Below are positions 1-64,000 of a stretch of 64,000 nucleotides of DNA, piece by piece (position 1 is the stretch's first letter; each line of letters starts with the position of its first letter). Source of the DNA: an uncultured Poribacteria bacterium (lineage in GTDB: Bacteria; Poribacteria; WGA-4E; WGA-3G); the NCBI GenBank assembly GCA_951828385.1, contig OX639973.1:2595200-2659199 (forward strand), given 5' to 3'. A program made the position numbers and the translations under genes. Below the pieces are notes generated by a model. That model did not search any database. It saw only the letters and a list, made by a program, of their open reading frames with translations, and had not been told where the DNA came from.

Positions 1-863
1 ATTTTCGGACTGAATTCAGGTAACGCTGCTGCAAGTTTCTCGTGGCTGAAGATCTGTGTATGCCCGAAGTTGCCCCGCAAACCGCTGAAGCGTTCTGGTG
101 CCATCGCGATAAGCGACTCTTGGGATACATGCACGATCTCTATGTCAACACCGAGTGCGTCTGCCGCGGCACGGTGCCATTCGTCCCACGTCCGTGCCTG
201 CGGGTGGACGATATTGTATATCTCGCCGAAGCAGTCGGATTTACCGAGTATATCTGTAAACGCAAAACCTGCGTCGCGAGATGACAGGAATTGAAAATAA
301 TTTAATCCATCGCCCGCGGAGAGGATCGGTTTGCCCTTCCGTAGCCGATCAATCCAACCCCCATCCCCACCGACTTGACGCAAGAGATTCATGCCCGGTC
401 CGTGGGTATAGGACGGTTTGAAGATCGTGACGGGGAACCCGTCGCGTGCGTGTGCCTCTAACAGGAGATTATCCGCGGCGACTTTGCCGAGTCCGTAGCC
501 TGATTCCCCTTGCAACGGTGCCGTCTCTGGGAGGTTGATCCCGGCGAACGGGGGTCCGTAGGTCATCACTGTTGAGCAGTGGACGAAGTGTCCGACGCGT
601 CCTTGACATGCCCGCAGCGCGGAAGTGGCATCGTCGGCGTTGAAACTAATCATATCGATGACGGCATCCCATTCTTCCGCGCCGACTTTCGCTTCAAAGT
701 CGTCGCGTTGTTGTCGGTCGCCGTGGATGACGCGGACATCTGGAGGCGGTGCGTCTCTGTGTTGTCCGCGGTTGAATAGGACGACTTCGTGGTTTCGGTG
801 TTGCAGGGCGGCAACAATTCCACGGCTAATGTTGCCCGTCCCACCGATGACTAAAACTTTCAT
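1..863 (-). CDS. NAD(P)-dependent epimerase/dehydratase family protein (3' end outside window)
   Basis: The minus strand is open from an ATG at 861-863 to the window edge, about 287 residues. The N-terminus MKVLVIGGTGNISRGIV is a Rossmann fold with the GxxGxxG-type motif of extended SDRs (residues 7-13). It is followed by an acidic pocket region (DMISF), a serine in HCSTVMTYG and a YGLGK segment (Y-x3-K) that fits the catalytic Tyr/Lys pair near residue 140. The family acts on nucleotide sugars or related small molecules; in this lineage such proteins are often annotated only as NAD-dependent epimerases, and no substrate can be read here. No stop codon is reached, so the C-terminal substrate-binding part is incomplete. 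It runs in the same direction as the downstream minus-strand genes but is separated by about 60 bp from the AAA gene's end. Confidence 0.85.
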   Translation of the reverse strand, partial: MKVLVIGGTGNISRGIVAALQHRNHEVVLFNRGQHRDAPPPDVRVIHGDRQQRDDFEAKVGAEEWDAVIDMISFNADDATSALRACQGRVGHFVHCSTVMTYGPPFAGINLPETAPLQGESGYGLGKVAADNLLLEAHARDGFPVTIFKPSYTHGPGMNLLRQVGGDGGWIDRLRKGKPILSAGDGLNYFQFLSSRDAGFAFTDILGKSDCFGEIYNIVHPQARTWDEWHRAAADALGVDIEIVHVSQESLIAMAPERFSGLRGNFGHTQIFSHEKLAAALPEFSPK

Positions 864-922
864 TGTTCATTCCTTTGTTGACAGGATTTTATTTTGCTAT
901 CTAACTTGACTTAAAAATTCTA

Positions 923-2524
923 CTATGTTGCCTGTGAAGGCGGTTCTTGCATGACAGGGATGACGTAGCTCCGGATGGCGAAACCCTCAATAATTTCTGT
1001 TTCTGTCCGGGGTACTGGAGTCTTCCGATGATCGAACACAACATAATATCCTTCTGCTGCCTCTTCTAACCGTACATAAGCTGCGAGTTGTTTCTTGCCT
1101 GCTGTATAGGAACGCTCACCCTCCCAAATCTTAGTTTCAACGATATACTTTCGCGAGTTGTGCAGAATAAGCAGATCCATTCTACCACGTCCTGTTCGCA
1201 CTTCAAGGTACATTCGCCCCTTCACCAACCGTACAAACTGCTCAAGATAGGCAAAAAGGAGGTATTGTCCAACGAACTCTTTCGGAGTCTCCGGTACCTG
1301 TAGAATTCTATATCCGACACGTGCGATAAAACTCTGAAAGTTATCAAGTAAGGGCTGCAGGCGAATCTGACCATCGGAGGTGAGGTAATCTAAGAAATCG
1401 GTTTCTGCGTCTTCAGGGAAGTATTCGCGTTCTAACCCATTTATCACGGGTTGAAACGCCCGCATGATACGATACTGATAAATCGGATTGACAATTTCAC
1501 ACATTCCGTCGGCACCTTCCGCGAGGACACCATAGGTAGCGAGTTCCGAAATAAATTCGTTATCCAGATTAAAATCCACACCTCTATCGTGGGAAACAAT
1601 TCCCATCAGAAGGGTTTCAAAGCGTGGATTCTTTCGGATATTGGTTATGAGATGCTGAATGTTGACGTTCCGTTCCCGCAGCAGCCGTGTGTGTGCTTCT
1701 GAAAAGTGCCTCATACCGATGCGCTCTGTTTTTGGAATGTTCAATTCTTCAGTAAGTATCTGTGCGAATCGGTTTACAAGGAACGGCTGACCGGCTGTTT
1801 GTTTGTGAAGTGCTTCGATGACTTCTGCGGCGAAAGGCTGCCCGACTGCATCCGTATACTCGGCAAGGAGTTCCCGCACCTGTTCAAGCGTAAAGTTAGG
1901 CAAGGCAAACTCGTCCTGAATGTTAAAGGGTGAGATAGAACGGTCATAGTTAAGTTGGGTTATACTCTTAACGCCGACGATGCCGAGGCTGAAAGGGCAG
2001 CGTGAATCTACACCGGAGAGGTAGATGCGGCGAAGCGAGTGCAGAAAATCGCTCACGACGGTTTGCGGAATGCCATCAAATTCGTCAATTATCATTACAA
2101 GTCGCTGCGGTTTTAGCAGGTTTTCGAGTTCCGTAAAGAAGCGTAGCATTGACAGATGATCGGTTACCTGGGCCCCTTGAAGATATTGATGAAGTGCTTC
2201 CGATGGCACGTGTGCCCGTTTTTGGAAAATCTTTCCAATTTGTTCACGAATATCCTGGTAGAGTTCACCGTAAAAAACGGAGGCGTTCAGGTTTTTATAG
2301 GCTTCAAAATTCAATTGAATCGGGAAATAAGTTATACCGTCGGCTGCGAGGGCATCTAATGCCCACCGGAAAAAGGTGGTTTTACCAGTCTGCCGAGGTG
2401 CAAAGATGACAATGTAGCGGCCTTGTTTAACGCGATCGACGAAATCTGCAAGTTCCGTTGTCCGCTTGACGACATAATTTCGCGAGGCATCTACAGGCCC
2501 TCGCGTCTCAAAAGTTTTCATCAC
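923..2524 (-). CDS. AAA ATPase with C-terminal PD-(D/E)XK nuclease-like domain
   Basis: 533 residues. Walker A is APRQTGKT at 42-49 and Walker B is LVMIIDEFD at about 142-150, in the arrangement of AAA_35-type ATPases. The last 100 residues carry a PD-(D/E)XK nuclease-like signature: Glu in YLEV, Asp at about 450 in GRMDLLIL, and E-x-K at about 463-465 in IVETKIW. Proteins of this architecture are widespread but have no settled function; nuclease activity is inferred from motifs. A close paralogue lies at 59535-61124 with the same domain order. It is the last gene of a minus-strand set with a DNA methyltransferase and a small lipoprotein, 24 bp downstream of the latter, so co-transcription from the promoter at 3923-3951 is plausible. 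Confidence 0.85.
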   Translation of the reverse strand: MMKTFETRGPVDASRNYVVKRTTELADFVDRVKQGRYIVIFAPRQTGKTTFFRWALDALAADGITYFPIQLNFEAYKNLNASVFYGELYQDIREQIGKIFQKRAHVPSEALHQYLQGAQVTDHLSMLRFFTELENLLKPQRLVMIIDEFDGIPQTVVSDFLHSLRRIYLSGVDSRCPFSLGIVGVKSITQLNYDRSISPFNIQDEFALPNFTLEQVRELLAEYTDAVGQPFAAEVIEALHKQTAGQPFLVNRFAQILTEELNIPKTERIGMRHFSEAHTRLLRERNVNIQHLITNIRKNPRFETLLMGIVSHDRGVDFNLDNEFISELATYGVLAEGADGMCEIVNPIYQYRIMRAFQPVINGLEREYFPEDAETDFLDYLTSDGQIRLQPLLDNFQSFIARVGYRILQVPETPKEFVGQYLLFAYLEQFVRLVKGRMYLEVRTGRGRMDLLILHNSRKYIVETKIWEGERSYTAGKKQLAAYVRLEEAAEGYYVVFDHRKTPVPRTETEIIEGFAIRSYVIPVMQEPPSQAT

Positions 2525-2548
2525 ATCCGCTCCTTGGCTTTAGTGCTC

Positions 2549-2866
2549 TTAATTAGTATTACTGCCCGTCTGCACTACGGTCTTTTTACGTTTCCGCCGT
2601 GTAAGGGAGATACCACCGAAACCGCTGATGATAGCGATGTAAAACCCAAGATCGTACCACCATCCTGTGTTTTGGGGTTCATAGACACGGATATCTGGAT
2701 TAAAAATTCCCCATATTAACGAGATTGGCGCGATCCAACCGTGCCAGATACCCCAGAAAAATCCAGCGGGTTTCTCAGTGGTATGTTTACCGTCGCCGGG
2801 GACGCACCCCGCGGAAGTAATAAGTGTTATCAATAAAAGTGTGCAGACCAGTTTTTGGGTGTTCAT
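2549..2866 (-). CDS. Small predicted lipoprotein with C-terminal membrane segment
   Basis: 105 residues starting at MNTQKLVCTLLLITL (ATG 2864-2866); an upstream in-frame start would overlap the methyltransferase and break the signal peptide. The N-terminus is a lipoprotein signal with lipobox-like SAGC at about 19-22. The rest has GFFWGIWHGWIAPISLIW and a YDLGFYIAIISGFGG hydrophobic stretch followed by an RRKRKK tail, so it is likely anchored in the membrane. Similar short proteins with a WHG...P...W pattern occur scattered in bacteria without a known role. It lies between the methyltransferase (4 bp gap) and the AAA-nuclease gene. Confidence 0.7.
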   Translation of the reverse strand: MNTQKLVCTLLLITLITSAGCVPGDGKHTTEKPAGFFWGIWHGWIAPISLIWGIFNPDIRVYEPQNTGWWYDLGFYIAIISGFGGISLTRRKRKKTVVQTGSNTN

Positions 2867-2870
2867 TTTT

Positions 2871-3851
2871 TTACTCCATATCAACAATCGCACGCGACAA
2901 AGCCCAATCTAAGCGTCGTCGATAGTGTCCATCGCTGCGTATGCCTTTGAACGCGGTCAGAAAGACATCGTGGGTTTTCTCGCGGATTGTTGCTAAGCGG
3001 TTGTTGAGCATATCTATATCCACGTGCCACGGCACACCGATTTTCGTAATTGAACGGCAATGGACACGGATCGGATAGTCTTTGAGTTCCTCTGGTGGAC
3101 AAAAACGGATTGAGGCGGAAACGGTGTTGTCTATAGCGATGAGTCCGAGATTTCCCTTCGGATCGTTGAACACAATATTGCGGTTAGCGGACGGTTGCGG
3201 GAGGTGTCTGCGGAGCTCACTCATAGTGCCGAGAAACTGATTGTTGCGCCATATCCTTACATCTGATGTCGCGTCCGGTGCAAACAGTGCGAGACCTACC
3301 GGGTGTTCTGTGTCCTCAAACATAACTGAAACCCCCCTGCCCCCCTTATCAGGGGGGTAATTTGTCTTGCCTTGCGCTTGCGGGACTAAAGAGATGAAAT
3401 CGTGTAGTCTTTGCAAAAAGAGACCGCTCCGAATGAACGCCTCTGGGATGATTGCTGCGACCCACTCACAATGCGTTAGGCATTGCTCAAGTGCGTATTT
3501 GTAGAGATCGTCGTAGGAAGTCGCTTCTGGGAAAGGTAGACCGCGGCGTGTTGCGGAATTGCGCGCCAACCACGGCGGATTGGTAATGCAAACGTTAAAT
3601 CCTTTAGGAAAGTCGGCGAGGGTGTCCCGCTGTGCAATCCCTTCTGCTCCGGGTTGAATGTCGAAAAACGCCCAATCCCGGCATTGCAGGTTTGCTGCAT
3701 CAATCAATTGTGGAATATCTTTAGCACCCGCGAAGGGTTCCAAAGTTATCTGTTGTGCTAAGTTAGACGCTTCTGCCCACGTCTGGAACGGTTCCAACTG
3801 GAACGGATTCCCGCGTGTATAATAGCGTCCACTCGCTCGTTTTTCGTCCAT
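2871..3851 (-). CDS. N6-adenine-type DNA methyltransferase
   Basis: 326 residues. It contains the SAM-binding motif I (LEPFAGA, about 37-43) and the catalytic NPPW motif (about 93-96, in CITNPPWLARN), the hallmark of amino-methyltransferases acting on adenine. RYYTRGNPF near the start resembles the conserved region preceding motif I in type I/II-like adenine methylases. The target sequence cannot be told; no clear separate target-recognition domain is seen, so it may be an orphan or restriction-linked enzyme. The gene contains an in-frame palindromic repeat (3331-3363) encoding NYPPDKGGRG, which looks like an insertion. It is first of a minus-strand set with a lipoprotein and an AAA-PD-(D/E)XK protein and has its own promoter candidate 70-100 bp upstream. 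Confidence 0.85.
   Translation of the reverse strand: MDEKRASGRYYTRGNPFQLEPFQTWAEASNLAQQITLEPFAGAKDIPQLIDAANLQCRDWAFFDIQPGAEGIAQRDTLADFPKGFNVCITNPPWLARNSATRRGLPFPEATSYDDLYKYALEQCLTHCEWVAAIIPEAFIRSGLFLQRLHDFISLVPQAQGKTNYPPDKGGRGVSVMFEDTEHPVGLALFAPDATSDVRIWRNNQFLGTMSELRRHLPQPSANRNIVFNDPKGNLGLIAIDNTVSASIRFCPPEELKDYPIRVHCRSITKIGVPWHVDIDMLNNRLATIREKTHDVFLTAFKGIRSDGHYRRRLDWALSRAIVDME
3331..3363. repeat. Palindromic G/C-run element inside the methyltransferase gene
   Basis: Six C, TTATCA, six G form the core at 3340-3357, with a second C run before it (3332-3337). A related CCCC-TTATCAGGG string is present in the intergenic DNA at 57453-57467. The insert is translated in frame by the methyltransferase. 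Confidence 0.75.
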
Positions 3852-3922
3852 TTTTTAGTGTTTTTCTAATAGGCAGGTCTTTTTTTTTGTATCCAAGGGA
3901 AATGCTAACACACTGTTTGATT

Positions 3923-3951
3923 AATATAAGCCTATTCACCCTAAAAGTCAA
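3923..3951 (-). promoter_or_regulatory. Sigma-70-type promoter for the methyltransferase operon
   Basis: On the minus strand TTGACT (3946-3951), a 17-nt spacer and TATATT (3923-3928). The -10 ends 72 bp before the methyltransferase ATG. It is back to back with the plus-strand promoter at 3983-4011. Confidence 0.65.
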
Positions 3952-3982
3952 GTGGAATTCTCGCCGATTCGGACAAACAAAA

Positions 3983-4011
3983 TTGACAATAGTCCACAAA
4001 TTTGGTATCAT
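3983..4011 (+). promoter_or_regulatory. Sigma-70-type promoter for the PhyH gene
   Basis: TTGACA (3983-3988), 17-nt spacer, TATCAT (4006-4011), 48 bp before the ATG at 4060. Confidence 0.7.
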
Positions 4012-4059
4012 ACCTGCAATACAAACTTCTGACCGACGCAAAGAAACGAGGACGCTTCG

Positions 4060-4887
4060 ATGCCAATTACGGATGCAATGCCGGAACTCAAGCGAAAGCT
4101 GCAGTTTTTTCCGGTCGAAAACGAGAATCCATCGACGTTAACACGTACGCAAATTGAGCACTTCAATGAAAAGGGTTTTATTTCACCGTTGGATGTCTTT
4201 TCTGAAGCAGAGATCGCGGAACACCGTGCCTATTTCGATCAACTCATGGAGAAGGCACTCGATGCGGGGATGAATAGCTACTCTATAAACGGATGGCATA
4301 CCACTTGTACCGGTCTCCACGACCTTGTTACGGAAGAAAGAATCTTGAATTATGTGCAAGATATCCTTGGTGAAACGTTGATCTGTTGGGGAACACACTA
4401 TTTCTGTAAGATGCCGGGTGATGTGAAACAGGTGAGTTGGCATCAGGATGCCTCCTATTGGCCCCTCTCTCCAAGCAAGACCGTCACCGTGTGGCTCGCG
4501 ATTGACGATGCTGAGGTTGAAAACGGAGCGATGACTGTTATTCCGAAATCGCATCTGCACGGGCAAATCGCATTTGAACGTAGTGCCGCTGAGGAAAAGA
4601 ATGTGCTGGGTCAGACAGTGCATGGCGCGACACAATATGGGGACGCACCCCATCCATTTGAAATGAAAGCCGGACAAATGTCGTTGCATTCGGATCTGCT
4701 GTTGCACGGCTCTGAACCGAACACATCAGATCGACGGCGTTGTGGGTTGACAATGCGGTTCGTGCCGCCTGAAGTCCACGCAGCAAACGATTGGAACCAA
4801 CGCGCGATTGTCGCCAGAGGTAGTGATCCGAGTGGACATTGGGTTCACAATCCACGTCCAACGGAAGATAAAATTCCGACACGATAG
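4060..4887 (+). CDS. Phytanoyl-CoA dioxygenase (PhyH) family protein
   Basis: 275 residues, usual length for bacterial PhyH proteins. The Fe(II)/2-oxoglutarate facial triad is visible: H128-x-D130 in SWHQDASYW and H216 in LLLHGSEPN, with a basic residue for 2-oxoglutarate in GLTMRF about 15 residues later. VWLAIDDA and GAMTVIPKSHLHG are typical core strands. These enzymes hydroxylate or halogenate small molecules with O2 and 2-oxoglutarate; large PhyH expansions are a known trait of Poribacteria. The substrate is unknown. It is followed 30 bp later by a membrane carrier gene with a Shine-Dalgarno-like GGAGG, so the two may be co-transcribed. Confidence 0.92.
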   Translation: MPITDAMPELKRKLQFFPVENENPSTLTRTQIEHFNEKGFISPLDVFSEAEIAEHRAYFDQLMEKALDAGMNSYSINGWHTTCTGLHDLVTEERILNYVQDILGETLICWGTHYFCKMPGDVKQVSWHQDASYWPLSPSKTVTVWLAIDDAEVENGAMTVIPKSHLHGQIAFERSAAEEKNVLGQTVHGATQYGDAPHPFEMKAGQMSLHSDLLLHGSEPNTSDRRRCGLTMRFVPPEVHAANDWNQRAIVARGSDPSGHWVHNPRPTEDKIPTR

Positions 4888-4917
4888 TAAAGTTTTTGGA
4901 GGGGTTAACCCAACATA

Positions 4918-6150
4918 ATGTTTCCACGACGACTTATTTATACCGCCATCGCGATCAGTATTGCTGCCGCTTTTGTGTTATTTGGCTATGAGTTTATCCG
5001 TTCCGTGTCCTCTTCACTGTTCATTGAGGCGTATGGTGCCGAGAATCTCATGTTTGGTATGGCGTTGGTTTCGCCGAGTATGATCGTGATGCTGTACTGC
5101 TACGGTCGCCTGCTCTCGTGGCGGGGCGCGACGTACGCTTTGGCAATAACCTCGCTTTTTTCGGGTATTCTGATCCTTGCTTGTTACGCTGCACTTGTCC
5201 GTGGCATGCATTTCGCAGCAGTAATCATCTATGTGTTCCGCGAAGCGTATATCGTGATTGTCATTGAGCAGTTCTGGTCGTTCGTTAACAGCGTGCTGAC
5301 GACTGAACAAGCGAAGCGTATTAACGGACCTTTCTGTGCCGTTGCGTCTATGGGTTCATTTGCCGGTGGCATGCTTGTGAAGAGATGGGCGGTGGCGTTA
5401 GGATCTAAAACGCTACTACTTTTCGCAGCGGGATCCCTCGTCCCTGCGGCAGTCTTCGGTGTGATTGCTTATAGATTCGGCGGTGAACCGAAACCGAGCG
5501 AAGAGGAGGCTGGTGGAAAACTTGGACACCTCGGCGTAAAAACGCTCTTTCGTTCGAGATATCTGCTTTTTATGGCGGTATTGATCTTAAGCACACAGTT
5601 GGTGTCCACTGTGCTGTATCTCCGTTTCAATGGATTGGCGGAAACAGAGTTACCCGATACAGATGCACGGACAGCATTTTTCGGTGGCGTGTACGGGTAT
5701 CTTGGACTTGCCTCCGGTGTTTTGCAATTGGTGGTGGTGCCGTTGGCACTCAGATTTGTTGCCCTCCGTATTATTCACGTCTGCATTCCAATCGTTCACC
5801 TTATCAGTAGTCTTGTGCTGACGATTTCTCCATCGCTTCGGAGCGGGACAGCTGCGTATGTGATTTTTAAAGCCTTAGATTACTCAATTTTCCGAGCAGC
5901 CAAAGAATTATTTTATATGCCGCTCTCTTACGATTCACGCTATCGTGCGAAACAACTTATTGACTCGTTTGTGTATCGGTCCTCAAAGAGCGGCGGTGCA
6001 TTCGTGATTGGATTGGTAAAATTGGTTGTAAAGACGATTCCTGGCATCGCGTTCTCCATTACGGCGATGGTGGCGGCGATAGTGTGGACACCGATCGTTT
6101 TCAGTTTGACGCGGGCGTATCAGAAGCTGGTAACGACGGAAGATGCGTAG
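4918..6150 (+). CDS. MFS/nucleotide-translocase-like membrane protein
   Basis: 410 residues with about 10-12 hydrophobic segments. The stretch RAAKELFYMPLSYDSRYRAK followed by a conserved DSFVYR resembles the late conserved block of Tlc-type ATP/ADP translocases and their free-living relatives (E-x-L-Y-x-P-L...K-x-K-x-x-I-D). The family includes energy-parasite carriers, but many free-living homologues have unknown substrates, and the cytosolic linker here (GGEPKPSEEEAGG) is short. It should be read as a carrier of the NTT/MFS group, not as a proven ADP/ATP exchanger. It ends 45 bp from the convergent E1-beta gene, with a shared hairpin between them. Confidence 0.75.
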   Translation: MFPRRLIYTAIAISIAAAFVLFGYEFIRSVSSSLFIEAYGAENLMFGMALVSPSMIVMLYCYGRLLSWRGATYALAITSLFSGILILACYAALVRGMHFAAVIIYVFREAYIVIVIEQFWSFVNSVLTTEQAKRINGPFCAVASMGSFAGGMLVKRWAVALGSKTLLLFAAGSLVPAAVFGVIAYRFGGEPKPSEEEAGGKLGHLGVKTLFRSRYLLFMAVLILSTQLVSTVLYLRFNGLAETELPDTDARTAFFGGVYGYLGLASGVLQLVVVPLALRFVALRIIHVCIPIVHLISSLVLTISPSLRSGTAAYVIFKALDYSIFRAAKELFYMPLSYDSRYRAKQLIDSFVYRSSKSGGAFVIGLVKLVVKTIPGIAFSITAMVAAIVWTPIVFSLTRAYQKLVTTEDA

Positions 6151-6160
6151 ATTTTCGCTG

Positions 6161-6185
6161 CTGGCGCGCGAACGAAGCGCACCAG
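6161..6185. terminator. Hairpin between convergent genes
   Basis: Arms CTGGCGCGC (6161-6169) and GCGCACCAG (6177-6185), one mismatch, followed on the plus strand by GCGGTTTGCTTT. It sits between two converging genes and could stop transcription from either side. Confidence 0.55.
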
Positions 6186-6194
6186 CGGTTTGCT

Positions 6195-7178
6195 TTAAAT
6201 CTCATAACGGACGAGTTTCCGTGCTGCGTCAGTGATCTGATCCGCGTTCGGAATAACGAAATTCTCCATCACCGGTGCAAAGGGGACAGGCACCGGCATC
6301 GCTGCGACCCGCTCAATCGGCGCATCAAGATAATCAAACGCCTCACGCACGACAAGCGCGGCGATCTCCGCGCCGAACCCTGCCCTGCCAACTGCTTCAT
6401 GCGCGATCAACAACCGATTTGTTTTCCGGACGGAGTCGAGGATGCTGTCTTTGTCAAGTGGCATCAGTGTCCGTGGGTCGATGACTTCAGCAGAGATGCC
6501 TTCATCGGCAAGTGCGTCTGCGGCGATGAGCGCGTTCAGAACCATCCGTGATGTCGCAAGGATCGTGATGTCATCACCTTCACGTTTGACATCCGCTACC
6601 CCCAATGGAATTGTATATTCTTCCTCAGGAATCTCGCCTTCCTCTGTATAGAGGAGTTTATGCTCAATAAACATAATCGGATTGTCGTCTCGGATGGCTG
6701 TTTTGAGTAACCCTTTTGCGTCGTAGGGTGTGGATGGCATCACGACGAGCAGACCGGGGATGTGTACGAACCACGCTTCTAAGCTCTGTGCGTGCTGCGC
6801 GGCAGAGGATCGCCCCGCACCGCCCTGCGTCCGAATCACGAGCGGCACATCTAACTGCCCGCCGACCATATAACGGATCTTCGCGACCTGATTAACGATC
6901 TGGTCCATGCCAACCGCTGTGAAGTCGATGTACATCAACTCCGCGACCGGACGCATCCCTGTAACTGCTGCACCGAGTGCAGTGCCGATGATAGCGGCTT
7001 CCGAAATCGGTGTGTTTCGGATGCGATCTTTCCCGAAGTCTTTGAACAACCCGTCCGTTACTTTGTAAGCACCACCGTACTCGGCGATGTCCTCCCCCAT
7101 CAGAAAGACCGCGTCATCGCGTTCCATCTCCTCTGCCAACGCTTCCTTGAGCGCGTCGCGATACGTAATCGTCTTCAT
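6195..7178 (-). CDS. 2-oxoacid dehydrogenase E1 component, beta subunit
   Basis: 327 residues, full length. The sequence follows the transketolase pyrimidine-binding fold of PdhB/AcoB/BkdB proteins: FLMGEDIAEYGGAYKVT, NTPISEAAIIG, GMRPVAELMYIDF, the phosphate-side segment RTQGGAGRSSAAQHAQSLEA, and C-terminal VIDPRTLMPLD. With an alpha subunit it decarboxylates pyruvate, acetoin or a branched-chain 2-oxoacid using thiamine diphosphate and hands the acyl group to E2. The alpha subunit, E2 and E3 are not next to it in this window, so which substrate it serves is undecided. It reads away from the next minus-strand gene (aminotransferase, 117 bp upstream). Confidence 0.93.
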   Translation of the reverse strand: MKTITYRDALKEALAEEMERDDAVFLMGEDIAEYGGAYKVTDGLFKDFGKDRIRNTPISEAAIIGTALGAAVTGMRPVAELMYIDFTAVGMDQIVNQVAKIRYMVGGQLDVPLVIRTQGGAGRSSAAQHAQSLEAWFVHIPGLLVVMPSTPYDAKGLLKTAIRDDNPIMFIEHKLLYTEEGEIPEEEYTIPLGVADVKREGDDITILATSRMVLNALIAADALADEGISAEVIDPRTLMPLDKDSILDSVRKTNRLLIAHEAVGRAGFGAEIAALVVREAFDYLDAPIERVAAMPVPVPFAPVMENFVIPNADQITDAARKLVRYEI

Positions 7179-7249
7179 TCATGCTCCTTTGTCTATTTTG
7201 ATAGTGTGCTTTGATAAAAGTAAAAAATTATTGCGCAATCCCTAACAAT

Positions 7250-7282
7250 ACCCGGTGCGGTTAGAAACCGCACCTACCGGGT
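7250..7282. repeat. Nested palindromic repeat, GGTGCGGTT family
   Basis: Outer arms ACCCGGT and ACCGGGT enclose inner arms GGTGCGGTT and AACCGCACC. Related CCGGTAGG-GCGGTT pieces recur at 47715-47731 and 47868-47906. A dispersed REP-like element, here between two minus-strand genes. Confidence 0.6.
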
Positions 7283-7295
7283 CTGGGGTAAATTT

Positions 7296-8642
7296 TTAAA
7301 ACGCATTTTCTGCTTTTAGCCACTCAAGCGTCTTTGTAAACGCTGCAACAGTTGCCGTGATGTCTTCATCTGTATGTGATGCTGTTGTCATTCCACCGTT
7401 ATTGGCGAGATCAATACCGTTCAGCAACAGACCGCAGCGGAGACGCTCCTGCATATCTGGATCGCTATTGCCTTTCAATTTCCGATAATCCCACGTGTAT
7501 GGATCGAAATCGGAGGCACGGACCTCTTTTTCACCGTGTCCGATGAGGAGTCTAATCCCCGAAAATTCGCCGTAAACCACCCAGTCAAGTCCGTAATCAT
7601 CAATAACGGCGTTGAGTTCCGTGCGAAGCCGCGCTGCACTCCGATTCGCCTGCTTGTGCGGTTCACCTGTTTTGACGATGTTGAGCATAGCGATACCCGC
7701 AGCGGCGGAGAGCGGATTCGCATTGAAAGTACCGGGATGTGGCATTTTCAAGCCGTCGCGTTCCGATTTCATTGAGATGAGTTCGAGAATCTCCGTTTTG
7801 CCGACAAGCGCGCCGCCGGGGAGTCCGCCCGCCAAAATCTTCGCGAGTGTCGTCATATCCGGTGTGACGTTGTAATGTGCCTGTGCACCGCCGGGTGCGA
7901 CTCGGAACCCCGTAATAACTTCATCAAAAATCAGTAGTACACCGTGCGCTTTTGTCAACTCACGCAACTGCTTTAAAAATGTCCCGTTCGTCGGGACGAT
8001 GCCGAAAGAGGCACCTGTCGGTTCGAGGATAACACAAGCGATGTCTTTGTCCGTTTTTAACAACGTTTCAACAGCATCAATATCGTTAGGTGGAGATAAC
8101 AGCGTCGTGTCTCGCACCTCTTGCGGGATACCGGGAACGTTCATATCAAAAGGCGGATATGCCCCTAAGATGAGGCTATCGTGCCAACCGTGGAAATGTC
8201 CCGTGAATTTTATCACCTTATTTTTTCCGGTATAGGTGCGCGCGAGGCGGATCGCCATCAGTGTCGCTTCCGTACCGGAACTCACGAACCGAACGCGTTC
8301 CGCTGACGGTATCAGCTGCGTCACAAGCGAACCCCATTCCAGTTCCAACGGATGACAGGCACCGTAATGTGTACCCCGGTGCATCTGCGTCGTTACCGCT
8401 TCCACTACTTCTGGTGGGTTATGTCCGAGGAGCAGCGCACCGTGTCCCGCCCAGTAGTCAATGAATTCTTTGTCATCAAGTCCCCATTTTTTGGATCCGT
8501 CGGCACGGGTAATGTAGACCGGAAAGGGGGTCATATATCGACCATCATGCGTTACGCCATCTGGGAAAAGATGATTCGCAGCCTCCGCCATTTCTCTATC
8601 TTTTGCAAAGGTTTTTTGATAACGCTCCAAAATGGTATGCAT
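7296..8642 (-). CDS. Class III aminotransferase, glutamate-1-semialdehyde aminomutase-like
   Basis: 448 residues, usual for HemL-type class III PLP enzymes. Seen: FVSSGTEATLMAIRLAR (phosphate-binding region, about 120-136), the PLP-ring Asp in LLIFDEVITGFRV (D240), and the PLP lysine K268 in TTLAKILAGGLPGGALVG. HPGTFNANPLSAAAG is also typical. HemL makes 5-aminolevulinate for haem; however, the sequence has an unusually long C-terminus (HTDEDI near the end) and many paralogues in this lineage act on other amino acids, so a role in tetrapyrrole synthesis is not certain. It is upstream of the E1-beta gene on the same strand. Confidence 0.88.
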   Translation of the reverse strand: MHTILERYQKTFAKDREMAEAANHLFPDGVTHDGRYMTPFPVYITRADGSKKWGLDDKEFIDYWAGHGALLLGHNPPEVVEAVTTQMHRGTHYGACHPLELEWGSLVTQLIPSAERVRFVSSGTEATLMAIRLARTYTGKNKVIKFTGHFHGWHDSLILGAYPPFDMNVPGIPQEVRDTTLLSPPNDIDAVETLLKTDKDIACVILEPTGASFGIVPTNGTFLKQLRELTKAHGVLLIFDEVITGFRVAPGGAQAHYNVTPDMTTLAKILAGGLPGGALVGKTEILELISMKSERDGLKMPHPGTFNANPLSAAAGIAMLNIVKTGEPHKQANRSAARLRTELNAVIDDYGLDWVVYGEFSGIRLLIGHGEKEVRASDFDPYTWDYRKLKGNSDPDMQERLRCGLLLNGIDLANNGGMTTASHTDEDITATVAAFTKTLEWLKAENAF

Positions 8643-8855
8643 TTTTTTCGCCTCGTTTTTTGAGTATTTATGGATAAGTATAGCATATTTGGATTTTATA
8701 TGCGAAATGAATTTTTCTACAGAAGGATTCAGTTTTCCTGCTTTTCAATTTTATGCGGGGTATCGCGATCGGGAGGTCGCTCGGACAGCGAGGCACCTCA
8801 AGCAAAAGATCAAACTATTGGAGAATTGATGCCTTCATAAATGAAGAAATTTCTG

Positions 8856-8884
8856 TTGACTCCTCCACATAAATAGTGTATACT
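8856..8884 (+). promoter_or_regulatory. Sigma-70-type promoter
   Basis: TTGACT (8856-8861), 17-nt spacer, TATACT (8879-8884). It would drive the small gene at 8965 and possibly argJ. The rest of the gap 8643-8964 holds only a short open segment ending at 8829 with no start of its own, possibly a gene remnant. Confidence 0.7.
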
Positions 8885-8964
8885 TTAGCAATACTGATTA
8901 TTGGTCATAAGAGGAACACTATTCGCTATAGGTATGGAGAAGTTTGACGTCTACTGATATCCCG

Positions 8965-9186
8965 ATGGCTGAAAAACAAAACTTATATGAAAAACATCTT
9001 CAGCGAATTATTGATAGCATAGGGACAGACCTGCTAAAAAAAATGACCCCAGAAGAACGCGTGCGTGGGTTGGCGGTTTCTGAAAGGTTAGCAGGACTTA
9101 GCTTAGAGGATTTACGCGCATTGGATCCGGAAGAAAAAGCAGCTCTCCTACAGGTGTTGAATCAGCCAGACAAAACACAGAACTAA
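8965..9186 (+). CDS. Small hypothetical protein with leucine/glutamate-rich repeat
   Basis: 73 residues from ATG 8965 (a TTG at 8944 is an alternative start). The sequence is charged and helical: two related heptad-like stretches, MTPEERVRGLAVSERLAG and LSLEDLRALDPEEKAALLQ. Tails with TPEERLAGLSPEER-type repeats occur at the end of larger unknown proteins in cyanobacteria and related groups, so this may be a free-standing or trimmed version of such a tail. No catalytic motif is seen. It is 36 bp upstream of argJ and shares its promoter by position. Confidence 0.6.
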   Translation: MAEKQNLYEKHLQRIIDSIGTDLLKKMTPEERVRGLAVSERLAGLSLEDLRALDPEEKAALLQVLNQPDKTQN

Positions 9187-9222
9187 ACAAGATTTATGTA
9201 AGGTAAACATGGAGGAGCGTTC

Positions 9223-10428
9223 ATGAAACAGATAGATGGCGGGATTACCCCTGTTTCGGGGGTCCGAGCAGCGGGTGTTCACGCCGGTATTAAAGCCACA
9301 GAAATAAAAGACATAGCACTTATCGTTACCGATACGCCGGCAACTGCTGCCGGGGTCTTCACAAAGAATAGCGTTACTGCCGCGCCTGTCATCGTCTGCC
9401 GCGAGCATCTCAGCGACGGTCAAGCACAAGCCGTTATTGTCAATAGCGGAAACGCCAACGCTTGTACAGGTGAGGTCGGCATGGCAAACGCACGACGGAT
9501 GGCTGCCGCAACAGCAGAACAGCTCGGTATAGATGCTGAGCTCGTGTTGGTATCCTCTACGGGCGTTATCGGACAGCAGTTGCCGATGGACAAAATCGAA
9601 AATGGAATTCGATCCGCCGCAAACGCGCTTAGCACCGAAGGTGGTGCCGATGCTGCAGAAGCGATTATGACGACCGATACGTATCCGAAATCTGTCGCTG
9701 TTGAGATTGAGATCAGGGGTACACCGGTGAGGATCGGCGGGATTGCCAAGGGGTCTGGCATGATCGCGCCGAATATGGCGACGATGCTCTCCTATCTGAC
9801 GACAGATGCTAAAATCAACGCTGAAACACTTCAGGCTGCGTTAAATCGCGTCGTAGATGATACCTACAATCTCTTAACAGTTGACACCGACCGCAGTACA
9901 AACGACACGGTCCTGATTCTGGCGACTGGACACGCGGACCATACCGAGATTGCTGCGGCAGAGGGAAAAGATTACGAGGCTTTTTGTGAGGGACTTCTGT
10001 GCGTCTGCACCGAATTGGTGAAGATGCTTGCCCGCGACGGTGAAGGCGCGACGAAACTCGTTGAGGTGGTCGTCAAACATGCGAACAACCGAGACGATGC
10101 AGAGAAAGCGGCACGTGCAGTTGCGGAGTCACCGCTCGTTAAAACGGCTGTCTTCGCCAACGATGCGAATTGGGGACGTATCATGATGGCGATCGGGAAA
10201 TCAGGGGCGGCATTTGACCCGTATCAGGTGGATGTCTGGCTCGCCGATTATCAACTCGTTAAGGATGGAATGGACGCTGGCTACGATGAAGACAAGGCGA
10301 CCGCCTTATTCGCGCAAGATCCGGTGCGTATCATGATTGATCTCTGTGCTGGTGACGCAGCCGTTACAATGTGGACATGCGATTACTCGTACGATTATAT
10401 CCGAATCAACGCTGATTATCGGACATAG
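9223..10428 (+). CDS. argJ: Bifunctional ornithine acetyltransferase / N-acetylglutamate synthase
   Basis: 401 residues. The self-cleavage region KGSGMIAPNMATML is present, with the catalytic nucleophile Thr187 following the Ala; the enzyme splits there into alpha and beta chains. GVFTKNSVTAAPVIVCRE, VNSGNANACTG and the C-terminal WGRIMMAIGKSGA are family marks. It transfers the acetyl group from N-acetylornithine to glutamate (step 5 linked to step 1 of the cyclic arginine pathway); whether it also uses acetyl-CoA cannot be told from sequence alone. The start follows GGAGG at the correct distance. No other arg gene is in this window. The retropepsin-like gene starts 27 bp downstream. Confidence 0.96.
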   Translation: MKQIDGGITPVSGVRAAGVHAGIKATEIKDIALIVTDTPATAAGVFTKNSVTAAPVIVCREHLSDGQAQAVIVNSGNANACTGEVGMANARRMAAATAEQLGIDAELVLVSSTGVIGQQLPMDKIENGIRSAANALSTEGGADAAEAIMTTDTYPKSVAVEIEIRGTPVRIGGIAKGSGMIAPNMATMLSYLTTDAKINAETLQAALNRVVDDTYNLLTVDTDRSTNDTVLILATGHADHTEIAAAEGKDYEAFCEGLLCVCTELVKMLARDGEGATKLVEVVVKHANNRDDAEKAARAVAESPLVKTAVFANDANWGRIMMAIGKSGAAFDPYQVDVWLADYQLVKDGMDAGYDEDKATALFAQDPVRIMIDLCAGDAAVTMWTCDYSYDYIRINADYRT

Positions 10429-10455
10429 TAGTTTATAGGAAGGATACTAAATACA

Positions 10456-10869
10456 ATGCGACACACAGCTGAAATCAAACTCGTAAATCTAAGAGATCTA
10501 CTTTTAATAGAAGCAGGTGCTATGAACCCCGAAGATGTGAGGCAGTTCACCGTTTCGGACGCGCTCGTTGATACTGGAGCAACACGTCTCTGCTTGCCAA
10601 CATCACTCATTGAACGACTCGGTCTCACACCTGTCAGTAAAAGGACTGCGCGGACCGCTACTGGCATCGTGGAACGTACCGTCTATTCTGAGGTTGAATA
10701 TACCCTTTTAGAACGAAGCAGCACCATCCGAGTAACCGATCTACCCGAAGGTTCACCGATACTCATTGGACACATGGTGTTGGAAGAATTAGACCTCTGC
10801 GTTGATATGAAAAAGGGACTCATCTACAACCCCGCACACGGGGACGATTGGATCGAAGAACAACTCTGA
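10456..10869 (+). CDS. Retropepsin-like (clan AA) aspartic protease
   Basis: 137 residues. The signature ALVDTGATRLCLPTSLIERLGL has the catalytic Asp in D-T-G-A with the following hydrophobic flap region and a conserved ILIGHMVLEELDL second half, which places it in the bacterial single-domain retropepsin-like group. Such proteins act as homodimers because each chain supplies one Asp. No signal peptide or membrane anchor is seen, so it is predicted cytosolic. Substrates of these free-standing proteins are unknown. It follows argJ by 27 bp in the same direction; co-transcription is possible but no functional link is obvious. Confidence 0.85.
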   Translation: MRHTAEIKLVNLRDLLLIEAGAMNPEDVRQFTVSDALVDTGATRLCLPTSLIERLGLTPVSKRTARTATGIVERTVYSEVEYTLLERSSTIRVTDLPEGSPILIGHMVLEELDLCVDMKKGLIYNPAHGDDWIEEQL

Positions 10870-10971
10870 ATGGATTAAACAGTATGAAACTGAACAGCAG
10901 ATTGGGTATGTCTCAGCGTTGTCAAAAATTTTAGCGAAAATCCAATTTTGACATTTAAATGAAAAATTAAT

Positions 10972-11000
10972 TTGACATTTAAAGGCAAATATATTAAACT
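10972..11000 (+). promoter_or_regulatory. Promoter of the tRNA cluster
   Basis: TTGACA (10972-10977), 17-nt spacer, TAAACT (10995-11000), about 50 bp before the first tRNA. Confidence 0.75.
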
Positions 11001-11052
11001 ATATATGCCTTTGACATCGCGGAATCTTTTCCGTGCGAATTGGCAAAATGAT

Positions 11053-11124
11053 GCGGGAGTAGCTCAGTGGTAGAGCTCCACCTTGCCAAGGTGGAGGTCA
11101 CGAGTTCAAATCTCGTCTCCCGCT
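11053..11124 (+). tRNA. tRNA-Gly (GCC)
   Basis: Acceptor GCGGGAG (11053-11059) pairs with CTCCCGC (11117-11123). The anticodon loop TTGCCAA between CCACC and GGTGG gives anticodon GCC. The T arm has GTTCAAATC. CCA is encoded at 11125-11127. Confidence 0.97.
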
Positions 11125-11133
11125 CCATCTTTT

Positions 11134-11205
11134 GGTGGCGTAGCCAAGTGGTAAGGCCAGGGCCTGCAAAGCTCTTACTCGTCGGTTCGATTCCGACCGC
11201 CACCT
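11134..11205 (+). tRNA. tRNA-Cys (GCA)
   Basis: Acceptor GGTGGCG (11134-11140) pairs with CGCCACC (11198-11204). Anticodon loop CTGCAAA gives GCA. T loop GGTTCGATTCC is canonical; CCA is encoded at 11206-11208. One G-T pair is in the anticodon stem. Confidence 0.96.
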
Positions 11206-11224
11206 CCATTCTTTTGCTCTAAAA

Positions 11225-11298
11225 GGGCGGTTAGCTCAGGTGGCTAGAGCGTTTGCTTGACATGCAAGAGGTCACAGGTTCAAGTCCTGTACCGCCCA
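11225..11298 (+). tRNA. tRNA-Val (GAC)
   Basis: Acceptor GGGCGGT (11225-11231) pairs with ACCGCCC (11291-11297). Anticodon loop TTGACAT gives GAC. Unlike its two neighbours it has no encoded CCA (ATCC follows). Confidence 0.95.
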
Positions 11299-11350
11299 TC
11301 CCCAAAAATTTTTGCGCCAACTAATTTCCGTTGCAAAGTTTCCTCAAAAC

Positions 11351-11399
11351 TGCACCGCTTTGTGCATTTTTTCACCCATTTGCCCCTTTTTGTGCAATT
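11351..11399 (+). promoter_or_regulatory. Enhancer-like sites upstream of the sigma-54 promoter
   Basis: An inverted repeat TGCAC-N6-GTGCA (11351-11366) and a second TTTTTGTGCAATT (11387-11399). The block CCCCTTTTTGTGCA is closely matched at 18625-18636 upstream of the other sigma-54 promoter. Distance to the -24 element is 48-96 bp. Confidence 0.5.
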
Positions 11400-11446
11400 C
11401 AAACGTTGATCGGTCAGATTTATCGGTGTATTTAGCGTATTTGGTA

Positions 11447-11463
11447 TTGGCATGGAAATTGCA
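11447..11463 (+). promoter_or_regulatory. Sigma-54 (-24/-12) promoter
   Basis: TTGGCATGGAAATTGCA has GG and GC separated by 10 nt with flanking TTGGCA and TTGC, matching the sigma-54 consensus. It precedes the LVIVD lipoprotein gene (start 11578) by about 115 bp. Confidence 0.65.
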
Positions 11464-11577
11464 AATATCTTCACCATGGGCAATAGCTGCAAATGTGCCA
11501 GCAGCACAGTGGTGCTTATTTCTGAAACCCTTAAGATTTTGTTTCGTATTTCTGAATGAAATTCAAATGGTGAAACA

Positions 11578-12744
11578 GTGCGAAGAATTTTTATTAATTC
11601 AACTTTTGCTTTTGTGATTGCAACGCTCATTGTTGTTATCCATACGGGTTGCGGTTTGAGCGGTCTTGCGCAAAACCGAAAATCTGTTACCACCACAAAA
11701 ACACAAGAGAGTGCTTTCATTGTTGTAGACACTACGGATGTGAAAAACCCGACAGTTGCGGGTTCTATTCCGCTGCCGTTCCGTGTCGGTCCAAACAACA
11801 ATGTCGTCTTTTCGGGGAAGTACGCTTACGTTACGACAGCACAGCACCTGCACATCATCGAACTTTCTGACCCTCAGCATCCATCCTATATGACATCTCT
11901 CGTGTTCCCCGTTAAAATTGGCAAAACCCGTGTATCTGGACATCAAGTCTTTGTTGCAAGTCGTCATAAACTTTATCTCGTTGATATTTCAAATCCAACT
12001 CGCCCAACACTTGAATCTACCGTGAGTTTAGACCAGAGAAAAAAAGTAAAAGACTTTGATGTCCATGAATCTTACCTATATGTTATGGATACCGATGACC
12101 ATCTGCACATCTTTGATTTAGCAGGCAAGAACGTTCAATTTGTTGAGGCTCTCACAATGCCTAATTTCTGGTTTTTAGGGCTTATACCCAAGGGACCCAC
12201 AGTAAAACCGATTAATAGACCCAAGTCTTGGCAAGTACTACTTGCATATCAAAATGGCAACTTCTTGGAGTTATGTGGTGGTAAATATGAAAAGATCCGG
12301 TTTTCAAAGGATTATCTGGTATTTGCTAACTATAGAGACTCAAATCCAGATATTACGATTGTCTGGCCAAGAGCACACTACGTGCGTCGTGGCGGTATGC
12401 TTGAGCACTACGACGTGACGGGAAACTGTCTCGCGCATCTCTACACGGTCAATCTCGGAAAACGTACAGATGTTTATGCCGCTGACGCAGGAAACGTGCT
12501 TTTGGTCGCTCAAGACCAGTGGAGCCATAAGATATCCGCTGAAGATAAAGTGGGTGCTCTTACAGATTTTCAAATTTCAGGGGATCGGCTTTATGCCTTA
12601 AACGCAAAGGGTTTCTTCTCTATTATTGACCTTGTTGAAAGTCACACAGATCGGTTTTTATCTGTCACAACCCTCGGAACGTTTCACCCGATCAGCATAG
12701 CCGTTGGTGAAAACCATGCTGGTGTGCTATGTGATTTGGAATAA
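11578..12744 (+). CDS. LVIVD-repeat lipoprotein
   Basis: 388 residues from a GTG start; no in-frame ATG exists upstream of the signal sequence. The N-terminus RRIFINSTFAFVIATLIVV ends in HTGCG, a lipobox-like cleavage site at about residue 25. The body has beta-propeller strands of the LVIVD type: FIVVDTTDVKNPTVAGS, LHIIELSDPQHPSYM, LYLVDISNPTRPTLEST, LHIFDLAG, FSIIDLVES. Such repeats usually form surface-exposed or periplasmic propellers that bind partners rather than catalyse. It stands alone behind a sigma-54-type promoter, so expression is probably conditional on an enhancer-binding activator. Function unknown. Confidence 0.8.
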   Translation: MRRIFINSTFAFVIATLIVVIHTGCGLSGLAQNRKSVTTTKTQESAFIVVDTTDVKNPTVAGSIPLPFRVGPNNNVVFSGKYAYVTTAQHLHIIELSDPQHPSYMTSLVFPVKIGKTRVSGHQVFVASRHKLYLVDISNPTRPTLESTVSLDQRKKVKDFDVHESYLYVMDTDDHLHIFDLAGKNVQFVEALTMPNFWFLGLIPKGPTVKPINRPKSWQVLLAYQNGNFLELCGGKYEKIRFSKDYLVFANYRDSNPDITIVWPRAHYVRRGGMLEHYDVTGNCLAHLYTVNLGKRTDVYAADAGNVLLVAQDQWSHKISAEDKVGALTDFQISGDRLYALNAKGFFSIIDLVESHTDRFLSVTTLGTFHPISIAVGENHAGVLCDLE

Positions 12745-12838
12745 CAGTGTCCTTTACATAGTAGACCTTACCATTACTCCCTATCACTCCAATGACACCC
12801 ACCCAAAATGAACCGGTTTTAATCTCACGGGTTTTTAA

Positions 12839-12868
12839 TTGGCATTCCCCCTTTAAATCGTGTAAAAT
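12839..12868 (+). promoter_or_regulatory. Candidate promoter for thrS
   Basis: TTGGCA (12839-12844), 18-nt spacer, TAAAAT (12863-12868), about 90 bp before the ATG. No T-box-like leader is visible. Confidence 0.45.
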
Positions 12869-12959
12869 TATTTCGTAAACGATGGCGAGAAAAAGACGTT
12901 AAGTCTATTAAGACCAATTTTGAAACCTATACGAATGAACATATAGAGAGTAAACCTCA

Positions 12960-14747
12960 ATGCGTGACCCCAATCAACCCGAAGACTATGGACAACGCTT
13001 ACGCCATTCGACCGCGCATATCATGGCGTATGCAGTACAACAACTCTTTCCAGATGGCGAACGTACCGTTAAGCTCGCGATCGGACCCCCGATCGAAAAC
13101 GAGTTCTATTACGATATGGATGTGCCACGTCCGCTTACACCCGACGATTTCCCTGAGATCGAAAAGCACATGAAGGCGATGATCAAAGCGAATGTGCCTT
13201 TTGAACAGGAGACCTGGAGCTACGACGATGCCCGTGAATGGTTCGGTGAACGAGACCAAAAATTCAAGCTCGAATTAATCGACGGGATCTCTGACCGAGA
13301 AGTCAGCGCAAGCGATGAAGGTGTCGCTGACGAAGGCGTATCTATCTATCACAACGGCGATTTCACGGACCTTTGCAAGGGGCCGCACGTCGAAAAAACA
13401 AGCGAATGCCGGTATTTCAAACTGCTCCGCGTTTCTGGAGCCTATTGGCGCGGTGATAGCAATCGCGAGCAGTTGCAACGCATTTACGGTACCGCATGGG
13501 AGACCAAAGCCGACCTTCAGGCATACTTGACACAACGCGAAGAAGCCGCCAAGCGCGATCATCGGAAACTCGGACGCGAGTTGGAACTCTTTCAGATGCA
13601 TCCGGAATCGCCCGGCAGTGCATTTTGGCTGCCCAAAGGCGCGTTTATCTATAACCTCTTGTCTGAAAAGGTGCGGAAACTCTATCTCAGCGAAGGCTAT
13701 CAGGAGGTACGGACACCCCTGATCTACGATAGCAGCCTCTGGAAAACATCTGGGCATTGGGAACACTATAAAGACGATATGTTTGTCGTTGAAAGCGAAG
13801 ATGGCAATTCGGTCAGTGCACTCAAACCGATGAACTGCCCGGCGCACATGCTCATTTATAAAAGCGTGCGCCATAGTTACCGAGACCTGCCCTACCGCCT
13901 GCACGACCAAGGCGTGTTGCACCGCAACGAAGCCACAGGCACACTAACGGGTTTATCGCGCGTCCGCCAGATGTGTCAAGATGATGCACACAACTTCGTC
14001 ACCGAAGACCAGATCGCAGATGAATACGAGCGTATCCTTGGGCTCTTCCAGCGGATTTACGGCACTTTCGATTTACCGTTCCGATGCGATTTGAGCACAC
14101 GCAACCCGGAGAAGTTTATGGGGGATGTGGAGGTCTGGAATCGCGCAGAAACAATTCTTGAGGATGTACTAAAAAACAATCAGGTTGAGCACACTATTGA
14201 TCCCGGCGAGGCGGCATTCTACGGGCCTAAACTCGATTTTCAAGTCCGAGATTCGCTCAACCGCGATGTGCAATGCGCCACCGTGCAACTCGATTTCCAG
14301 TTGCCCGAACGGTTTGATCTCATCTATGTCGCACCCGACGGGTCTGAAAAGCGGCCTGTGGTGATTCATCGCGCGATTTGTGGGAGTTTTGAGCGGTTCA
14401 TCGCGATGCTCATTGAGCATTATGCGGGTGCCTTTCCGACATGGCTCTCTCCTGTCCAGTGTGTTGTGATGACGATTAGCCAACGCTTCGTTGACTACGG
14501 TAGAGAGGTCGAGCAACTTCTGTCGCAAAAAAGGTGTCGTGTTACGTTGGATAATAGCGATGACAAGATCGGCGCGAAGATTCGTCAAGCCCGCTTGCAA
14601 CGTGTGCCGTATATGCTAATTATTGGTGGGCGTGAGGCGGAGAGTCGCACTGTCAGTGTCCGGAGTCGCGATGAAGGCGACATCGGCGCGATGGCACTTG
14701 ATACGTTCGTCGACAAAATTGTTCAGGAAACCGACTTAGATTTCTAA
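12960..14747 (+). CDS. thrS: Threonyl-tRNA synthetase lacking the TGS domain
   Basis: 595 residues against about 640 for E. coli ThrS; the N-terminal TGS domain is absent and the protein begins directly in the editing domain. HSTAHIMAYAVQQLFPDG (17-34) carries the editing HxxxH, and GPHVEKTSECRYFKLLRVSG is the second editing segment. The class II core shows FWLPKGAFIYN, LKPMNCPAHMLIYK (Zn-binding Cys), HRNEATGTLTGLSRVRQMCQDDAH (motif 2 region; see residues 320-343) and HRAICGSFERF (motif 3). The C-terminal HGTP anticodon domain is complete (PVQCVVMTI to the end). It charges tRNA-Thr. TGS-free ThrS versions are known in some bacteria, so this is not a truncation by itself. Confidence 0.96.
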   Translation: MRDPNQPEDYGQRLRHSTAHIMAYAVQQLFPDGERTVKLAIGPPIENEFYYDMDVPRPLTPDDFPEIEKHMKAMIKANVPFEQETWSYDDAREWFGERDQKFKLELIDGISDREVSASDEGVADEGVSIYHNGDFTDLCKGPHVEKTSECRYFKLLRVSGAYWRGDSNREQLQRIYGTAWETKADLQAYLTQREEAAKRDHRKLGRELELFQMHPESPGSAFWLPKGAFIYNLLSEKVRKLYLSEGYQEVRTPLIYDSSLWKTSGHWEHYKDDMFVVESEDGNSVSALKPMNCPAHMLIYKSVRHSYRDLPYRLHDQGVLHRNEATGTLTGLSRVRQMCQDDAHNFVTEDQIADEYERILGLFQRIYGTFDLPFRCDLSTRNPEKFMGDVEVWNRAETILEDVLKNNQVEHTIDPGEAAFYGPKLDFQVRDSLNRDVQCATVQLDFQLPERFDLIYVAPDGSEKRPVVIHRAICGSFERFIAMLIEHYAGAFPTWLSPVQCVVMTISQRFVDYGREVEQLLSQKRCRVTLDNSDDKIGAKIRQARLQRVPYMLIIGGREAESRTVSVRSRDEGDIGAMALDTFVDKIVQETDLDF

Positions 14748-14751
14748 GGAG

Positions 14752-14904
14752 GGTTGTCGGTTGTCAGTTCGGTTTTTCTGCGAAAAACCTTTCAGTTGTC
14801 AGAGGAATAGTTGTCAATTGTCAGTTTGCCTCGCAGTGAGAGTTGTCAGTTACAAGAGACCTCTTAACCGATAACTGATAACCGATAACTGATAACTATT
14901 AAAA
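14752..14904. repeat. Dispersed inverted-repeat element (GTTGTCAGTT / AACTGATAAC)
   Basis: The left side has several GTTGTCAGTT-like units (14753 to 14853), the centre is AGAGACCTCTTAAC, and the right side has AACCGATAACTGATAACC units ending at 14900. The two sides are inverted copies, so the transcript can form one long stem. Sister elements are at 37251-37395 and, diverged, at 57756-57826. Confidence 0.7.
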
Positions 14905-14918
14905 AAGGAGTACTTCTA

Positions 14919-15551
14919 ATGTATAAGATAATGGCAGCCGAGACTGCTGTCTATAAATACACAATCTACGCTGTACTAATGGGGATTATCGTTTTTAGCG
15001 GTTGCAGTGCCTCTAAACAGGTTACCCGCGTTGATGCCGATACCACAATAGACCTGTCTGGACGTTGGAACGATACCGATTCCCGCATGGTAGCAGATGA
15101 GATGATTGACGACTGTTTGAACCACCCGTGGATTAACAACCACGGCATGAATACCGGTGGCAAACCCGCCGTTATTGTCGGGGGCATCCGTAATAAGAGC
15201 ATGGAACATATCCCCGTTGCGACATTTATAACAGATATTGAGCGTGCCTTTATCAACACAGGCAAAGTCCGCCCTGTTTCCAGTTCAGGCGAGCGCAGCG
15301 AAATTCGCGAAGAACGCGCCGACCAAGGGGAACACGCTTCACTCGAAACGGTTAAACGGATGGGACAAGAACTCGGTGCCGATTATATGATGACCGGTGA
15401 AATCAACACCATCGAAGATCGTGTGGAAGGCAAACAGGTCGTTTTCTATCAGACGGATCTCACGTTGACGAACATTGAAACCAACGAGAAGGTCTGGATC
15501 GGTCAGAAAGAAATTAAAAAGTTTATCGGACGAGGCAAGTTTAAACCATAA
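14919..15551 (+). CDS. LpoB-type lipoprotein (penicillin-binding protein activator family)
   Basis: 210 residues. Lipoprotein signal with YAVLMGIIVFSGCSAS, lipidated Cys at about 29. The remainder matches the LpoB/YcfM fold pattern: DLSGRWNDTDSRMVADEMI, IVGGIRNKSMEHIPV, FITDIERAFINTGKVRPVSS, MGQELGADYMMTGEI and EKVWIGQKEIKKFIGR. In enterobacteria LpoB is an outer-membrane lipoprotein that activates PBP1B across the periplasm; in other phyla the fold is kept but the partner is unproven. It follows GGAG and is 100 bp upstream of a COG3014-type lipoprotein gene, a pairing seen in many Gram-negative genomes, which supports a joint role at the cell envelope. Confidence 0.85.
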   Translation: MYKIMAAETAVYKYTIYAVLMGIIVFSGCSASKQVTRVDADTTIDLSGRWNDTDSRMVADEMIDDCLNHPWINNHGMNTGGKPAVIVGGIRNKSMEHIPVATFITDIERAFINTGKVRPVSSSGERSEIREERADQGEHASLETVKRMGQELGADYMMTGEINTIEDRVEGKQVVFYQTDLTLTNIETNEKVWIGQKEIKKFIGRGKFKP

Positions 15552-15600
15552 TAGGTCTGTTTGGGTGGATCTCTTGCTTGCCTTGTTGATCCTATTTGTT

Positions 15601-15624
15601 TGGACGGGTACCCGTGCCCGTCCA
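15601..15624. repeat. Short palindrome between the two lipoprotein genes
   Basis: TGGACGGG (15601-15608) and CCCGTCCA (15617-15624) with an 8-nt loop that itself contains GTACCCGTG. No T-run follows, so it looks like a REP-type element and not a terminator. Confidence 0.5.
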
Positions 15625-15652
15625 CCACAATTTTTAAGACGTATGGAGGCAA

Positions 15653-17005
15653 ATGATTAAAACACTTCCTTTTCTGCTTATTATCTCTTTGATGATAGGG
15701 TGCGCTGGCTATAAGTTCCAAGAAGTCGTAGAGCCGTTGGAGAAAGGGCAACCAGATAATGCGTACACCTATCTTCAAAAACACGCCCCGAAAAATCCGG
15801 ATATTCCATACCAATTCGAGCTCGGATTAGTCGCGCATTACGCCAACCATTTTGCGGAAAGTAATGCAGCACTGGATTTAGGGGGAGATATTGCAGAGGA
15901 CCGCTATACCAAAAGTGTTTCAAAAGAATTAGGTTCACTGGTCACATCCGACAAGTTGCGCCCATACTCCGCTACCCAGTATGAACGACTTGTGAGCCAC
16001 TACTATCGCGCGCTCAACTACGTCTACTTAAATCAATTGGACGGTGCCTTGGTAGAAAGCCGCCGTGCCACGGCTTTAATCAACTACTTCAAGGGTGAAG
16101 ATGAGAAGTACGATTTCTTCGGAACCGGGTTTCTGGCATACCTTTCTGGTATGTTTTTTGAAGCCTCAGGCGAATGGAATGATGCGCTTATCTCTTACAA
16201 GCAAGCCGCGGAATACTATCAAAACGCCGCGGAGAAAACCGGTGTAGTGATGCCTCCCGACATCGGCAACGCATTGGTACGGTTGACACGCAGACTTGGA
16301 TTTACCGATGAATTTGAACACTACCAGAACCAGTACGGTAAACCGACCGAACACCGGGAAAACTACGGTGAACTGATTCTCTTTTACGAAAGTGGCTACG
16401 TTCCACCTAAGGGTCAGGAAACTTTGATGTTTCCGATCCTTAAAAAAGACGATGTAGAAGATGAAAAATTTGTTCCGACATTGATAGGACGTGAAGGGAT
16501 GGTCGAAGGGATAGATTTTGAGGATGTCGAATTAGAATATCTCCTACGCGTTGCGATCCCGACAATTGGCTCCCAGCGTCCGCGCTTTGTAGGAATTGAG
16601 GTTACAGTTGAAAAACAGAAGCCAGCGAGTGGTGTGCTTGTAGAGGACGTAGAAAACATCGCGATTGAAACCTTCAATGCAGAACGTCCTATCATCCTCT
16701 TACGAACGTTAGTGCGTGCTGTAGGGAAATACCTGCTCACCCGACAGGCGAAGAAGCAAAATGAAGCCTTAGGTTTGCTTACGAACCTCGCCGGCGTTTT
16801 GACAGAGCAGGCGGATACCCGTTCTTGGCAAATGCTGCCCAATCAGATTTTTATGGTACGGATGCCGCTCCCCGCAGGCACGCATACGCTCAATCTCTCC
16901 TTTTTAGACGCGAACGGACAGGTACTTCAACGTGAACCGAATGGTCCAGAAGTTGAGATCCGCCCGAATCGGATAACCTTTTGGAATCACCGAACATACA
17001 AATAA
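15653..17005 (+). CDS. COG3014-type TPR lipoprotein
   Basis: 450 residues. Signal MIKTLPFLLIISLMIGCAGY has a clear lipobox (M-I-G-C, Cys at 17). The N-terminal 200 residues are helical with TPR-like pairs (FELGLVAHYANHFAESNAAL, LNYVYLNQLDGALVESRRAT, ASGEWNDALISYKQAAEYY). The second half has beta-rich LLRVAIPTIGSQRP and a C-terminal AGTHTLNLSFLDANG segment. COG3014 proteins are uncharacterised predicted lipoproteins commonly next to LpoB-like genes, as here. The start follows GGAGG. The role is unknown; the context suggests the outer envelope or peptidoglycan synthesis. Confidence 0.82.
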   Translation: MIKTLPFLLIISLMIGCAGYKFQEVVEPLEKGQPDNAYTYLQKHAPKNPDIPYQFELGLVAHYANHFAESNAALDLGGDIAEDRYTKSVSKELGSLVTSDKLRPYSATQYERLVSHYYRALNYVYLNQLDGALVESRRATALINYFKGEDEKYDFFGTGFLAYLSGMFFEASGEWNDALISYKQAAEYYQNAAEKTGVVMPPDIGNALVRLTRRLGFTDEFEHYQNQYGKPTEHRENYGELILFYESGYVPPKGQETLMFPILKKDDVEDEKFVPTLIGREGMVEGIDFEDVELEYLLRVAIPTIGSQRPRFVGIEVTVEKQKPASGVLVEDVENIAIETFNAERPIILLRTLVRAVGKYLLTRQAKKQNEALGLLTNLAGVLTEQADTRSWQMLPNQIFMVRMPLPAGTHTLNLSFLDANGQVLQREPNGPEVEIRPNRITFWNHRTYK

Positions 17006-17036
17006 ACTTCTCCAGATCGCGACATAGGCTAAAAAT

Positions 17037-18197
17037 ATGGAACGCATCTATTTAGATTACAACGCTACAACACCGCTCCGTCCCGAAGTCCGGGACGCGA
17101 TGATGCCGTATCTGACCGAGGCATTCGGCAACGGCTCCAGCATTCACGCCTATGGACGCGAAGCGCGCACCGCGATTGACACCGCACGCGAACAGGTTGC
17201 TGAGCTTATCGGTGCCAAAAGTCCGAGTGAAATCGTTTTTACCGGGAGCGGCACCGAGGCAGATAACCACGCTATCAAGGGACTGACCGAGTTGCAAAAA
17301 AGCCGAGGTAAAGGTAACCATATCATCACCTCCTCTGTAGAGCATCACGCTGTTTTGCATACCTGTCACTATCTGGAGCAACGCGGTTTCGAGATAACTT
17401 ATCTTCCGGTCGATAGACACGGACGGATTAACGTTGAACACCTCCGCAATGCAGTCCGCGACACTACAGTGCTCATCTCTATTATGCACGTCAACAACGA
17501 GAATGGCACGATCCAACCGCTTGCGAAAATCTGTGAAATCGCACAAGAACATGACCTCCCTATCCACACCGATGCTGTGCAATCGGTCGGCAAATTGGAG
17601 ATGAACGTTCAAGCACTCGGCGTGAATCTCCTCGCGTTTTCGGGACACAAGATTTACGCGCCCAAAGGCATTGGTGTCCTTTATATCCGCCGTGGTACTC
17701 GGTTAGCGAACCTCGTCCACGGTGGTGCCCATGAACGCAATCGCCGCGCTGGATCCGAAAATGTGCCTGCCATTGTCGGACTTGGCGTTGCTTCCGAACT
17801 TGCGAAACAGGAGCAGGACACCTATGCGCAGCATCTCGCCGCCTTAACACATCGACTGCGTGAAGGTTTAGATGCAAATATCGATCGGCTGCACTACAAC
17901 GGACATCCCGATCACTGCGCGCCCGGTACCCTTAACATCTCCTTTGAAAATGTGGAGGGTGAAAGCCTCATCTTACGGTTAGATATGGAGGGTATCTGTG
18001 TCTCAACGGGTTCCGCGTGTACCTCTGGCTCTATGGAGCCGTCGCATGTTCTTGCCGCGCTTGGTTTACCGCCACGTTTAGCGCAAGGCACTGTCCGCTT
18101 CTCCCTCGGCAGAAACACAACCGAAGCGGAGATCGATGCAGTCATCGCCAAATTGCCTAAAGTTATCCAACAGATGCGGACCTTATATAGGCGGTAG
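17037..18197 (+). CDS. iscS: Cysteine desulfurase (NifS/IscS class)
   Basis: 386 residues. The PLP lysine K205 is in FSGHKIYAPKGIG, the catalytic Cys328 in STGSACTSGSMEPSHV, which is the long-loop class I (NifS/IscS) form; HVNNENGTIQP and HTDAVQSVGK are further marks. The enzyme releases sulfur from cysteine as an enzyme persulfide for Fe-S clusters, thiolated tRNA and cofactors. No IscU, IscA or regulator follows, so it may serve several acceptors. The start ATG 17037 is 32 bp after the COG3014 gene; the gene is followed by the MITE-bearing gap. Confidence 0.95.
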   Translation: MERIYLDYNATTPLRPEVRDAMMPYLTEAFGNGSSIHAYGREARTAIDTAREQVAELIGAKSPSEIVFTGSGTEADNHAIKGLTELQKSRGKGNHIITSSVEHHAVLHTCHYLEQRGFEITYLPVDRHGRINVEHLRNAVRDTTVLISIMHVNNENGTIQPLAKICEIAQEHDLPIHTDAVQSVGKLEMNVQALGVNLLAFSGHKIYAPKGIGVLYIRRGTRLANLVHGGAHERNRRAGSENVPAIVGLGVASELAKQEQDTYAQHLAALTHRLREGLDANIDRLHYNGHPDHCAPGTLNISFENVEGESLILRLDMEGICVSTGSACTSGSMEPSHVLAALGLPPRLAQGTVRFSLGRNTTEAEIDAVIAKLPKVIQQMRTLYRR

Positions 18198-18366
18198 ATT
18201 TCCTGTGCAAAAGGAGAAGAAAATGACTGCCCTGTTTTCAATGCTTGAAAAGTTAAACCACGAAATTGAAGTCATTGTCCACTAAAGACCTGCTGATACC
18301 CTACCTACAAAACGCCATATCTCAACTTCTACTGGCAACCTACGAAGAGATTCCGTTCCCGGTACT

Positions 18367-18558
18367 TATAGCAAAGTTTAGAATTAATTGGGCACTCTCA
18401 AACAGTCTGAATACCTATAACAGGCATTCAGACTGGAAACACAAACTAAAAGTTTGTGCTACAAAGGAAACACAAACTGGAAGTTTGTGCTACAAAGACT
18501 GACACAAACTGGAAGTTTGTGCTACAAAGATGTCCACTTATTTATGGGCTTCACTATA
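18367..18558. mobile_element. MITE-like element, copy 1
   Basis: The element starts TATAGCAAAGTTTAGAATTA and ends in TTCACTATA; the ends are imperfect inverted repeats. It shares about 70 bp of near-identical 5' sequence (to GGCATTCAGACTGG) with the copy at 62162-62287. This copy has three units of CACAAACT-GGAAGTTTGTG-type palindrome followed by CTACAAAG; the other copy has one. The TA at each end suits a Tc1/IS630-type transposase, which is not in the window. Confidence 0.75.
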
Positions 18559-18598
18559 ATGGCAGCATATTTGTAGCAACACCGAAAATAGCCCGTTT

Positions 18599-18646
18599 TT
18601 GTGCAGTTTAAAGCGGCATCTGTCCCTTTTCGTGCAGTTACACTGC
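18599..18646 (+). promoter_or_regulatory. Enhancer-like sites upstream of the second sigma-54 promoter
   Basis: TTGTGCAGTTT at 18599-18609 and CGTGCAGTTACACTGCG at 18631-18647, the latter an inverted repeat. CCCTTTTCGTGCA parallels the block at 11383-11396. Confidence 0.5.
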
Positions 18647-18676
18647 GTCTTACCCCCAAATTCAGCATTTTTAGCA

Positions 18677-18693
18677 TTGGCATAAGAATTGCA
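18677..18693 (+). promoter_or_regulatory. Sigma-54 (-24/-12) promoter
   Basis: TTGGCATAAGAATTGCA, with 10 nt between GG and GC. It is 41 bp before the DUF4159 gene start, leaving a leader of about 30 nt. Confidence 0.7.
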
Positions 18694-18733
18694 TTGACTA
18701 CAGACAACTACCATTTTTGGGAGGTAATGACGA

Positions 18734-20212
18734 ATGAGTGCGAAAAGAACCTCAGGTGCCTTGATGACTTCCTTGGTCCTCCATCTTGTGTTAGCGTTTG
18801 TTGCGGGTATTTACCTCATCACGCAAACACCACATTTCCAAGAGTTCATAGGTGCCGAAGTAATCCAACCGACAAAACCACCGAAGCCTATAGTACGGAA
18901 ACCGGTTATCAAACAGCCTATTAAACCGACAGTTCCGACGCGAGATACCATCATCGTCGAACAAGTGCCGGTAAATCCTCGTGTAACAACTGTATTCAGG
19001 GACAAGGATATTTTTCAACCAAAGACAGTGCTCGAATTTTCACATCAGACTGTCAAAGTTGAGGCACCGATCAATCCGAATGTGCCGAAAGTTGTCACAC
19101 CGAATGCACCGGTACCGACAGCCGTAACGCACGTGGAGCCGCCAGTATCAAACGCCCCTGATGCCTTGTCCGTCTCTGCCCCCGTGGCAACTGCGCCCTC
19201 CGCTGGCCCCGCGAATATCGGTCGCGGTGTCGCGGGCAGCGCCGTCCAAGTGAAAGTCACTTTTGAACGTTCACCCGGACTCGCAATGGTTCAACATGTC
19301 GGTGCAGTCAACAGCAGCATTGACGATGTTAATAGAAAGATCCACCTCGGTGCTGTTGAAGTGCCACCTGCCCCCAGAGGTGAACCGCACGGACACGTTA
19401 TCGGTAGAGGGAAAGACATTCGCGGTGTCTTTCGTTTCACACGGATCCGGCACAGTCTCTCCGACTGGTGGGCGGATGCGTCTTCGCTTAACGCATTGAC
19501 ACATTGGCTCAACGAACGGACAAAAATCAAAACTGACATGAACGTTGAAGGCGGCGCATTGAAACTCACCGATGCCAATCTTCTCAAGTCGCCACTCGTC
19601 TTCATGACGGGACACGATCCGTCACTCGTCCGCTCGCGTAACTTGCTCGGACGGCAATACGGCGGTGGTAAGTTGGATGGTCGGCTCAGTGAAGCGGAAG
19701 CTGCGGGGCTGCGTCACTACCTCGTCGAAAAAGGCGGATTCCTCGTCTTTGACGACTGCGGTGTGAATGCCCCCGCACAGGCGATGGTGCGTCTCTTCCT
19801 CGCACAGATGCGGTACGTCATGCCTGAGTATCAGGTTGAGCGGATTCCGAATGAACATGAAGTTTACAACAACTTCTATGAAATGGGCGGCCCGCCGGTC
19901 GGCTTCGACATCTTCTGGTGGGGGACACGCCCACCGAAACGGAACTACCTTGAAGGTATCTCCATCGGTGACAAGTTGTCTGTTATCGTTGTCCGTCGGG
20001 ACTATATGTGCGCAATGGAGTCGGTGAGTCTGCCAACGCGCAGTGTACACTATTCACCCGGTGTCTATCGTTTCATGACCAACGTCGTCGTGTATGCGTT
20101 GACGCACGGTCAAATTTCTGACTACTCCGGTTATGTGCCTGAAGACGCATTGGCTAAGAAGGAATTCCCCTCGCACGCGCCCCAAGCGGCGCGGGTGGGT
20201 GGTTTTAAATAG
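18734..20212 (+). CDS. TonB-like N-terminus / DUF4159 protein, copy 1
   Basis: 492 residues. One N-terminal membrane segment (LMTSLVLHLVLAFVAGIYLI, 12-31) is followed by a long Pro/Lys/Val-rich linker (to about 170) as in TonB-type envelope-spanning proteins. The C-terminal 240 residues are a DUF4159 domain: FRFTRIRHSLSDWWAD, LVFMTGHDPS, LRHYLVEKGGFLVFDDCG, FDIFWWGTRPPKRNYLEG and the final YSPGVYRFMTNVVVYALTHG. DUF4159 has a class-I-glutamine-amidotransferase-like fold pattern and is thought to be periplasmic; its function is unknown. A paralogue follows in tandem. GGAGG precedes the start, and a sigma-54-type promoter lies just upstream. Confidence 0.85.
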   Translation: MSAKRTSGALMTSLVLHLVLAFVAGIYLITQTPHFQEFIGAEVIQPTKPPKPIVRKPVIKQPIKPTVPTRDTIIVEQVPVNPRVTTVFRDKDIFQPKTVLEFSHQTVKVEAPINPNVPKVVTPNAPVPTAVTHVEPPVSNAPDALSVSAPVATAPSAGPANIGRGVAGSAVQVKVTFERSPGLAMVQHVGAVNSSIDDVNRKIHLGAVEVPPAPRGEPHGHVIGRGKDIRGVFRFTRIRHSLSDWWADASSLNALTHWLNERTKIKTDMNVEGGALKLTDANLLKSPLVFMTGHDPSLVRSRNLLGRQYGGGKLDGRLSEAEAAGLRHYLVEKGGFLVFDDCGVNAPAQAMVRLFLAQMRYVMPEYQVERIPNEHEVYNNFYEMGGPPVGFDIFWWGTRPPKRNYLEGISIGDKLSVIVVRRDYMCAMESVSLPTRSVHYSPGVYRFMTNVVVYALTHGQISDYSGYVPEDALAKKEFPSHAPQAARVGGFK

Positions 20213-20253
20213 TGTTTGTATGAGTGTGGTTAAAACCCGCTCACTTTATTCTC

Positions 20254-20290
20254 GGCTGTCCAGTTATCTACTGCGGACAACTGGATAGCC
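20254..20290 (+). promoter_or_regulatory. Hairpin after DUF4159 copy 1
   Basis: Arms GGCTGTCCAGTT (20254-20265) and AACTGGATAGCC (20279-20290), one mismatch, followed by CTATCTT. A matching hairpin follows copy 2, so it belongs to the duplicated unit; it may limit read-through or protect the 3' end. Confidence 0.55.
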
Positions 20291-20329
20291 CTATCTTCAG
20301 TAACTATTCCGTTTTGGAGGTGATGACAA

Positions 20330-21808
20330 ATGCATAAGAAGAGGACTGCGAGTGCTCTTATGATTTCCGTGGTACTCCACCTTGTCATAGCCGTTGTTAC
20401 GGGTATCTATCTGATCACGCAAACGCCAAGATTCCAAGAATTCATAGGTGCTGACGTGATTCGACTCAAAGTGCCGCCGGGACCTAAGGTGCAGAAGCCT
20501 ATCGTCACACCTGCTATTAAGCCGACTGTTCCAGAGCGAAATAGTGTTGTTGTCGAACAGGTCCCGTTACAACCCCGTGTAACAGCGGCGTTTGTCGAAA
20601 AGTTCGTTTTCCAACCGCGAACGGTGCTTGAAATTTCAAAACAGACTATCCAAGTCAGTCCACCGATGGATCCGAATGTGCCGAGAGTTGTAACACCGAA
20701 CGAACCCGTACCAACAGTTGTAACACATACACATCTCTCAGTATTGGATGCTCTCGATGCTTTGGCATTCTCCGCCCCCGTGGTGACCGCACCTTCCCTT
20801 AGATTCGTGGGCACCCATCGGGGTGCCACAGGCACCGCAGTGCGGGTAAAAGTTGACCCAGAACGTTTACCCGGCCTCTCGATGGTCAAAAACGTCGGTG
20901 CAGTACGTGAAGCCCTCAGTGATGTCGTTGAGAACATCGTACTCGGTAATGACGAAGTACTGCCACTTCCAAAAGGGGAGCCGGGGGGACGCGTCATCGG
21001 TAAAGGAACGGATATTCGCGGTGTGCTCCGCTTTGCACGGGTACGGCACGATCTTTCTGACTGGTGGGCGGATGCCTCTGCGCTCAACGCATTGGCGCAA
21101 TGGCTCAACGAGCGCACCAAAATCAGAACTGATATGAACGTTGAAGGCGGCGCGGTAAAGCTCAACGATGCCAATCTCTTCAAAACGCCGCTCGCCTTTA
21201 TGACAGGACATGATCCATCGCTCGTCCGCTCTCGGAAACTCTTTGGATGGCGGTATGGTACCGGTAAAATGGCTGGCAGTCTTACTGAGTCTGAAGCCGC
21301 GGGTCTGCGTCGCTATCTCGTCGAAAGAGGCGGATTCCTCGTCTTTGACGACTGCGGCGTAAACGCGCCTGCACAAGCAATGGTTCGCCTCTTCCTCGCG
21401 CAGATGCGTTACGTCATGCCTGAGTACCAAGTTGAGCGGATCTCCAACAACCACGAAGTTTATAATAACTTCTATCGAATGGGGGGACCGCCTATCGGTT
21501 TTGATATCTTCTGGTGGGGCACACGGCCACCGAAACGGAACTACCTTGAAGGTGTTTCCGTCGGTAATAGGTTGGCGGTTATTGTTAACCGTCGTGACTA
21601 TATGTGCGCGATGGAGACAGTGAGTATCCCAACACGCAGTTTGCACTATTCACCGGGTGTGTATCGTTTCATGACGAATGTCGTGGTGTACGCCTTGACA
21701 CACGGTCAGATTTCTGATTATTCTGATTATATCCCTGAACACAGGTTAGCTGACAAAGATCTCCCGACACGCCCACCGCAAGCCGCGCGGGTCAAGGATT
21801 TTGAGTAA
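20330..21808 (+). CDS. TonB-like N-terminus / DUF4159 protein, copy 2
   Basis: 492 residues, exactly the length of copy 1 and alignable over the whole length. The N-terminal anchor (LMISVVLHLVIAVVTGIYLI), Pro-rich linker and DUF4159 domain have the same order. The C-terminal half is far better conserved between the copies (for example FDDCGVNAPAQAMVRLFLAQ in both) than the linker, as expected if the domain is selected and the linker only spans distance. The start follows TTTTGGAGGTGATGACAA, as in copy 1. No own sigma-54 site is seen, so it probably depends on the upstream promoter, subject to the hairpin between them. Confidence 0.85.
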   Translation: MHKKRTASALMISVVLHLVIAVVTGIYLITQTPRFQEFIGADVIRLKVPPGPKVQKPIVTPAIKPTVPERNSVVVEQVPLQPRVTAAFVEKFVFQPRTVLEISKQTIQVSPPMDPNVPRVVTPNEPVPTVVTHTHLSVLDALDALAFSAPVVTAPSLRFVGTHRGATGTAVRVKVDPERLPGLSMVKNVGAVREALSDVVENIVLGNDEVLPLPKGEPGGRVIGKGTDIRGVLRFARVRHDLSDWWADASALNALAQWLNERTKIRTDMNVEGGAVKLNDANLFKTPLAFMTGHDPSLVRSRKLFGWRYGTGKMAGSLTESEAAGLRRYLVERGGFLVFDDCGVNAPAQAMVRLFLAQMRYVMPEYQVERISNNHEVYNNFYRMGGPPIGFDIFWWGTRPPKRNYLEGVSVGNRLAVIVNRRDYMCAMETVSIPTRSLHYSPGVYRFMTNVVVYALTHGQISDYSDYIPEHRLADKDLPTRPPQAARVKDFE

Positions 21809-21850
21809 GATTTATATTATGCTGTGCAGCTAAATCGCGCCCCTTACCGA

Positions 21851-21886
21851 GGGCTACCAGTCATCATCAAAGGTAACTGGATAGTC
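21851..21886 (+). terminator. Hairpin and T-rich tract after DUF4159 copy 2
   Basis: GGGCTACCAGT (21851-21861) can pair with ACTGGATAGTCC (21876-21887), then a T-rich tract to 21908. Conserved relative of the hairpin at 20254-20290; here it ends the operon. Confidence 0.55.
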
Positions 21887-21991
21887 CTATTTTAATTTAT
21901 TTTTTTCGACTCCATCTTAAGAAGATGCTTTCGTTAACACGATTGCGCACTTCACCTATAAGCATATTGGTAAATGCCTCTCTTTTTCCTA

Positions 21992-22019
21992 TTGACAAAA
22001 AAGGCAAATCGCATAAAAT
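21992..22019 (+). promoter_or_regulatory. Sigma-70-type promoter
   Basis: TTGACA (21992-21997), 16-nt spacer, TAAAAT (22014-22019), 70 bp before the dehydrogenase gene. Confidence 0.6.
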
Positions 22020-22088
22020 AAGACACACGGTTTTGGGTATCCATTACACTGCCAACTGAAATTCTATCGTATAAAAGGACAAAAAAAT

Positions 22089-23165
22089 ATGGAAAAGACG
22101 CATCTACTTCAGGCACCCCATCTCCACGCTATCGCACGAAACATATTTGTCGCCGCAGGGACAGCACGGCACATCGCGGAGGATGTCGCCGAGATCCTTG
22201 TCAACGCCCACCTCGCTGGGCATGATTCGCACGGACTCCTGCGCGTTCCGGCGTATTTGCGCGGTATTGATGCCGGACATCTGAAGCCCGCTGCAGAACC
22301 CGAAGTCCTCGCAGAGACACCGAATACCTTGCGCATTGATGCACAACGCGGCTTTGGACACTACGTTTCACGTTGGTCAATCCATAGAGCCATTGAGAAG
22401 GCGAAATCCGCTGTCTCCTGTAGTGTCAGCATCAGTAACATTGGACATATCGGACGGTTAGGCGAATATGCAGAAGCCGCAGCGAGCGCCGGATGTATAG
22501 GACTTATTAGTGTCGGGGTGGGCGGCAAAGGCGCAGGACCGACGGTGCCTTATGGCGGTGCGCAAGGCACTTTCAGTACCAACCCGATCGCTATCGGTGT
22601 CCCGACCGGCGATGATAGCCCCTTCATCGTTGACTATGCCACGAGTATGATCGCGGAAGGAAAGATCCAGGTCGCGCGGAGCAAAGGTATAGATTTGCCT
22701 GAGGGTTGCATCCTTGACAAAAACGGGATGCCGAGTGTCAAACCTGCCGATTTCTACGATGGCGGTGCGCTCCTTGCATTCGGAAAGCATAAAGGTTACG
22801 CGCTCGCTATGTTCACATGCCTGCTCGGTGGATTGGCAGGAACGTTTGACGTTGAGAGCGGCAGAATGAACGGCACCTTCATGCAAGCGATTGATGTCAA
22901 CGCCTTTACGCCGGTTGAAGCGTACCAGAAAGGCGTGCGTGCCTTCTTAGACGGCATAAAATCAACACCCCCAGCAGAAGGCTTCGATGAGGTATTGGTC
23001 CCCGGTGATTTTGAAGCCCGTTTCCGTGCGCAGCGGCTAAAAGACGGGATTGAGATACCCGATACGATTTACAATCAACTCCAAGAGTGCGCAGATACAC
23101 TCGGCATTTCCATCGGCGAGGACACCGTCGAAGATGATGATAGAGCACACTACGGTCCTATTTAA
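22089..23165 (+). CDS. Malate/L-lactate dehydrogenase family protein (COG2055), copy 1
   Basis: 358 residues. The COG2055 fold marks are present: NAHLAGHDSHGLLRVPAYLRG (50-70; catalytic His in HDSHG), SISNIGHIGRLGEYAE (about 116-131), GTFSTNPIAIGVPTG, DYATSMIAEGKIQVA and HKGYALAMFTCLLGG. The family reduces 2-oxoacids with NAD(P)H (malate, sulfolactate, ureidoglycolate, 2,3-diketogulonate, imines); it is unrelated to classical malate dehydrogenase. Substrate not predictable. A paralogue follows 167 bp downstream. The C-terminus has an acidic extension (EDTVEDDDRAHYGPI) absent from copy 2. Confidence 0.9.
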   Translation: MEKTHLLQAPHLHAIARNIFVAAGTARHIAEDVAEILVNAHLAGHDSHGLLRVPAYLRGIDAGHLKPAAEPEVLAETPNTLRIDAQRGFGHYVSRWSIHRAIEKAKSAVSCSVSISNIGHIGRLGEYAEAAASAGCIGLISVGVGGKGAGPTVPYGGAQGTFSTNPIAIGVPTGDDSPFIVDYATSMIAEGKIQVARSKGIDLPEGCILDKNGMPSVKPADFYDGGALLAFGKHKGYALAMFTCLLGGLAGTFDVESGRMNGTFMQAIDVNAFTPVEAYQKGVRAFLDGIKSTPPAEGFDEVLVPGDFEARFRAQRLKDGIEIPDTIYNQLQECADTLGISIGEDTVEDDDRAHYGPI

Positions 23166-23193
23166 CCCAGAAAATGGTTTATGCTCAGTAGGA

Positions 23194-23321
23194 TTTTGTA
23201 GCGTATCCTGTTAGGTTGCGCTACGGATGCACAGGCTAACAGTTTCCTATGCTACAGGGGTTTTTGTAGCGTATCCTGTTAGGTTGCGCCCGCTTAGGAA
23301 TAGGAATAGGAATAGGATAGG
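23194..23321. repeat. Direct repeats between the two dehydrogenase genes
   Basis: A 27-bp unit (TTTTGTAGCGTATCCTGTTA plus GGTTGCG) occurs at 23194-23220 and 23262-23288, followed by AGGAAT repeated three to four times (23295-23321). The AGGA-rich tract lies just before the downstream GTG start and could act as a loose ribosome-binding region. Confidence 0.75.
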
Positions 23322-23332
23322 AGCAACCCATC

Positions 23333-24370
23333 GTGAGAAAGCACACATTTAAAGCCGCAGCCCTCCAGAAATTTACAAACAGCCTCTTTGTCGCGGCAGG
23401 CACCCCACAGCACATCGCTGACAATGTTGCCGAGATATTGATAAAAGCCAATCTCGCTGGACACGATTCGCACGGTGTGCTTCGGATCCCCTCCTATCTG
23501 GAAGGCATCGAAAATGGGGGTCTCTGTCCTGCTGCCGAGCCGAATGTCCTTCGGGAAACCGACAACACGCTGCATATTGATGGCGAGAACGGTTTCGGAC
23601 ACTATACGGCTTGCTATGCGATCCGGCGCGCAATCGAGAAGGCGAAAAGCGGACGCACCTGCTTCGCGACACTCATCCGGACAGGACATATCGGTAGGCT
23701 CGGTGAATACGGTCAGGAAGCTGCTGAAGCCGGATGTATTGGGATTATCACGGTAGGTGGCGGTTCAAAGGGCGGTGGACGGATCCTCCCCTTTGGCGGT
23801 GCGCTGGGTGCCCTGGGTACGAACCCTATTGCAATCGGTGTCCCGACAGGTGATGACAGACCCTTTCTGATTGATTTCGCGACGAGTGTGATCGCAAATG
23901 GCAAAACCTATGTCGCTGTCAGTGAAGATCAGGATCTGCCCGAAGGCTGCGTCGTTGACAAACACGGAAACCCGACCGTTAAAACTGCTGAATACAACGA
24001 TGGCGGTAACCTCCTCGCATTCGGCAGACACAAAGGTTACGCGCTTTCCTTGTTTGTAGCACTCATCGGTGGATTGGCGGGGACGTTTAATATTGCGGCT
24101 GGACAAATGAGTGGCCTCCATATCCAAGTGATAGATGTTAACGCGTTCACACCGCTTGCGGAATACCAGAAAGGCGTTCGCGCGTTTTTAGATGTGATCA
24201 AAGCAACACCGCCTGCCCAAGGATTTGATGAGGTGTTGGTCCCTGGCGATTTTGAAGCCAATTCGCGAGCACACCGCCTCGCAAATGGCATTGATATACC
24301 GGATACCATCTACCAGCAGCTTCGCGAGTGTGCCGAAAAGTGGGATGTCCCCATGGCACAAACTCAGTGA
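23333..24370 (+). CDS. Malate/L-lactate dehydrogenase family protein (COG2055), copy 2
   Basis: 345 residues from a GTG start preceded by GGAGC. It aligns with copy 1 throughout: KANLAGHDSHGVLRIPSYLEG, ATLIRTGHIGRLGEYG, LGTNPIAIGVPTG, DFATSVIANGKTYVA and HKGYALSLFVALIGG. Divergence in the substrate loop (RTGHIGR against SNIGHIGR) suggests related but different substrates or merely drift. It ends 27 bp before the WD40-metalloprotease gene start. Confidence 0.9.
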   Translation: MRKHTFKAAALQKFTNSLFVAAGTPQHIADNVAEILIKANLAGHDSHGVLRIPSYLEGIENGGLCPAAEPNVLRETDNTLHIDGENGFGHYTACYAIRRAIEKAKSGRTCFATLIRTGHIGRLGEYGQEAAEAGCIGIITVGGGSKGGGRILPFGGALGALGTNPIAIGVPTGDDRPFLIDFATSVIANGKTYVAVSEDQDLPEGCVVDKHGNPTVKTAEYNDGGNLLAFGRHKGYALSLFVALIGGLAGTFNIAAGQMSGLHIQVIDVNAFTPLAEYQKGVRAFLDVIKATPPAQGFDEVLVPGDFEANSRAHRLANGIDIPDTIYQQLRECAEKWDVPMAQTQ

Positions 24371-24397
24371 TTTATGCTGATTTCGGCAGCGCATCCT

Positions 24398-26911
24398 ATG
24401 TCGTTCAAATACCTCTTTCTCACGATAACCGTTTTGTTGACGCTTCCGCTCACTGCCTTTGCTCAAGAACACACCTACTTTAGAGATAAGGGTAGCCTTA
24501 AAACGGTGGTATATTCCCCAGTCGATTCTTCCGTTGTTGCGAGTGGCGGCGGGAGTCGGGCAGTCAATTTATGGAACTTGGAGAACGATACCGTAACAAC
24601 GCTCGGACACCACGCCGATACTGTCAATGCTGTTGCCTTTTCTCCGGATGGTCAACGCCTTGCGAGTGGCGGTGATGACTACGTCTTCAAATTATGGGAT
24701 ATTCCACTTAAACAGCATATTGCGACGTTTGAACATATCGTTGATAGAAGCCGATCACAAGTCAAAGCAATTGCCTTTTCTCCGGATGACAAACAATTCG
24801 CTACGGCGGGTGTGGATGTGAAGTTATGGGAGGTCCAGACTCGCCAAGAGATAGCCACACTTCAACACGGTGGATGGGTGTTTGCGCTCGCCTTCTCGCC
24901 GGATGGACAGTTTCTTGCTACAGGGGACGAGACCGGACAGGTTAACGTCTGGGACGTTCAAAGGCAACAAATCGTTGCCCGATTTGCATGTGATTCTACG
25001 GTTGTCTATGCTGTTCAGTTTTCTCCGGATGGTAAAGTACTGGTTGGTGCCGGGTACGACGGAAATGTGGAGCTGTGGGAAGTCGAGAACTGGAAGCCCC
25101 TTGGTGCCCTTACCAGTAGTGGAACAGTCTCCACAATCAGTTTTTCGCCGGATAGCAAAATCCTTGCCAGCACGGGGCACGAATCTGTAAACCTCTGGCA
25201 GGTTGACAGTGGCGAAAAAATAGCCACGCTCACAGAACACACAGGCTGGGTGAACGCTGTCGCCTTTTCTCCAGACGGGGGCACTCTCATTAGCGGTGGC
25301 GATGATGCAACGCTCCGAATCTGGGATGTTACGCCCTATCGTTCCATACCGCAGGAGGGGCTGGTGCGAATTATCTATTTCCTCCCGCGCGACCGTAGCA
25401 TGCAGCCCGATATTTGGAATAAACTGAACACCCTCATAAGAGATGTCCAACGCTTTTACGCCGACCAGATGGCGTTCAACGGATTCGGTAGAAAGACCTT
25501 TACCTTTGAAACGGATAAAAATAAAGAAACGCTCATCTATCGCGTTGATGGTCAGTACACGGACTGGCACTATCATACAGAAACGCGTGACAAGGTCTAT
25601 ACCGAAATTGCATCTCAGTTTGATATGGAGAAGCACGCCTATCTGATTGTCGTAGACATCAGCAGTGAATTTATAAATCAAGAAGATACATGCGGGGTCG
25701 GCGGTGGTTATTGGCTTGAAGGTGAAACGGTAACAAGAACACGTGGCGGATATGCAGTTATTCCTGCATCCGGTCAATGTTTTGAAGGTGAGTCGGGTAC
25801 GGAGGTGACGGCACATGAACTTGGGCACGCTTTCGGTTTAGAACACGACTTCCGCGACGATGCCTATATCATGTCCTACGGTGAGTCCCCGAATCGGTTG
25901 TCGAAGTGTGCCGCGGGTTGGCTGGCTGCGAATCGCTTCTTTAACACTGACCAAACTGCCTTTAATGAGCCAACGATGTTACGGATGCTTACGCCATCGG
26001 CTTATCCACCGAACGCTGAAAACCTTCGTCTCCAATTTCAGGTGACCGATGTGGATGGTATCCATCAAATCCAGTTACTTATCCCGACCACCGCTGAAGA
26101 TCCGGCCCCTGGTATCAAGTTGCACAGTTGTCAGGATGGGCATCCACAGAGCGGCATCGTTGAATTTGACACGCCGACATTGACAGCACACGAAATAAAC
26201 ACCATAGGACTCCAAGTGATTGATGTCCATGGAAATATCACACGGCGGGAATATACGCTCACAGCAGATGATACACTGGTTGTCGAAAACATTGAAAACC
26301 CGGCGGATGTCAACGGTGATGGTGTCGTCAATATCCAAGATCTCGTTTTGGTGGCTTCCAGTTTCGGGCAGACAGGGCAAAGTCGTGTGGATGTCAATGG
26401 TGATGGTGTCGTCAACATCCAAGATCTCGTATTAGTGGCTGCTGCTTTTGGCGATGGGGCTGCCACTGCGCCTGACTTACATCCATCAGATATTGAAAGA
26501 CTCACTGCCGCAGGTGTGCAAATTCTACTGGCGCAAGCACAACAAATGTCACTTACAGATCCCGCCTATTTGCGCGGTATAGTGGTGTTGGAGCAGCTGC
26601 TTGCGCACTTACTGCCGAAAGAGACGGCTCTCTTGTCTAACTATCCGAATCCATTCAACCCAGAGACGTGGATCCCGTATCAACTCGCTGAGCCAGCGGA
26701 TGTGACGTTGTGCATTTATTCCGTGAATGGTGTATTGGTGCGGACGTTGGCATTGGGACATCAACCTGCGGGCATATATCATAACAGAAACCGTGCAGCG
26801 TATTGGGATGGTCGAAACAAACACGGCGAACGCGTGGCGAGCGATGTCTATTTCTACACGTTAATGGCGGGGAATTTCACTGCGACACGCAAGATGTTAA
26901 TACAGAAGTAG
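24398..26911 (+). CDS. Secreted WD40 / metallopeptidase / dockerin-like protein
   Basis: 837 residues from MSFKYLFLTITVLLTLPLTA, a signal peptide cleaved after AFA; an ATG 24 bp earlier would only lengthen the tail. Domains: about seven WD40 repeats (SPDG...LWD/VWD, 20-320); a zinc metallopeptidase region with HELGHAFGLEHD (473-484); two dockerin-like repeats DVNGDGVVNIQDLVLVAS (about 637 and 666); and a C-terminal YPNPFNPETWIPYQL ... RKMLIQK domain of the FlgD/T9SS-sorting type. The order suggests a large exported protease whose propeller binds a partner and whose tail is used for surface attachment or sorting; this is inference. The dockerin-like repeats probably bind calcium. The substrate is unknown. 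Confidence 0.88.
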   Translation: MSFKYLFLTITVLLTLPLTAFAQEHTYFRDKGSLKTVVYSPVDSSVVASGGGSRAVNLWNLENDTVTTLGHHADTVNAVAFSPDGQRLASGGDDYVFKLWDIPLKQHIATFEHIVDRSRSQVKAIAFSPDDKQFATAGVDVKLWEVQTRQEIATLQHGGWVFALAFSPDGQFLATGDETGQVNVWDVQRQQIVARFACDSTVVYAVQFSPDGKVLVGAGYDGNVELWEVENWKPLGALTSSGTVSTISFSPDSKILASTGHESVNLWQVDSGEKIATLTEHTGWVNAVAFSPDGGTLISGGDDATLRIWDVTPYRSIPQEGLVRIIYFLPRDRSMQPDIWNKLNTLIRDVQRFYADQMAFNGFGRKTFTFETDKNKETLIYRVDGQYTDWHYHTETRDKVYTEIASQFDMEKHAYLIVVDISSEFINQEDTCGVGGGYWLEGETVTRTRGGYAVIPASGQCFEGESGTEVTAHELGHAFGLEHDFRDDAYIMSYGESPNRLSKCAAGWLAANRFFNTDQTAFNEPTMLRMLTPSAYPPNAENLRLQFQVTDVDGIHQIQLLIPTTAEDPAPGIKLHSCQDGHPQSGIVEFDTPTLTAHEINTIGLQVIDVHGNITRREYTLTADDTLVVENIENPADVNGDGVVNIQDLVLVASSFGQTGQSRVDVNGDGVVNIQDLVLVAAAFGDGAATAPDLHPSDIERLTAAGVQILLAQAQQMSLTDPAYLRGIVVLEQLLAHLLPKETALLSNYPNPFNPETWIPYQLAEPADVTLCIYSVNGVLVRTLALGHQPAGIYHNRNRAAYWDGRNKHGERVASDVYFYTLMAGNFTATRKMLIQK

Positions 26912-27047
26912 AAGATATCCAACCAAAACACAAACACAAACCGATTCTACAAATAACCTCTTGATTGGCACAATTGGGACTTGTGGGGTAAAAACATGCA
27001 GAAAATTTTCTGAATTCTGAAAAAAACGCATTTTTTTCAAATTTAAT

Positions 27048-27076
27048 TTGACAAAACATTTTTTAGCGAGTATAAT
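27048..27076 (+). promoter_or_regulatory. Consensus sigma-70 promoter
   Basis: TTGACA (27048-27053), 17-nt spacer, TATAAT (27071-27076): both hexamers are perfect. It opens the region before locus A and reads into the small ORF at 27149. Confidence 0.8.
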
Positions 27077-27148
27077 TAATCATATTGAGCGTTTGGACGC
27101 GTCAATTTTATTTTTTCCGCTTAGCGGCGGGGAGAGGAAACAAGAGCG

Positions 27149-27295
27149 ATGAAAAGCAGAAACCGATTTCTGAATACCGTATTCAAAAATAATCGCTTGA
27201 ACGTGGCGGTAGATGTTTGGGTATCCGTGTTGTGGGATATGCCTGATGTTACTGCATTGCTACGCCTGGCCCCCCCCCACTTTAACAACCGTTAA
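27149..27295 (+). CDS. Small ORF with C9 tract (possible frameshift site)
   Basis: 48 codons from ATG 27149, preceded by GGGGAGAGGAAAC. The product begins MKSRNRFLNTVFKNN; no similarity is recognised. Near its end lies a run of nine C (27270-27278). One C fewer would continue the frame to the stop at 27477-27479, for a product of about 109 residues ending FDNNTGMCYT. Whether either version is made is not known. The perfect promoter and the spacing of the ribosome-binding site are the main support. Confidence 0.4.
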   Translation: MKSRNRFLNTVFKNNRLNVAVDVWVSVLWDMPDVTALLRLAPPHFNNR

Positions 27296-27447
27296 GTATT
27301 ATAATTCACAAGATTGCTCCGGTTCCGGAGACCTTACGTTCCCGCGTGTTACCTTTGTCAGCGACAAAGCATTGCATAGCGGGTTTTTTGTGTTGCATCG
27401 CAGATGGATCCACCGAGTGAGTTCCGTGGCGTTGCAACTTTTTTCGT

Positions 27448-27476
27448 TTGACAACAACACTGGAATGTGCTACACT
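27448..27476 (+). promoter_or_regulatory. Sigma-70-type promoter of the locus A leader
   Basis: TTGACA (27448-27453), 17-nt spacer, TACACT (27471-27476). The transcript would begin near 27483 and run about 270 nt before the secreted-protein gene. Confidence 0.65.
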
Positions 27477-27517
27477 TAGGTATGTCTCCTATTGTTGTTG
27501 TCGTAAATACTTTGTAG

Positions 27518-27584
27518 ATGGCAGCCTCTCATATTTTGAGGTGCGCCGAGGGTGCGGACACACCCATCGACGCGGCACTGCCAT
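27518..27584 (+). ncRNA. Candidate structured RNA in the locus A leader
   Basis: ATGGCAG (27518-27524) pairs with CTGCCAT (27578-27584). Inside are a CCTC...GAGG hairpin and a GGGTG...CACCC hairpin, giving a three-way junction. It does not match a riboswitch class that I recognise. It lies 40 nt after a promoter. Confidence 0.4.
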
Positions 27585-27599
27585 AATCCGTCTATAGCA

Positions 27600-27658
27600 G
27601 TGCTAACCTAAATTGTAACACATAATGGATGCATTTTGTGAAACTTTTAGGTTAGCAC
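27600..27658 (+). promoter_or_regulatory. Conserved leader hairpin, locus A
   Basis: GTGCTAACCTAAA (27600-27612) and TTTAGGTTAGCAC (27646-27658) are exact complements. The loop keeps ATTTTGTGAAA, also present in the locus B copy at 50366-50417. Downstream both loci have GAGGA(AGA)TTGCC, which can pair with a later GGCAAT or GCAATC. Confidence 0.65.
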
Positions 27659-27755
27659 CTTATACAGAATACAGAGGATTGCCTGACACCTTCCTTTTCT
27701 TTGATGCGTGACGGCAATACTCTCATCCGTTGAATTCAACCATAGGAGAATTTTC

Positions 27756-28214
27756 ATGAAAACGAGACAAATGAGTCTATTACGCGTCTTGTCTGTGATG
27801 GTGTTGTTGCTCTTTGCCGCACCTATGATGGATGGTGTCTTAACACTCTTCCAAAGTCCACATTTTAGCGAAACGACGTTCTTTGAAACCTCTGTTTACG
27901 CCCATCCGGAGAATCCTAGTGACGGCGAGAAACATAGGCACTCATTAAGATCATTTTGGGAAAAGTGTAAAGATTGTAGCTCAGATATAACCAAGTATAC
28001 CGTGTATGCGGTTTGGATCTTCGAAGCGATCTCTGGATCGGGGGGGTCGGGGCAGCAAACCGTCCGGGCGGTAAAGCAAGCAGATGAACGAGTCGTTACA
28101 GAAACAAAGGAGTGTGCCGTAGAAGTATGCCCGCCTCCCCCTCCGCCGCCTCCGCCGCCTCCGCCACCTAACGATGGCAACGATGGTGGCAATGATGGTG
28201 GCAATGATTCCTAA
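27756..28214 (+). CDS. Secreted protein with polyproline and NDGG tail
   Basis: 152 residues from ATG 27756 (TAGGAGAA 8 nt upstream); an earlier start would precede the leader features. A hydrophobic signal (VLSVMVLLLFAAPMM) and a probable cleavage after SVYA near 50 suggest export. The mature part contains CKDC, a helical YTVYAVWIFEAISG stretch, two further Cys, thirteen consecutive prolines and a tail of N-D-G-G repeats. No family is recognised. Its counterpart in locus B is the Cys-rich secreted gene split by the IS; both combine an exported helix of similar pattern with Cys pairs. The single late N-x-S (NDS at the C-terminus) is the only glycosylation sequon seen. Confidence 0.7.
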   Translation: MKTRQMSLLRVLSVMVLLLFAAPMMDGVLTLFQSPHFSETTFFETSVYAHPENPSDGEKHRHSLRSFWEKCKDCSSDITKYTVYAVWIFEAISGSGGSGQQTVRAVKQADERVVTETKECAVEVCPPPPPPPPPPPPPNDGNDGGNDGGNDS

Positions 28215-28235
28215 GTTCTATTGATATTTTCATGC

Positions 28236-28287
28236 GGTTGCATCTCATACGGATGTGTCTGGGATGCAACCCTATACCCACATCCGT
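28236..28287 (+). promoter_or_regulatory. H-type pseudoknot before a ribosome-binding site
   Basis: Stem 1: GGTTGCATC (28236-28244) with GATGCAACC (28263-28271), extendable by two pairs. Stem 2: ACGGATGTG (28249-28257) with CACATCCGT (28279-28287). The order A-B-A'-B' makes a pseudoknot. The Shine-Dalgarno AAGGAG starts four nt later. Confidence 0.55.
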
Positions 28288-28304
28288 GGAAAGGAGTCCC
28301 CTCA

Positions 28305-28820
28305 ATGGACCCAAAAAAAATGCTGATCAGACCCAAAAAGACGGTGGAGGCAGACGAAAAGAAAGCCGCGGCGGAAGTCGCCGAAGCCGCCGAAGAAAAA
28401 GAACTGCAAGAGCATTATGAGCATGCCAATAGTTTACTCAGCGCAGCCGAGAAGGACCCCGAAGAGGTAAAAGCAGCTGGCGAAAAAATAGGGGTAGACT
28501 TAAGTTTAATGGCGGAGCACGCGACTGCCATGAAAGCGAGATTAAAAGCGTCCGCAGGGAAGCCCCTTTCGGCGGAAGAGGAAACCGAAATCGCGGACGC
28601 GGAGAAGGGATCGTTGCTAAAGAAAGTTCTTGACGAAAAAATCCGCAAGGATTTCCAAGAAGAAAGCCCAGAAGAGCGCGCTGAGAGTGTTAAGCTGATG
28701 GAAAAGATGCTGCGGCGTTTTCCTCGTGCAATCAGGGAAAAACTCTTAAAGGAATTCAAGATGGTTGTTTCAGATGCACCTTCTGAAGCCGCCGAGTCAA
28801 ACGATAAGGAAAACGCGTAA
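28305..28820 (+). CDS. Coiled-coil protein of unknown function, locus A
   Basis: 171 residues from ATG 28305, 10 nt after AAGGAG. Starts near 28221 would run through the pseudoknot and lack a ribosome-binding site. The sequence is nearly all charged helix: VEADEKKAAAEVAEAAEEKE, then several EE/KK-rich segments and RRFPRAIREKLLKEFK near the end. No signal peptide or membrane segment, so it is predicted cytosolic, possibly a scaffold on the membrane protein encoded next. It may be the functional equivalent of the membrane-anchored coiled-coil protein at 52104-52829 in locus B. Translation could be controlled by the pseudoknot in its leader. No family recognised. Confidence 0.7.
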   Translation: MDPKKMLIRPKKTVEADEKKAAAEVAEAAEEKELQEHYEHANSLLSAAEKDPEEVKAAGEKIGVDLSLMAEHATAMKARLKASAGKPLSAEEETEIADAEKGSLLKKVLDEKIRKDFQEESPEERAESVKLMEKMLRRFPRAIREKLLKEFKMVVSDAPSEAAESNDKENA

Positions 28821-28839
28821 CCACGCCGTGTTTGGACGG

Positions 28840-31245
28840 ATGAAACACCTCCCTTTCAAACGCATCGGCACGGGTCTGATCCTTTTAGGGCTCTTATGTC
28901 TCACCTTCTACATTCGGATTCAAGGTGTAGAACGGATTCCTGACGGACAGTTCACCGAAAACGATGCCTATCTCTTTCACAGGCAAGCAAATATCATCGC
29001 GGAACAGGGGGCTTTACCTGCCCGTGATATGGACCGGTGGCTGCCTCTCGGTAGAGATAACCCGCAGCTGCTCTCGCTCTTTTCTTATGCCATCGCCTAT
29101 ACACAAAAACTTTTTCCGTGGTGGTCTTTATATCAGATACAACTGTATCTCCCTGTCCTCTGTTTCACCCTGGCGATAGGTGTGCTGTTTCTATTCCTCA
29201 CCCGGTGCTACGGCGTGATGTTTGCAGCTATTGTGTCCGTGCTGTTAGCAACGCTCCCCGGGAGTATCAGTCGCAGTGCTGCAGGTTTCGGCGACAGGGA
29301 TGCATGGTACTATCTGATAGGGGTGCTCGTCGTCACCAGCTACTTATGGAAAGAACAGATGCCACCCGGGCGACGTAGATGGATTGCCACCGCGCTCGCT
29401 GGGTTTACCTGTTTCTTAGGTGGCATGAGTTGGGAAGGTTTCGGCGTTTTTGTCCTAATGGTTGCTGCGATAGAACTCTATAAGTTCTGCACCACAGACA
29501 CTGAGCAACACCTCACAGAATATCTGCTCTATCTGCTGATGTTCGTGCCGTGGCTCTATCTGATAAGTCCTGCCTATCACAGCGGATACGGAAACACTAC
29601 ACACGTCGCCGCCCTGATGCTACTACCACCGCTGACGGTCGCCGCCTTGCGTGGCACAAGATACCTACTGCTCCATTATTACTCACCGCTACGACATCAT
29701 AGCAGAAAACTGGCATGGGGATTAACCGCTCTCGGTCTTCTAACAGGCGTTGTGTATATACTTGTCTCTGCTGGCACTTTCGCAGAAACCGCCTCTCGTT
29801 TTCATGAGAGCCGCCTCCTCAAAGATGTCACTGAACTCGCGGATCCACATTTTAGGTATTGGCAGATCCGATACGGTGCGATCTTCGTCTTAGGCAGCAT
29901 AGGCTTGATCGTCGCACTCCTACATGTGTGGAAGTGGAACGGGCTACCTCTTGCACTCTCGCTGACGCTCTTCACCGCGACAACCTTCTTCCGTGACCCC
30001 CTCAACGAATGGACAGGCGAAAATCTCTGTAATACGTTGTTTATCGCTTCATTCGTTCTCACTGTCCTCACACTCGGCTTCATAACGCTCCGCTCTGTCG
30101 GGACACCGAAAAATGTGCTTGTGCCTCTCGCGATGATCGCATGGTTCCTTTTCTGGGTGAGTCTCTCACGGAGTGCGAAACGCAGTGACCTCTTTATCGG
30201 GCTGCCACTCGCTTACGGCACTGCATGGCTCCTGTACCTCTCACCGACCCATCTCATACAATGGCTCAAGGATAGAAATATCGTGTATCCGCAGTTTTCC
30301 GAAACGCGCGCGAAAACGATCTTCGCTGTCATCGTGTTAATCCCCATCCTCTTTTGGACACCTATTGGGGGACATGCCACCCGCTCCATCTATGCAGCGG
30401 CACGTATGAAGAATCCGACACCCGGGAAAGGCAGCGAAGCAAAAGCAATCCATTGGATGAAAGAGACACTCTCCGAAACCGCGGTGGTCGCCGCAAACTG
30501 GGGTTCTGGCAACAGAATTAACGTCCTCGGTGGTGTCAAAACCATCACCGACCCTGACCATTATCTCCCGCACTGGGTACACCTCTATTACCGACACATC
30601 TTCTGCGCACAATCCGAACGCGAGGCACTGGAGTTCTTGAAAACTCACAACGCAACACATCTGATGCTCAGCGAACACGGCATACTCTCTAATGCAGGGA
30701 GCTATTCATTCATTGGCAGCGATGAAAACTCGGACCGAATGTTTAAAATTCATCCACTTGAGAGAACGGAGACGACTATCGGTTCGCCATACCGTCTGTT
30801 ACCGAAGCGGTATAGCACGACAGATCCCTTTTTCGTTCTTGATATTGTCCGCAAGGATCTTGAAAGATTAACGGTCTCTGCCACCTTTGAAAACGGCACC
30901 CATCTCTCGAAAGAGATACATGTCTCCCACCATCACGATACACAAACCTCCCTGGATTTTCAAAACGGCGGTGCTATTCTCTACTTTAAACACAACGACG
31001 CTGAGCATAATTTCAGATTTCAGAAAGCCTACAGTGTTCCCGCCCCCGGTTGGAACAGTTTTTCCGTAAAAATCTTCTTTCGGGGAGAACACAGCGATGC
31101 CTTTGTCCCTGTTTACCCTGTAACAGGCGACGCGCCTCCCAAAATCAAAATCTGGGAGATCCACTATCCGCCCGACATCCAAACCAATCCGAAATACCTC
31201 AAAACAGGGTTCCCCGAAATCGACAAGGATTTACAAATCCACTAA
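28840..31245 (+). CDS. STT3-like membrane glycosyltransferase (GT-C fold), locus A
   Basis: 801 residues from ATG 28840; an in-frame ATG at 28765 overlaps the preceding gene. About 11-13 membrane segments are followed by a soluble domain of about 270 residues. STT3 features: an acidic residue in the first outer loop (TENDAYLFHR, about 40-49), the second motif GFGDRDAW (D152-R-D154) and SWEGFG after it. The WWDYG motif of oligosaccharyltransferases is replaced by AANWGSG, and the domain continues LGGVKTITDPDHY. Family knowledge: STT3/PglB moves lipid-linked glycans to Asn; whether this divergent type does so is not known. It aligns with 54341-56815 over its length. The GspC/PilP-like gene follows by 28 bp. 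Confidence 0.8.
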   Translation: MKHLPFKRIGTGLILLGLLCLTFYIRIQGVERIPDGQFTENDAYLFHRQANIIAEQGALPARDMDRWLPLGRDNPQLLSLFSYAIAYTQKLFPWWSLYQIQLYLPVLCFTLAIGVLFLFLTRCYGVMFAAIVSVLLATLPGSISRSAAGFGDRDAWYYLIGVLVVTSYLWKEQMPPGRRRWIATALAGFTCFLGGMSWEGFGVFVLMVAAIELYKFCTTDTEQHLTEYLLYLLMFVPWLYLISPAYHSGYGNTTHVAALMLLPPLTVAALRGTRYLLLHYYSPLRHHSRKLAWGLTALGLLTGVVYILVSAGTFAETASRFHESRLLKDVTELADPHFRYWQIRYGAIFVLGSIGLIVALLHVWKWNGLPLALSLTLFTATTFFRDPLNEWTGENLCNTLFIASFVLTVLTLGFITLRSVGTPKNVLVPLAMIAWFLFWVSLSRSAKRSDLFIGLPLAYGTAWLLYLSPTHLIQWLKDRNIVYPQFSETRAKTIFAVIVLIPILFWTPIGGHATRSIYAAARMKNPTPGKGSEAKAIHWMKETLSETAVVAANWGSGNRINVLGGVKTITDPDHYLPHWVHLYYRHIFCAQSEREALEFLKTHNATHLMLSEHGILSNAGSYSFIGSDENSDRMFKIHPLERTETTIGSPYRLLPKRYSTTDPFFVLDIVRKDLERLTVSATFENGTHLSKEIHVSHHHDTQTSLDFQNGGAILYFKHNDAEHNFRFQKAYSVPAPGWNSFSVKIFFRGEHSDAFVPVYPVTGDAPPKIKIWEIHYPPDIQTNPKYLKTGFPEIDKDLQIH

Positions 31246-31273
31246 GGTTTCCTTCGTCTCTTTTGGTCTCCGC

Positions 31274-31738
31274 ATGAAACACCGAAAACACATCGCCACC
31301 AGTCTCGCCCTTGCACTCATCTTCAGTGTTCTCTACACCGCCACGCGGACGCACCCGGAAAGCACCGCGCGAACCGTCAAAACACAAACGCACCGAAAAG
31401 CCCGCACGCCGCCGCGGAATGAAGACACGGACACCTTAAAGCAGTTTCAGAAGACCGATTTCTACCGCACCATCATAGACAATAATTTATTTCGTCCGCT
31501 CGGTTGGACACCGCCACGTCCTCAAGACCACTATCGTTTACTGGGTACAATTCTGCCGAAAGATGACAGAACACCCCCGACCGCGATAATTGAAACCACT
31601 ACAGGACACACAACGCACATTGTTTCCATCAACGATAATCTTGACGCAGACACGAAAGTTATTTCGATAAAGAACAAGTCTGTTACGATTTCTATCAACG
31701 GTCATCATCGGACATTGCGTCTCTTATCGGCATTTTGA
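31274..31738 (+). CDS. GspC/PilP-like membrane-anchored protein
   Basis: 154 residues. One N-terminal hydrophobic segment (IATSLALALIFSVLYTA), a basic Pro-rich linker, then a beta-rich domain: NNLFRPLGWTPPRPQDHYRL, GTILPKDDRTPPTAIIET, VSINDNLDADTKVISIKNKS and VTISINGHHRTLRL. This order (N-L-F-R-P-L-G ... Y-x-L-x-G-T ... A-I-I-E ... G-D/D-x-I ... I) is that of the homology region of GspC and of PilP, inner-membrane components that connect secretion or pilus machines to the outer membrane. No other T2SS or pilus gene is in the window. It ends locus A, and locus B lacks an equivalent. Confidence 0.65.
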   Translation: MKHRKHIATSLALALIFSVLYTATRTHPESTARTVKTQTHRKARTPPRNEDTDTLKQFQKTDFYRTIIDNNLFRPLGWTPPRPQDHYRLLGTILPKDDRTPPTAIIETTTGHTTHIVSINDNLDADTKVISIKNKSVTISINGHHRTLRLLSAF

Positions 31739-31789
31739 AACAGCTCAAGTATTTTTTTCTGCAAAATTTGGCGTTTTTTACAAAGCATA

Positions 31790-31825
31790 TCGGCAGACTT
31801 GCTTATCTCGGCAGACTTGCTTATC
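31790..31825. repeat. 18-bp tandem repeat, two copies
   Basis: TCGGCAGACTTGCTTATC occurs at 31790-31807 and 31808-31825 without a spacer, in the gap before the SDR gene. Confidence 0.8.
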
Positions 31826-31872
31826 AATGAACCACCCTCAAACAATTACACACTCCCGCACGGAAATTACGT

Positions 31873-31901
31873 TTGACATTATACTGCCATAATGTTATAC
31901 T
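31873..31901 (+). promoter_or_regulatory. Sigma-70-type promoter for the SDR gene
   Basis: TTGACA (31873-31878), 17-nt spacer, TATACT (31896-31901), 62 bp before the ATG. Confidence 0.75.
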
Positions 31902-31963
31902 TAATCTTGTAAAATTGATTCTGTTTTGAAAGGTTGTAGGGCTACACGCCCACATTGTAAAGT

Positions 31964-32755
31964 ATGAACCTCGGACTCACGGACAAAGTTGCAGTTGTAG
32001 GTGCCTCAAGTAAAGGACTCGGACGCGCAATCGCGCTCGGTTTAGCACACGAAGGCGCAAAAGTCACCATCTGTGCCAGAAATAGCGACGCACTGGAAGC
32101 CACAGCGGATGACATTCGGAACCAGACCGGCACGGAAGTGTTAGCAGTGCCGACGGATGTTAGTCAACCAGCACAAGTTGAGAACCTTATTAGCACAGCG
32201 ATTGATCATTTTGGCGGTATTGATGTTTTAGTCAACAACGCAGGCGGTCCCAGAGCGGGACGTTTTGATGACTTGGAGGCTCAAGATTATCAAGACGCAG
32301 TACACTTGAACTTGATGAGTACCATCAACCTCTGCCGTGCTGTCGTTCCCTCGATGCGTGCCCGCGGCGGTGGACGGATTATCAACCTCACCTCTGTTTC
32401 TGTTAAACAGCCTGTAGATAACCTGATGTTATCGAATATGGCACGGACGGGTGTCATCGGTTTCGCGAAAACGCTCGCAACGGAGTTGGCACCGGACAAA
32501 ATCTTGGTTAACAACGTGTGCCCGGGTATTATCTTCACGGATCGCATCCAGCAGCTGGCGACGGTACGTGCCGAAGAGGCGGGCATCACGTTTGATGAGG
32601 CACTCGAAAAGATGACGGCGGACATCCCGCTCGGTAGAATCGGGGATCCGGATGAATTCGCGACCTTGGTTGTATTTCTCGCGTCGGAACGCGCAAGTTA
32701 CATCACTGGAACAACAATTCAAGTAGACGGCGGCATGGTGAAGTCACTTCTCTAA
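31964..32755 (+). CDS. SDR-family oxidoreductase with altered active site
   Basis: 263 residues, classical SDR length. Cofactor site VVGASSKGLGRAIALGL (G-x3-G-x-G at 13-20), NNAG at 91-94 and catalytic Ser144 in NLTSVS are present, but the YxxxK pair is replaced: alignment by the following GVIGF puts Ser157 and Arg161 where Tyr and Lys should be (MLSNMARTGVIGF). A subgroup of FabG-like SDRs with this change is known, with uncertain catalysis. The C-terminal TGTTIQVDGG is normal. It may use another base or serve a non-catalytic role. A separate promoter precedes it; the GT2 gene follows after a 182-bp gap. Confidence 0.88.
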   Translation: MNLGLTDKVAVVGASSKGLGRAIALGLAHEGAKVTICARNSDALEATADDIRNQTGTEVLAVPTDVSQPAQVENLISTAIDHFGGIDVLVNNAGGPRAGRFDDLEAQDYQDAVHLNLMSTINLCRAVVPSMRARGGGRIINLTSVSVKQPVDNLMLSNMARTGVIGFAKTLATELAPDKILVNNVCPGIIFTDRIQQLATVRAEEAGITFDEALEKMTADIPLGRIGDPDEFATLVVFLASERASYITGTTIQVDGGMVKSLL

Positions 32756-32937
32756 TTTGGTTTGCACACGGTCAAGGTGATCTCGTAAAAAGGGGTTTGT
32801 CGGTTCGGCATCCACCGTTGGTGCGTGCTAAATCTTTGGACAAAGAACGCAGCAGGCAACAACGGTGCCTGCGGATATACGGAGAGGCACTTGAAACCCG
32901 CAACCCACCTCACCGAACTGCAAAGTAAATTAGAAAA

Positions 32938-33663
32938 ATGTTGGTATCTGTAATCATTCCTGCGTTCAACGAAGAGCAAACAATCAGACAGGTCGTTGAG
33001 GCTGTGCAGTCAGTGCCGATCGAAAAACAGATTATTGTTGTCAACGACGGCTCTACCGATGGAACCGACAAGATACTTGAGGCGTTAAGAACGGTTTATG
33101 AACTAACCGTTGTACATTGCCAAGAGAATAGCGGTAAAGGTTTTGCGATTCGGAGTGGACTTCCATACGTAAAGGGAGAGGCAGTCGTTATTCAGGATGC
33201 TGATATGGAGTTGGTCCCAGCAGATCTGTCTGAGCTCTTAAAACCGCTTGAAAAGGAACATGTTCAAGTCGTTTACGGATCGAGGTTTCTCAATGGACGT
33301 GGCAATGCGAGTGTTCATAATTTCATAGCAAATCGGCTCCTCGCCACCTATACGAATCTCCTTTACGGGTGTCGAATCACCGATGAGTCTACGGGCTATA
33401 AAGCCTTTTCTACAGAATTGATAACGCGACTGAACTTGACATGCGAAGGCTTTGAATTCTGTCCGGAGGTTACAGCCAAAATCTTACGCGCGGGTTATCG
33501 CATTTATGAGGTACCAGTTTCCTATTTTCCGCGCACGAAGAAGGAAGGCAAGAAACTTCGGTTCTGGTCGGACGGGTTGTTTGCCGCATGGACGCTTTTA
33601 AAATATCGATTTATTTCAAAAACAGAACTTTTCAAAAACACGGCGCAAGATAAATTGCGTTAA
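32938..33663 (+). CDS. Family 2 glycosyltransferase, polyprenyl-phosphate-sugar synthase-like
   Basis: 241 residues. The GT-A fold appears as VSVIIPAFNEEQTIRQVVEA, IVVNDGSTDGTDKIL (nucleotide site) and VIQDADMELVPADL (metal-binding D-x-D, about 86-88). VVYGSRFLNGRGN and DESTGYKAFSTELI are common in the DPM1/DpgS-like subgroup, which moves a sugar from a nucleotide to a polyprenyl phosphate. No membrane tail is present. Such lipid-linked sugars are used by GT-C enzymes like the STT3-like proteins here, but the gene is not in either STT3 locus, so a link is speculation. It is followed 30 bp later by a secreted protein gene. Confidence 0.88.
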   Translation: MLVSVIIPAFNEEQTIRQVVEAVQSVPIEKQIIVVNDGSTDGTDKILEALRTVYELTVVHCQENSGKGFAIRSGLPYVKGEAVVIQDADMELVPADLSELLKPLEKEHVQVVYGSRFLNGRGNASVHNFIANRLLATYTNLLYGCRITDESTGYKAFSTELITRLNLTCEGFEFCPEVTAKILRAGYRIYEVPVSYFPRTKKEGKKLRFWSDGLFAAWTLLKYRFISKTELFKNTAQDKLR

Positions 33664-33694
33664 CAACTAACATTTGGAGGTTGAATTGTTAATC

Positions 33695-35314
33695 ATGTTT
33701 AAACAACTAACCTATTCCACGCTTATCCTCTTACTGGTGATTGGTGTCTCCTTTTCTGCGCTTGGACACGGTGAGAATCCCACCCTTTTAGAGGATGTCA
33801 ACAACGACGGCATAGTGGACATTCGAGACCTGGTGCTTGTCGCTGATGCATTTGGGCAGCCCGTGGATCGCACTGCTGAGCAAAATCCTGACGTGAATCG
33901 CGATGGGAGCGTCAATGTGTTGGACCTGGTTCGTGTGAGCAGCAGTCTCGGGCAAACAGTCCCGGATGAAAATTCCGCGTATCATGATATCCAGGAATAT
34001 ATCTTTGATAAGAGTTGTGCGAGCAGTACCTGTCACGCAGCCCCCGCGAACTCTCGCGGTTTGAGTCTGGCGTACGGGCTCTCTTATGATGCTTTAGTGG
34101 GTGTTGTGCCACAGAATCCCGCGGCCGCAGATGCTGGTATGAAGCTGGTGGACCCGGGTAACCCAGAGAACAGTTTTCTTTTGACCAAACTCATAGGGCC
34201 GGACCTCAATCAAGGCTCTCGAATGCCGTTCGGTGGTGGAATGATCCACCAAGGTAAAATAGATGCGATTCGGACATGGATTGAGGCAGGCGCGCCTGAG
34301 ACAGGGAAAGTTGCAGGTATTGGCGATCTTGGCGTCTTACGCGACCCGGATGAAGTCTTTGAGCCCCCCGCACGCCCACTGCCCGGGCAGGGCTACCAAA
34401 TCCATTTACCACCGTTCAAGATTGAGCCCGGCACTGAACGGGAAGTCTTCTACACCACGCAAATCGAAGATGAAAACGGCAATCCGGTAGAGGAAGACAT
34501 CTTTATTAGTAGAGTAGAGATCTTTTATCCCGCCGGCAGCCATCACTTTATCATATACAGACTCACGGAGGCTGGCCTCGAAAAAGGGCTCATGGAGGAA
34601 GGAGCAACCCCTGGGATTGGCGTTAATCCGGACCACGTTTTCCGTGTGCTTGATACAGACAAACCAGACCTACTCGGTCATGTCAGTATTGATAGGCTTT
34701 TCGTCGTCGGCACACAAACGGATGATGTCCTATATGAGTTCCCAGAAGGCGTAGGGTTACGGATGCCCGGCGACACGGTTTACGACCTCAATTCCCATTA
34801 CATCAACCTACTCGGTGATGAGACACTGATCGGCGAAACGTATGTTAACATCTACACGATTCCGGAGGAAGAGGTCCAGTACGAGGCGATTGAAATTTTC
34901 GTCAGCAATCGAGATATTAGAGTCCCGCCTGGCTTAACGCGCGTTTCCAAAGGGACGTGGTATATTGGCGGTGAAGATGGTGAACTGGATAAGCGCGAGC
35001 ACGACCCCGATGCAGTACTGAGTGTCTTCTTTCTGTCGTCTCACATGCATCGGCACGGAGAATTGTTTGAAATTTTTCACGGAACAACAGGCGATTTGCT
35101 GCACCGGAGTATCGCTTACGATGATGCCCCGATTACTCTGTTTGATCCGGTTGTGCGCTTAGATGCAAACGATACGATCACGTTCCAGTGTACCCATAAC
35201 AACTACGATACAAATCAACTCCTCGAATTCGGACTCACGTCTGAGGATGAGATGTGTATTATCTTCGGCTATTATTATATTCCAACTGAAAAGGCAGGCT
35301 CTATCATCAGATAG
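33695..35314 (+). CDS. Secreted dockerin-like / CxxxxCH / copper-monooxygenase-like protein
   Basis: 539 residues from MFKQLTYSTLILLLV (GGAGG 15 nt upstream). A signal peptide ends near SALG. Two dockerin-like repeats follow (DVNNDGIVDIRDLVLVAD, about 33-50; DVNRDGSVNVLDLVRVSS, about 67-84). Next comes a cytochrome-c-like segment with C-x4-CH (CASSTCH, about 109-115), and MPFGG, GKIDAIRTWIEAGAP as in secreted c-type cytochrome domains. The C-terminal 300 residues have SHHFIIYR, SSHMHRHGELFEI and THNNYD...MCIIFGYYYIP, a pattern of His pairs as in copper type II ascorbate-dependent monooxygenases. Haem binding by C-x4-CH is unusual and unproven. A terminator follows at 35336. Confidence 0.78.
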   Translation: MFKQLTYSTLILLLVIGVSFSALGHGENPTLLEDVNNDGIVDIRDLVLVADAFGQPVDRTAEQNPDVNRDGSVNVLDLVRVSSSLGQTVPDENSAYHDIQEYIFDKSCASSTCHAAPANSRGLSLAYGLSYDALVGVVPQNPAAADAGMKLVDPGNPENSFLLTKLIGPDLNQGSRMPFGGGMIHQGKIDAIRTWIEAGAPETGKVAGIGDLGVLRDPDEVFEPPARPLPGQGYQIHLPPFKIEPGTEREVFYTTQIEDENGNPVEEDIFISRVEIFYPAGSHHFIIYRLTEAGLEKGLMEEGATPGIGVNPDHVFRVLDTDKPDLLGHVSIDRLFVVGTQTDDVLYEFPEGVGLRMPGDTVYDLNSHYINLLGDETLIGETYVNIYTIPEEEVQYEAIEIFVSNRDIRVPPGLTRVSKGTWYIGGEDGELDKREHDPDAVLSVFFLSSHMHRHGELFEIFHGTTGDLLHRSIAYDDAPITLFDPVVRLDANDTITFQCTHNNYDTNQLLEFGLTSEDEMCIIFGYYYIPTEKAGSIIR

Positions 35315-35335
35315 CGTCTCTCTCGTAAACATTGG

Positions 35336-35366
35336 AAGGCGCGCTTCATAGGCGCGCTTTTCTCTT
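35336..35366 (+). terminator. Intrinsic terminator
   Basis: AAGGCGCGC (35336-35344), loop TTCATAG, GCGCGCTTTTCTCTT (35352-35366). It runs up to the next start codon. Confidence 0.8.
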
Positions 35367-35369
35367 AAT

Positions 35370-37250
35370 ATGGCTACGACTTCAAGAACAAAAGACAACT
35401 TCATGGCATCCTTAGCACACCGAATACTGGTATGTGATGGTGCTATCGGAACCGAACTCCGTAAACGGATACCGGCGTACCTGCAGTGCATTGATGCCTG
35501 CAATATTTCTACGGAACATGCCGAGAAAGTCACGGCTATCCATCGCGCTTACACCGACGCGGGTGCCGATGTTATTCAGACGAATACCTATCAGGCAAAT
35601 AGGGAAGCGTTGGCTGTCCACGGTTTAGCTGAACAGGTTAAAGAAATTAACACGATGGGTGTGGTACTGGCACGCGAAGCGGTGCCCGAGACAGGTTACA
35701 TAGCTGGGTCCCTCGGACAAATCCCGTTCCACAGTTTAGATGCCACAGTTCCGTCTACGAAAAAAATCCGACAACTCTTCAAGGAGCAGATGGACGCGCT
35801 TGTTGATGCGGGTGTCGATCTCCTCGTACTCGAAACGTTCGTTTCCGCCAAACAGGCAGAAGTCGCTACAAAACAGGCACTCACTTACGGTGTCCCTGTC
35901 ATTGTTGAAATTAGCGGCGTTTCAGGTGGAACTGTCGGTGCCGGATTAGACGTGCGTGTCTTTGCGCAGGAACTCGAACAACTCGGGGCACACGCGGTCG
36001 GTATCAATTGCAGGGGCCCCCACGATCTCGTTGAAGCGATGGAACTCCTTGCCCCTGTCATCAAAGTACCGATTGTAGTTCAACCGAACGCTGGCAATCC
36101 GAGAGTCGAGCAAGGCGAAGTGGCGGTCTCCTACACAGTGGAAGCTGAGGTTTTCAGCGACTACGTCGGAAAACTCGTTGAACTTGGCGCGAACATGATT
36201 GGCGGCTGTTGTGGAACGACACCGGCATATACAGCGAAAATCCGGCAGGCGACCGCAGGACGTGCCCCCATAAAACGGGAGTCGCGCATCTTCGTTCTTC
36301 CCAAAATCAGGTCAGTAGGGCCGAGGTCACCTCGCCTGTACGATAACCCCGTGCAGCAAGTGTTTGAAACGCGCCAACGCATTATCAGCGTAGAGATGCG
36401 CGCCAACACATTTCCACAATTGCGGGCGATGTTGAAGGAAGCAAAGGGGCTCGCCGCAATCGGCGTAGACCTGTTTGATGTGACCGACAATTCCGGGGCG
36501 GCGGTGAACATCGGGGCGGTGGGTACAGCGTATCGACTCCAGCAGGCAACACAGATTCCGACGCTCATCCATTGGACAACCCGATCGCGGAACCTCATCA
36601 GTATGCAATCGCATCTCTTAGAAGCGGAAGCGTTGGGCATCCGAGGCATCGTCGCCCTATCCGGCGACCATCCGAAAGCCGGTCCCTATGAGACAGCAAG
36701 CCTTGTGCCAGATGTCCGTGGCGCGGTTCAATTGATGAAACTCATCGCTCGCTTAAATCAAGGTGAGCTCGCTGACGGCTCATCCATCGGTGAACCGTGT
36801 GGATTCTACTACGGTGGGGGTTTCACGATCGCCGAGAATCTCCAACCGCATGTCAAACATCTCGCAAATAAGGTGGCGCAAGGTGCTAATTTTGCCTATA
36901 CACAGCCGGTCTGGACTTACGAGGACATTGTGCACACTCAGCAGGCGACGGAACATCTCGGTATAAAGCTGCTTTACGGCATATTACCGCTCACAAGTTT
37001 CCGCAGTGCTTCCTACCTCCGTGACAATTTGGGGCTTTACATTCCGCAGTTTATCGTTGACAAATTCCGGGACCTCGGAGATACCGCTGGACAGGACCTC
37101 GGTATGCGGTTATGCTTGGAATTAGTACGAGACATCCGCAATCAAGACGCATGTGAGATTGATGGCATCTACCTTATCCCGCCTGCGCGTATGAATTGGA
37201 AAAACAGGGCACGCGTCATCTCAGAAATCGTTAAAACTTACCGTGAGTAG
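35370..37250 (+). CDS. Bifunctional homocysteine S-methyltransferase / 5,10-methylenetetrahydrofolate reductase
   Basis: 626 residues, the length of YitJ-like fusions. The N-terminal half is a homocysteine methyltransferase: VCDGAIGTELRKR, QTNTYQANREAL, GINCRGP (first zinc Cys) and MIGGCCGTTPAY (paired zinc Cys, about 273-275). The C-terminal 300 residues are a MetF-like barrel: SVEMRANTFPQ, FDVTDNSGAAVNIG, HWTTRSRNLISMQSHLLEAEALG, GIRGIVALSGDHP and ANFAYTQPVWTYEDI. The first domain makes methionine from homocysteine with a methyl donor and the second reduces methylene-THF with FAD. The start ATG 35370 is only a few bases after the previous terminator; ATG 35403 is an alternative. Upstream promoter not evident. 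Confidence 0.93.
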   Translation: MATTSRTKDNFMASLAHRILVCDGAIGTELRKRIPAYLQCIDACNISTEHAEKVTAIHRAYTDAGADVIQTNTYQANREALAVHGLAEQVKEINTMGVVLAREAVPETGYIAGSLGQIPFHSLDATVPSTKKIRQLFKEQMDALVDAGVDLLVLETFVSAKQAEVATKQALTYGVPVIVEISGVSGGTVGAGLDVRVFAQELEQLGAHAVGINCRGPHDLVEAMELLAPVIKVPIVVQPNAGNPRVEQGEVAVSYTVEAEVFSDYVGKLVELGANMIGGCCGTTPAYTAKIRQATAGRAPIKRESRIFVLPKIRSVGPRSPRLYDNPVQQVFETRQRIISVEMRANTFPQLRAMLKEAKGLAAIGVDLFDVTDNSGAAVNIGAVGTAYRLQQATQIPTLIHWTTRSRNLISMQSHLLEAEALGIRGIVALSGDHPKAGPYETASLVPDVRGAVQLMKLIARLNQGELADGSSIGEPCGFYYGGGFTIAENLQPHVKHLANKVAQGANFAYTQPVWTYEDIVHTQQATEHLGIKLLYGILPLTSFRSASYLRDNLGLYIPQFIVDKFRDLGDTAGQDLGMRLCLELVRDIRNQDACEIDGIYLIPPARMNWKNRARVISEIVKTYRE

Positions 37251-37395
37251 TTATAAGTTATAAGTTATAAGTCTGGTTTTTGATGTTTGATCATCTCTCT
37301 GTAACCGTCGTTACCCAATTGATACACCAACGTTTACCAAGAAATATAAAATCCCAGAAAACCTCTTAACTGACAACTGATAACTGACAACTATT
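37251..37395. repeat. Dispersed inverted-repeat element, copy 2
   Basis: AGTTATAAGTTATAAGTTATAAGT on the left (37249-37272) and CCTCTTAACTGACAACTG-ATAACTGACAACTATTAA on the right. Same plan as 14752-14904, including CCTCTTAAC before the right side and the ACTATTAA end next to the start of a gene. Confidence 0.65.
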
Positions 37396-37399
37396 AATA

Positions 37400-39340
37400 A
37401 TGCATGAACAAAAAACTTTGATCTCATCAGCACGCGTTACTGGACGTTCGCTTCTTTTAGGCGTTTTATTCATCCCGATCAATGTCTATTGGATGACAAT
37501 TGTTGAGGTAAAGTACTACTCGCTTGACGGTTCATGCCTACCGCTTTTTATCCAACCCGTTTTCATTATGTTTGTCTGTGTCCTTGCCAATTGTGTGCTG
37601 AAACGCTATTCAAGTAGGGGTTGGGTAACCCAACCCCTACAGCAAGGGGAGTTGCTGACTATCTACATTATGGTGGCGATCTCCTGCACTTTTGCGGGGC
37701 ACGACACGATGCAGAACATGTTCGGCAGCATCGCCCATCCTTTCCGGTTCGCAACCGAGGAGAACGAGTGGCAGGCACTTTTCTTTCGGTATCTACCCTC
37801 ATGGCTCACGGTCTCCGACGCGCAGAGTTTGCAAGGCTTTTACGAAGGAGAATCGACCTTCTATACCCGGCATAATTTTTCGGTGTGGACAAAGCCGTTG
37901 CTGTTCTGGGGACTCTTTTTCCTCATTATGATGTTCATGATGCTCTGCATCAACACACTCGTCCGGAGACGGTGGGCAGAGCAGGAGAAATTAGCGTATC
38001 CGATCATCCAACTCCCGCTCCGACTCTCAGAAGACGGCGGGATCCTGCTCCTGAAGAATCGAATGATGTGGATGGGATTCAGTATCGCCGTCGTTATTGG
38101 TGTAATTAACGGCGTTCACTACCTCTTCCCACAGTTTCCAGAGATTCCTTATATCAAACGGACAGCCGTGTTTCAGAATATCTTCACTGAACGTCCGTGG
38201 AGTGCTATCCGTGGGACGCGGATCTCCGTCTACCCGTTTGCTGTTGGGTTAGCCTTTTTCCTACCGTTGGATCTCTCCTTTTCGTGCTGGTTTTTCTTTG
38301 TTGTCCGTTTAGCGGAGTTCGTCATCGCTGCGGCACTCGGCACCCGTTATTTTCCTGCGTTGAATGAGCAGGCGTACGGTGCCTGGATCGCGCTCTTCCT
38401 GCTTGCTGTCTGGGTCACACGGCGACATCTCAGTGAAGTGCTGAAAAAGGTGTTTGGGTTCAAATCGCGTCTCGATGATTCCAATGAACCGATGCCGTAT
38501 CGGGCTGCCTTCTTAGGTATTTTGGGATCAATCATCGCGCTCGGTGTCTTTTCCTCTATGGCAGGAATGACGTTATGGGTTGCAGGCATCTTCTTTGGTG
38601 TCTACTTCCTGCTCTCCTTTGCGATCACGCGGGTCCGAGCGGAACTCGGCACGCCCCACGAAATTTACTACGTCAACCCACACGACATGCTGGCGACGGT
38701 CGGTGGCACTCGACGGTTTGACACGAGCAGCCTCACGATTATGTCGTTGTTCTACTGGTTCAATCGCGGTTACCGCAATCACCCGATGCCGAACCAGATT
38801 GAGGCGTTTAAACTCGCAGAATCAACGGGGATGGGCAACCGGCGTTTATGGGTCGCGATGCTGATCGCGATTGTCATCGGCATTCTGGCGACCTTTTGGG
38901 CGAATCTCGACATCACCTTCCGAAACGGCGCGATCGCGAAAGCCGGTGGTTTCAAAGGATGGGTCGGCAGAGAGTCGTTCGGTCGGCTCCAACGGTGGTT
39001 ACATAATCCAACCGAACCGAATATGGTTGGCATCGGATTTATGGGCATCGGTGCGCTTCTGACGTTTGTGATGATGTATATGCGGATGCATTTCCTGTGG
39101 TGGCCCTTTCACCCAGCGGGTTACGCACTCGCAATCAGTTTTGCGATGGACTATTTCTGGTTCGCCTTTTTCGTGGCGTGGTTTCTGAAGTTAATGATTC
39201 TACGGCACGGCGGTTTGCGGCTGCACCGCAAAGTCGCACCCCTCTTTTTAGGATTAATCTTAGGCGATTACGTCATCGGCAGCACCTGGGCAATCATAGG
39301 TCCCCTATCTGGCTTGCGCACCTACAAGATTTTCATTTAA
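37400..39340 (+). CDS. DUF6785/DUF6784-type polytopic membrane protein
   Basis: 646 residues with about 14 hydrophobic segments. FIPINVYWMTIVEVKYYSLD near the start and RAELGTPHEIYYVNPHDML in the later part are typical of a large, uncharacterised family of Planctomycete and Poribacteria membrane proteins distantly like oligopeptide transporters. WAEQEKLAYPIIQLPL is a conserved central block. A substrate cannot be given. The gene contains a perfect palindrome read in frame (37614-37640, SRGWVTQPL). The window's last gene is a paralogue. The AIR-synthase-like gene starts 8 bp downstream. Confidence 0.8.
   Translation: MHEQKTLISSARVTGRSLLLGVLFIPINVYWMTIVEVKYYSLDGSCLPLFIQPVFIMFVCVLANCVLKRYSSRGWVTQPLQQGELLTIYIMVAISCTFAGHDTMQNMFGSIAHPFRFATEENEWQALFFRYLPSWLTVSDAQSLQGFYEGESTFYTRHNFSVWTKPLLFWGLFFLIMMFMMLCINTLVRRRWAEQEKLAYPIIQLPLRLSEDGGILLLKNRMMWMGFSIAVVIGVINGVHYLFPQFPEIPYIKRTAVFQNIFTERPWSAIRGTRISVYPFAVGLAFFLPLDLSFSCWFFFVVRLAEFVIAAALGTRYFPALNEQAYGAWIALFLLAVWVTRRHLSEVLKKVFGFKSRLDDSNEPMPYRAAFLGILGSIIALGVFSSMAGMTLWVAGIFFGVYFLLSFAITRVRAELGTPHEIYYVNPHDMLATVGGTRRFDTSSLTIMSLFYWFNRGYRNHPMPNQIEAFKLAESTGMGNRRLWVAMLIAIVIGILATFWANLDITFRNGAIAKAGGFKGWVGRESFGRLQRWLHNPTEPNMVGIGFMGIGALLTFVMMYMRMHFLWWPFHPAGYALAISFAMDYFWFAFFVAWFLKLMILRHGGLRLHRKVAPLFLGLILGDYVIGSTWAIIGPLSGLRTYKIFI
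37614..37640. repeat. Perfect 27-bp palindrome inside the DUF6785 gene
   Basis: GTAGGGGTTGGGT, one A, ACCCAACCCCTAC. 13-bp arms are exact. It encodes SRGWVTQPL between two membrane segments and leaves the frame open. Confidence 0.85.
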
Positions 39341-39348
39341 TCAAAGAC

Positions 39349-40380
39349 ATGAATCTACCCGTCGGGAAGCTGAAACACGACTTTTTAAAAGAACTTCTGC
39401 CCACGTCCAATAGCAGCACAGGTGTGATTGTCGGTCCACAGCTCGGTGAAGATGCTGCTGTCATTGAATTGGGAGACAACTATCTCGTTGCGACGAGCGA
39501 TCCGATTACCTTTGCGACTGAAGATATTGGATGGTATGTGGTATGCGTCAATAGCAATGATATTGCAGCGATGGGGGCTGTACCGAAATGGTTATTGGTG
39601 ACCCTGTTGTTACCCGAAGATGCGACAACACCAGCAACGGTTCGCGACATCATGGCGCAAATCATACAAGCATGTGCAGCGTTTGACATCGCATTGTGTG
39701 GTGGGCATACCGAAGTTACACCCACTGTAACACAACCCGTTGTTATAGGACAGATGATGGGGGTTACGCATAAAAATGCCTTGTTCACTTCAGCGGATGC
39801 TCGTGTAGGAGATGCATTAATTCTTACAAAGGGACTCGGTATTGAAGCGACCGCAATCATCGCGCGCGAGCGTGAAGAACAGTTGCGTGAAAAGTACGAT
39901 GCCGTATTCTTAGAGCAGGCGAGGAACTATCTCATGGATCCGGGGATTTCTGTGCTAAAGGACGCACAAATTGCCATTGCCACGGGCGGTGTACACGCTA
40001 TGCACGATGTCACAGAGGGCGGTGTCTCTACTGCTGTGTATGAGTTGGCAACCGCAGCCGAGTTAGGGGTCGTCGTCTATTCGGATAAACTTTTAGGGTC
40101 GCCAATATTGTATGGAGACACAACACGGACATTGTGTGATATGTTTGGACTTAATCCGCTCGGTGTCATTTCATCGGGTGCCATGTTGATAGCATCGGAA
40201 CCTGAAAAAAGCGACGCAATTTGTCAGGCGCTTGGCAAAGCCGGTATCAACGCGGACATCATCGGAAAATTTTTGCCACCTGCACACGGATTGTGGTTGG
40301 AAGATGCCACCCGTACACGACAACCGCTACCTGTTTTTGAAACGGACGAAATCGCTAAACTTTTTAGTAGCAGCCCCTAA
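39349..40380 (+). CDS. AIR-synthase-related (HypE/ThiL superfamily) protein
   Basis: 343 residues from ATG 39349, 8 bp after the DUF6785 stop. An in-frame ATG at 39097 would lie inside that gene. ATP-binding features of the PurM/HypE/ThiL group: GPQLGEDAAVIELGDNYLVA, TSDPITFATEDIGWYVV, VNSNDIAAMGAVPKWLLVTL and LCGGHTEVTPTVTQPVV. The second half has MHDVTEGGVSTAVYELA and NPLGVISSGAMLIA, as in HypE, but the HypE C-terminal P-R-I-C motif carrying the modified Cys is absent (the end is LFSSSP). It therefore is not a standard hydrogenase maturase; ATP-dependent dehydration or phosphorylation of an unknown compound is likely. Confidence 0.85.
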   Translation: MNLPVGKLKHDFLKELLPTSNSSTGVIVGPQLGEDAAVIELGDNYLVATSDPITFATEDIGWYVVCVNSNDIAAMGAVPKWLLVTLLLPEDATTPATVRDIMAQIIQACAAFDIALCGGHTEVTPTVTQPVVIGQMMGVTHKNALFTSADARVGDALILTKGLGIEATAIIAREREEQLREKYDAVFLEQARNYLMDPGISVLKDAQIAIATGGVHAMHDVTEGGVSTAVYELATAAELGVVVYSDKLLGSPILYGDTTRTLCDMFGLNPLGVISSGAMLIASEPEKSDAICQALGKAGINADIIGKFLPPAHGLWLEDATRTRQPLPVFETDEIAKLFSSSP

Positions 40381-40422
40381 AAACCGAAAACCAAACGTCC
40401 CTGATTACGCTGTGAGATTCGA

Positions 40423-40452
40423 TTGACATCTGCTCGTTTTGCATGTTATCAT
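40423..40452 (+). promoter_or_regulatory. Promoter of the TPR-Doc pair
   Basis: TTGACA (40423-40428), 18-nt spacer, TATCAT (40447-40452). Confidence 0.6.
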
Positions 40453-40484
40453 TACCCTCAAGTAAATCGCATTGTGGAGGAAAA

Positions 40485-40790
40485 ATGATGCAGGAACTGA
40501 ATCAAGAATGCGCTGAGACGTATTACAATCTCGGATTGGCTCACAGCAAAAAAGGTGAGGTTGAGCTTGCTATTAAAAACTACACCAAAGCGATAGAACT
40601 CAAACCCGATTATGCTGATGCCTATTACAGACGCAGCAAGGCTTGGTTACGCCTCGGAGAAACGGAAAAAGCAAAGTCTGACATGGCAGCTGCCAGCAGT
40701 ATCGGGATAAACAGTACCACAGCCTCAAAGGAAATATTACGAAATTACGATCGCGCATGGAAAACTCTCGGCAACATCTCAGATATTTGA
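40485..40790 (+). CDS. Small TPR protein
   Basis: 101 residues from ATG 40485, 4 nt after GGAGG (ATG 40488 is equally close). It has two tetratricopeptide units: CAETYYNLGLAHSKKGEVEL and AIKNYTKAIELKPDYADAYY with RRSKAWLRLGETEKAKSDMA. TPRs bind other proteins. The 3' end overlaps the Doc-like gene by 34 bp in a different frame, so the two are very likely co-translated and may act together. Doc proteins usually follow a Phd-type antitoxin; here this position is held by a TPR protein with no DNA-binding motif seen. An antitoxin role is inference from arrangement only. Confidence 0.75.
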   Translation: MMQELNQECAETYYNLGLAHSKKGEVELAIKNYTKAIELKPDYADAYYRRSKAWLRLGETEKAKSDMAAASSIGINSTTASKEILRNYDRAWKTLGNISDI

Positions 40791-41149
40791 CAATTGCGGA
40801 AATTCTGGAGGTTGCCGAAGGACATGTCGGCAACTATCAATTGTTGAATGAAAATCAACTACGCTATCTGGTTGAGGCAGTTAGTGGAAAATTCGGTGAT
40901 ACCGAACTGTACCCAACTTTGCCCCAAAAAGCCGCTGTATATGCGCATCACATTATCACAGGGCATATATTTTTCGATGGAAATAAGCGTATCGGTCTAC
41001 ATTGTGCAATCTTGTTTTTAGAATTTAATGGTTGCACCCTATCTCTCAACATTGATGATTCGATTATCGAACTCGGTTTTAAGGTTGCGGATGGCACCAT
41101 AACGGATATTGCAATGATTGCTGACCACATACAATCATGGATATTGTAA
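40757..41149 (+). CDS. Doc-like Fic-domain protein (death-on-curing family)
   Basis: 130 residues, usual Doc length. The Fic core motif is H70-IFFDGNKR (H-x-F-x-D-G-N-K-R), matching Doc and not the AMP-transferring HPFxxGNGR form; Doc phosphorylates EF-Tu with this motif. RYLTIAEILEVAEGH and LEAVSGKFGDTELYPTL-type early helices (LVEAVSGKFGDTELYPTLPQ) with a following KAAVYAHHIITGH are also as in Doc. The start ATG 40757 lies within the TPR gene. No Phd homologue is present, so the partner is uncertain. Toxicity is predicted from the family only. Confidence 0.87.
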   Translation: MENSRQHLRYLTIAEILEVAEGHVGNYQLLNENQLRYLVEAVSGKFGDTELYPTLPQKAAVYAHHIITGHIFFDGNKRIGLHCAILFLEFNGCTLSLNIDDSIIELGFKVADGTITDIAMIADHIQSWIL

Positions 41150-41389
41150 CAAACGAATACTAACAAGTCAGTAGCACCGTAACCCCAATCTATCCTTCCA
41201 AATACGACCTGTAAGAACGATTTCCCGGTCGAGGCCTCCTTCCGAAACCACCAAAAAACTGAAAACGAAACAACGCTAATCTTCCAAAAATTGACTTGAC
41301 AAAACCTCTCTAAAATGATAAACTTACTTCAAACAAGGGCATCCACAAACAACACCCTTAGTTCTTAAAGATAAAGAAAGGATAGCAAT
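41150..41389. other. Intergenic region with promoter
   Basis: No gene is seen in these 240 bp apart from the promoter at 41296-41324 and A/T-rich leader to the GGAT-preceded start at 41390. Confidence 0.5.
41296..41324 (+). promoter_or_regulatory. Sigma-70-type promoter for the cupin gene
   Basis: TTGACA (41296-41301), 17-nt spacer, TAAACT (41319-41324). Confidence 0.75.
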
Positions 41390-42496
41390 ATGGCATCACA
41401 AAACGAACTACAGTCAATGTTAGACGCGCCCATCGCCTTAGCACCGAATACTTACTTGCACTTCTATAACGGCGGGAAACTCCGTGCTGAGTTTATGGGT
41501 GAAGACGACCCGAAAGATGACTATTACTCTGAAGAGTGGATCTTTTCGACAAACCGTGCAATTACTCCCGGCAGAGATAATCCACCCGACAAAGGGCTTA
41601 GCCGTGTCGAACTCCCAAGCGGTGAGGTTGTGTTACTGAAAGCACTACTGGACGCATTTCCCGAAGAGACACTCGGTGGCGCGCACGTCGCTAAATATGG
41701 GACTGAATTAGGCGTGCTCCTTAAGATTTTCGATGTCGGTGAAGGCGCGCATATCCCTATCCATTGGCATCCAAATCCGGATTTCGCACAAGAACATCTC
41801 AACTCACCCTTCGGCAAAAATGAGGCATGGATCTTAATCGGCACGCGTCCGGGCGCGAAGGCGTGGATCGGATGGAAAGAAGACATGGACAAAGCAGAGT
41901 TCCGCCGGCTGATGGAGGCACAAGATGTACCCACATTGCGAAGCCTCATGCACGTCGTTGAACCGAAGGTCGGAGAAGTCTACTTCTTACGCACACCGAT
42001 CGTCCATTCACTCGGCACCGGGTTGTGTGTCCTCGAACCGCAGGAACCCACCGATTGGAATATCCTCGCTGAATGGGAAGGGTTTCCGTTTGAAAGAGAT
42101 GATGGACATCTCGGTCTCGGATGGGACCTTGCGGTAGATGCCGCTGAGTTTGATAAACTCGAATTGGATTACCTCAACAACTACATCCGACGCACCCCAG
42201 AACTCGTCCGAGCTGAAGGCGATAACCGTGAAGACCGAATCGTGCCAGAGGAAGCCTCGAAATTCTTCGGATGCTCACGTTTGACAGTAGATTCAACGCT
42301 AAGTATGCCAGCAGATAACGGCTTCTATGCACTCGTGACGTTGGGCGGCGAAGGCGTACTGCGCGGCGATTTTGAAGATGTTCCGCTCAAGCGCGGCAAA
42401 TCTGTTTTCATTCCACGCTGCTTGTCCAGTTACGTCATCGTTAGTACCAGCGATACGCCAATGGAGATCATCTGTTGCTATCCGCCAAGCCTTTAA
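41390..42496 (+). CDS. Class I mannose-6-phosphate isomerase-like cupin protein
   Basis: 368 residues. It has the plan of ManA-type proteins: GTELGVLLKIFDVGEGAHIP followed by the metal-binding HWHPNP (about 124-129), a Glu in NEAWILIG, and the second cupin region with VYFLRTPIVHSLGTG (His about 206). The C-terminal third (LVTLGGEGVLRGDFEDVPLK, RGKSVFIPRC) is the second cupin of class I isomerases. It probably binds zinc and isomerises a phosphorylated or free sugar, but the family has drifted a lot in this lineage and the exact substrate is not evident. It is followed by a PlsC-like acyltransferase gene with a 60-bp gap. Confidence 0.85.
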   Translation: MASQNELQSMLDAPIALAPNTYLHFYNGGKLRAEFMGEDDPKDDYYSEEWIFSTNRAITPGRDNPPDKGLSRVELPSGEVVLLKALLDAFPEETLGGAHVAKYGTELGVLLKIFDVGEGAHIPIHWHPNPDFAQEHLNSPFGKNEAWILIGTRPGAKAWIGWKEDMDKAEFRRLMEAQDVPTLRSLMHVVEPKVGEVYFLRTPIVHSLGTGLCVLEPQEPTDWNILAEWEGFPFERDDGHLGLGWDLAVDAAEFDKLELDYLNNYIRRTPELVRAEGDNREDRIVPEEASKFFGCSRLTVDSTLSMPADNGFYALVTLGGEGVLRGDFEDVPLKRGKSVFIPRCLSSYVIVSTSDTPMEIICCYPPSL

Positions 42497-42557
42497 AGTA
42501 GTAGGCATACGCCGTATGCCGTAACAACTTGCTGTGTGACGCAAACGGTAGTACGCA

Positions 42558-43775
42558 ATGTTAGACTTTAAACCGCCTAAACCGAACACAATCGCGATTC
42601 AAATTGCTAAAGCCTTCATGCCGCTCATTAGCCGTTTGTATTTGAACGGACTAACATTAATGGTCGATTCTGAGTCCATCACCCGTTTGAAAACGACGGA
42701 TGGACACCCGACCGTGTTAGCTCCGAACCACGCGGCACACGCGGATCCAGCGGTTATGTTTCTCTTGTCCAAACGACGCTCTCAGTGGTACTATTATATG
42801 ACCGCTCGAGAGACATACAACAAATGGAAATTCAAGGGCTTATGCGGTCTTTTGTTGCAGTGGTTAGGTGCGTACTCAATTGTACGGGGGACCGCGGACC
42901 GAAACGCCTTTCGGACAACCCGTGAAATTTTAACGAGAGGCGATGCACCTATTGTCATCTTCGGAGAGGGAGAGATTTCGCGGCAGAACGATACCGTCAT
43001 GCGCTTTGAGAGAGGCGTTACGCAACTCTGCTTCTGGGCTTTGGATGATATGCAAAAAGCCGGAATTAGCAAACCGCTCTATATCGTCCCCATCGGGATC
43101 AAATATCATTATCCACAAGACATGTGGACCGCTATTGATGCCGCGCTCACGAGATTAGAGCATGCTATCCTCCCGCCTGTTGAAAGAACGCCGATAGAAC
43201 GCTACGAACGATTGAGACGCATCGGTATCGCAGTCCTTAGAACGCTTGCCGCGGAATATCAATATAAGATAGACGAAACCGTGCCGATCAATGAGCATAT
43301 CCAAAAGTTGAAAGAGCAGATATTGTCCCATGCGGAACAAATTATGGGCATCCATACCGAAGCCGATGTGCTCACACGGGTACGCGCATTGAAAAATCTG
43401 GTTGATGCTGAAATCTACAAAGACGTTGAGCAGATGACCGAGTACGAACAGAAGATACATGAAGAATTGCTCCATAAATTCCAACAATTCTATCCGGATC
43501 TGGAGCGGTTAATTAATTTTATAGCGATTTCGGACGGGTACGTCGCCAAAGCCCCTTCACAGGAGCGGTTTCTCGAAGTGATTATCCGTCTGGAAAGAGA
43601 AGTGTTTGGTACAGCAAAAATGCGGGGACCGCGGGTCGCATCACTCCGTGTCGGTGACCCTAAAAATCTCCGAGACTGCTACGATACCTATAAAGCACAG
43701 AAAAGAGAAACGGTAGAGCAGATAACGCTCGAACTCGAAACAGCGGTTCAGACGCTGGTGACAGACGTATCATAG
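42558..43775 (+). CDS. PlsC-like 1-acylglycerol-3-phosphate acyltransferase with C-terminal helical extension
   Basis: 405 residues. The acyltransferase domain occupies about 1-215: catalytic H-x4-D in APNHAAHADPAVMF (about 56-61), the glycerol-phosphate region IVRGTADRNAFRTT and the block IVIFGEGEISRQND, with PIGIKYHYP downstream. The C-terminal 170 residues are helical and charged (VLTRVRALKNLVDAEIYKDV and similar) and are not part of PlsC; their role is unknown. PlsC transfers an acyl chain to lysophosphatidic acid at the inner membrane, but here no clear membrane segment is seen. It follows the cupin gene without an obvious promoter. Confidence 0.85.
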   Translation: MLDFKPPKPNTIAIQIAKAFMPLISRLYLNGLTLMVDSESITRLKTTDGHPTVLAPNHAAHADPAVMFLLSKRRSQWYYYMTARETYNKWKFKGLCGLLLQWLGAYSIVRGTADRNAFRTTREILTRGDAPIVIFGEGEISRQNDTVMRFERGVTQLCFWALDDMQKAGISKPLYIVPIGIKYHYPQDMWTAIDAALTRLEHAILPPVERTPIERYERLRRIGIAVLRTLAAEYQYKIDETVPINEHIQKLKEQILSHAEQIMGIHTEADVLTRVRALKNLVDAEIYKDVEQMTEYEQKIHEELLHKFQQFYPDLERLINFIAISDGYVAKAPSQERFLEVIIRLEREVFGTAKMRGPRVASLRVGDPKNLRDCYDTYKAQKRETVEQITLELETAVQTLVTDVS

Positions 43776-43855
43776 GTATACACTACTCTACCGAGGTACA
43801 CTTTGTAGCATAGGAGACCGTTCGTTTCCTGTGCAATTAAAATTTGGAGAAAAAC

Positions 43856-44770
43856 ATGGCAAAAAAATTGTCGATTGGAAGTTGGGCTTACGCATTTGGG
43901 CCTTACGAAGATAACCCTGTCCCGTTTGATGATGTCGTCAAGCGTCTCAGCGAACTGGAATTTGACGGCGTTGAGATCGGGGCATTCAAACCACATATTG
44001 ACATTAACGATTACCCGATGAAAAGCGATCGAGATGCCGTTAAAGGCTTAATCTCCTATTACGGCTTGGAAGTCTCTGGCTTAGCCGCTGACTTCTGGTC
44101 GCATCCGGGTCCCGGTACAGATGAAGCACAAGAGGACGATAAATACTTCAAACTGTTCAGACAGAATCTCCAACTCGCGTTGGATCTCGGATCGCCTGCG
44201 ATTCGGGTAGATACCGTCAATGATCCTGAAGAAGGCATTCCGGGGGTTGAGTGGGAAAAAGCGTGGGATCGGATTGTCTCTGTCTGGAGACGTTGTGCGC
44301 AAGCCGCTGAAGATCACGGCGTGCTGATGCTCTGGGAATTTGAACCCGGATTCATGTTCAACAAACCGAGTGATATTATCAATATGCCGAAAGCCGTCGA
44401 TCACCCGAATTTCAAAGTGATGTTCGATACGTGCCACGCACAGATGTGTGCAGTCGTCGGTGCGCGGCAGCGCGGAGAACAGGAAACGCTCGGTGATAAC
44501 GGGGTCATTGATCTCGCACGGCAGCTCAAAGGGCAAATCGGGCACTTCCACCTCATCGATTCGGACAATACGCTCCATGGCGATGAAACAAGCACACATG
44601 CGCCTTTCGGAGACGGTGTGCTGGATTTCGACGCGATTATCCCTGTCATCATGGACGAAACCGGGTACGATGGCGATTGGTTCTCTATTGATCTCTGTTT
44701 CTGGCCCAACGCGTGGGATGTCACAGAAGATGCGAAGAAATTCCTAACCCCTTATCTGGAACGGTATTAG
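43856..44770 (+). CDS. Sugar phosphate isomerase/epimerase-like TIM barrel protein
   Basis: 304 residues from ATG 43856 (TTGGAGAAAAAC before it); an in-frame TTG at 43844 is inside the ribosome-binding site. The xylose-isomerase-like barrel shows FDGVEIGAFKPHI, YYGLEVSGLAADFW, GSPAIRVDTV, VLMLWEFEPGF (metal-binding Glu), FKVMFDTCHAQM (Asp/His), IGHFHLIDSDNTLHGD (His/Asp) and WFSIDLCFWPN at the last position, where Glu is often found but Asp is used here. The family needs a divalent metal and isomerises or dehydrates sugars and inositols. No substrate can be given. nadC follows by 20 bp in the same direction. Confidence 0.88.
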   Translation: MAKKLSIGSWAYAFGPYEDNPVPFDDVVKRLSELEFDGVEIGAFKPHIDINDYPMKSDRDAVKGLISYYGLEVSGLAADFWSHPGPGTDEAQEDDKYFKLFRQNLQLALDLGSPAIRVDTVNDPEEGIPGVEWEKAWDRIVSVWRRCAQAAEDHGVLMLWEFEPGFMFNKPSDIINMPKAVDHPNFKVMFDTCHAQMCAVVGARQRGEQETLGDNGVIDLARQLKGQIGHFHLIDSDNTLHGDETSTHAPFGDGVLDFDAIIPVIMDETGYDGDWFSIDLCFWPNAWDVTEDAKKFLTPYLERY

Positions 44771-44789
44771 TGCCCGACAACCATTAAAA

Positions 44790-45626
44790 ATGCTTAATTT
44801 GCGTTCATTAGATGCCTTAATCGAACTCGCTTTTGAAGAGGACATCGGTATCGGCGATATAACCACAGAGGCAACAGTGCCGCCGACACAAAAGGGCATA
44901 GGCACTCTGCTTGCCAAAAGTGAGGGGATTGTCGCAGGATTACCGGTCGCCGAGCGCGTGTTTGAGAAGTTAGATACAACACTGACGTTTCGCAGGCTTG
45001 TCAAAGAGGGTGAGGCAGTTGTCTCAGATACACCCATCGCAGAGGTACAAGGCAGTGCCAAAACCATTCTAATCGGAGAACGGACAGCACTCAACTTTCT
45101 GCAACGGCTTTCTGGGATTGCCACACTCACCGCCCAATTTGTGGAAACTGTTGCTGGCTATGATACTAAAATTGTGGACACCCGGAAAACCGCAGCGGGG
45201 TGGCGAGCCGCTCAGAAATACGCCGTGCGCGTCGGTGGTGCACAAAACCACCGATTTGGACTCTATGACGGTGTGCTAATCAAGGACAATCACATTGTTG
45301 CCGCAGGCGGTATCGGCACTGCGGTGCAACGGGCACGGCAAACCGTCCCACACACAGCAAAGATTGAGGTTGAAGTTGAAACCGTCGAACAGGTTGACGA
45401 AGCCCTCGAAGCCGGCGCAGACATCTTACTCCTGGACAATATGCCGCCGGGTCTCATGCAGCGCGTTGTGCAAGAGGTGAGCAATCGAGCCGTAACGGAA
45501 GCCTCTGGTGGGATTACACTTGACACTGTAAAAGCCGTAGCGGCGACCGGTGTAGACTTCATCTCCGTCGGGGCGTTGACGCACTCGGCACTGCCGATGG
45601 ACATTAGCCTAAACCTGACCCTATAG
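44790..45626 (+). CDS. nadC: Nicotinate-nucleotide pyrophosphorylase (quinolinate phosphoribosyltransferase)
   Basis: 278 residues, usual size. EEDIGIGDITTEATVP near the start, the central ERTALNFLQRLSGIATLT, KIVDTRKTAAGWRAAQKYAV, RVGGAQNHRFGLYDGVLIKD and the C-terminal SGGITLDTVKAVAATGVDFI are the family pattern; Arg/Lys residues in DTRKT and RVGGAQNHR bind quinolinate and PRPP. The enzyme makes nicotinate mononucleotide in de novo NAD synthesis. nadA and nadB are not in this window. A terminator hairpin follows directly after the stop codon. Confidence 0.96.
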   Translation: MLNLRSLDALIELAFEEDIGIGDITTEATVPPTQKGIGTLLAKSEGIVAGLPVAERVFEKLDTTLTFRRLVKEGEAVVSDTPIAEVQGSAKTILIGERTALNFLQRLSGIATLTAQFVETVAGYDTKIVDTRKTAAGWRAAQKYAVRVGGAQNHRFGLYDGVLIKDNHIVAAGGIGTAVQRARQTVPHTAKIEVEVETVEQVDEALEAGADILLLDNMPPGLMQRVVQEVSNRAVTEASGGITLDTVKAVAATGVDFISVGALTHSALPMDISLNLTL

Positions 45627-45630
45627 ACAT

Positions 45631-45652
45631 AGCACTCCGCTGGAGTGCTTTA
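45631..45652 (+). terminator. Intrinsic terminator after nadC
   Basis: AGCACTCC (45631-45638), loop GCT, GGAGTGCT (45642-45649), then TTAT. The T-run is short. Confidence 0.65.
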
Positions 45653-45703
45653 TCGGAAGCGAAGGTTCCGTCTTCTATAGACTACAAAGGAACTTAATTC
45701 TCA

Positions 45704-46750
45704 ATGCAGGAATTCTTGAGCCGCTCCCTGAACCGAGAAAATGTGGTTCGCGGGACGCTGCTTTTTGTGGTGTTTACATTCGCTGGATTATTCGTCAGTT
45801 TTTTGTGGAGCGGTAGTCAAGATATAAAACGAGTTTTTCGCGAGATGCAGACTGAGATGCTTCTCGGTGCTTGCCTATGTATGTTTGTAGATTGGCTGTT
45901 CGGCGCACTGCGTTTCCATATTTTCATCCGAAAAGTGACACCAACGATCCGCTTCCGTGACAGCATCCGTGCCAATTTAGCGACCCTCTGCGTCTCCGCT
46001 ATTACGCCTTTCCAGACGGGTGGGGTCGGGCACCTCTACATCTACGTACGGAGAGGTGTCCCGCTGTCAGGGGCAATCACATCAGGTATCATCTGTTTTC
46101 TCTCAACACTCGTCAGCCTCATCCTCGGTGCAGGTGCGGTCCTTTGGTTGGATCCACCTTTTCTACCAAAAGAGGCTGCATGGGTCAGTCTATTTAGTTT
46201 TTTGACATTCGGCTTGGTATTCACACTATTTATTTTGTTGCTTTTTAAGCCAGAAATCGTCTTCCGTTTTTTTCATTGGCTTTGTGACACTGCCCAGCGA
46301 AGGTTCACACGTCTCGCACCTGTCTTAGAGCGCGCCACATTAAAAGTGGAACAACTGACGGCTGAACACAAAACATTCGCGACCCTGTTTCTTCGCGATC
46401 ATAAATGGACGTGCGCGCTGAGTGTCCCTTTGACCTGCGGTTTCATCGGCGCACGCATCGTCGGCAGCTACATTGTCGCCCAAGCTCTCAACGGAGACAC
46501 AACGCTCTGGGAACTCTGTGTTACGGGGTTGGTGTTAAACTTTGTTGTACTGTTCGCACCCAGTCCCGGTGCAAGTGGAGTCGCTGAGGTTGTAACGGTC
46601 GGACTGATGGAAAATTTGATCTCTAAAGAATTGATACCGCTTTTCGTCTTACTAACGCGATTCTTTAGTATCTATTGTGCCGTCCTTGTGGGCGGTCTCA
46701 TCATCGGTGCGCAAGTAGCAAAAGATTTTAGAAAAAATAAAAGGATATAG
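45704..46750 (+). CDS. Flippase-like membrane protein (LPG synthase transmembrane-domain family)
   Basis: 348 residues with about 8 membrane segments. [20 protein letters not shown], the following [20 protein letters not shown], and later [14 protein letters not shown] are the conserved blocks of the MprF flippase-like (PF03706/UPF0104) family. In MprF the domain flips lysyl-phosphatidylglycerol, but stand-alone members have been proposed for other lipids, including polyprenyl-linked sugars. It is next to HIBADH, which gives no hint. Its possible use with STT3-type enzymes is speculation. Confidence 0.82.
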
Positions 46751-46781
46751 CCAAAGACGCTATGCTACGAAAAGGAGAATT

Positions 46782-47696
46782 ATGGCAACTACATTGAAAA
46801 TTGAACCTACGACAACGCAACTCGGTTGGATCGGCACCGGCGTGATGGGACGCTGGATGTGCCAACATCTGATGGACTTAGGCTATGGGATGACGGTCTA
46901 TAACCGCACAAAAGCGAAAGCGGATCCACTCTTGGTGGCAGGCGCAGCATGGGCAGATTCACCGAGCGATGTCGCAGGAGCTTCCGATATTGTTTTTACG
47001 ATTGTCGGGTTTCCACCCGATGTCCGTGAAGTCTACCTCGGCGATAACGGTATCTTAAAAGGCACGAAACCCGGCAGCATCGTCGTCGATATGACGACAA
47101 CGGAACCCTCCCTCGCACAAGAGATTTACACTGCCGCGCAAGCACAAGATGTCTCCTCAGTAGATGCACCTGTCTCAGGTGGCGATGTCGGTGCGAAAGA
47201 GGCACGCCTCTCTATCATGGTCGGTGGTGATGAAGATGCCGTGCAAGCCGTGATGTCACTCTTTGAAGCGATGGGAAAGAATATCGTCCACCAAGGCGGT
47301 GCGGGTGCCGGACAACACACGAAAATGTGTAATCAGATCACGATTTCTGGCACAATGATCGGGGTCTGTGAGGGACTCATCTACGGTCACAAAGCCGGTC
47401 TGGATTTGGAAACGATGTTGTCGTCAATTAGTGGCGGCGCAGCCGCCTGCTGGTCCTTGGATAACCTCGCCCCGCGGGTGCTACAGCGGAACTTTGATCC
47501 CGGCTTCTTCGTAGAACATTTCATCAAAGACATGAGCATCGCTTTAGACGAAGCACGCAAGATGAACTTGAGTCTACCCGGACTCGCATTAGTGCATCAA
47601 CTCTACACGGCAGTCCAAGCACAAGGACACGGTAGGTTAGGCACACAAGCACTGATGTTAGCATTGGAACAGATGTCCGGCGTGGAAATGGACTAA
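46782..47696 (+). CDS. 3-hydroxyisobutyrate dehydrogenase-like NAD(P)-dependent oxidoreductase
   Basis: 304 residues. Rossmann motif [17 protein letters not shown] (14-30; G-x-G-x-x-G). The substrate-binding [19 protein letters not shown] (about 127-145), the catalytic-lysine region [17 protein letters not shown] (K about 183) and the C-terminal [17 protein letters not shown] (with the second conserved Lys) are all present, so the beta-hydroxyacid dehydrogenase family is firm. Substrates in the family include 3-hydroxyisobutyrate, tartronate semialdehyde and 6-phosphogluconate-like acids; none can be singled out. It begins with GGAG 8 nt before the ATG. Confidence 0.93.
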
Positions 47697-48582
47697 AGTT
47701 TCATCAGACCCAGGTCCGGTAGGTGCGGTTTTTGCGGCGTACACGCCCAGATGCGACGTGCATCGCGGCGTACACACCCAAATTTGGTTTCCCACACGCG
47801 GAGACCAAATTTGTCTTTGCTTTACATTTGCGATCTGCATTCCTAACCGAACCGGATCCTACCCCAGGCCCGGTAGGTTTGGTTTCCTAACCGAACCGGA
47901 TCCTACGCGGAGATATTGAAACCCTAAATTAACATCTACGGTGGTAGGATTTAGGCGTGAGTGCCGTATCGCGCCCAGACGCGATACGGCATCCCATCCT
48001 ACCTATTTTCGCAGAAAAAAGCATTTTCTTTTCGCATCAAAGTGACCGTTTTGCCCACCTTAGACACCTTATATAACAACCGATTCATCATATTCAGAAA
48101 ACCCTAAGCACAAATCACCGAGTGCTCCTGTTGGAATAAAACCTAACTTTTTAACGGTATGCACCCTTTCGGCAAAAAACTGTGTCTTTTAATTATAAGG
48201 GGGTTCTGAGTTTCTACCAGTTTCAGAGAAAGTAAACTCACAGAATATTAGCACCGCATTTCAGCAGAATACGACGCTGCCTTTTGACAAGGTAATTGGG
48301 GATTCTACGATAATTGTCAAACTCACGTAATTTTATTAAATTCATTTGCTTTTTCGGTAAAAATACTATATACTATTAGTTAGGTATAGGTTTTATAATT
48401 TTATAATTTTATAATTTAAATAATAAAAAATTGACTTATTGTAACTCAAGTTGCTGGTTGTCCGTCTAAGCGAAACCCAACATCTTACTCTCCTCAAACT
48501 CACGTTATTTTAAAAACGTGGGATACGCCTCACCCGTAGCGAACGTGTCAGAAACAATCCACTCAATGTCCCAAAAAGGAGA
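47697..48582. other. Repeat-rich gene-free region
   Basis: No convincing gene. Contents: GCGGCGTACAC twice (47733-47743, 47765-47775); a CAAATTTGGT/ACCAAATTTG hairpin (47779-47813) with T-rich DNA after it, a possible terminator for HIBADH; TTCCTAACCGAACCGGATCC twice (47840, 47884); a large nested hairpin (47943-48003) with inner arms GCCGTATCGCG/CGCGATACGGC; and an A/T tract with TTATAATTT three times near 48392-48416. TCAAACTCACGT appears at 48318 and 48496. Confidence 0.6.
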
Positions 48583-49691
48583 ATGATGAGGAACCAAAAG
48601 ACGGGTAAAAATGCCTACGGAGATCTGGTCTCCCCAGAAACGTCGTTATCAAGAGAGAAATTGCATGGGAATTACGACGATATTATCGGTGAAAGTACCG
48701 TGCATCTTGAAGTGCTGAAACGTATTGACATGTTCGCAAAATCTGATAAAATAGTGCTTATTTCTGGTGAGACCGGAACTGGTAAAGAACTGGTCGCGCG
48801 TGCTTTGCACGCAGAGAGCCCTTATGCAACGCATCGCATGGTTTCCGTGAACTGTGCGGGGATTGCAGAGAGCCTGATAGAAAGTGAACTCTTTGGACAT
48901 GAGAAGGGCGCGTTTACCGGTGCCGATCAGCAACATATTGGACTGTTTGAAACCGCATCGAGGAGCACACTGTTCCTTGACGAAATCGGGGAACTTCCCC
49001 GGCACCTACAACCGAAGTTGTTGCGGGTTCTTCAGGAAAACAAGATTCGCCGTATGGGTGGGACAGCACAGATTCCAGTGTCAGTGCGCGTCCTAACAGC
49101 TACGAATATCGACCTTAAAGAAGCAGTTGCAGCAGGCAAGTTTCGCCGAGATCTCTATGAGCGATTAAAATCCCTTCATATCCAGCTGCCGGCGTTACGG
49201 GAGCGGCGGGAAGACATCCCTGCGTTGGCAAAACACTTTTTGACCAAGGAAAACAACACTTCCAATCAAAAGGTAGCCGACATACATATAGAAGTCCTTT
49301 CGTTATTTGATGCCTACAGCTGGCCTGGCAATATTCGAGAGTTGGAAGGTGTCATAAGTCGCGCGGTCCTTTTAGCGGAAGAGGGTGAAATCTTACCGGA
49401 CCACTTACCGTCAGATTTGTGGACACCTCAAGCCGATGCCTTGCCGTTGGCAGATGCAACAGCCGCAGCAAATCCTAACGCCGCAGAACGTCAGCCGCAG
49501 CAAATCCTAACGCCGCAGAACGTCTCGTGCTGTCCTTCTCGATCGGTACAACCCTGAAGGAGATAGAGAAATCAGCGATTTTGGCAACTTTGGCACGGGA
49601 GGACGGGAATCAATCAAAAACGGCGGACGTTTTAGGAATTAGCCGGGCCACCTTGCACACCAAATTACGCGCCTATAGTGGTGAGGCATAG
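48583..49691 (+). pseudogene. Sigma-54-dependent activator, split by a 32-bp tandem duplication
   Basis: The AAA+ module is complete: Walker A GETGTGKE (about 60-67), GAFTGADQQHIG (sigma-54-contact loop, GAFTGA intact), Walker B STLFLDEIGEL, and sensor regions FRRDLYERL and SWPGNIRELEG. There is no N-terminal receiver or PAS domain, so it resembles PspF-like activators. After about residue 300 the frame turns into a short nonsense tail and stops at 49555-49557. The Fis-type helix-turn-helix (KEIEKSAILATLAREDG, KTADVLGISRATLHTKLRAY) is intact in another frame up to the stop at 49689. The cause is the duplication at 49461-49524; one copy would restore a continuous gene. As sequenced the protein would keep the ATPase and lose DNA binding. 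Confidence 0.85.
49461..49524. repeat. 32-bp perfect tandem duplication
   Basis: Unit 49461-49492 is repeated exactly at 49493-49524 (begins AGCCGCAGCAAATCCTAACG). 32 is not a multiple of three, so the second copy shifts the reading frame of the sigma-54 activator. Confidence 0.97.
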
Positions 49692-49818
49692 GACTTACGC
49701 AAATGTAGTAGGAACTTTCAGCAGAAGGTTTGCTGATGCAGTGCGTCCGTTCGTCTTTCCCAGGAAACTTGGTATTACGATGCTCAGCATTCGAGCCAGA
49801 ATCACGCGTTTAGTATAT

Positions 49819-49883
49819 CAATTGTAAAGAAACTTTACAGTTCAGTGTAAAAAATATTTACAATTGTAAAGAAACTTTACAGT
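49819..49883. promoter_or_regulatory. Array of GTAAAG-CTTTAC operator-like palindromes
   Basis: A 23-bp unit with core GTAAAGAAACTTTAC occurs at 49819-49841 and 49861-49883, 42 bp apart (about four helical turns). Between them is TGTAAAAAATATTTACA (49846-49862), a third related palindrome. Nothing else in 49692-49892 looks like a gene. Confidence 0.55.
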
Positions 49884-49892
49884 GGAAAAATC

Positions 49893-50354
49893 GTGGGATC
49901 CCCTAACAGTCAGGTTTCTCACATTGGCATGATACTTGCTACTATAAACGTGAACTCAACTGTAGCACGTAGGGTCACCAATAGTGCTACCAAAGATGAG
50001 TTAAAAGGTAAACCGGTGAAACATCCGAAAGTATGGATGGTCCGGATCGCCAAAGACGAATGTGTCAATTTTCATCGTCAAATGAAAATTGACGCGAACA
50101 AAGACACAGATTTGGAGGCTTTTATCAGTTGTGCTGCGTTCGGTGGGGATGTGAGCATCGCCAATGATCAACAATCAATATCAGAAGTCATCCTTGCGAC
50201 ATTCGTCCAATGGCTAATGAAGATCGGCAGTTTTCTTGATGTAGATTTGACAGGAATATACAACACGCTTGACCCCTATCAAATCCGTTCGGGTGCGCTG
50301 CAGGTGGCACTAACACCCGCAACGCACAGCACTGCCAAAGAGGTTTTAAGTTAG
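49893..50354 (+). CDS. Hypothetical protein, weakly sigma-factor-like
   Basis: 153 residues from a GTG at 49893; ATG 49932 is an alternative. The stretch KHPKVWMVRIAKDECVNFHR resembles the region 2 of ECF sigma factors (P-x-x-W-L-x-x-I-A-x-N-x-C-x-D-x-x-R), but no good region 4 follows and the rest (SEVILATFVQWLMKIGSFLD) is unclear. It may be a real small regulator next to the operator array or a decayed gene. I do not recognise a family with confidence. Confidence 0.4.
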   Translation: MGSPNSQVSHIGMILATINVNSTVARRVTNSATKDELKGKPVKHPKVWMVRIAKDECVNFHRQMKIDANKDTDLEAFISCAAFGGDVSIANDQQSISEVILATFVQWLMKIGSFLDVDLTGIYNTLDPYQIRSGALQVALTPATHSTAKEVLS

Positions 50355-50365
50355 ATTTGACAGTA

Positions 50366-50417
50366 CTAACCTAATTGTAGCATAGAATATATTGATTTTG
50401 TGAAATTTTTAGGTTAG
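50366..50417 (+). promoter_or_regulatory. Conserved leader hairpin, locus B
   Basis: CTAACCTAA (50366-50374) and TTAGGTTAG (50409-50417) with loop ATTTTGTGAAA as in locus A. It is followed by GAGGAAGATTGC (50430-50441) that can pair with GCAATCCTCC (50467-50476). The downstream gene starts at 50499. Confidence 0.65.
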
Positions 50418-50498
50418 CATCTATAATAGAGGAAGATTGCCGTTGCCCTATCAAAAGGGATACATCGCAATCCTCCACAACCGAAACGGGACACGCTA

Positions 50499-50675
50499 AT
50501 GTCCAGACAACTTAAAGCAACAATCCTTATTGCTCTGCTACTCGCAGCGGTCGTGATAGCATATCTGTTACCAAATGCACTATCCGCTCTCACGGAAACA
50601 CCGCACGCGAAAGTATGCCCTTATCATAAGGGTTCAGACGAGTGTCCTTATCAAGTTAACTCAAAAAGGAGATAG
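50499..50675 (+). CDS. Small membrane or exported peptide with paired CPY
   Basis: 58 residues from ATG 50499. Hydrophobic segment ATILIALLLAAVVIAYLLP (7-25) then a short tail with VCPYHKGSDECPYQVNSK, two C-P-Y motifs ten residues apart. It could be a signal-anchor peptide whose two Cys face the periplasm. The stop is 2 bp before the next start (ATG 50678), so the two are translationally linked. No family recognised. It is too short to be found by most gene callers. Confidence 0.6.
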   Translation: MSRQLKATILIALLLAAVVIAYLLPNALSALTETPHAKVCPYHKGSDECPYQVNSKRR

Positions 50676-50684
50676 AAATGATTA

Positions 50685-51552
50685 GGTAGTGTTTACATTT
50701 AGAAGTTATTGACATTTTGAGCATGGATTGGTAGACTATTTTCTATGAAAACTCAAAAGATAGATAACACTCAAGATTTTCCTATGATGATTAGTGATGC
50801 TGCTTGGCAGAGCATCCACCCGTTTCTGAAAACGTTAGGAAACGTTTATGTCGGTAAACCCGAAGACTGTAGACGTTTTCTCTCGGCAATCGTCTGGATA
50901 ACAAAACAGGGAGCCACTTGGCGTGCGCTGCCGAAAGTTTATGGTTATTGGAATACTATCTATAGACGTTTCGGCAGATGGTGTGATGCTGGGGTCTTTG
51001 AAAAACTCCATGAACATTTCCATGATGCCGGTGAGATCTCTGCGCTCCTCGTGGATTCAACGGTCATTCGGGCGCATTCCTCTGCAGCCGGTGCCCCTAA
51101 AAAAAAAATGAAGGACAAGCCGGTGAAGCCCTCGGGCGAAGTCATGGTGGCTTTACCACGAAACTCCATGCGGCTGTAAGTGATACCTTTCTGCCATTAC
51201 GCTTTATCTTGACGGCAGGTGCGCGTCACGATGTGACACAAGCGCCTGCGTTGATTGCTGGCTACACCTGCGACGCTGTCATTGCCGATGCTGCCTATGA
51301 CTCGGATGCTTTGAGAGCAGAGATCGTTGATCAAGGAAGTGTTCCGGTGATCCGTCCCCGGAAGAACCGTCTTGAAGATCGCCCTTATGATAAAGACTTG
51401 TATAAACTTCGTAATGTTATCGAACGTTTTTTTCATCGGTTGAAGCAGTATCGTCGGGTGGCTACACGTTATGATAAATACGCCCGTCGCTACCTCGGTT
51501 TCGTCTATTTCGCAGCTGTACTCATTACTGCCAAAAAAATGTAAACACTACG
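50685..51552 (+). mobile_element. IS5-family insertion sequence (IS427-like)
   Basis: 868 bp. Terminal inverted repeat GTAGTGTTTACATTT (50686-50700) and its complement AAATGTAAACACTAC (51537-51551). The target is TTAG (Y-T-A-R) with a 2-bp TA duplication (50683-50684 and 51553-51554), as in the IS427 group. It carries one transposase read by frameshift and inserts in a secreted-protein gene. Confidence 0.9.
50745..51544 (+). CDS. IS5-family transposase, read through a -1 frameshift
   Basis: The first frame (50745-51179, 144 residues) has the N-terminal part WQSIHPFLKTLGNVYV, CRRFLSAIVWITKQGATWRA, YRRFGRWCDAGVFEKL and the first DDE residue in LLVDSTVIRAHSSAAGAPKK. A run of ten A (51099-51108) is the slip site; -1 shift gives NEGQAGEALGRSHGGFTTKL and continues LILTAGARHDVTQ-type sequence (FILTAGARHDVTQAPALIAG) with the second Asp in VIADAAYDSDALR and the Glu in NVIERFFHRLKQYRRVATRY, ending 51544. 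This is the standard way to make transposase in the IS427 group. The ends are intact, so the element may be active. Confidence 0.9.
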
Positions 51553-52038
51553 TAGAAATACAGCACTTTTAACGCTTCTGGTTTTCACCTTCACACTCTT
51601 CACACCCGTTTTCATGCAGCCGAAAGAGGCTGAGGCTGTTGACGCTTGTGAAGTTTGTAAAATGGTAAGCGAACCAGAGGTCAGTGGTGCCATAACAATG
51701 GTTTTTGAGGTCTTAAAAGTGTCAACCGCCTGTTTAGTTTCGTGCCAAGTTATCAAAAACTGGCTGTTTAACAAGTGTACAGCGGAAGGCACTAAAGGTT
51801 GTGATGGATCTACACGCACATGTAATACAGATCAGACACCGAAAGGATGTGGAGCAGACCATTGCGTATGTAAAAAGAGTGATCACGAGGGTACCTCTAC
51901 CTGCACCAATGATCGCTGTAACAACCAAGGCACATATCGTAATTGTGTGGGACACACATGCACAACCGATCTTATTACGGGTAGTTATAGCGGATATTGG
52001 TAGCGATACCCAGAAACTCTAATAACATCAATACCTTT

Positions 52039-52081
52039 CTCTCAACGCTATCGTTGGACTCATAAATGATAGCGTTGAGAG
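52039..52081 (+). promoter_or_regulatory. 14-bp perfect hairpin before the membrane coiled-coil gene
   Basis: CTCTCAACGCTATC (52039-52052) and GATAGCGTTGAGAG (52068-52081) with a 15-nt loop. It ends 22 bp before ATG 52104 and lacks a T-run, so it may act on translation or stability, in a position like the pseudoknot of locus A. Confidence 0.6.
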
Positions 52082-52103
52082 GGACACCCACGGAGAGACC
52101 TCT

Positions 52104-52829
52104 ATGAAACACCCGCGAAAAGCGAAACACATCCGACAGAAGCAGCAGGAAAAACGTTTCACCCGGTGGTTTGCAGCAGGTGGCATGGCATTTGTCCTCT
52201 TGGCAATCGGCGGACTCCTTTTCTGGCAGAGCAACCAGACACTGCCAGAGCCAATTAAGATTTACAAATCCACACCCTGGACACCATCGCCCACGCGGAA
52301 GTCCACGACAGCCGGAACACAGCAACCCGACAGGACTTCACATATCCATCACCCCGATGACGGACACCATCACGAATCCGTCCCACCTGAAAAGCCTACG
52401 GACGCATCAAAAATCGGGGAAGTTTTAGACGATGAAACCCCGACAGATATATCAGCACTCACAGATGCAGATATCGCTACGTTGGATCATGAAGCTTTGC
52501 ATGCGAAAATAGAAAGAATCGGAAAAGAATTCGAGTCCATACTCGCTGAAATAAATGAAAAGTACCCGGAAGTTCAAGAAGTTATGTCTATCTCCCATGA
52601 AGAACTTCACAAACGGTACCCAACCCAAGCATCACGGGAGGCACTCAATGAACGGCTCGACCAGATGCGCAGTGAGTTTAAAGACCGAGCCATCCAACTG
52701 CTTTCAGAACTCCCGACAGAGACGCAACTGGAGTACATCATACGGATAGACGAACAGATTTCTAAAACCCACGGAGATGAAGCTGCCAACGAGATGACTG
52801 CAGAACTCTTGGATAAACTTAAACTCTAA
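52104..52829 (+). CDS. Membrane-anchored coiled-coil protein, locus B
   Basis: 241 residues from ATG 52104 (GGAGAGACCTCT upstream). A basic N-terminus (KHPRKAKHIRQKQQEKRF) and one membrane segment (WFAAGGMAFVLLAIGGLLFW, 22-41) give an N-in topology. A Pro/Thr/His-rich linker with HIHHPDDGHHHE (a possible metal site) is followed by about 120 residues of coiled coil (ALHAKIERIGKEFESILAEI, LNERLDQMRSEFKDRAIQLL). No family recognised. It probably extends into the periplasm. The cytosolic coiled-coil protein at 28305 in locus A holds the same place before an STT3-like gene. Confidence 0.7.
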   Translation: MKHPRKAKHIRQKQQEKRFTRWFAAGGMAFVLLAIGGLLFWQSNQTLPEPIKIYKSTPWTPSPTRKSTTAGTQQPDRTSHIHHPDDGHHHESVPPEKPTDASKIGEVLDDETPTDISALTDADIATLDHEALHAKIERIGKEFESILAEINEKYPEVQEVMSISHEELHKRYPTQASREALNERLDQMRSEFKDRAIQLLSELPTETQLEYIIRIDEQISKTHGDEAANEMTAELLDKLKL

Positions 52830-52864
52830 GCCCTTGTCAAATAACGAAAGGCGGATCCCCTAAA

Positions 52865-54331
52865 ATGAACTTTCAGATACAGATTGACCCCATCACAACC
52901 CTTGAAAATCAATACAAGGAAATGCTTGAGAAAGGGAGAGACCCCTATCCTACCCTCGCCGATTTTGAAGTCAAAACCCCTTTAGAACTGCTTGAGCATT
53001 ATCCAATCATACCCGTTCTCTTGACCCTCTGGAAAATGGAACGACAGTCTGATGTTACACCGTTTCTCAAATTTCAAAAACCGATTGCAAACCTGCCAGA
53101 AAACGAACAGAAGGACCTACTCCGGTATATCACAGAGATCGCCGTCGATTTTATTCCGCGACACGTCAACGGAAATAACGGCATTCCCCGATCAGGTGCC
53201 TTACACAACGGAACAAGTCTTTACCAACAAGCCTTGGTCTCGTCTTTAATAGAACAACTCGGACTCCATTTTACAGAAAGAGATATTGAAGCCTGCCCAA
53301 AATGCGGAGATAAAAAATGCACGCCAAAATTCCAACCGATATGTTTAAGGTGCCATCAGGTCATCTCTAACTGTGATAACGGATACATCCATCATTATTC
53401 CGGGGAAATCACTTGTAACGTTTGTGGAGAGAATCATGCTGAATGTTTGGAACACGTCCGAAAACCCGGCGAAAAAACATGCGCCGTCTACCCCCGAAAA
53501 CGCTCCAATCTTCAAGAATTCTGTGACATCGTTTCAGTAGAGACCCGCCGTCTGTTACAACGCCTCAAAAGAGAAACCCGAGAGATACTTAAAGAAATAC
53601 GTTTCTCATTTCCGACACTCGTAGATTTTCACACTCGTCATCCCGAGGCATTCCTCCAACAGTATCCGATCCTTCCAGCAATCCTCACATACCGAAAAAA
53701 AGTAGAGAAAAATCCATGGATGCTGCTTCGACTAGGTTTAGGCACCGATCAAAGTCCTAAAACGTTGGTATCAGCGATGCGAGACATCACCGCAGCGGAA
53801 TGGGGCGACACCTTAGCAGATACATCAACAACTGCTTTTATCAAAGACTTCAAACTGAAAATTTCCCTTGATGAGATTGATACCTGCCCCAAATGTGAGG
53901 AAAAAACATGTGTCGGAGATCAATGTTTTTGTGAGAGTTCACAAGGGGTTGATGGAGAATGGATACAGGGGTGTGGACAAAGGCACTATGGATGTGAGAC
54001 GATTCACTATACAACACAGACATGCGATAACCCTTTGTGTACACGACCGAAATATCGCCAATGCACAGAACACAAATGTGAAATAGCCGACCACACCGGG
54101 CTTGTCCATTACCTCTTTGAACTTGAAAACGCCAACATACTTGCACCGAACGCGCAAACTTTCGTCAAACGTATCAACGTACTCACGCCCGACCAACAGG
54201 CAGATTTCGTCAAACAGTTTCACACCACGGTGGCGCAGATGGCTCCGATTGAGAAAACCGCAGCAGCAATCCAAACAACGCTCCGCGATCACGGGCTGAA
54301 AATAACTTTTGAAAATCCGGAGATGAAGTGA
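52865..54331 (+). CDS. Protein with two internally repeated Cys-cluster modules, locus B
   Basis: 488 residues without signal peptide or membrane segment. It is an internal duplication: module 1 (about 20-215) has YPTLADFEVKTPLELLEHYP and a Cys cluster CPKCGDKKC ... CLRCHQ ... CNVCGENHAEC; module 2 (about 240-430) has FPTLVDFHTRHPEAFLQQYP and CPKCEEKTCVGDQC ... CDNPLCTRPKYRQC. Each cluster could bind two zinc ions in ribbon or RING-like folds. The repeated F-x-x-x-x-P-E-x-L-L-x-x-Y-P block predicts a helical unit. No family is recognised. It lies directly before the STT3-like gene (9 bp), so it may be a soluble partner of it. Confidence 0.65.
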   Translation: MNFQIQIDPITTLENQYKEMLEKGRDPYPTLADFEVKTPLELLEHYPIIPVLLTLWKMERQSDVTPFLKFQKPIANLPENEQKDLLRYITEIAVDFIPRHVNGNNGIPRSGALHNGTSLYQQALVSSLIEQLGLHFTERDIEACPKCGDKKCTPKFQPICLRCHQVISNCDNGYIHHYSGEITCNVCGENHAECLEHVRKPGEKTCAVYPRKRSNLQEFCDIVSVETRRLLQRLKRETREILKEIRFSFPTLVDFHTRHPEAFLQQYPILPAILTYRKKVEKNPWMLLRLGLGTDQSPKTLVSAMRDITAAEWGDTLADTSTTAFIKDFKLKISLDEIDTCPKCEEKTCVGDQCFCESSQGVDGEWIQGCGQRHYGCETIHYTTQTCDNPLCTRPKYRQCTEHKCEIADHTGLVHYLFELENANILAPNAQTFVKRINVLTPDQQADFVKQFHTTVAQMAPIEKTAAAIQTTLRDHGLKITFENPEMK

Positions 54332-54340
54332 CTCCTTCTT

Positions 54341-56815
54341 ATGAAACGTGCATATCTCATTCGCATCGGTATCGCTGTCCTCTTTCTCAGTATCGGAATG
54401 CTCACCGTATGGCTCCGACTCCAAGTCGTTCACGGTATCCCCGAAGCACAGTTTCTCGGTGCTGATTGCTTTCTCTACTACGCACAAGCGGAAACCATCG
54501 CCGAACACGGCATGTTGCCCGAACGCGATATCCATCGTTGGCTCCCCCTTGGTAGAGACAACACGCAACTGCTGCCATTCTGGTCTTACGCCCTCGCCTA
54601 CACCCACAAAGCACTATCGGTGTTTTTACCGAGTCTATCCCTGTATCACTGGACACTCTACGCCCCAACGGTCTGCTTTTGTATCGGCCTTGCTGCGCTC
54701 TGTCTCTTTCTCTACCGCGGTTACGGACTGCTTTTCTCAAGCCTCGTTGGTTTCTTTATGGCAACGCTCCCGAGTGCCATCGGACGCAGCACCGCCGGGT
54801 TCAGCGACCGGGATGCTTGGTGCTGGATGCTTGGTATCTTTGTTGTCATGCTTCACGTCGCCTCACTACAGACACAGCACACACGGCGACGCCTGACGCT
54901 CACGCTAGCAAGCGGTTTCACGATGTTTCTCGGCGGATATTCCTGGGAAGGCTTCGGCGTGTTTGGACTCATCCTCCTCTTCGTAGAACTCTGGCGGTTG
55001 CTCACTTCTGAAACAGAAGAAGACCTTCAGTATTACGGCATCTGGGTCTTAACCTTCGTGCCACCGTTATACCTCATCTCTCCCGCTTATCACAACGGCT
55101 ACGGGTTCGCAAAATACCTCGCAGCATTGGTGCTCATGCCACCACTCGTGCTGTTAGGGATGCGCGCCTTTCGTTACCTGCTGTTGTCGAAAATAGAGAA
55201 ACTCCGACCACATGCACGCACTCTGTCCTTTTGTCTGATAGGTGTCGGATGTCTCACGGGACTCGGCTACACCCTCACACAGATAGACACCTTCGCCGTC
55301 ACCACTGTGCCACTGAGCCAAAATGCCCTGATGTCCATCATCGGCGAACTCCAAAATCCAAAGTTAGGGTATTGGAGAACCTTATACGGCAGCACGTTCG
55401 TCTTCGGCAGCCTCGGGCTCATACTCACTTTTCTTCGGCTGTCCGCCACCACCGAGGTTTCCGAAAAACACCGCAATTGGAAACGATACCGAGACCGACT
55501 TTTGACAACAATCCCGCTCATCCTCTTTCTCCTAACCACCTTTTTCCGGGAACCCCTTGATAAAGTGGCAGGCGAAGCCACCGGGAACCTCCTCTTCTTT
55601 ACAGCTTTGGGCGGGACACTTGTCTGTTTACTATTCACCGCATGGCGGCGACAGACATCCATCAAAAGTGAGATGATTGACGTTGCGATGACAGCATGGT
55701 TCGTTGTCTGGCTTGCACTTACCCGCGACGCGACACGCTACAACTTCTTTTTCTCCCTCTCCACAGCATTCTTCACCGCTACGTTCATTGAATTTTTAGC
55801 GAACACCGCCAGCAAGAAACTCCGTGACTCCAAATACATCAGCAATGCTTTCCGAGAAAAGTTCCTTCACACCCCCCTAAAAACAGGGATCGTCACCGGG
55901 ATACTCGCCCTCATCCTCTTTTGGAGCAGCATCGGCGGGTATGCCAAACACATCATCCCCGCCGGCAGAGAACATCATACTGTCTACCCCACAGAAAACA
56001 CAGAAGCCGAGGCATACCGCTGGATGAAAAAAGAACTCTCTCGTGATGCCATCGTCGCCGCAAACTTCGACCACGGCACGATGATGAACAACCTTGGCGG
56101 GGTCAAAACCATCATCGATCAAGACCACTATCTCCAACACTGGATCCATCTCTACAACCGGCACGTCTTTGGTGCACGTTCCGAACGCGAAGCTTTGGAA
56201 TTCCTAAAAACCCACAACGCTACACATCTCCTCCTCTCTGAAGAAGACGTTCTTTACGGGGCAGGGTCTTTTTCAAGAATTGGCAGCGATGAAACAGATG
56301 ACCGAGAACTAAAAAGAACCCGGATGAAACTTTTGCGGACAGAAGACGGGACTCCTTGGCGGCTCTTTGAACCCAAAGAGACACCTTTTGCCTACATAAA
56401 TACACCGCCCGATACAGAGACCGAGTTCCTGACGGCACGTCTGAAAAATGGGAGCACCGTCAAACTGCCTTACGTTGCCTTCTCGGAGACCCAACACAAA
56501 CGGCCCGAAGCCCTGCCAGAGACAGCAGAAAACGAATATGGCGGGGTCCTCCTCTTTTTCCATGAACACCACGGTCGATTAAACCTCGAAAGAGGCACCT
56601 ATCTGCCACCAGCTACGTGGAATAACCTCACCATCAAACTCTTTATGCGTGAAGCACACACCGAGGCGTTCGTCAAAATCTACCCGACAGATGAAGCGAC
56701 GAAGGCAAAGGTAAAGATTTGGGAGATTCACTACCCTCCCGACATCCAAACGAATGACAAATACCTTGAGACAGGGTATCCAGAAAAGTCTTTCAGGGAG
56801 TTGCAACCCAGATAA
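54341..56815 (+). CDS. STT3-like membrane glycosyltransferase (GT-C fold), locus B
   Basis: 824 residues, aligned with 28840-31245 throughout. About 12 membrane segments, then a soluble domain of about 280 residues. Conserved with the paralogue: the first-loop acidic residue (FLGADCFLYYAQAE), WLPLGRDN, GFSDRDAW (D156-R-D158), SWEGFGVFGL, and after the membrane part AANFDHGTMMNNLGGVKTII with DQDHYLQHWIHLYNRHVFG, where NFDHG replaces the WWDYG of true oligosaccharyltransferases. EREALEFLKTHNATHLLLSE and KVKIWEIHYPPDIQTN are near-identical in both. Glycan transfer is inferred from fold only. The CDP-alcohol transferase gene starts 2 bp later. Confidence 0.8.
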   Translation: MKRAYLIRIGIAVLFLSIGMLTVWLRLQVVHGIPEAQFLGADCFLYYAQAETIAEHGMLPERDIHRWLPLGRDNTQLLPFWSYALAYTHKALSVFLPSLSLYHWTLYAPTVCFCIGLAALCLFLYRGYGLLFSSLVGFFMATLPSAIGRSTAGFSDRDAWCWMLGIFVVMLHVASLQTQHTRRRLTLTLASGFTMFLGGYSWEGFGVFGLILLFVELWRLLTSETEEDLQYYGIWVLTFVPPLYLISPAYHNGYGFAKYLAALVLMPPLVLLGMRAFRYLLLSKIEKLRPHARTLSFCLIGVGCLTGLGYTLTQIDTFAVTTVPLSQNALMSIIGELQNPKLGYWRTLYGSTFVFGSLGLILTFLRLSATTEVSEKHRNWKRYRDRLLTTIPLILFLLTTFFREPLDKVAGEATGNLLFFTALGGTLVCLLFTAWRRQTSIKSEMIDVAMTAWFVVWLALTRDATRYNFFFSLSTAFFTATFIEFLANTASKKLRDSKYISNAFREKFLHTPLKTGIVTGILALILFWSSIGGYAKHIIPAGREHHTVYPTENTEAEAYRWMKKELSRDAIVAANFDHGTMMNNLGGVKTIIDQDHYLQHWIHLYNRHVFGARSEREALEFLKTHNATHLLLSEEDVLYGAGSFSRIGSDETDDRELKRTRMKLLRTEDGTPWRLFEPKETPFAYINTPPDTETEFLTARLKNGSTVKLPYVAFSETQHKRPEALPETAENEYGGVLLFFHEHHGRLNLERGTYLPPATWNNLTIKLFMREAHTEAFVKIYPTDEATKAKVKIWEIHYPPDIQTNDKYLETGYPEKSFRELQPR

Positions 56816-56817
56816 AT

Positions 56818-57378
56818 ATGATAGCAAACGCCATCACTCTCAGTCGCCTACCTTTAGCCTTCGGGATTATTGCCTTGCTCGGCGTACACGCTAACCTTGA
56901 CATCGTGCTTATTGCATCTATCGCGTTCATCTTTATACTTGATGCTGTTGATGGTATTGTGGCACGTAAATGCAACGAAACATCCGAGGCGAGTGCAATT
57001 CTTGACACCCTCACAGACCGAGTGATTGAAAACACCTTTTGGATTTACTTTGCAGTAATAAACCTCATTCCATTGTGGATGCCCATTGCTGTTATGACAC
57101 GCGGTATTTTTACAGATTGCCTGCAACGATCTTTCAGAAACCCGCCTAAAAACGGATGGACATACACCCTTACACGTTCACGCATCAGCCGTGCCCTTTA
57201 CGGTGTTGTAAAGATGTTTGCATTCATGCTCCTTGCAAGCGTACCTGTCTTCAACAACCCTCTCTTAGCGCAAGGCAGCCTCATACTTGCTATCGTTGCT
57301 GTCGGTTTCTGTCTTCTCGGTGGACTTCCGTTCTTTTTCATCACAAGACGTGTCTATGCCCGTGAACAGGAAAAATGA
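56818..57378 (+). CDS. CDP-alcohol phosphatidyltransferase family protein
   Basis: 186 residues with about 5-6 membrane segments. The family signature D-x2-D-G-x2-A-R-x8-G-x3-D-x3-D is present in DAVDGIVARKCNETSEASAI followed by LDTLTD, except that the Gly is Ser (SAILDTLTD). All Asp residues for the two metal ions are kept. The family joins a CDP-linked lipid to an alcohol (glycerol-phosphate, inositol-phosphate, serine). The product here is unknown; being last in the STT3 operon, 2 bp after it, it could make the lipid carrier or membrane lipid needed by that enzyme, which is inference. Confidence 0.85.
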   Translation: MIANAITLSRLPLAFGIIALLGVHANLDIVLIASIAFIFILDAVDGIVARKCNETSEASAILDTLTDRVIENTFWIYFAVINLIPLWMPIAVMTRGIFTDCLQRSFRNPPKNGWTYTLTRSRISRALYGVVKMFAFMLLASVPVFNNPLLAQGSLILAIVAVGFCLLGGLPFFFITRRVYAREQEK

Positions 57379-57511
57379 AAATATAGATGTGTTGCCTTTC
57401 GGTCAGCATTTTTCGATGAAGCATTGCCCATATTTGGAAAAAACCTTAAATCCCCTTATCAGGGAAACTAACACATTATAACCCCTTCCGATAGTACAAT
57501 GGGAGGTGTGT

Positions 57512-57674
57512 AACCAAAAACTGGCGAAGCTTCAAACCTCGCCAGCAAATGAACACTTATTTTTCGCGTCAACGGCATGTATGCTATAAGAAGCACATCT
57601 CTTATTCCGAAGGACCTTCCAGACGCATCGGCATAATGAGGGATATGTAGGTATCATCGCTGACCGGCTTAATT
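57512..57674 (-). repeat. Duplicated 3' end and terminator of dnaN
   Basis: Matches 62354-62516 closely: the terminator hairpin region, the stop codon (57602-57604) and the last 20 or so codons of dnaN. The terminator is altered (CTGGCGAAGCTTCAAACCTC). Confidence 0.9.
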
Positions 57675-57686
57675 TCGCGAGGATAG

Positions 57687-57893
57687 GTGATAGCACCCAA
57701 CGCCTAAAGGCGTGGGCTTCGGTTTCATAGCGACTGCGGTTTTCTCATGAATAGTTATTGGTTGTTGGTTATTGGAAAGAGGTCTCTTTCTTAACCAATC
57801 ACTATTAACCATTAACCAACCACTAAAAAACCGTCTAACTGTCGCTCCACCAGCGGGCGTTTCCCTGTCGTCTCCTACACTACAGGCATATCG
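57687..57893 (-). ncRNA. Predicted omega RNA (reRNA) region and right end of the TnpB element
   Basis: In IS200/IS605 elements the guide RNA of TnpB comes from the 3' part of tnpB and the right end, and its guide is the DNA just outside. Here that guide starts CTATCCTCGCGAAATTAAGC. The region also contains a copy of the dispersed TTGGTTATTGG-type inverted repeat at 57756-57826. Confidence 0.6.
57756..57826. repeat. Diverged dispersed inverted-repeat element, copy 3
   Basis: TTATTGGTTGTTGGTTATTGG on the left, centre AAAGAGGTCTCTTTCTTAACC, right ATTAACCATTAACCAACCAC. Same plan as at 14752 and 37251, with GGTTATTG instead of AGTTATCA units. It lies within the right end of the TnpB element. Confidence 0.6.
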
Positions 57894-59012
57894 TCAACTG
57901 ACGGCTATCCCTGCCCGCAAAATGTTTATCGCAGCGTTTATGTCTCTATCGTGGTGTGAACCACATTCGGGACATGTCCACTGCCTATCGTCCAATGTTA
58001 GGGTTTCGTTATGAAAACCGCAATCACTACAAGGTTTTGTTGTAGCTGTCCATTGTCCGACTTTTTTAAAATGACGCTTATGTTTTTGACACTTATATGC
58101 CAATATCTCAACAAACTGGTAGAAGGCGAGGTCAGAAACCTTACGTCCCCAAAGGCGTTTCATACCGTCAAGGTTCAGGGTTTCAAGGAAAATGCTATCA
58201 AACTTCTTACAGAGTTTGCTCGCCAGTTGCCAGTGAAAGTCTTTGCGTTGGTTGCTAATTTTCCGATACAGACGTGCAAGCTGTCTCACGCAACGCCACC
58301 ACCCATTAGAACCTTTAACTTTACGCGAAAGTGCTTTGTTGAGAGACCGAAGTTTGTTCAAGGATTGCTTCAAAGGTTGGGGGTGTTGTATCTTCTCACC
58401 CGTGCTCAGTGTCAAATATGCGTCTTTCATGCCGAAGTCTGCCCCAACGCTTTTACCTGTTGTCGGCAGCGGTTTGAAATCTGTATAAGTCGTTGTGATA
58501 CAAAGCCAATAATCACCGCAAGCGTCTCGTTTGATTGTGAGAGTGCTGATAGTTCCATGCCATTGACGGTGTTTATGGAACGTATAAGGCACTTTATCAA
58601 ACTGCCACTTCTGTGTCTTCGGATTCCATTTACGAAAAGTCAACGTGATACGATTGTTTTTCAGAGACCACCCCGATTCTCCGGGGTAGGTGATAGACTT
58701 AAACTTATGACGCTTCTTGATTTTCGGTCTACCCCCAAGTTTTTTGAAAAACCTGTCGTATGCTTTATCAATACGTCTCAGTTCCTGCTGGATCGCTTGA
58801 GACGGCAACGCTTGCCAATGCGGGTGCGTCGTCCCTTTCAAAACTTTCACGTGGTCACACATACCCTCAAAACCCACATACGGCAGCCCCTCTTTATGAC
58901 GCTCACGCTGCCACGTATGAAAATAGAAATGCACCTGCCACATATCATCAAGCAGATTGCCAATACGCATCGTATTAGATTGTTTACCAAGCGGATATTT
59001 ATACGTTTTCAT
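57894..59012 (-). CDS. tnpB: TnpB, RNA-guided nuclease of IS200/IS605-type elements
   Basis: 372 residues, full length. All three RuvC motifs appear intact: SVGADFGMKDAYLTL (first Asp, about 188), FDSIFLETLNLDGMKR (Glu, about 276) and DRDINAAINIL near the end (last Asp). Between the last two is the zinc ribbon with CSDCGFHNETLTLDDRQWTC and CPECGS. The N-terminal part (MRIGNLLDDMWQVHFYF, QELRRIDKAYDRFFKK) is the wedge/REC region. Family knowledge: TnpB, with a right-end RNA, cuts DNA next to the transposon's insertion motif (TAM), which promotes retention of the element. The insertion site here predicts TAM TTTAC. The start ATG 59010-59012 is the only in-frame ATG near the N-terminus. Confidence 0.93.
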   Translation of the reverse strand: MKTYKYPLGKQSNTMRIGNLLDDMWQVHFYFHTWQRERHKEGLPYVGFEGMCDHVKVLKGTTHPHWQALPSQAIQQELRRIDKAYDRFFKKLGGRPKIKKRHKFKSITYPGESGWSLKNNRITLTFRKWNPKTQKWQFDKVPYTFHKHRQWHGTISTLTIKRDACGDYWLCITTTYTDFKPLPTTGKSVGADFGMKDAYLTLSTGEKIQHPQPLKQSLNKLRSLNKALSRKVKGSNGWWRCVRQLARLYRKISNQRKDFHWQLASKLCKKFDSIFLETLNLDGMKRLWGRKVSDLAFYQFVEILAYKCQKHKRHFKKVGQWTATTKPCSDCGFHNETLTLDDRQWTCPECGSHHDRDINAAINILRAGIAVS

Positions 59013-59242
59013 GGATCATCAAGTATCAAGTCTTTAACCCCTATTCAGTGGGTAGGCAGACACGCTACCGGGAGCCCCGCCCGTTACTCGGAAGGGGGCG
59101 GTAACGCTGAATATGTCTGCCAACTTGATACCATAAGTATACCACATTTTATACCGTTTGTCAAATCTTTCTTGGGGGAATTAAGGTGTTTGCGGTCTTA
59201 TATCCCAAAGCTAAAGCATTGGGCTTTACGACTGAATGCCCG

Positions 59243-59417
59243 TAAAGTATTCCATCCGCCTGTGACCCCTTGCAGTAACTGTAAAGCGTATAACAAATCA
59301 TCTTTTTCAAAAGTTAATTCCATCCCAAAATCTCCGTATCAAGCATTACCAATTCGATTCAAAACCATTCAGCCAATTTGAACAAAAATCTTGACAAGCG
59401 TCTCTATTTCGTATACT
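59243..59417. repeat. Duplicated 5' end and upstream region of dnaN
   Basis: Matches 63483-63656: start of dnaN (minus strand), the gap before it and the plus-strand promoter (TTGACAAGCGTCTC-ATTT-GTATA). In this copy the promoter leads into the AAA-PD-(D/E)XK gene. Confidence 0.9.
59391..59417 (+). promoter_or_regulatory. Promoter-like sequence before the AAA gene
   Basis: TTGACA (59391-59396), 15-nt spacer, TATACT (59412-59417). The short spacer is also kept in the parent copy at 63630-63656, which suggests a real site. Confidence 0.45.
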
Positions 59418-59534
59418 ATTAGAAGATGGGTTTACAAACCCGCCAGCATCGGAGGGGTTTGTTATTCTCCAAGTTTCAAAGGACGTTTGGGTCTTCAGAT
59501 AAAGAGACAAATGCTTCTACAAGGACGAGAAATC

Positions 59535-61124
59535 ATGAGAACTTTCGGGACACAGGGACCTGTCAATCCACGCGATAACTACGTCGTTACGCGTGCTCAG
59601 GAGACCGCTGATTTCATCGAACGCGTCAAAGATGGAAAATACATCGTCATCTTCGCACCCCGACAAACCGGCAAGACGACTTTCTTTCGCGCTGCGCTCG
59701 CCACGCTGACAACTGAAGACCCATCTTATTTTCCCATTCAACTCGATTTCCAGATCCAGCGCAACGCCGCACCTACCGCTTTTTACACGCAGCTTTCCTA
59801 TATGATTCACAGGCAAATCCAATTCGTTTTCCAAAAACGCGGCGATGTGATGCCTGAAGGACTCACACAATTCTTGGAAAGCACACACCTGACCGACCAC
59901 TTTTCAATGACGACGTTCTTTGAACAATTGGGTAAACTATTAGCAGCTCATAGGGTTATCCTCTTCATTGACGAGTTTGATGGCATCCCACAGGCGATTG
60001 TGAGCGATTTTCTCTACGCACTCCGTTATATCTATCTCTCGGAAGAATTTCACTGTCCACACAGCGTCGGCATCGTCGGCGTTAAGAACATCAGGCAGCT
60101 AAACTATGATGATGCTATCTCACCGTTTAATATCCAAGATGAGTTCATCGTGCCAAACTTTACGCTCGAACAGGTGGGTGAACTCTTTGCCCAGTACACA
60201 GATGAAGTTGGACAACCTTTCGCGCCTGAAGTCATTCAGATGCTCCACAAACAGACCGCCGGACAACCATTTCTTATCAACCGAGCCGCGCAAATTCTGA
60301 CAACAGCACTTGATATTCCGAAAACCGAACCGATTACCATAAATCATTTCACAGCAGCGCATCGGCAGCTCCTTGAGGAAGGTAACACCAACATCGATCA
60401 TCTCCTAACTAATGTTCGTAAGGATCAACGCTTTGAAAAAATTCTCATGAGAATCACTGCTTATGATAGTGGTTTAGTTTTCAACCCAGACGATCCACAT
60501 ATCAATGCACTTGTCACCTATGGTGTCATTAAGAAAGGCAATGATCGAATGTGTGAGATCGTTAATCCTATCTATCAACACCGGATCCTTCAGACGTTCA
60601 AACCTACAATTAACGGACTTGAATCGGTATATCTTCCCGAAGATATAGACTTTACGGATTACCTTTCCACTACCGGGCAGTTGGAGATAGCACAGCTCTT
60701 AGATAACTTTCAGGATTTCATCGCACGCGCAGGATTCAGGATCCTCCAAGTCCCAGACACGCCTCAAGAATACGTGGGACAGCATCTGCTTTACGCCTAT
60801 TTGGACACCTTTGCCCGGATTGTAGGTGGCGACATGTTTCTTGAAGTCCAAACGGGCCGCGGTAGGATGGATCTTCTCCTCCTACACAATCAGCGAAAAT
60901 ACATCGTTGAAACAAAGATTTGGGAAGGCGATAGGTCTTATCAAGCAGGCAAGCAGCAACTGGCGGCCTATCTCAAATTGGAAGGCGTAACAGAAGGCTA
61001 TTACGTTGTATTCGATCACCGACAAAAACCGGAACCTCGCGTAGAAACAGAAACCGTCGCTGGCGTGCATATTCGGAGTTATGTCATTCCTGTTATACAA
61101 GCCGTCCCTTCAAACACACTCTAA
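59535..61124 (+). CDS. AAA ATPase with C-terminal PD-(D/E)XK nuclease-like domain, copy 2
   Basis: 529 residues from ATG 59535 (GGACGAGAAATC before it), which aligns with the start of copy 1 (MRTFGTQGPVNPRDNYVV against MKTFETRGPVDASRNYVV). Walker A APRQTGKT at about 40-47, Walker B RVILFIDEFDGIP, and the C-terminal MFLEVQTGRGRMDLLLLHNQ with IVETKIWEG carry the same residues as the copy at 923-2524. The two proteins are similar from end to end. The gene has no methyltransferase nearby; it sits between dnaN pieces and a membrane-anchored unknown. A DNA-processing or defence role is possible, not shown. Confidence 0.85.
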   Translation: MRTFGTQGPVNPRDNYVVTRAQETADFIERVKDGKYIVIFAPRQTGKTTFFRAALATLTTEDPSYFPIQLDFQIQRNAAPTAFYTQLSYMIHRQIQFVFQKRGDVMPEGLTQFLESTHLTDHFSMTTFFEQLGKLLAAHRVILFIDEFDGIPQAIVSDFLYALRYIYLSEEFHCPHSVGIVGVKNIRQLNYDDAISPFNIQDEFIVPNFTLEQVGELFAQYTDEVGQPFAPEVIQMLHKQTAGQPFLINRAAQILTTALDIPKTEPITINHFTAAHRQLLEEGNTNIDHLLTNVRKDQRFEKILMRITAYDSGLVFNPDDPHINALVTYGVIKKGNDRMCEIVNPIYQHRILQTFKPTINGLESVYLPEDIDFTDYLSTTGQLEIAQLLDNFQDFIARAGFRILQVPDTPQEYVGQHLLYAYLDTFARIVGGDMFLEVQTGRGRMDLLLLHNQRKYIVETKIWEGDRSYQAGKQQLAAYLKLEGVTEGYYVVFDHRQKPEPRVETETVAGVHIRSYVIPVIQAVPSNTL

Positions 61125-61306
61125 CGCCCCTATTTCAAATTCGGAGAAAAGTTAGTTCAGACGAAAACAGAGACACACGCCATTCAAATCAAAAACTGCC
61201 TGATGCACCAGTGTCAGGGCTATACCAAATGGAAAGATTGCCATCTCTCTGACCGATTTTCTTTACAGGCATTTTTCCATCAACCCTTATGAGAGAGGTG
61301 AATAAG

Positions 61307-62047
61307 ATGTTACGGGATTTACTTTCCAGTCGAATGATCCAAGCCGGTCTCGTTTTCTTTGTGCTGGTTGTGGGGGGCAGCCTGTTGTATAGTTGGCACG
61401 TCCACCGCACGACGGATGCCGAGTTCCCGCGCCCCGATGCCGTTCAGGTGAACGACCGGGAGGCAGCACGGGACACTGGGGGGATTCGCCCGGTGGACTT
61501 TGGACAGGCTGCCCCTGAGCTTGACGCTGAGGACACGCCGACTGTGTCCGATGACACGGCGGCCCCCTCAACGAATGAGACGGCCGCCGAGACGATTGAC
61601 AGCACTGATACGATTCAAACGGATGCTGTTTCAGCGGACGCACTCGATCCTTCAAAGATGTCACGCTTCGGACTCGGGCCCTACCCTGAAATACCAAAGG
61701 AGTGGAACGTTATACCCGATTATTGGGAATTCATGGTCGATAGCATAGAAGATGAATTGCTCAGTCGTGTAACCATCAAGATGAAGAAAGAGGGCACACG
61801 TTCCAAATACGGTAGTGTTGGTGTTAGTCCTACTGGACAGGTTATAGCTCTCGAAAGAGGCAGTGTCCTTGTTGAATACGAGATTGATGAGAATGGCGAG
61901 AAACGTATATGGAGCACACTTGGACATCCCGATGATCTCTCGCAAGGGATCTACACGCGCGAGAGCCAGATTCCTTCAGACCTGAAAATTGTGACAGCTG
62001 ATGAAATAGCGTTTGACGCCTACGAATACTTAGGGCTTCCTAAGTAA
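61307..62047 (+). CDS. Membrane-anchored protein of unknown function
   Basis: 246 residues from ATG 61307 (GAGAGGTGAATAAG before it; ATG 61289 lies in this ribosome-binding region). One N-terminal membrane segment (IQAGLVFFVLVVGGSLLYSW, about 12-31), a Thr/Asp-rich disordered linker (to about 125) and a small C-terminal domain: GLGPYPEIPKEWNVIPDYWE, LLSRVTIKMKKEGTRSKYGS, ALERGSVLVEYEIDENGEKR and ADEIAFDAYEYLGLPK. The domain has no recognised family. It is predicted to face the periplasm. The MITE-cut ORF follows 8 bp later. Confidence 0.7.
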   Translation: MLRDLLSSRMIQAGLVFFVLVVGGSLLYSWHVHRTTDAEFPRPDAVQVNDREAARDTGGIRPVDFGQAAPELDAEDTPTVSDDTAAPSTNETAAETIDSTDTIQTDAVSADALDPSKMSRFGLGPYPEIPKEWNVIPDYWEFMVDSIEDELLSRVTIKMKKEGTRSKYGSVGVSPTGQVIALERGSVLVEYEIDENGEKRIWSTLGHPDDLSQGIYTRESQIPSDLKIVTADEIAFDAYEYLGLPK

Positions 62048-62055
62048 AGAAGTTT

Positions 62056-62166
62056 ATGATGAAAAAATTGACAGCGTTCTTTACGATTGCACTACTCGTT
62101 TGTATCGCAACTTTTGTTGCCTTTGCGTCTAACCAAAACCGCGATGTGTCCCATTCCTATTTATAG
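62056..62166 (+). pseudogene. Start of an exported protein gene, cut by a MITE
   Basis: ATG 62056 opens a signal peptide MMKKLTAFFTIALLVCIATF-VAFASNQNRD; the frame runs into the MITE at 62162 and stops on its TAG (62164-62166) after 36 codons. Past the MITE an open stretch reads VVAQPPDDALIPSGLSDKDG, a candidate continuation. Confidence 0.6.
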
Positions 62167-62287
62167 TAAAGTTTAGAATTAATTGGGCACTCTCAAACAG
62201 TCTGAATACCTATAACAGGCATTCAGACTGGCACAAACTGGAAGTTTGTGGTACGAATGTGTCTATTTATTTTTAGGATTCACTATA
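62162..62287. mobile_element. MITE-like element, copy 2
   Basis: Starts TATAGTAAAGTTTAGAATTA and ends GGATTCACTATA, 126 bp. Nearly identical to copy 1 (18367-18558) over the first 70 bp, with one CACAAACTGGAAGTTTGTG palindrome against three there. Confidence 0.75.
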
Positions 62288-62356
62288 GTAGTCGCTCAGC
62301 CTCCTGATGACGCACTTATCCCCTCCGGGCTTTCAGATAAAGACGGTACAGGTACC

Positions 62357-62396
62357 AAAAACTGGCGAGGTTTCTTAGCAAAAACACCTCGCCAGG
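62357..62396 (-). terminator. Intrinsic terminator of dnaN
   Basis: Minus strand: CTGGCGAGGTGTTTTTGC then ACCTCGCCAG, followed by TTTTTGG. The stem is 10 bp (62361-62370 with 62386-62395), 56 bp after the stop codon. Confidence 0.8.
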
Positions 62397-62451
62397 AAAT
62401 AAAGGCTTATTTTCCGCGTCAACGGCATGTATGCTATAAGAATCACATCTC

Positions 62452-63561
62452 TTATTCCGAAGGACCTTCCAGACGCATCGGCATAATGAGGGAAATATAT
62501 GTATCATCGCTGACCGGCTTAATAAGAACAGGGTTCAACTCACCTGTAAACTCAATCGCCAAAGACGCGCTTTCAATGTGCGCCAATGCCTCTACCAACA
62601 AGCGAGCATCAAAACCGATCCGCACACTCCCGTTCCCAGACTCTACAGGCACTGTCTCGTGTGCTTCACCTAATTCAGGAGTCCTTGCGGAAACCCGAAC
62701 CTGTTCCGTGTCAATCTCTAAACAGATCGAATAGTTCTTTGGGTTTGACAACAGTGCCACGCGCCGCGTCGCGCTCAAAATCTGGTCTCTCGAAACGACC
62801 GTTCTGCCATCAGTCGATTCAGGAATAATCTTCTCATAGTTCGGATACTCGCCCTCCACGAGCCGCGTCGTCAAGGTAGCATTCCCATCGGTAAAAAGAA
62901 TTTGGCTCTCAAAAACGGAGACCTCCACTTCACCAGCATCGGCAAAGGTTTTCGCGATCTCTCGAACTGCCTTGAGTGGGACGATGAACCCGCTGGCTTC
63001 CCCGGCGTTGAGCGGCTCGCAGTGCGTGAGTGCGAGACGATTCCCATCAGTCGCAACGACTTCGGTCCTGTCCGTCTGAAGATTAAAGTAGAGTCCGTTG
63101 AGAAAGTAGCGAACCTCCTCTGTAGACGCAGCAAATTCCGTTTTTTGGATGACATCCACCAACGTCTCTCCGCCGATCGACAACGCTTCGCCTTCAACAG
63201 AAGGCAGCTGCGGGAACTCTTCATCGGGCATCCCGATAATCTTGTAAACACCATCGCCGCACGTAATTTCAACGCGGTCGTTTGCCGTCGTTACCAAGTC
63301 TATCGGTTTATCCACGGGCAACTCTTTGACAATATCCACCAACTTCTTGGCGGAGACAGTGATCGCCCCACCTTCTTTGACTTCCCCATCAACTTTCATT
63401 TTAATTCCGACTTCCAAATCTGTCGCCATACACTCAATCGTGCTATCCTCCGCTCGGATGAGGACATTCGAGAGGATAGGTAAAGTATTCCGCCCCCCTG
63501 CGACCCCTTGCAGTATCTGTAAAGCGTATAACAGGTCATCTTTTTTAAAAGTTAATTCCAT
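62452..63561 (-). CDS. dnaN: DNA polymerase III subunit beta (sliding clamp)
   Basis: 369 residues, normal length. Three clamp domains follow each other: MELTFKKDDLLYALQILQGV and NTLPILSNVLIRAED (domain 1), LVDVIQKTEFAASTEEVRYFLNG (domain 2; conserved EVRYFLNGLY), VATDGNRLALTHC, and domain 3 RDQILSATRRVALLSNPKNY with the C-terminal SDDTYISLIMPMRLEG, the P-M-R-L tail that forms the partner-binding cleft. It forms a ring dimer that holds polymerase III on DNA. dnaA is not next to it and no origin features were recognised. Partial copies of both ends lie 4 kb upstream. Confidence 0.96.
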   Translation of the reverse strand: MELTFKKDDLLYALQILQGVAGGRNTLPILSNVLIRAEDSTIECMATDLEVGIKMKVDGEVKEGGAITVSAKKLVDIVKELPVDKPIDLVTTANDRVEITCGDGVYKIIGMPDEEFPQLPSVEGEALSIGGETLVDVIQKTEFAASTEEVRYFLNGLYFNLQTDRTEVVATDGNRLALTHCEPLNAGEASGFIVPLKAVREIAKTFADAGEVEVSVFESQILFTDGNATLTTRLVEGEYPNYEKIIPESTDGRTVVSRDQILSATRRVALLSNPKNYSICLEIDTEQVRVSARTPELGEAHETVPVESGNGSVRIGFDARLLVEALAHIESASLAIEFTGELNPVLIKPVSDDTYISLIMPMRLEGPSE

Positions 63562-63831
63562 CCCAAAATCTCCGTATTTAAAATTGCGAATTTAATTCAG
63601 AGGCATTCAGCCAATTTGGACAAAAAATCTTGACAAGCGTCTCCATTTAGTATAACATATTTGGTGGACACAGTAAAGAAAAATTTTAGCAATTTCAAAA
63701 CAAATTCTACGATACCGCGTCCACTTTACAACTCAAGTTTCCTAACAAGATATACACCAGAACCCTTAGTTTTTACAGCCCACAACCGAATCGACAAGGA
63801 AACTAACGGGTATCGTTCTTCTCCTTAAAAT
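63562..63831. other. Gap between dnaN and the next gene
   Basis: Divergent region, A/T-rich, without a gene. Plus-strand TTGACA (63630-63635), 15-nt spacer and TATAAC (63651-63656) could serve the DUF6785 gene. The first 95 bp are duplicated at 59320-59417. Confidence 0.5.
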
Positions 63832-64000
63832 ATGCACACTACGGACTCACGCGCCTCACAGGCAATTGCGAAACGCGCAGTGCTAATCGGCACCATCCTT
63901 ATCATTGGGAATAGTTACTGGATCGCTTATGTTGAGATGATTTGGCACACCGCGCATCTGACAACCGTCGCGATGTCTGTCAATGTCATGTTCGGCATTT
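63832..64000 (+). CDS. DUF6785-type membrane protein, 5' end only
   Basis: 56 codons from ATG 63832 to the window edge, open throughout: SRASQAIAKRAVLIGTILII then GNSYWIAYVEMIWHTAHLTT and VAMSVNVMFGI. It aligns with the start of the protein at 37400-39340 (RVTGRSLLLGVLFIPINVYW, TIVEVKY). About 590 residues are expected outside the window. Confidence 0.7.
   Translation, partial: MHTTDSRASQAIAKRAVLIGTILIIGNSYWIAYVEMIWHTAHLTTVAMSVNVMFGI

Follow-up and report, generated by a model that had tools for sequence, protein, structure and literature searches.

A conserved-position hairpin behind small secreted-protein genes in STT3-like gene clusters of Poribacteria

In operons of the SRPS type, stem-loops without U-runs lie behind the gene that is needed in excess, and the loop shields the processed upstream message at its 3' end (PMC4423207). 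The cip-cel cellulosome operon of Clostridium (Ruminiclostridium) cellulolyticum contains stem-loops with energies of -6.6 to -31.8 kcal/mol, mostly without U-runs (PMC4423207). Clostridial ABC importers carry weak internal terminators behind the genes for substrate-binding proteins, and a U-rich tract is kept in these (PMC9045158). Riboswitches of the preQ1-I type are H-type pseudoknots located at the Shine-Dalgarno sequence (PMC10622847, PMC11625349).

The element described here lies between the first two genes of a cluster (locus A) in a 64,000-nucleotide stretch of an uncultured Poribacteria genome, which is referred to as the window. As in cip-cel, an intergenic stem-loop marks the 3' end of a gene early in a (likely) multigene operon, with similar fold energies and mostly without U-runs; the differences are another phylum and gene system, a fixed position that recurs in many paralogous clusters, and a description of the present case from sequence. 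The ABC importer terminators share with it a hairpin behind a secreted-protein gene and ahead of genes for membrane partners, but the Poribacteria hairpins lack even the weak U-rich tract found there. The likeness to preQ1-I riboswitches, namely interleaved stems ending near a Shine-Dalgarno sequence, is confined to the window's genome, and the element differs from them in having no family match, an intercistronic position, an unconserved second stem, and a cluster that shows no trace of queuosine genes.

Sequence and gene setting of the element

The features of locus A are as follows.

27448..27476, + strand: promoter-like TTGACA-17-TACACT upstream of the small secreted gene, a consensus match only
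27756..28214, + strand: small secreted-type protein gene (152 aa), first of the cluster; hydrophobic N-terminus, Pro run, Asn/Asp/Gly repeat tail
28232..28275, + strand: intercistronic nested hairpin, folded alone; core 28236-28247/28260-28271 with short inner and outer helices, -20.8 kcal/mol
28236..28271, + strand: stem A, 9 bp, 12 bp when extended; from sequence, shuffles and relatives
28249..28287, + strand: stem B, 9 bp, interleaved with stem A (the pseudoknot option); weak or lost in relatives
28278..28289, + strand: competing mini-hairpin CCAC-ATCC-GTGG adjoining the Shine-Dalgarno sequence; from the fold and the consensus fold
28290..28296, + strand: Shine-Dalgarno AAAGGAG; from sequence
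28305..28820, + strand: second gene, a 171-aa charged helical protein with no Pfam family
28840..31245, + strand: STT3-like oligosaccharyltransferase gene (801 aa), a membrane enzyme with 10 matching places in its own genome
31274..31738, + strand: small downstream gene similar to type II secretion protein C (E 9e-6, marginally below the Pfam cut-off)

An earlier note on this DNA had described two exact interlocking 9-bp stems with loops of 4, 5 and 7 nt, which direct reading of 28236-28287 confirmed. Stem A is formed by perfect pairing of GGTTGCATC (28236-28244) with GATGCAACC (28263-28271), and stem B by equally perfect pairing of ACGGATGTG (28249-28257) with CACATCCGT (28279-28287); the two interleave with spacers of 4, 5 and 7 nt. 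The Shine-Dalgarno sequence, which had been placed within 4 nt of stem B, is indeed there: AAAGGAG starts 2 nt past the stem, followed by the ATG of the second gene at 28305. The leader position that had been assumed does not hold, as the element is not promoter-proximal; it starts 21 nt past the stop of the upstream gene and occupies most of the 90-nt gap between the first and second genes.

The interleaved 9+9 arrangement is real and beyond chance for the 64-kb window, in agreement with the view that two such perfect stems are unlikely to arise at random. A single interleaved perfect 9+9 pair within 60 nt occurs in the window and none in 200 whole-window dinucleotide shuffles, while interleaved 8+8 pairs give four overlapping matches against a shuffled mean of 0.09. 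With stem A given, shuffling of loop against tail in the window's genome yields a pairing as strong as stem B with P ~0.003. Stem B nevertheless has two competitors. Stem A continues inward through 28245-28247/28260-28262 and 28249-28251/28256-28258 into a nested hairpin, and the mini-hairpin CCAC/GTGG (28278-28281/28286-28289) likewise uses bases of stem B. The energy of the nested fold with upstream bases included is -37.3. When the gap adopts its minimum-energy fold, TTCCT at the stop codon (28208-28212) is paired with AGGAG.

Searches with the Rfam 15 covariance models returned nothing relevant to the element at gathering or permissive thresholds (E up to 10), and no further copy of its sequence was present in its own genome. 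Having no relevant Rfam match and one copy per genome, and lying between two genes, the element gives no support to its former reading as a riboswitch or repressor site. When 38 genus and 59 family genomes were searched with a covariance model, only the orthologous gaps plus weak, partial matches were recovered, and a scan for knots in the upstream regions of paralogous clusters found only the orthologous gap of genome G002 plus scattered matches unrelated to the gap hairpins. One of the covariance-model matches, in G003 at E 0.001, covers only the stretch preceding the hairpin. This stretch (G003:C71:12809-12861, L092) resembles the pre-hairpin sequence of G010 and G020 and occurs behind an unrelated gene, and thus may be a dispersed element.

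Because a promoter-like site precedes the first gene, none was scored in the 28215-28304 gap by the same scan, and the genes are closely spaced (the STT3-like gene starts ~20 bases beyond the second gene), the secreted-protein gene, the second gene and the STT3-like gene likely form one operon, although the number of promoter-like sites found in the scan equals the shuffled expectation. Assignment of the third gene to the STT3 superfamily is based on 4 of 12 family members matching PF02516 (best E 1.5e-16) and on the match of the family profile to STT3 in PDB. Upstream of the small secreted gene, at 27600-27658, there is a perfect inverted repeat of 13 bp whose arms are 33 nt apart.

Fate of the two stems in orthologous gaps

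Orthologs of the second gene are found in 6 of the 38 genus genomes, the window's own included, and the corresponding gaps (among them those of G029, G002, G020, G010 and G036) were aligned. G029 and G002 carry stem A with identical sequence. The G020/G010 lineage retains all nine pairs, four of them changed on both sides, with additional G-U pairs. In G036 a ~300-bp insertion splits the stem A hairpin, and the two copies of the target that it duplicated are still discernible. The unguided consensus fold consists of a nested hairpin, in which two pairs are added to stem A, and of the CCAC/GTGG mini-hairpin, and stem A in the orthologous gaps extends to a nested 12-bp hairpin. Two-sided changes affect four pairs within the 9-bp stem A and five within the consensus hairpin; since the alignment is small and the changes of stem A represent one lineage split, the evidence for compensatory evolution of the hairpin is good, if not abundant.

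Two further observations were made in these gaps. The insertion in G036 (L067, G036:C31:43332-43770) has terminal inverted repeats GTGTCAATTT/AAATTGACAC and a target duplication of ~26 bp inside the hairpin. Moreover, the gaps of G020 and G010 (L010, L011) are nearly identical despite far more divergent second-gene proteins, and the upstream gene has been lost in G020, which suggests recombination at the gap border.

Stem B shows a different history. It comprises seven pairs with one two-sided change in G020/G010 and six contiguous pairs in the joined sequence of G036. In the closest relative, G029, three of its nine pairs fail, and a loop change there gives the nested fold a GNRA-like loop instead. 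The homologous bases of G002 are unpaired; an apparent compensation there (AGGTGTG/CATACCT) was dropped, as only 2 nt would be left to span a 9-bp stem and the position is not homologous. Loop-against-tail shuffling, which gave P ~0.003 in the window's genome, gives 0.06 to 0.5 in the relatives. The Dirks-Pierce model assigns a pseudoknot a penalty of 9.6 kcal/mol. With this value, the estimate for the window's genome favours the knot over the local nested fold by ~2.5 kcal/mol, whereas in every relative the knot is equal to or worse than the nested fold.

Both stems had been expected to persist in orthologous leaders, with compensatory changes, if the knot were functional. This was borne out for stem A, with its four two-sided changes in G020/G010, and mostly failed for stem B, which is kept only in part and shows one such change, so that the pseudoknot-regulator reading is only partly supported. 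The knot may form in the window's species, yet it is not the part that evolution kept, and stem B would not be the core of the element but an additional, lineage-specific pairing between the loop and the ribosome-binding region.

Hairpins at the matching position in paralogous clusters

A second STT3-like gene of the window (54344-56788) is preceded by a counterpart at locus B.

52039..52081, + strand: unrelated 14-17 bp hairpin at the matching position, flanked by a small gene whose stop lies near 52003 and by the next gene, which starts with ATG at 52104

A hairpin scan showed that several clusters in relatives likewise have a sequence-unrelated hairpin of equal strength at this position. 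In a first batch of loci, the mean z was -2.7 behind the small secreted gene vs -0.9 in other gaps (p = 0.003), with no strong hairpin in four gaps (L054, L058, L064, L071). As this batch had prompted the hypothesis, a second batch of 39 new loci with automatically called genes was analysed, the tested gap being the one that follows the first small gene whose product has a hydrophobic N-terminus. Among the 20 resulting hold-out gaps, 18 had z <= -2 and 14 had z <= -4 (mean -5.0), compared with a mean of -1.8 in other gaps of the same loci (p = 6e-5); the two exceptions, L114 and L126, lacked a strong hairpin with the genes as called automatically. For comparison, 135 ordinary same-strand gaps were taken from 20 sampled 20 kb stretches (400 kb) of the window's own genome. 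Their mean z was near -0.6; 20 of them reached z <= -2 (Fisher p = 3e-11 against the hold-out gaps) and 7 reached z <= -4 (p = 1e-10). Some loci are orthologous to each other (e.g. L128, L133, L134, L136), so these counts are not fully independent and the effective n is smaller; the enrichment holds over clearly different hairpin sequences.

In a set of 30 hairpins, the stems have 10 to 25 pairs, mostly start <50 nt after the upstream stop, and mostly end <35 nt before the next start. None of the 30 has at least 5 T in the next 8 bases (mean 1.5 T in 8). Apical loops of the paralogous hairpins measure 3-9 nt, too short for a 9-bp knot unless the stem opens. Mismatches in the arms are G-U in 19 cases vs A-C in 4 (p = 0.003; 16 to 4 without three obvious orthologs) in a set picked partly by RNA folding energy, which slightly favours G-U; this excess speaks for the sense RNA, and not a DNA repeat, as the target of selection.

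STT3-like genes (28840-31245 and 54344-56788 in the window; loci L016-L045) are strongly amplified in these genomes, with 10 matching places in the window's own genome and 30 in G010. Many of the clusters start with a small secreted protein whose tail is rich in Cys/Ser/Asp/Asn; membrane-anchored helical proteins come next, and some of these carry a PIKIYK motif. In other clusters STT3 is paired with an FtsX-like permease.

Possible roles of the hairpin

The hairpin itself is well supported, and from its sequence context we infer its mechanism, together with co-transcription, RNA processing and an effect on the expression ratio. On balance, the element is best read as an intercistronic hairpin of a polycistronic message that acts as a 3'-end protector or processing barrier of the SRPS type; attenuation ranks second and a pseudoknot switch third. 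The message would run from the small secreted protein through the charged helical protein to the STT3-like glycosyltransferase, with the hairpin just past the stop of the secreted gene, just ahead of the next ribosome-binding site and without a terminator U-tract. There it would shield the 3' end of the secreted-protein message or block processing, and thereby probably set the amount of product per gene. As in SRPS operons, a stable intergenic stem-loop is present at the 3' end of the upstream gene, and with no U-run it is not a classical terminator.

A leaky internal terminator, at which part of the polymerases stop and leave more message of the secreted gene than of the downstream genes, would have the position and predicted outcome of the clostridial ABC importer terminators, and weak terminators with low U content do exist (PMC9045158). 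This attenuator appears unlikely here, given that none of the 30 hairpins has a T-rich, hence U-rich, tract directly 3' of the stem and that a terminator scan of the gap found none.

It is also rather unlikely that the pseudoknot serves as a translational switch of the second gene, operated by a ligand or a protein such as the gene's own product, with stem B controlling access to the Shine-Dalgarno sequence. The absence of the exact 9+9 knot from the shuffled windows, the low chance probability of stem B given stem A, the estimated energy advantage in the window's genome (with the 9.6 kcal/mol penalty) and the partial retention of stem B in G020/G010 all speak for a switch. These points are opposed by the broken stem B of the closest ortholog, the lack of a homologous pairing in G002, a nested fold that is as good or better in all relatives, the short apical loops of the paralogous hairpins, and the missing Rfam match. 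A compromise, placed lower again as a tentative idea, is a two-state element: in this lineage, the loop of an ancestral intercistronic hairpin would have begun to pair near the start of the next gene, in its ribosome-binding region, and the hairpin would both shield the secreted message and gate translation of the second gene in a cluster for STT3-based secretion or glycosylation.

Translational coupling through a shared lock, in which the upstream stop region pairs with the next Shine-Dalgarno sequence and the hairpin joins them, agrees with the TTCCT/AGGAG pairing in the window's gap, but is improbable: across 30 loci, complementarity between the flanks does not exceed that of shuffled sequence (combined p = 0.80), and a general Shine-Dalgarno lock was rejected on this basis. 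Least credible of all is a DNA-level element (a recombination or integron-like site, or a mobile repeat) bordering exchangeable secreted-protein genes, as might be suggested by upstream genes that differ between relatives (G020, G036), the insertion within the G036 copy and the attC-like placement of hairpins behind small variable ORFs, since the hairpins have no common core sequence (no core sites shared by all were seen when the arms were compared by eye with the attC core motif GTTRRRY/RYYYAAC), the sequence is single-copy in the genome, and both the G-U excess over A-C, which DNA repeats would not favour, and compensatory changes that keep G-U pairs are at odds with it.

Many paralogous STT3-like clusters of Poribacteria thus follow a rule, with a strong hairpin behind the first, fast-changing secreted gene whose position is kept and whose sequence is not. 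If the hairpins are SRPS-like, the small secreted protein would be produced in excess, and the genes behind it would encode the machinery that handles it; this would aid the reading of an uncharacterised, heavily amplified gene system and provide a case beyond clostridia and E. coli, where SRPS has been studied.

Elsewhere in the window, a 33-nt hairpin, CAGTCTGAATACCTATAACAGGCATTCAGACTG, is found twice in intergenic positions (18403-18435 and 62198-62230). Both copies have a short ACAAACT...AGTTTGT inverted repeat behind them, and the hairpin is probably a dispersed repeat.
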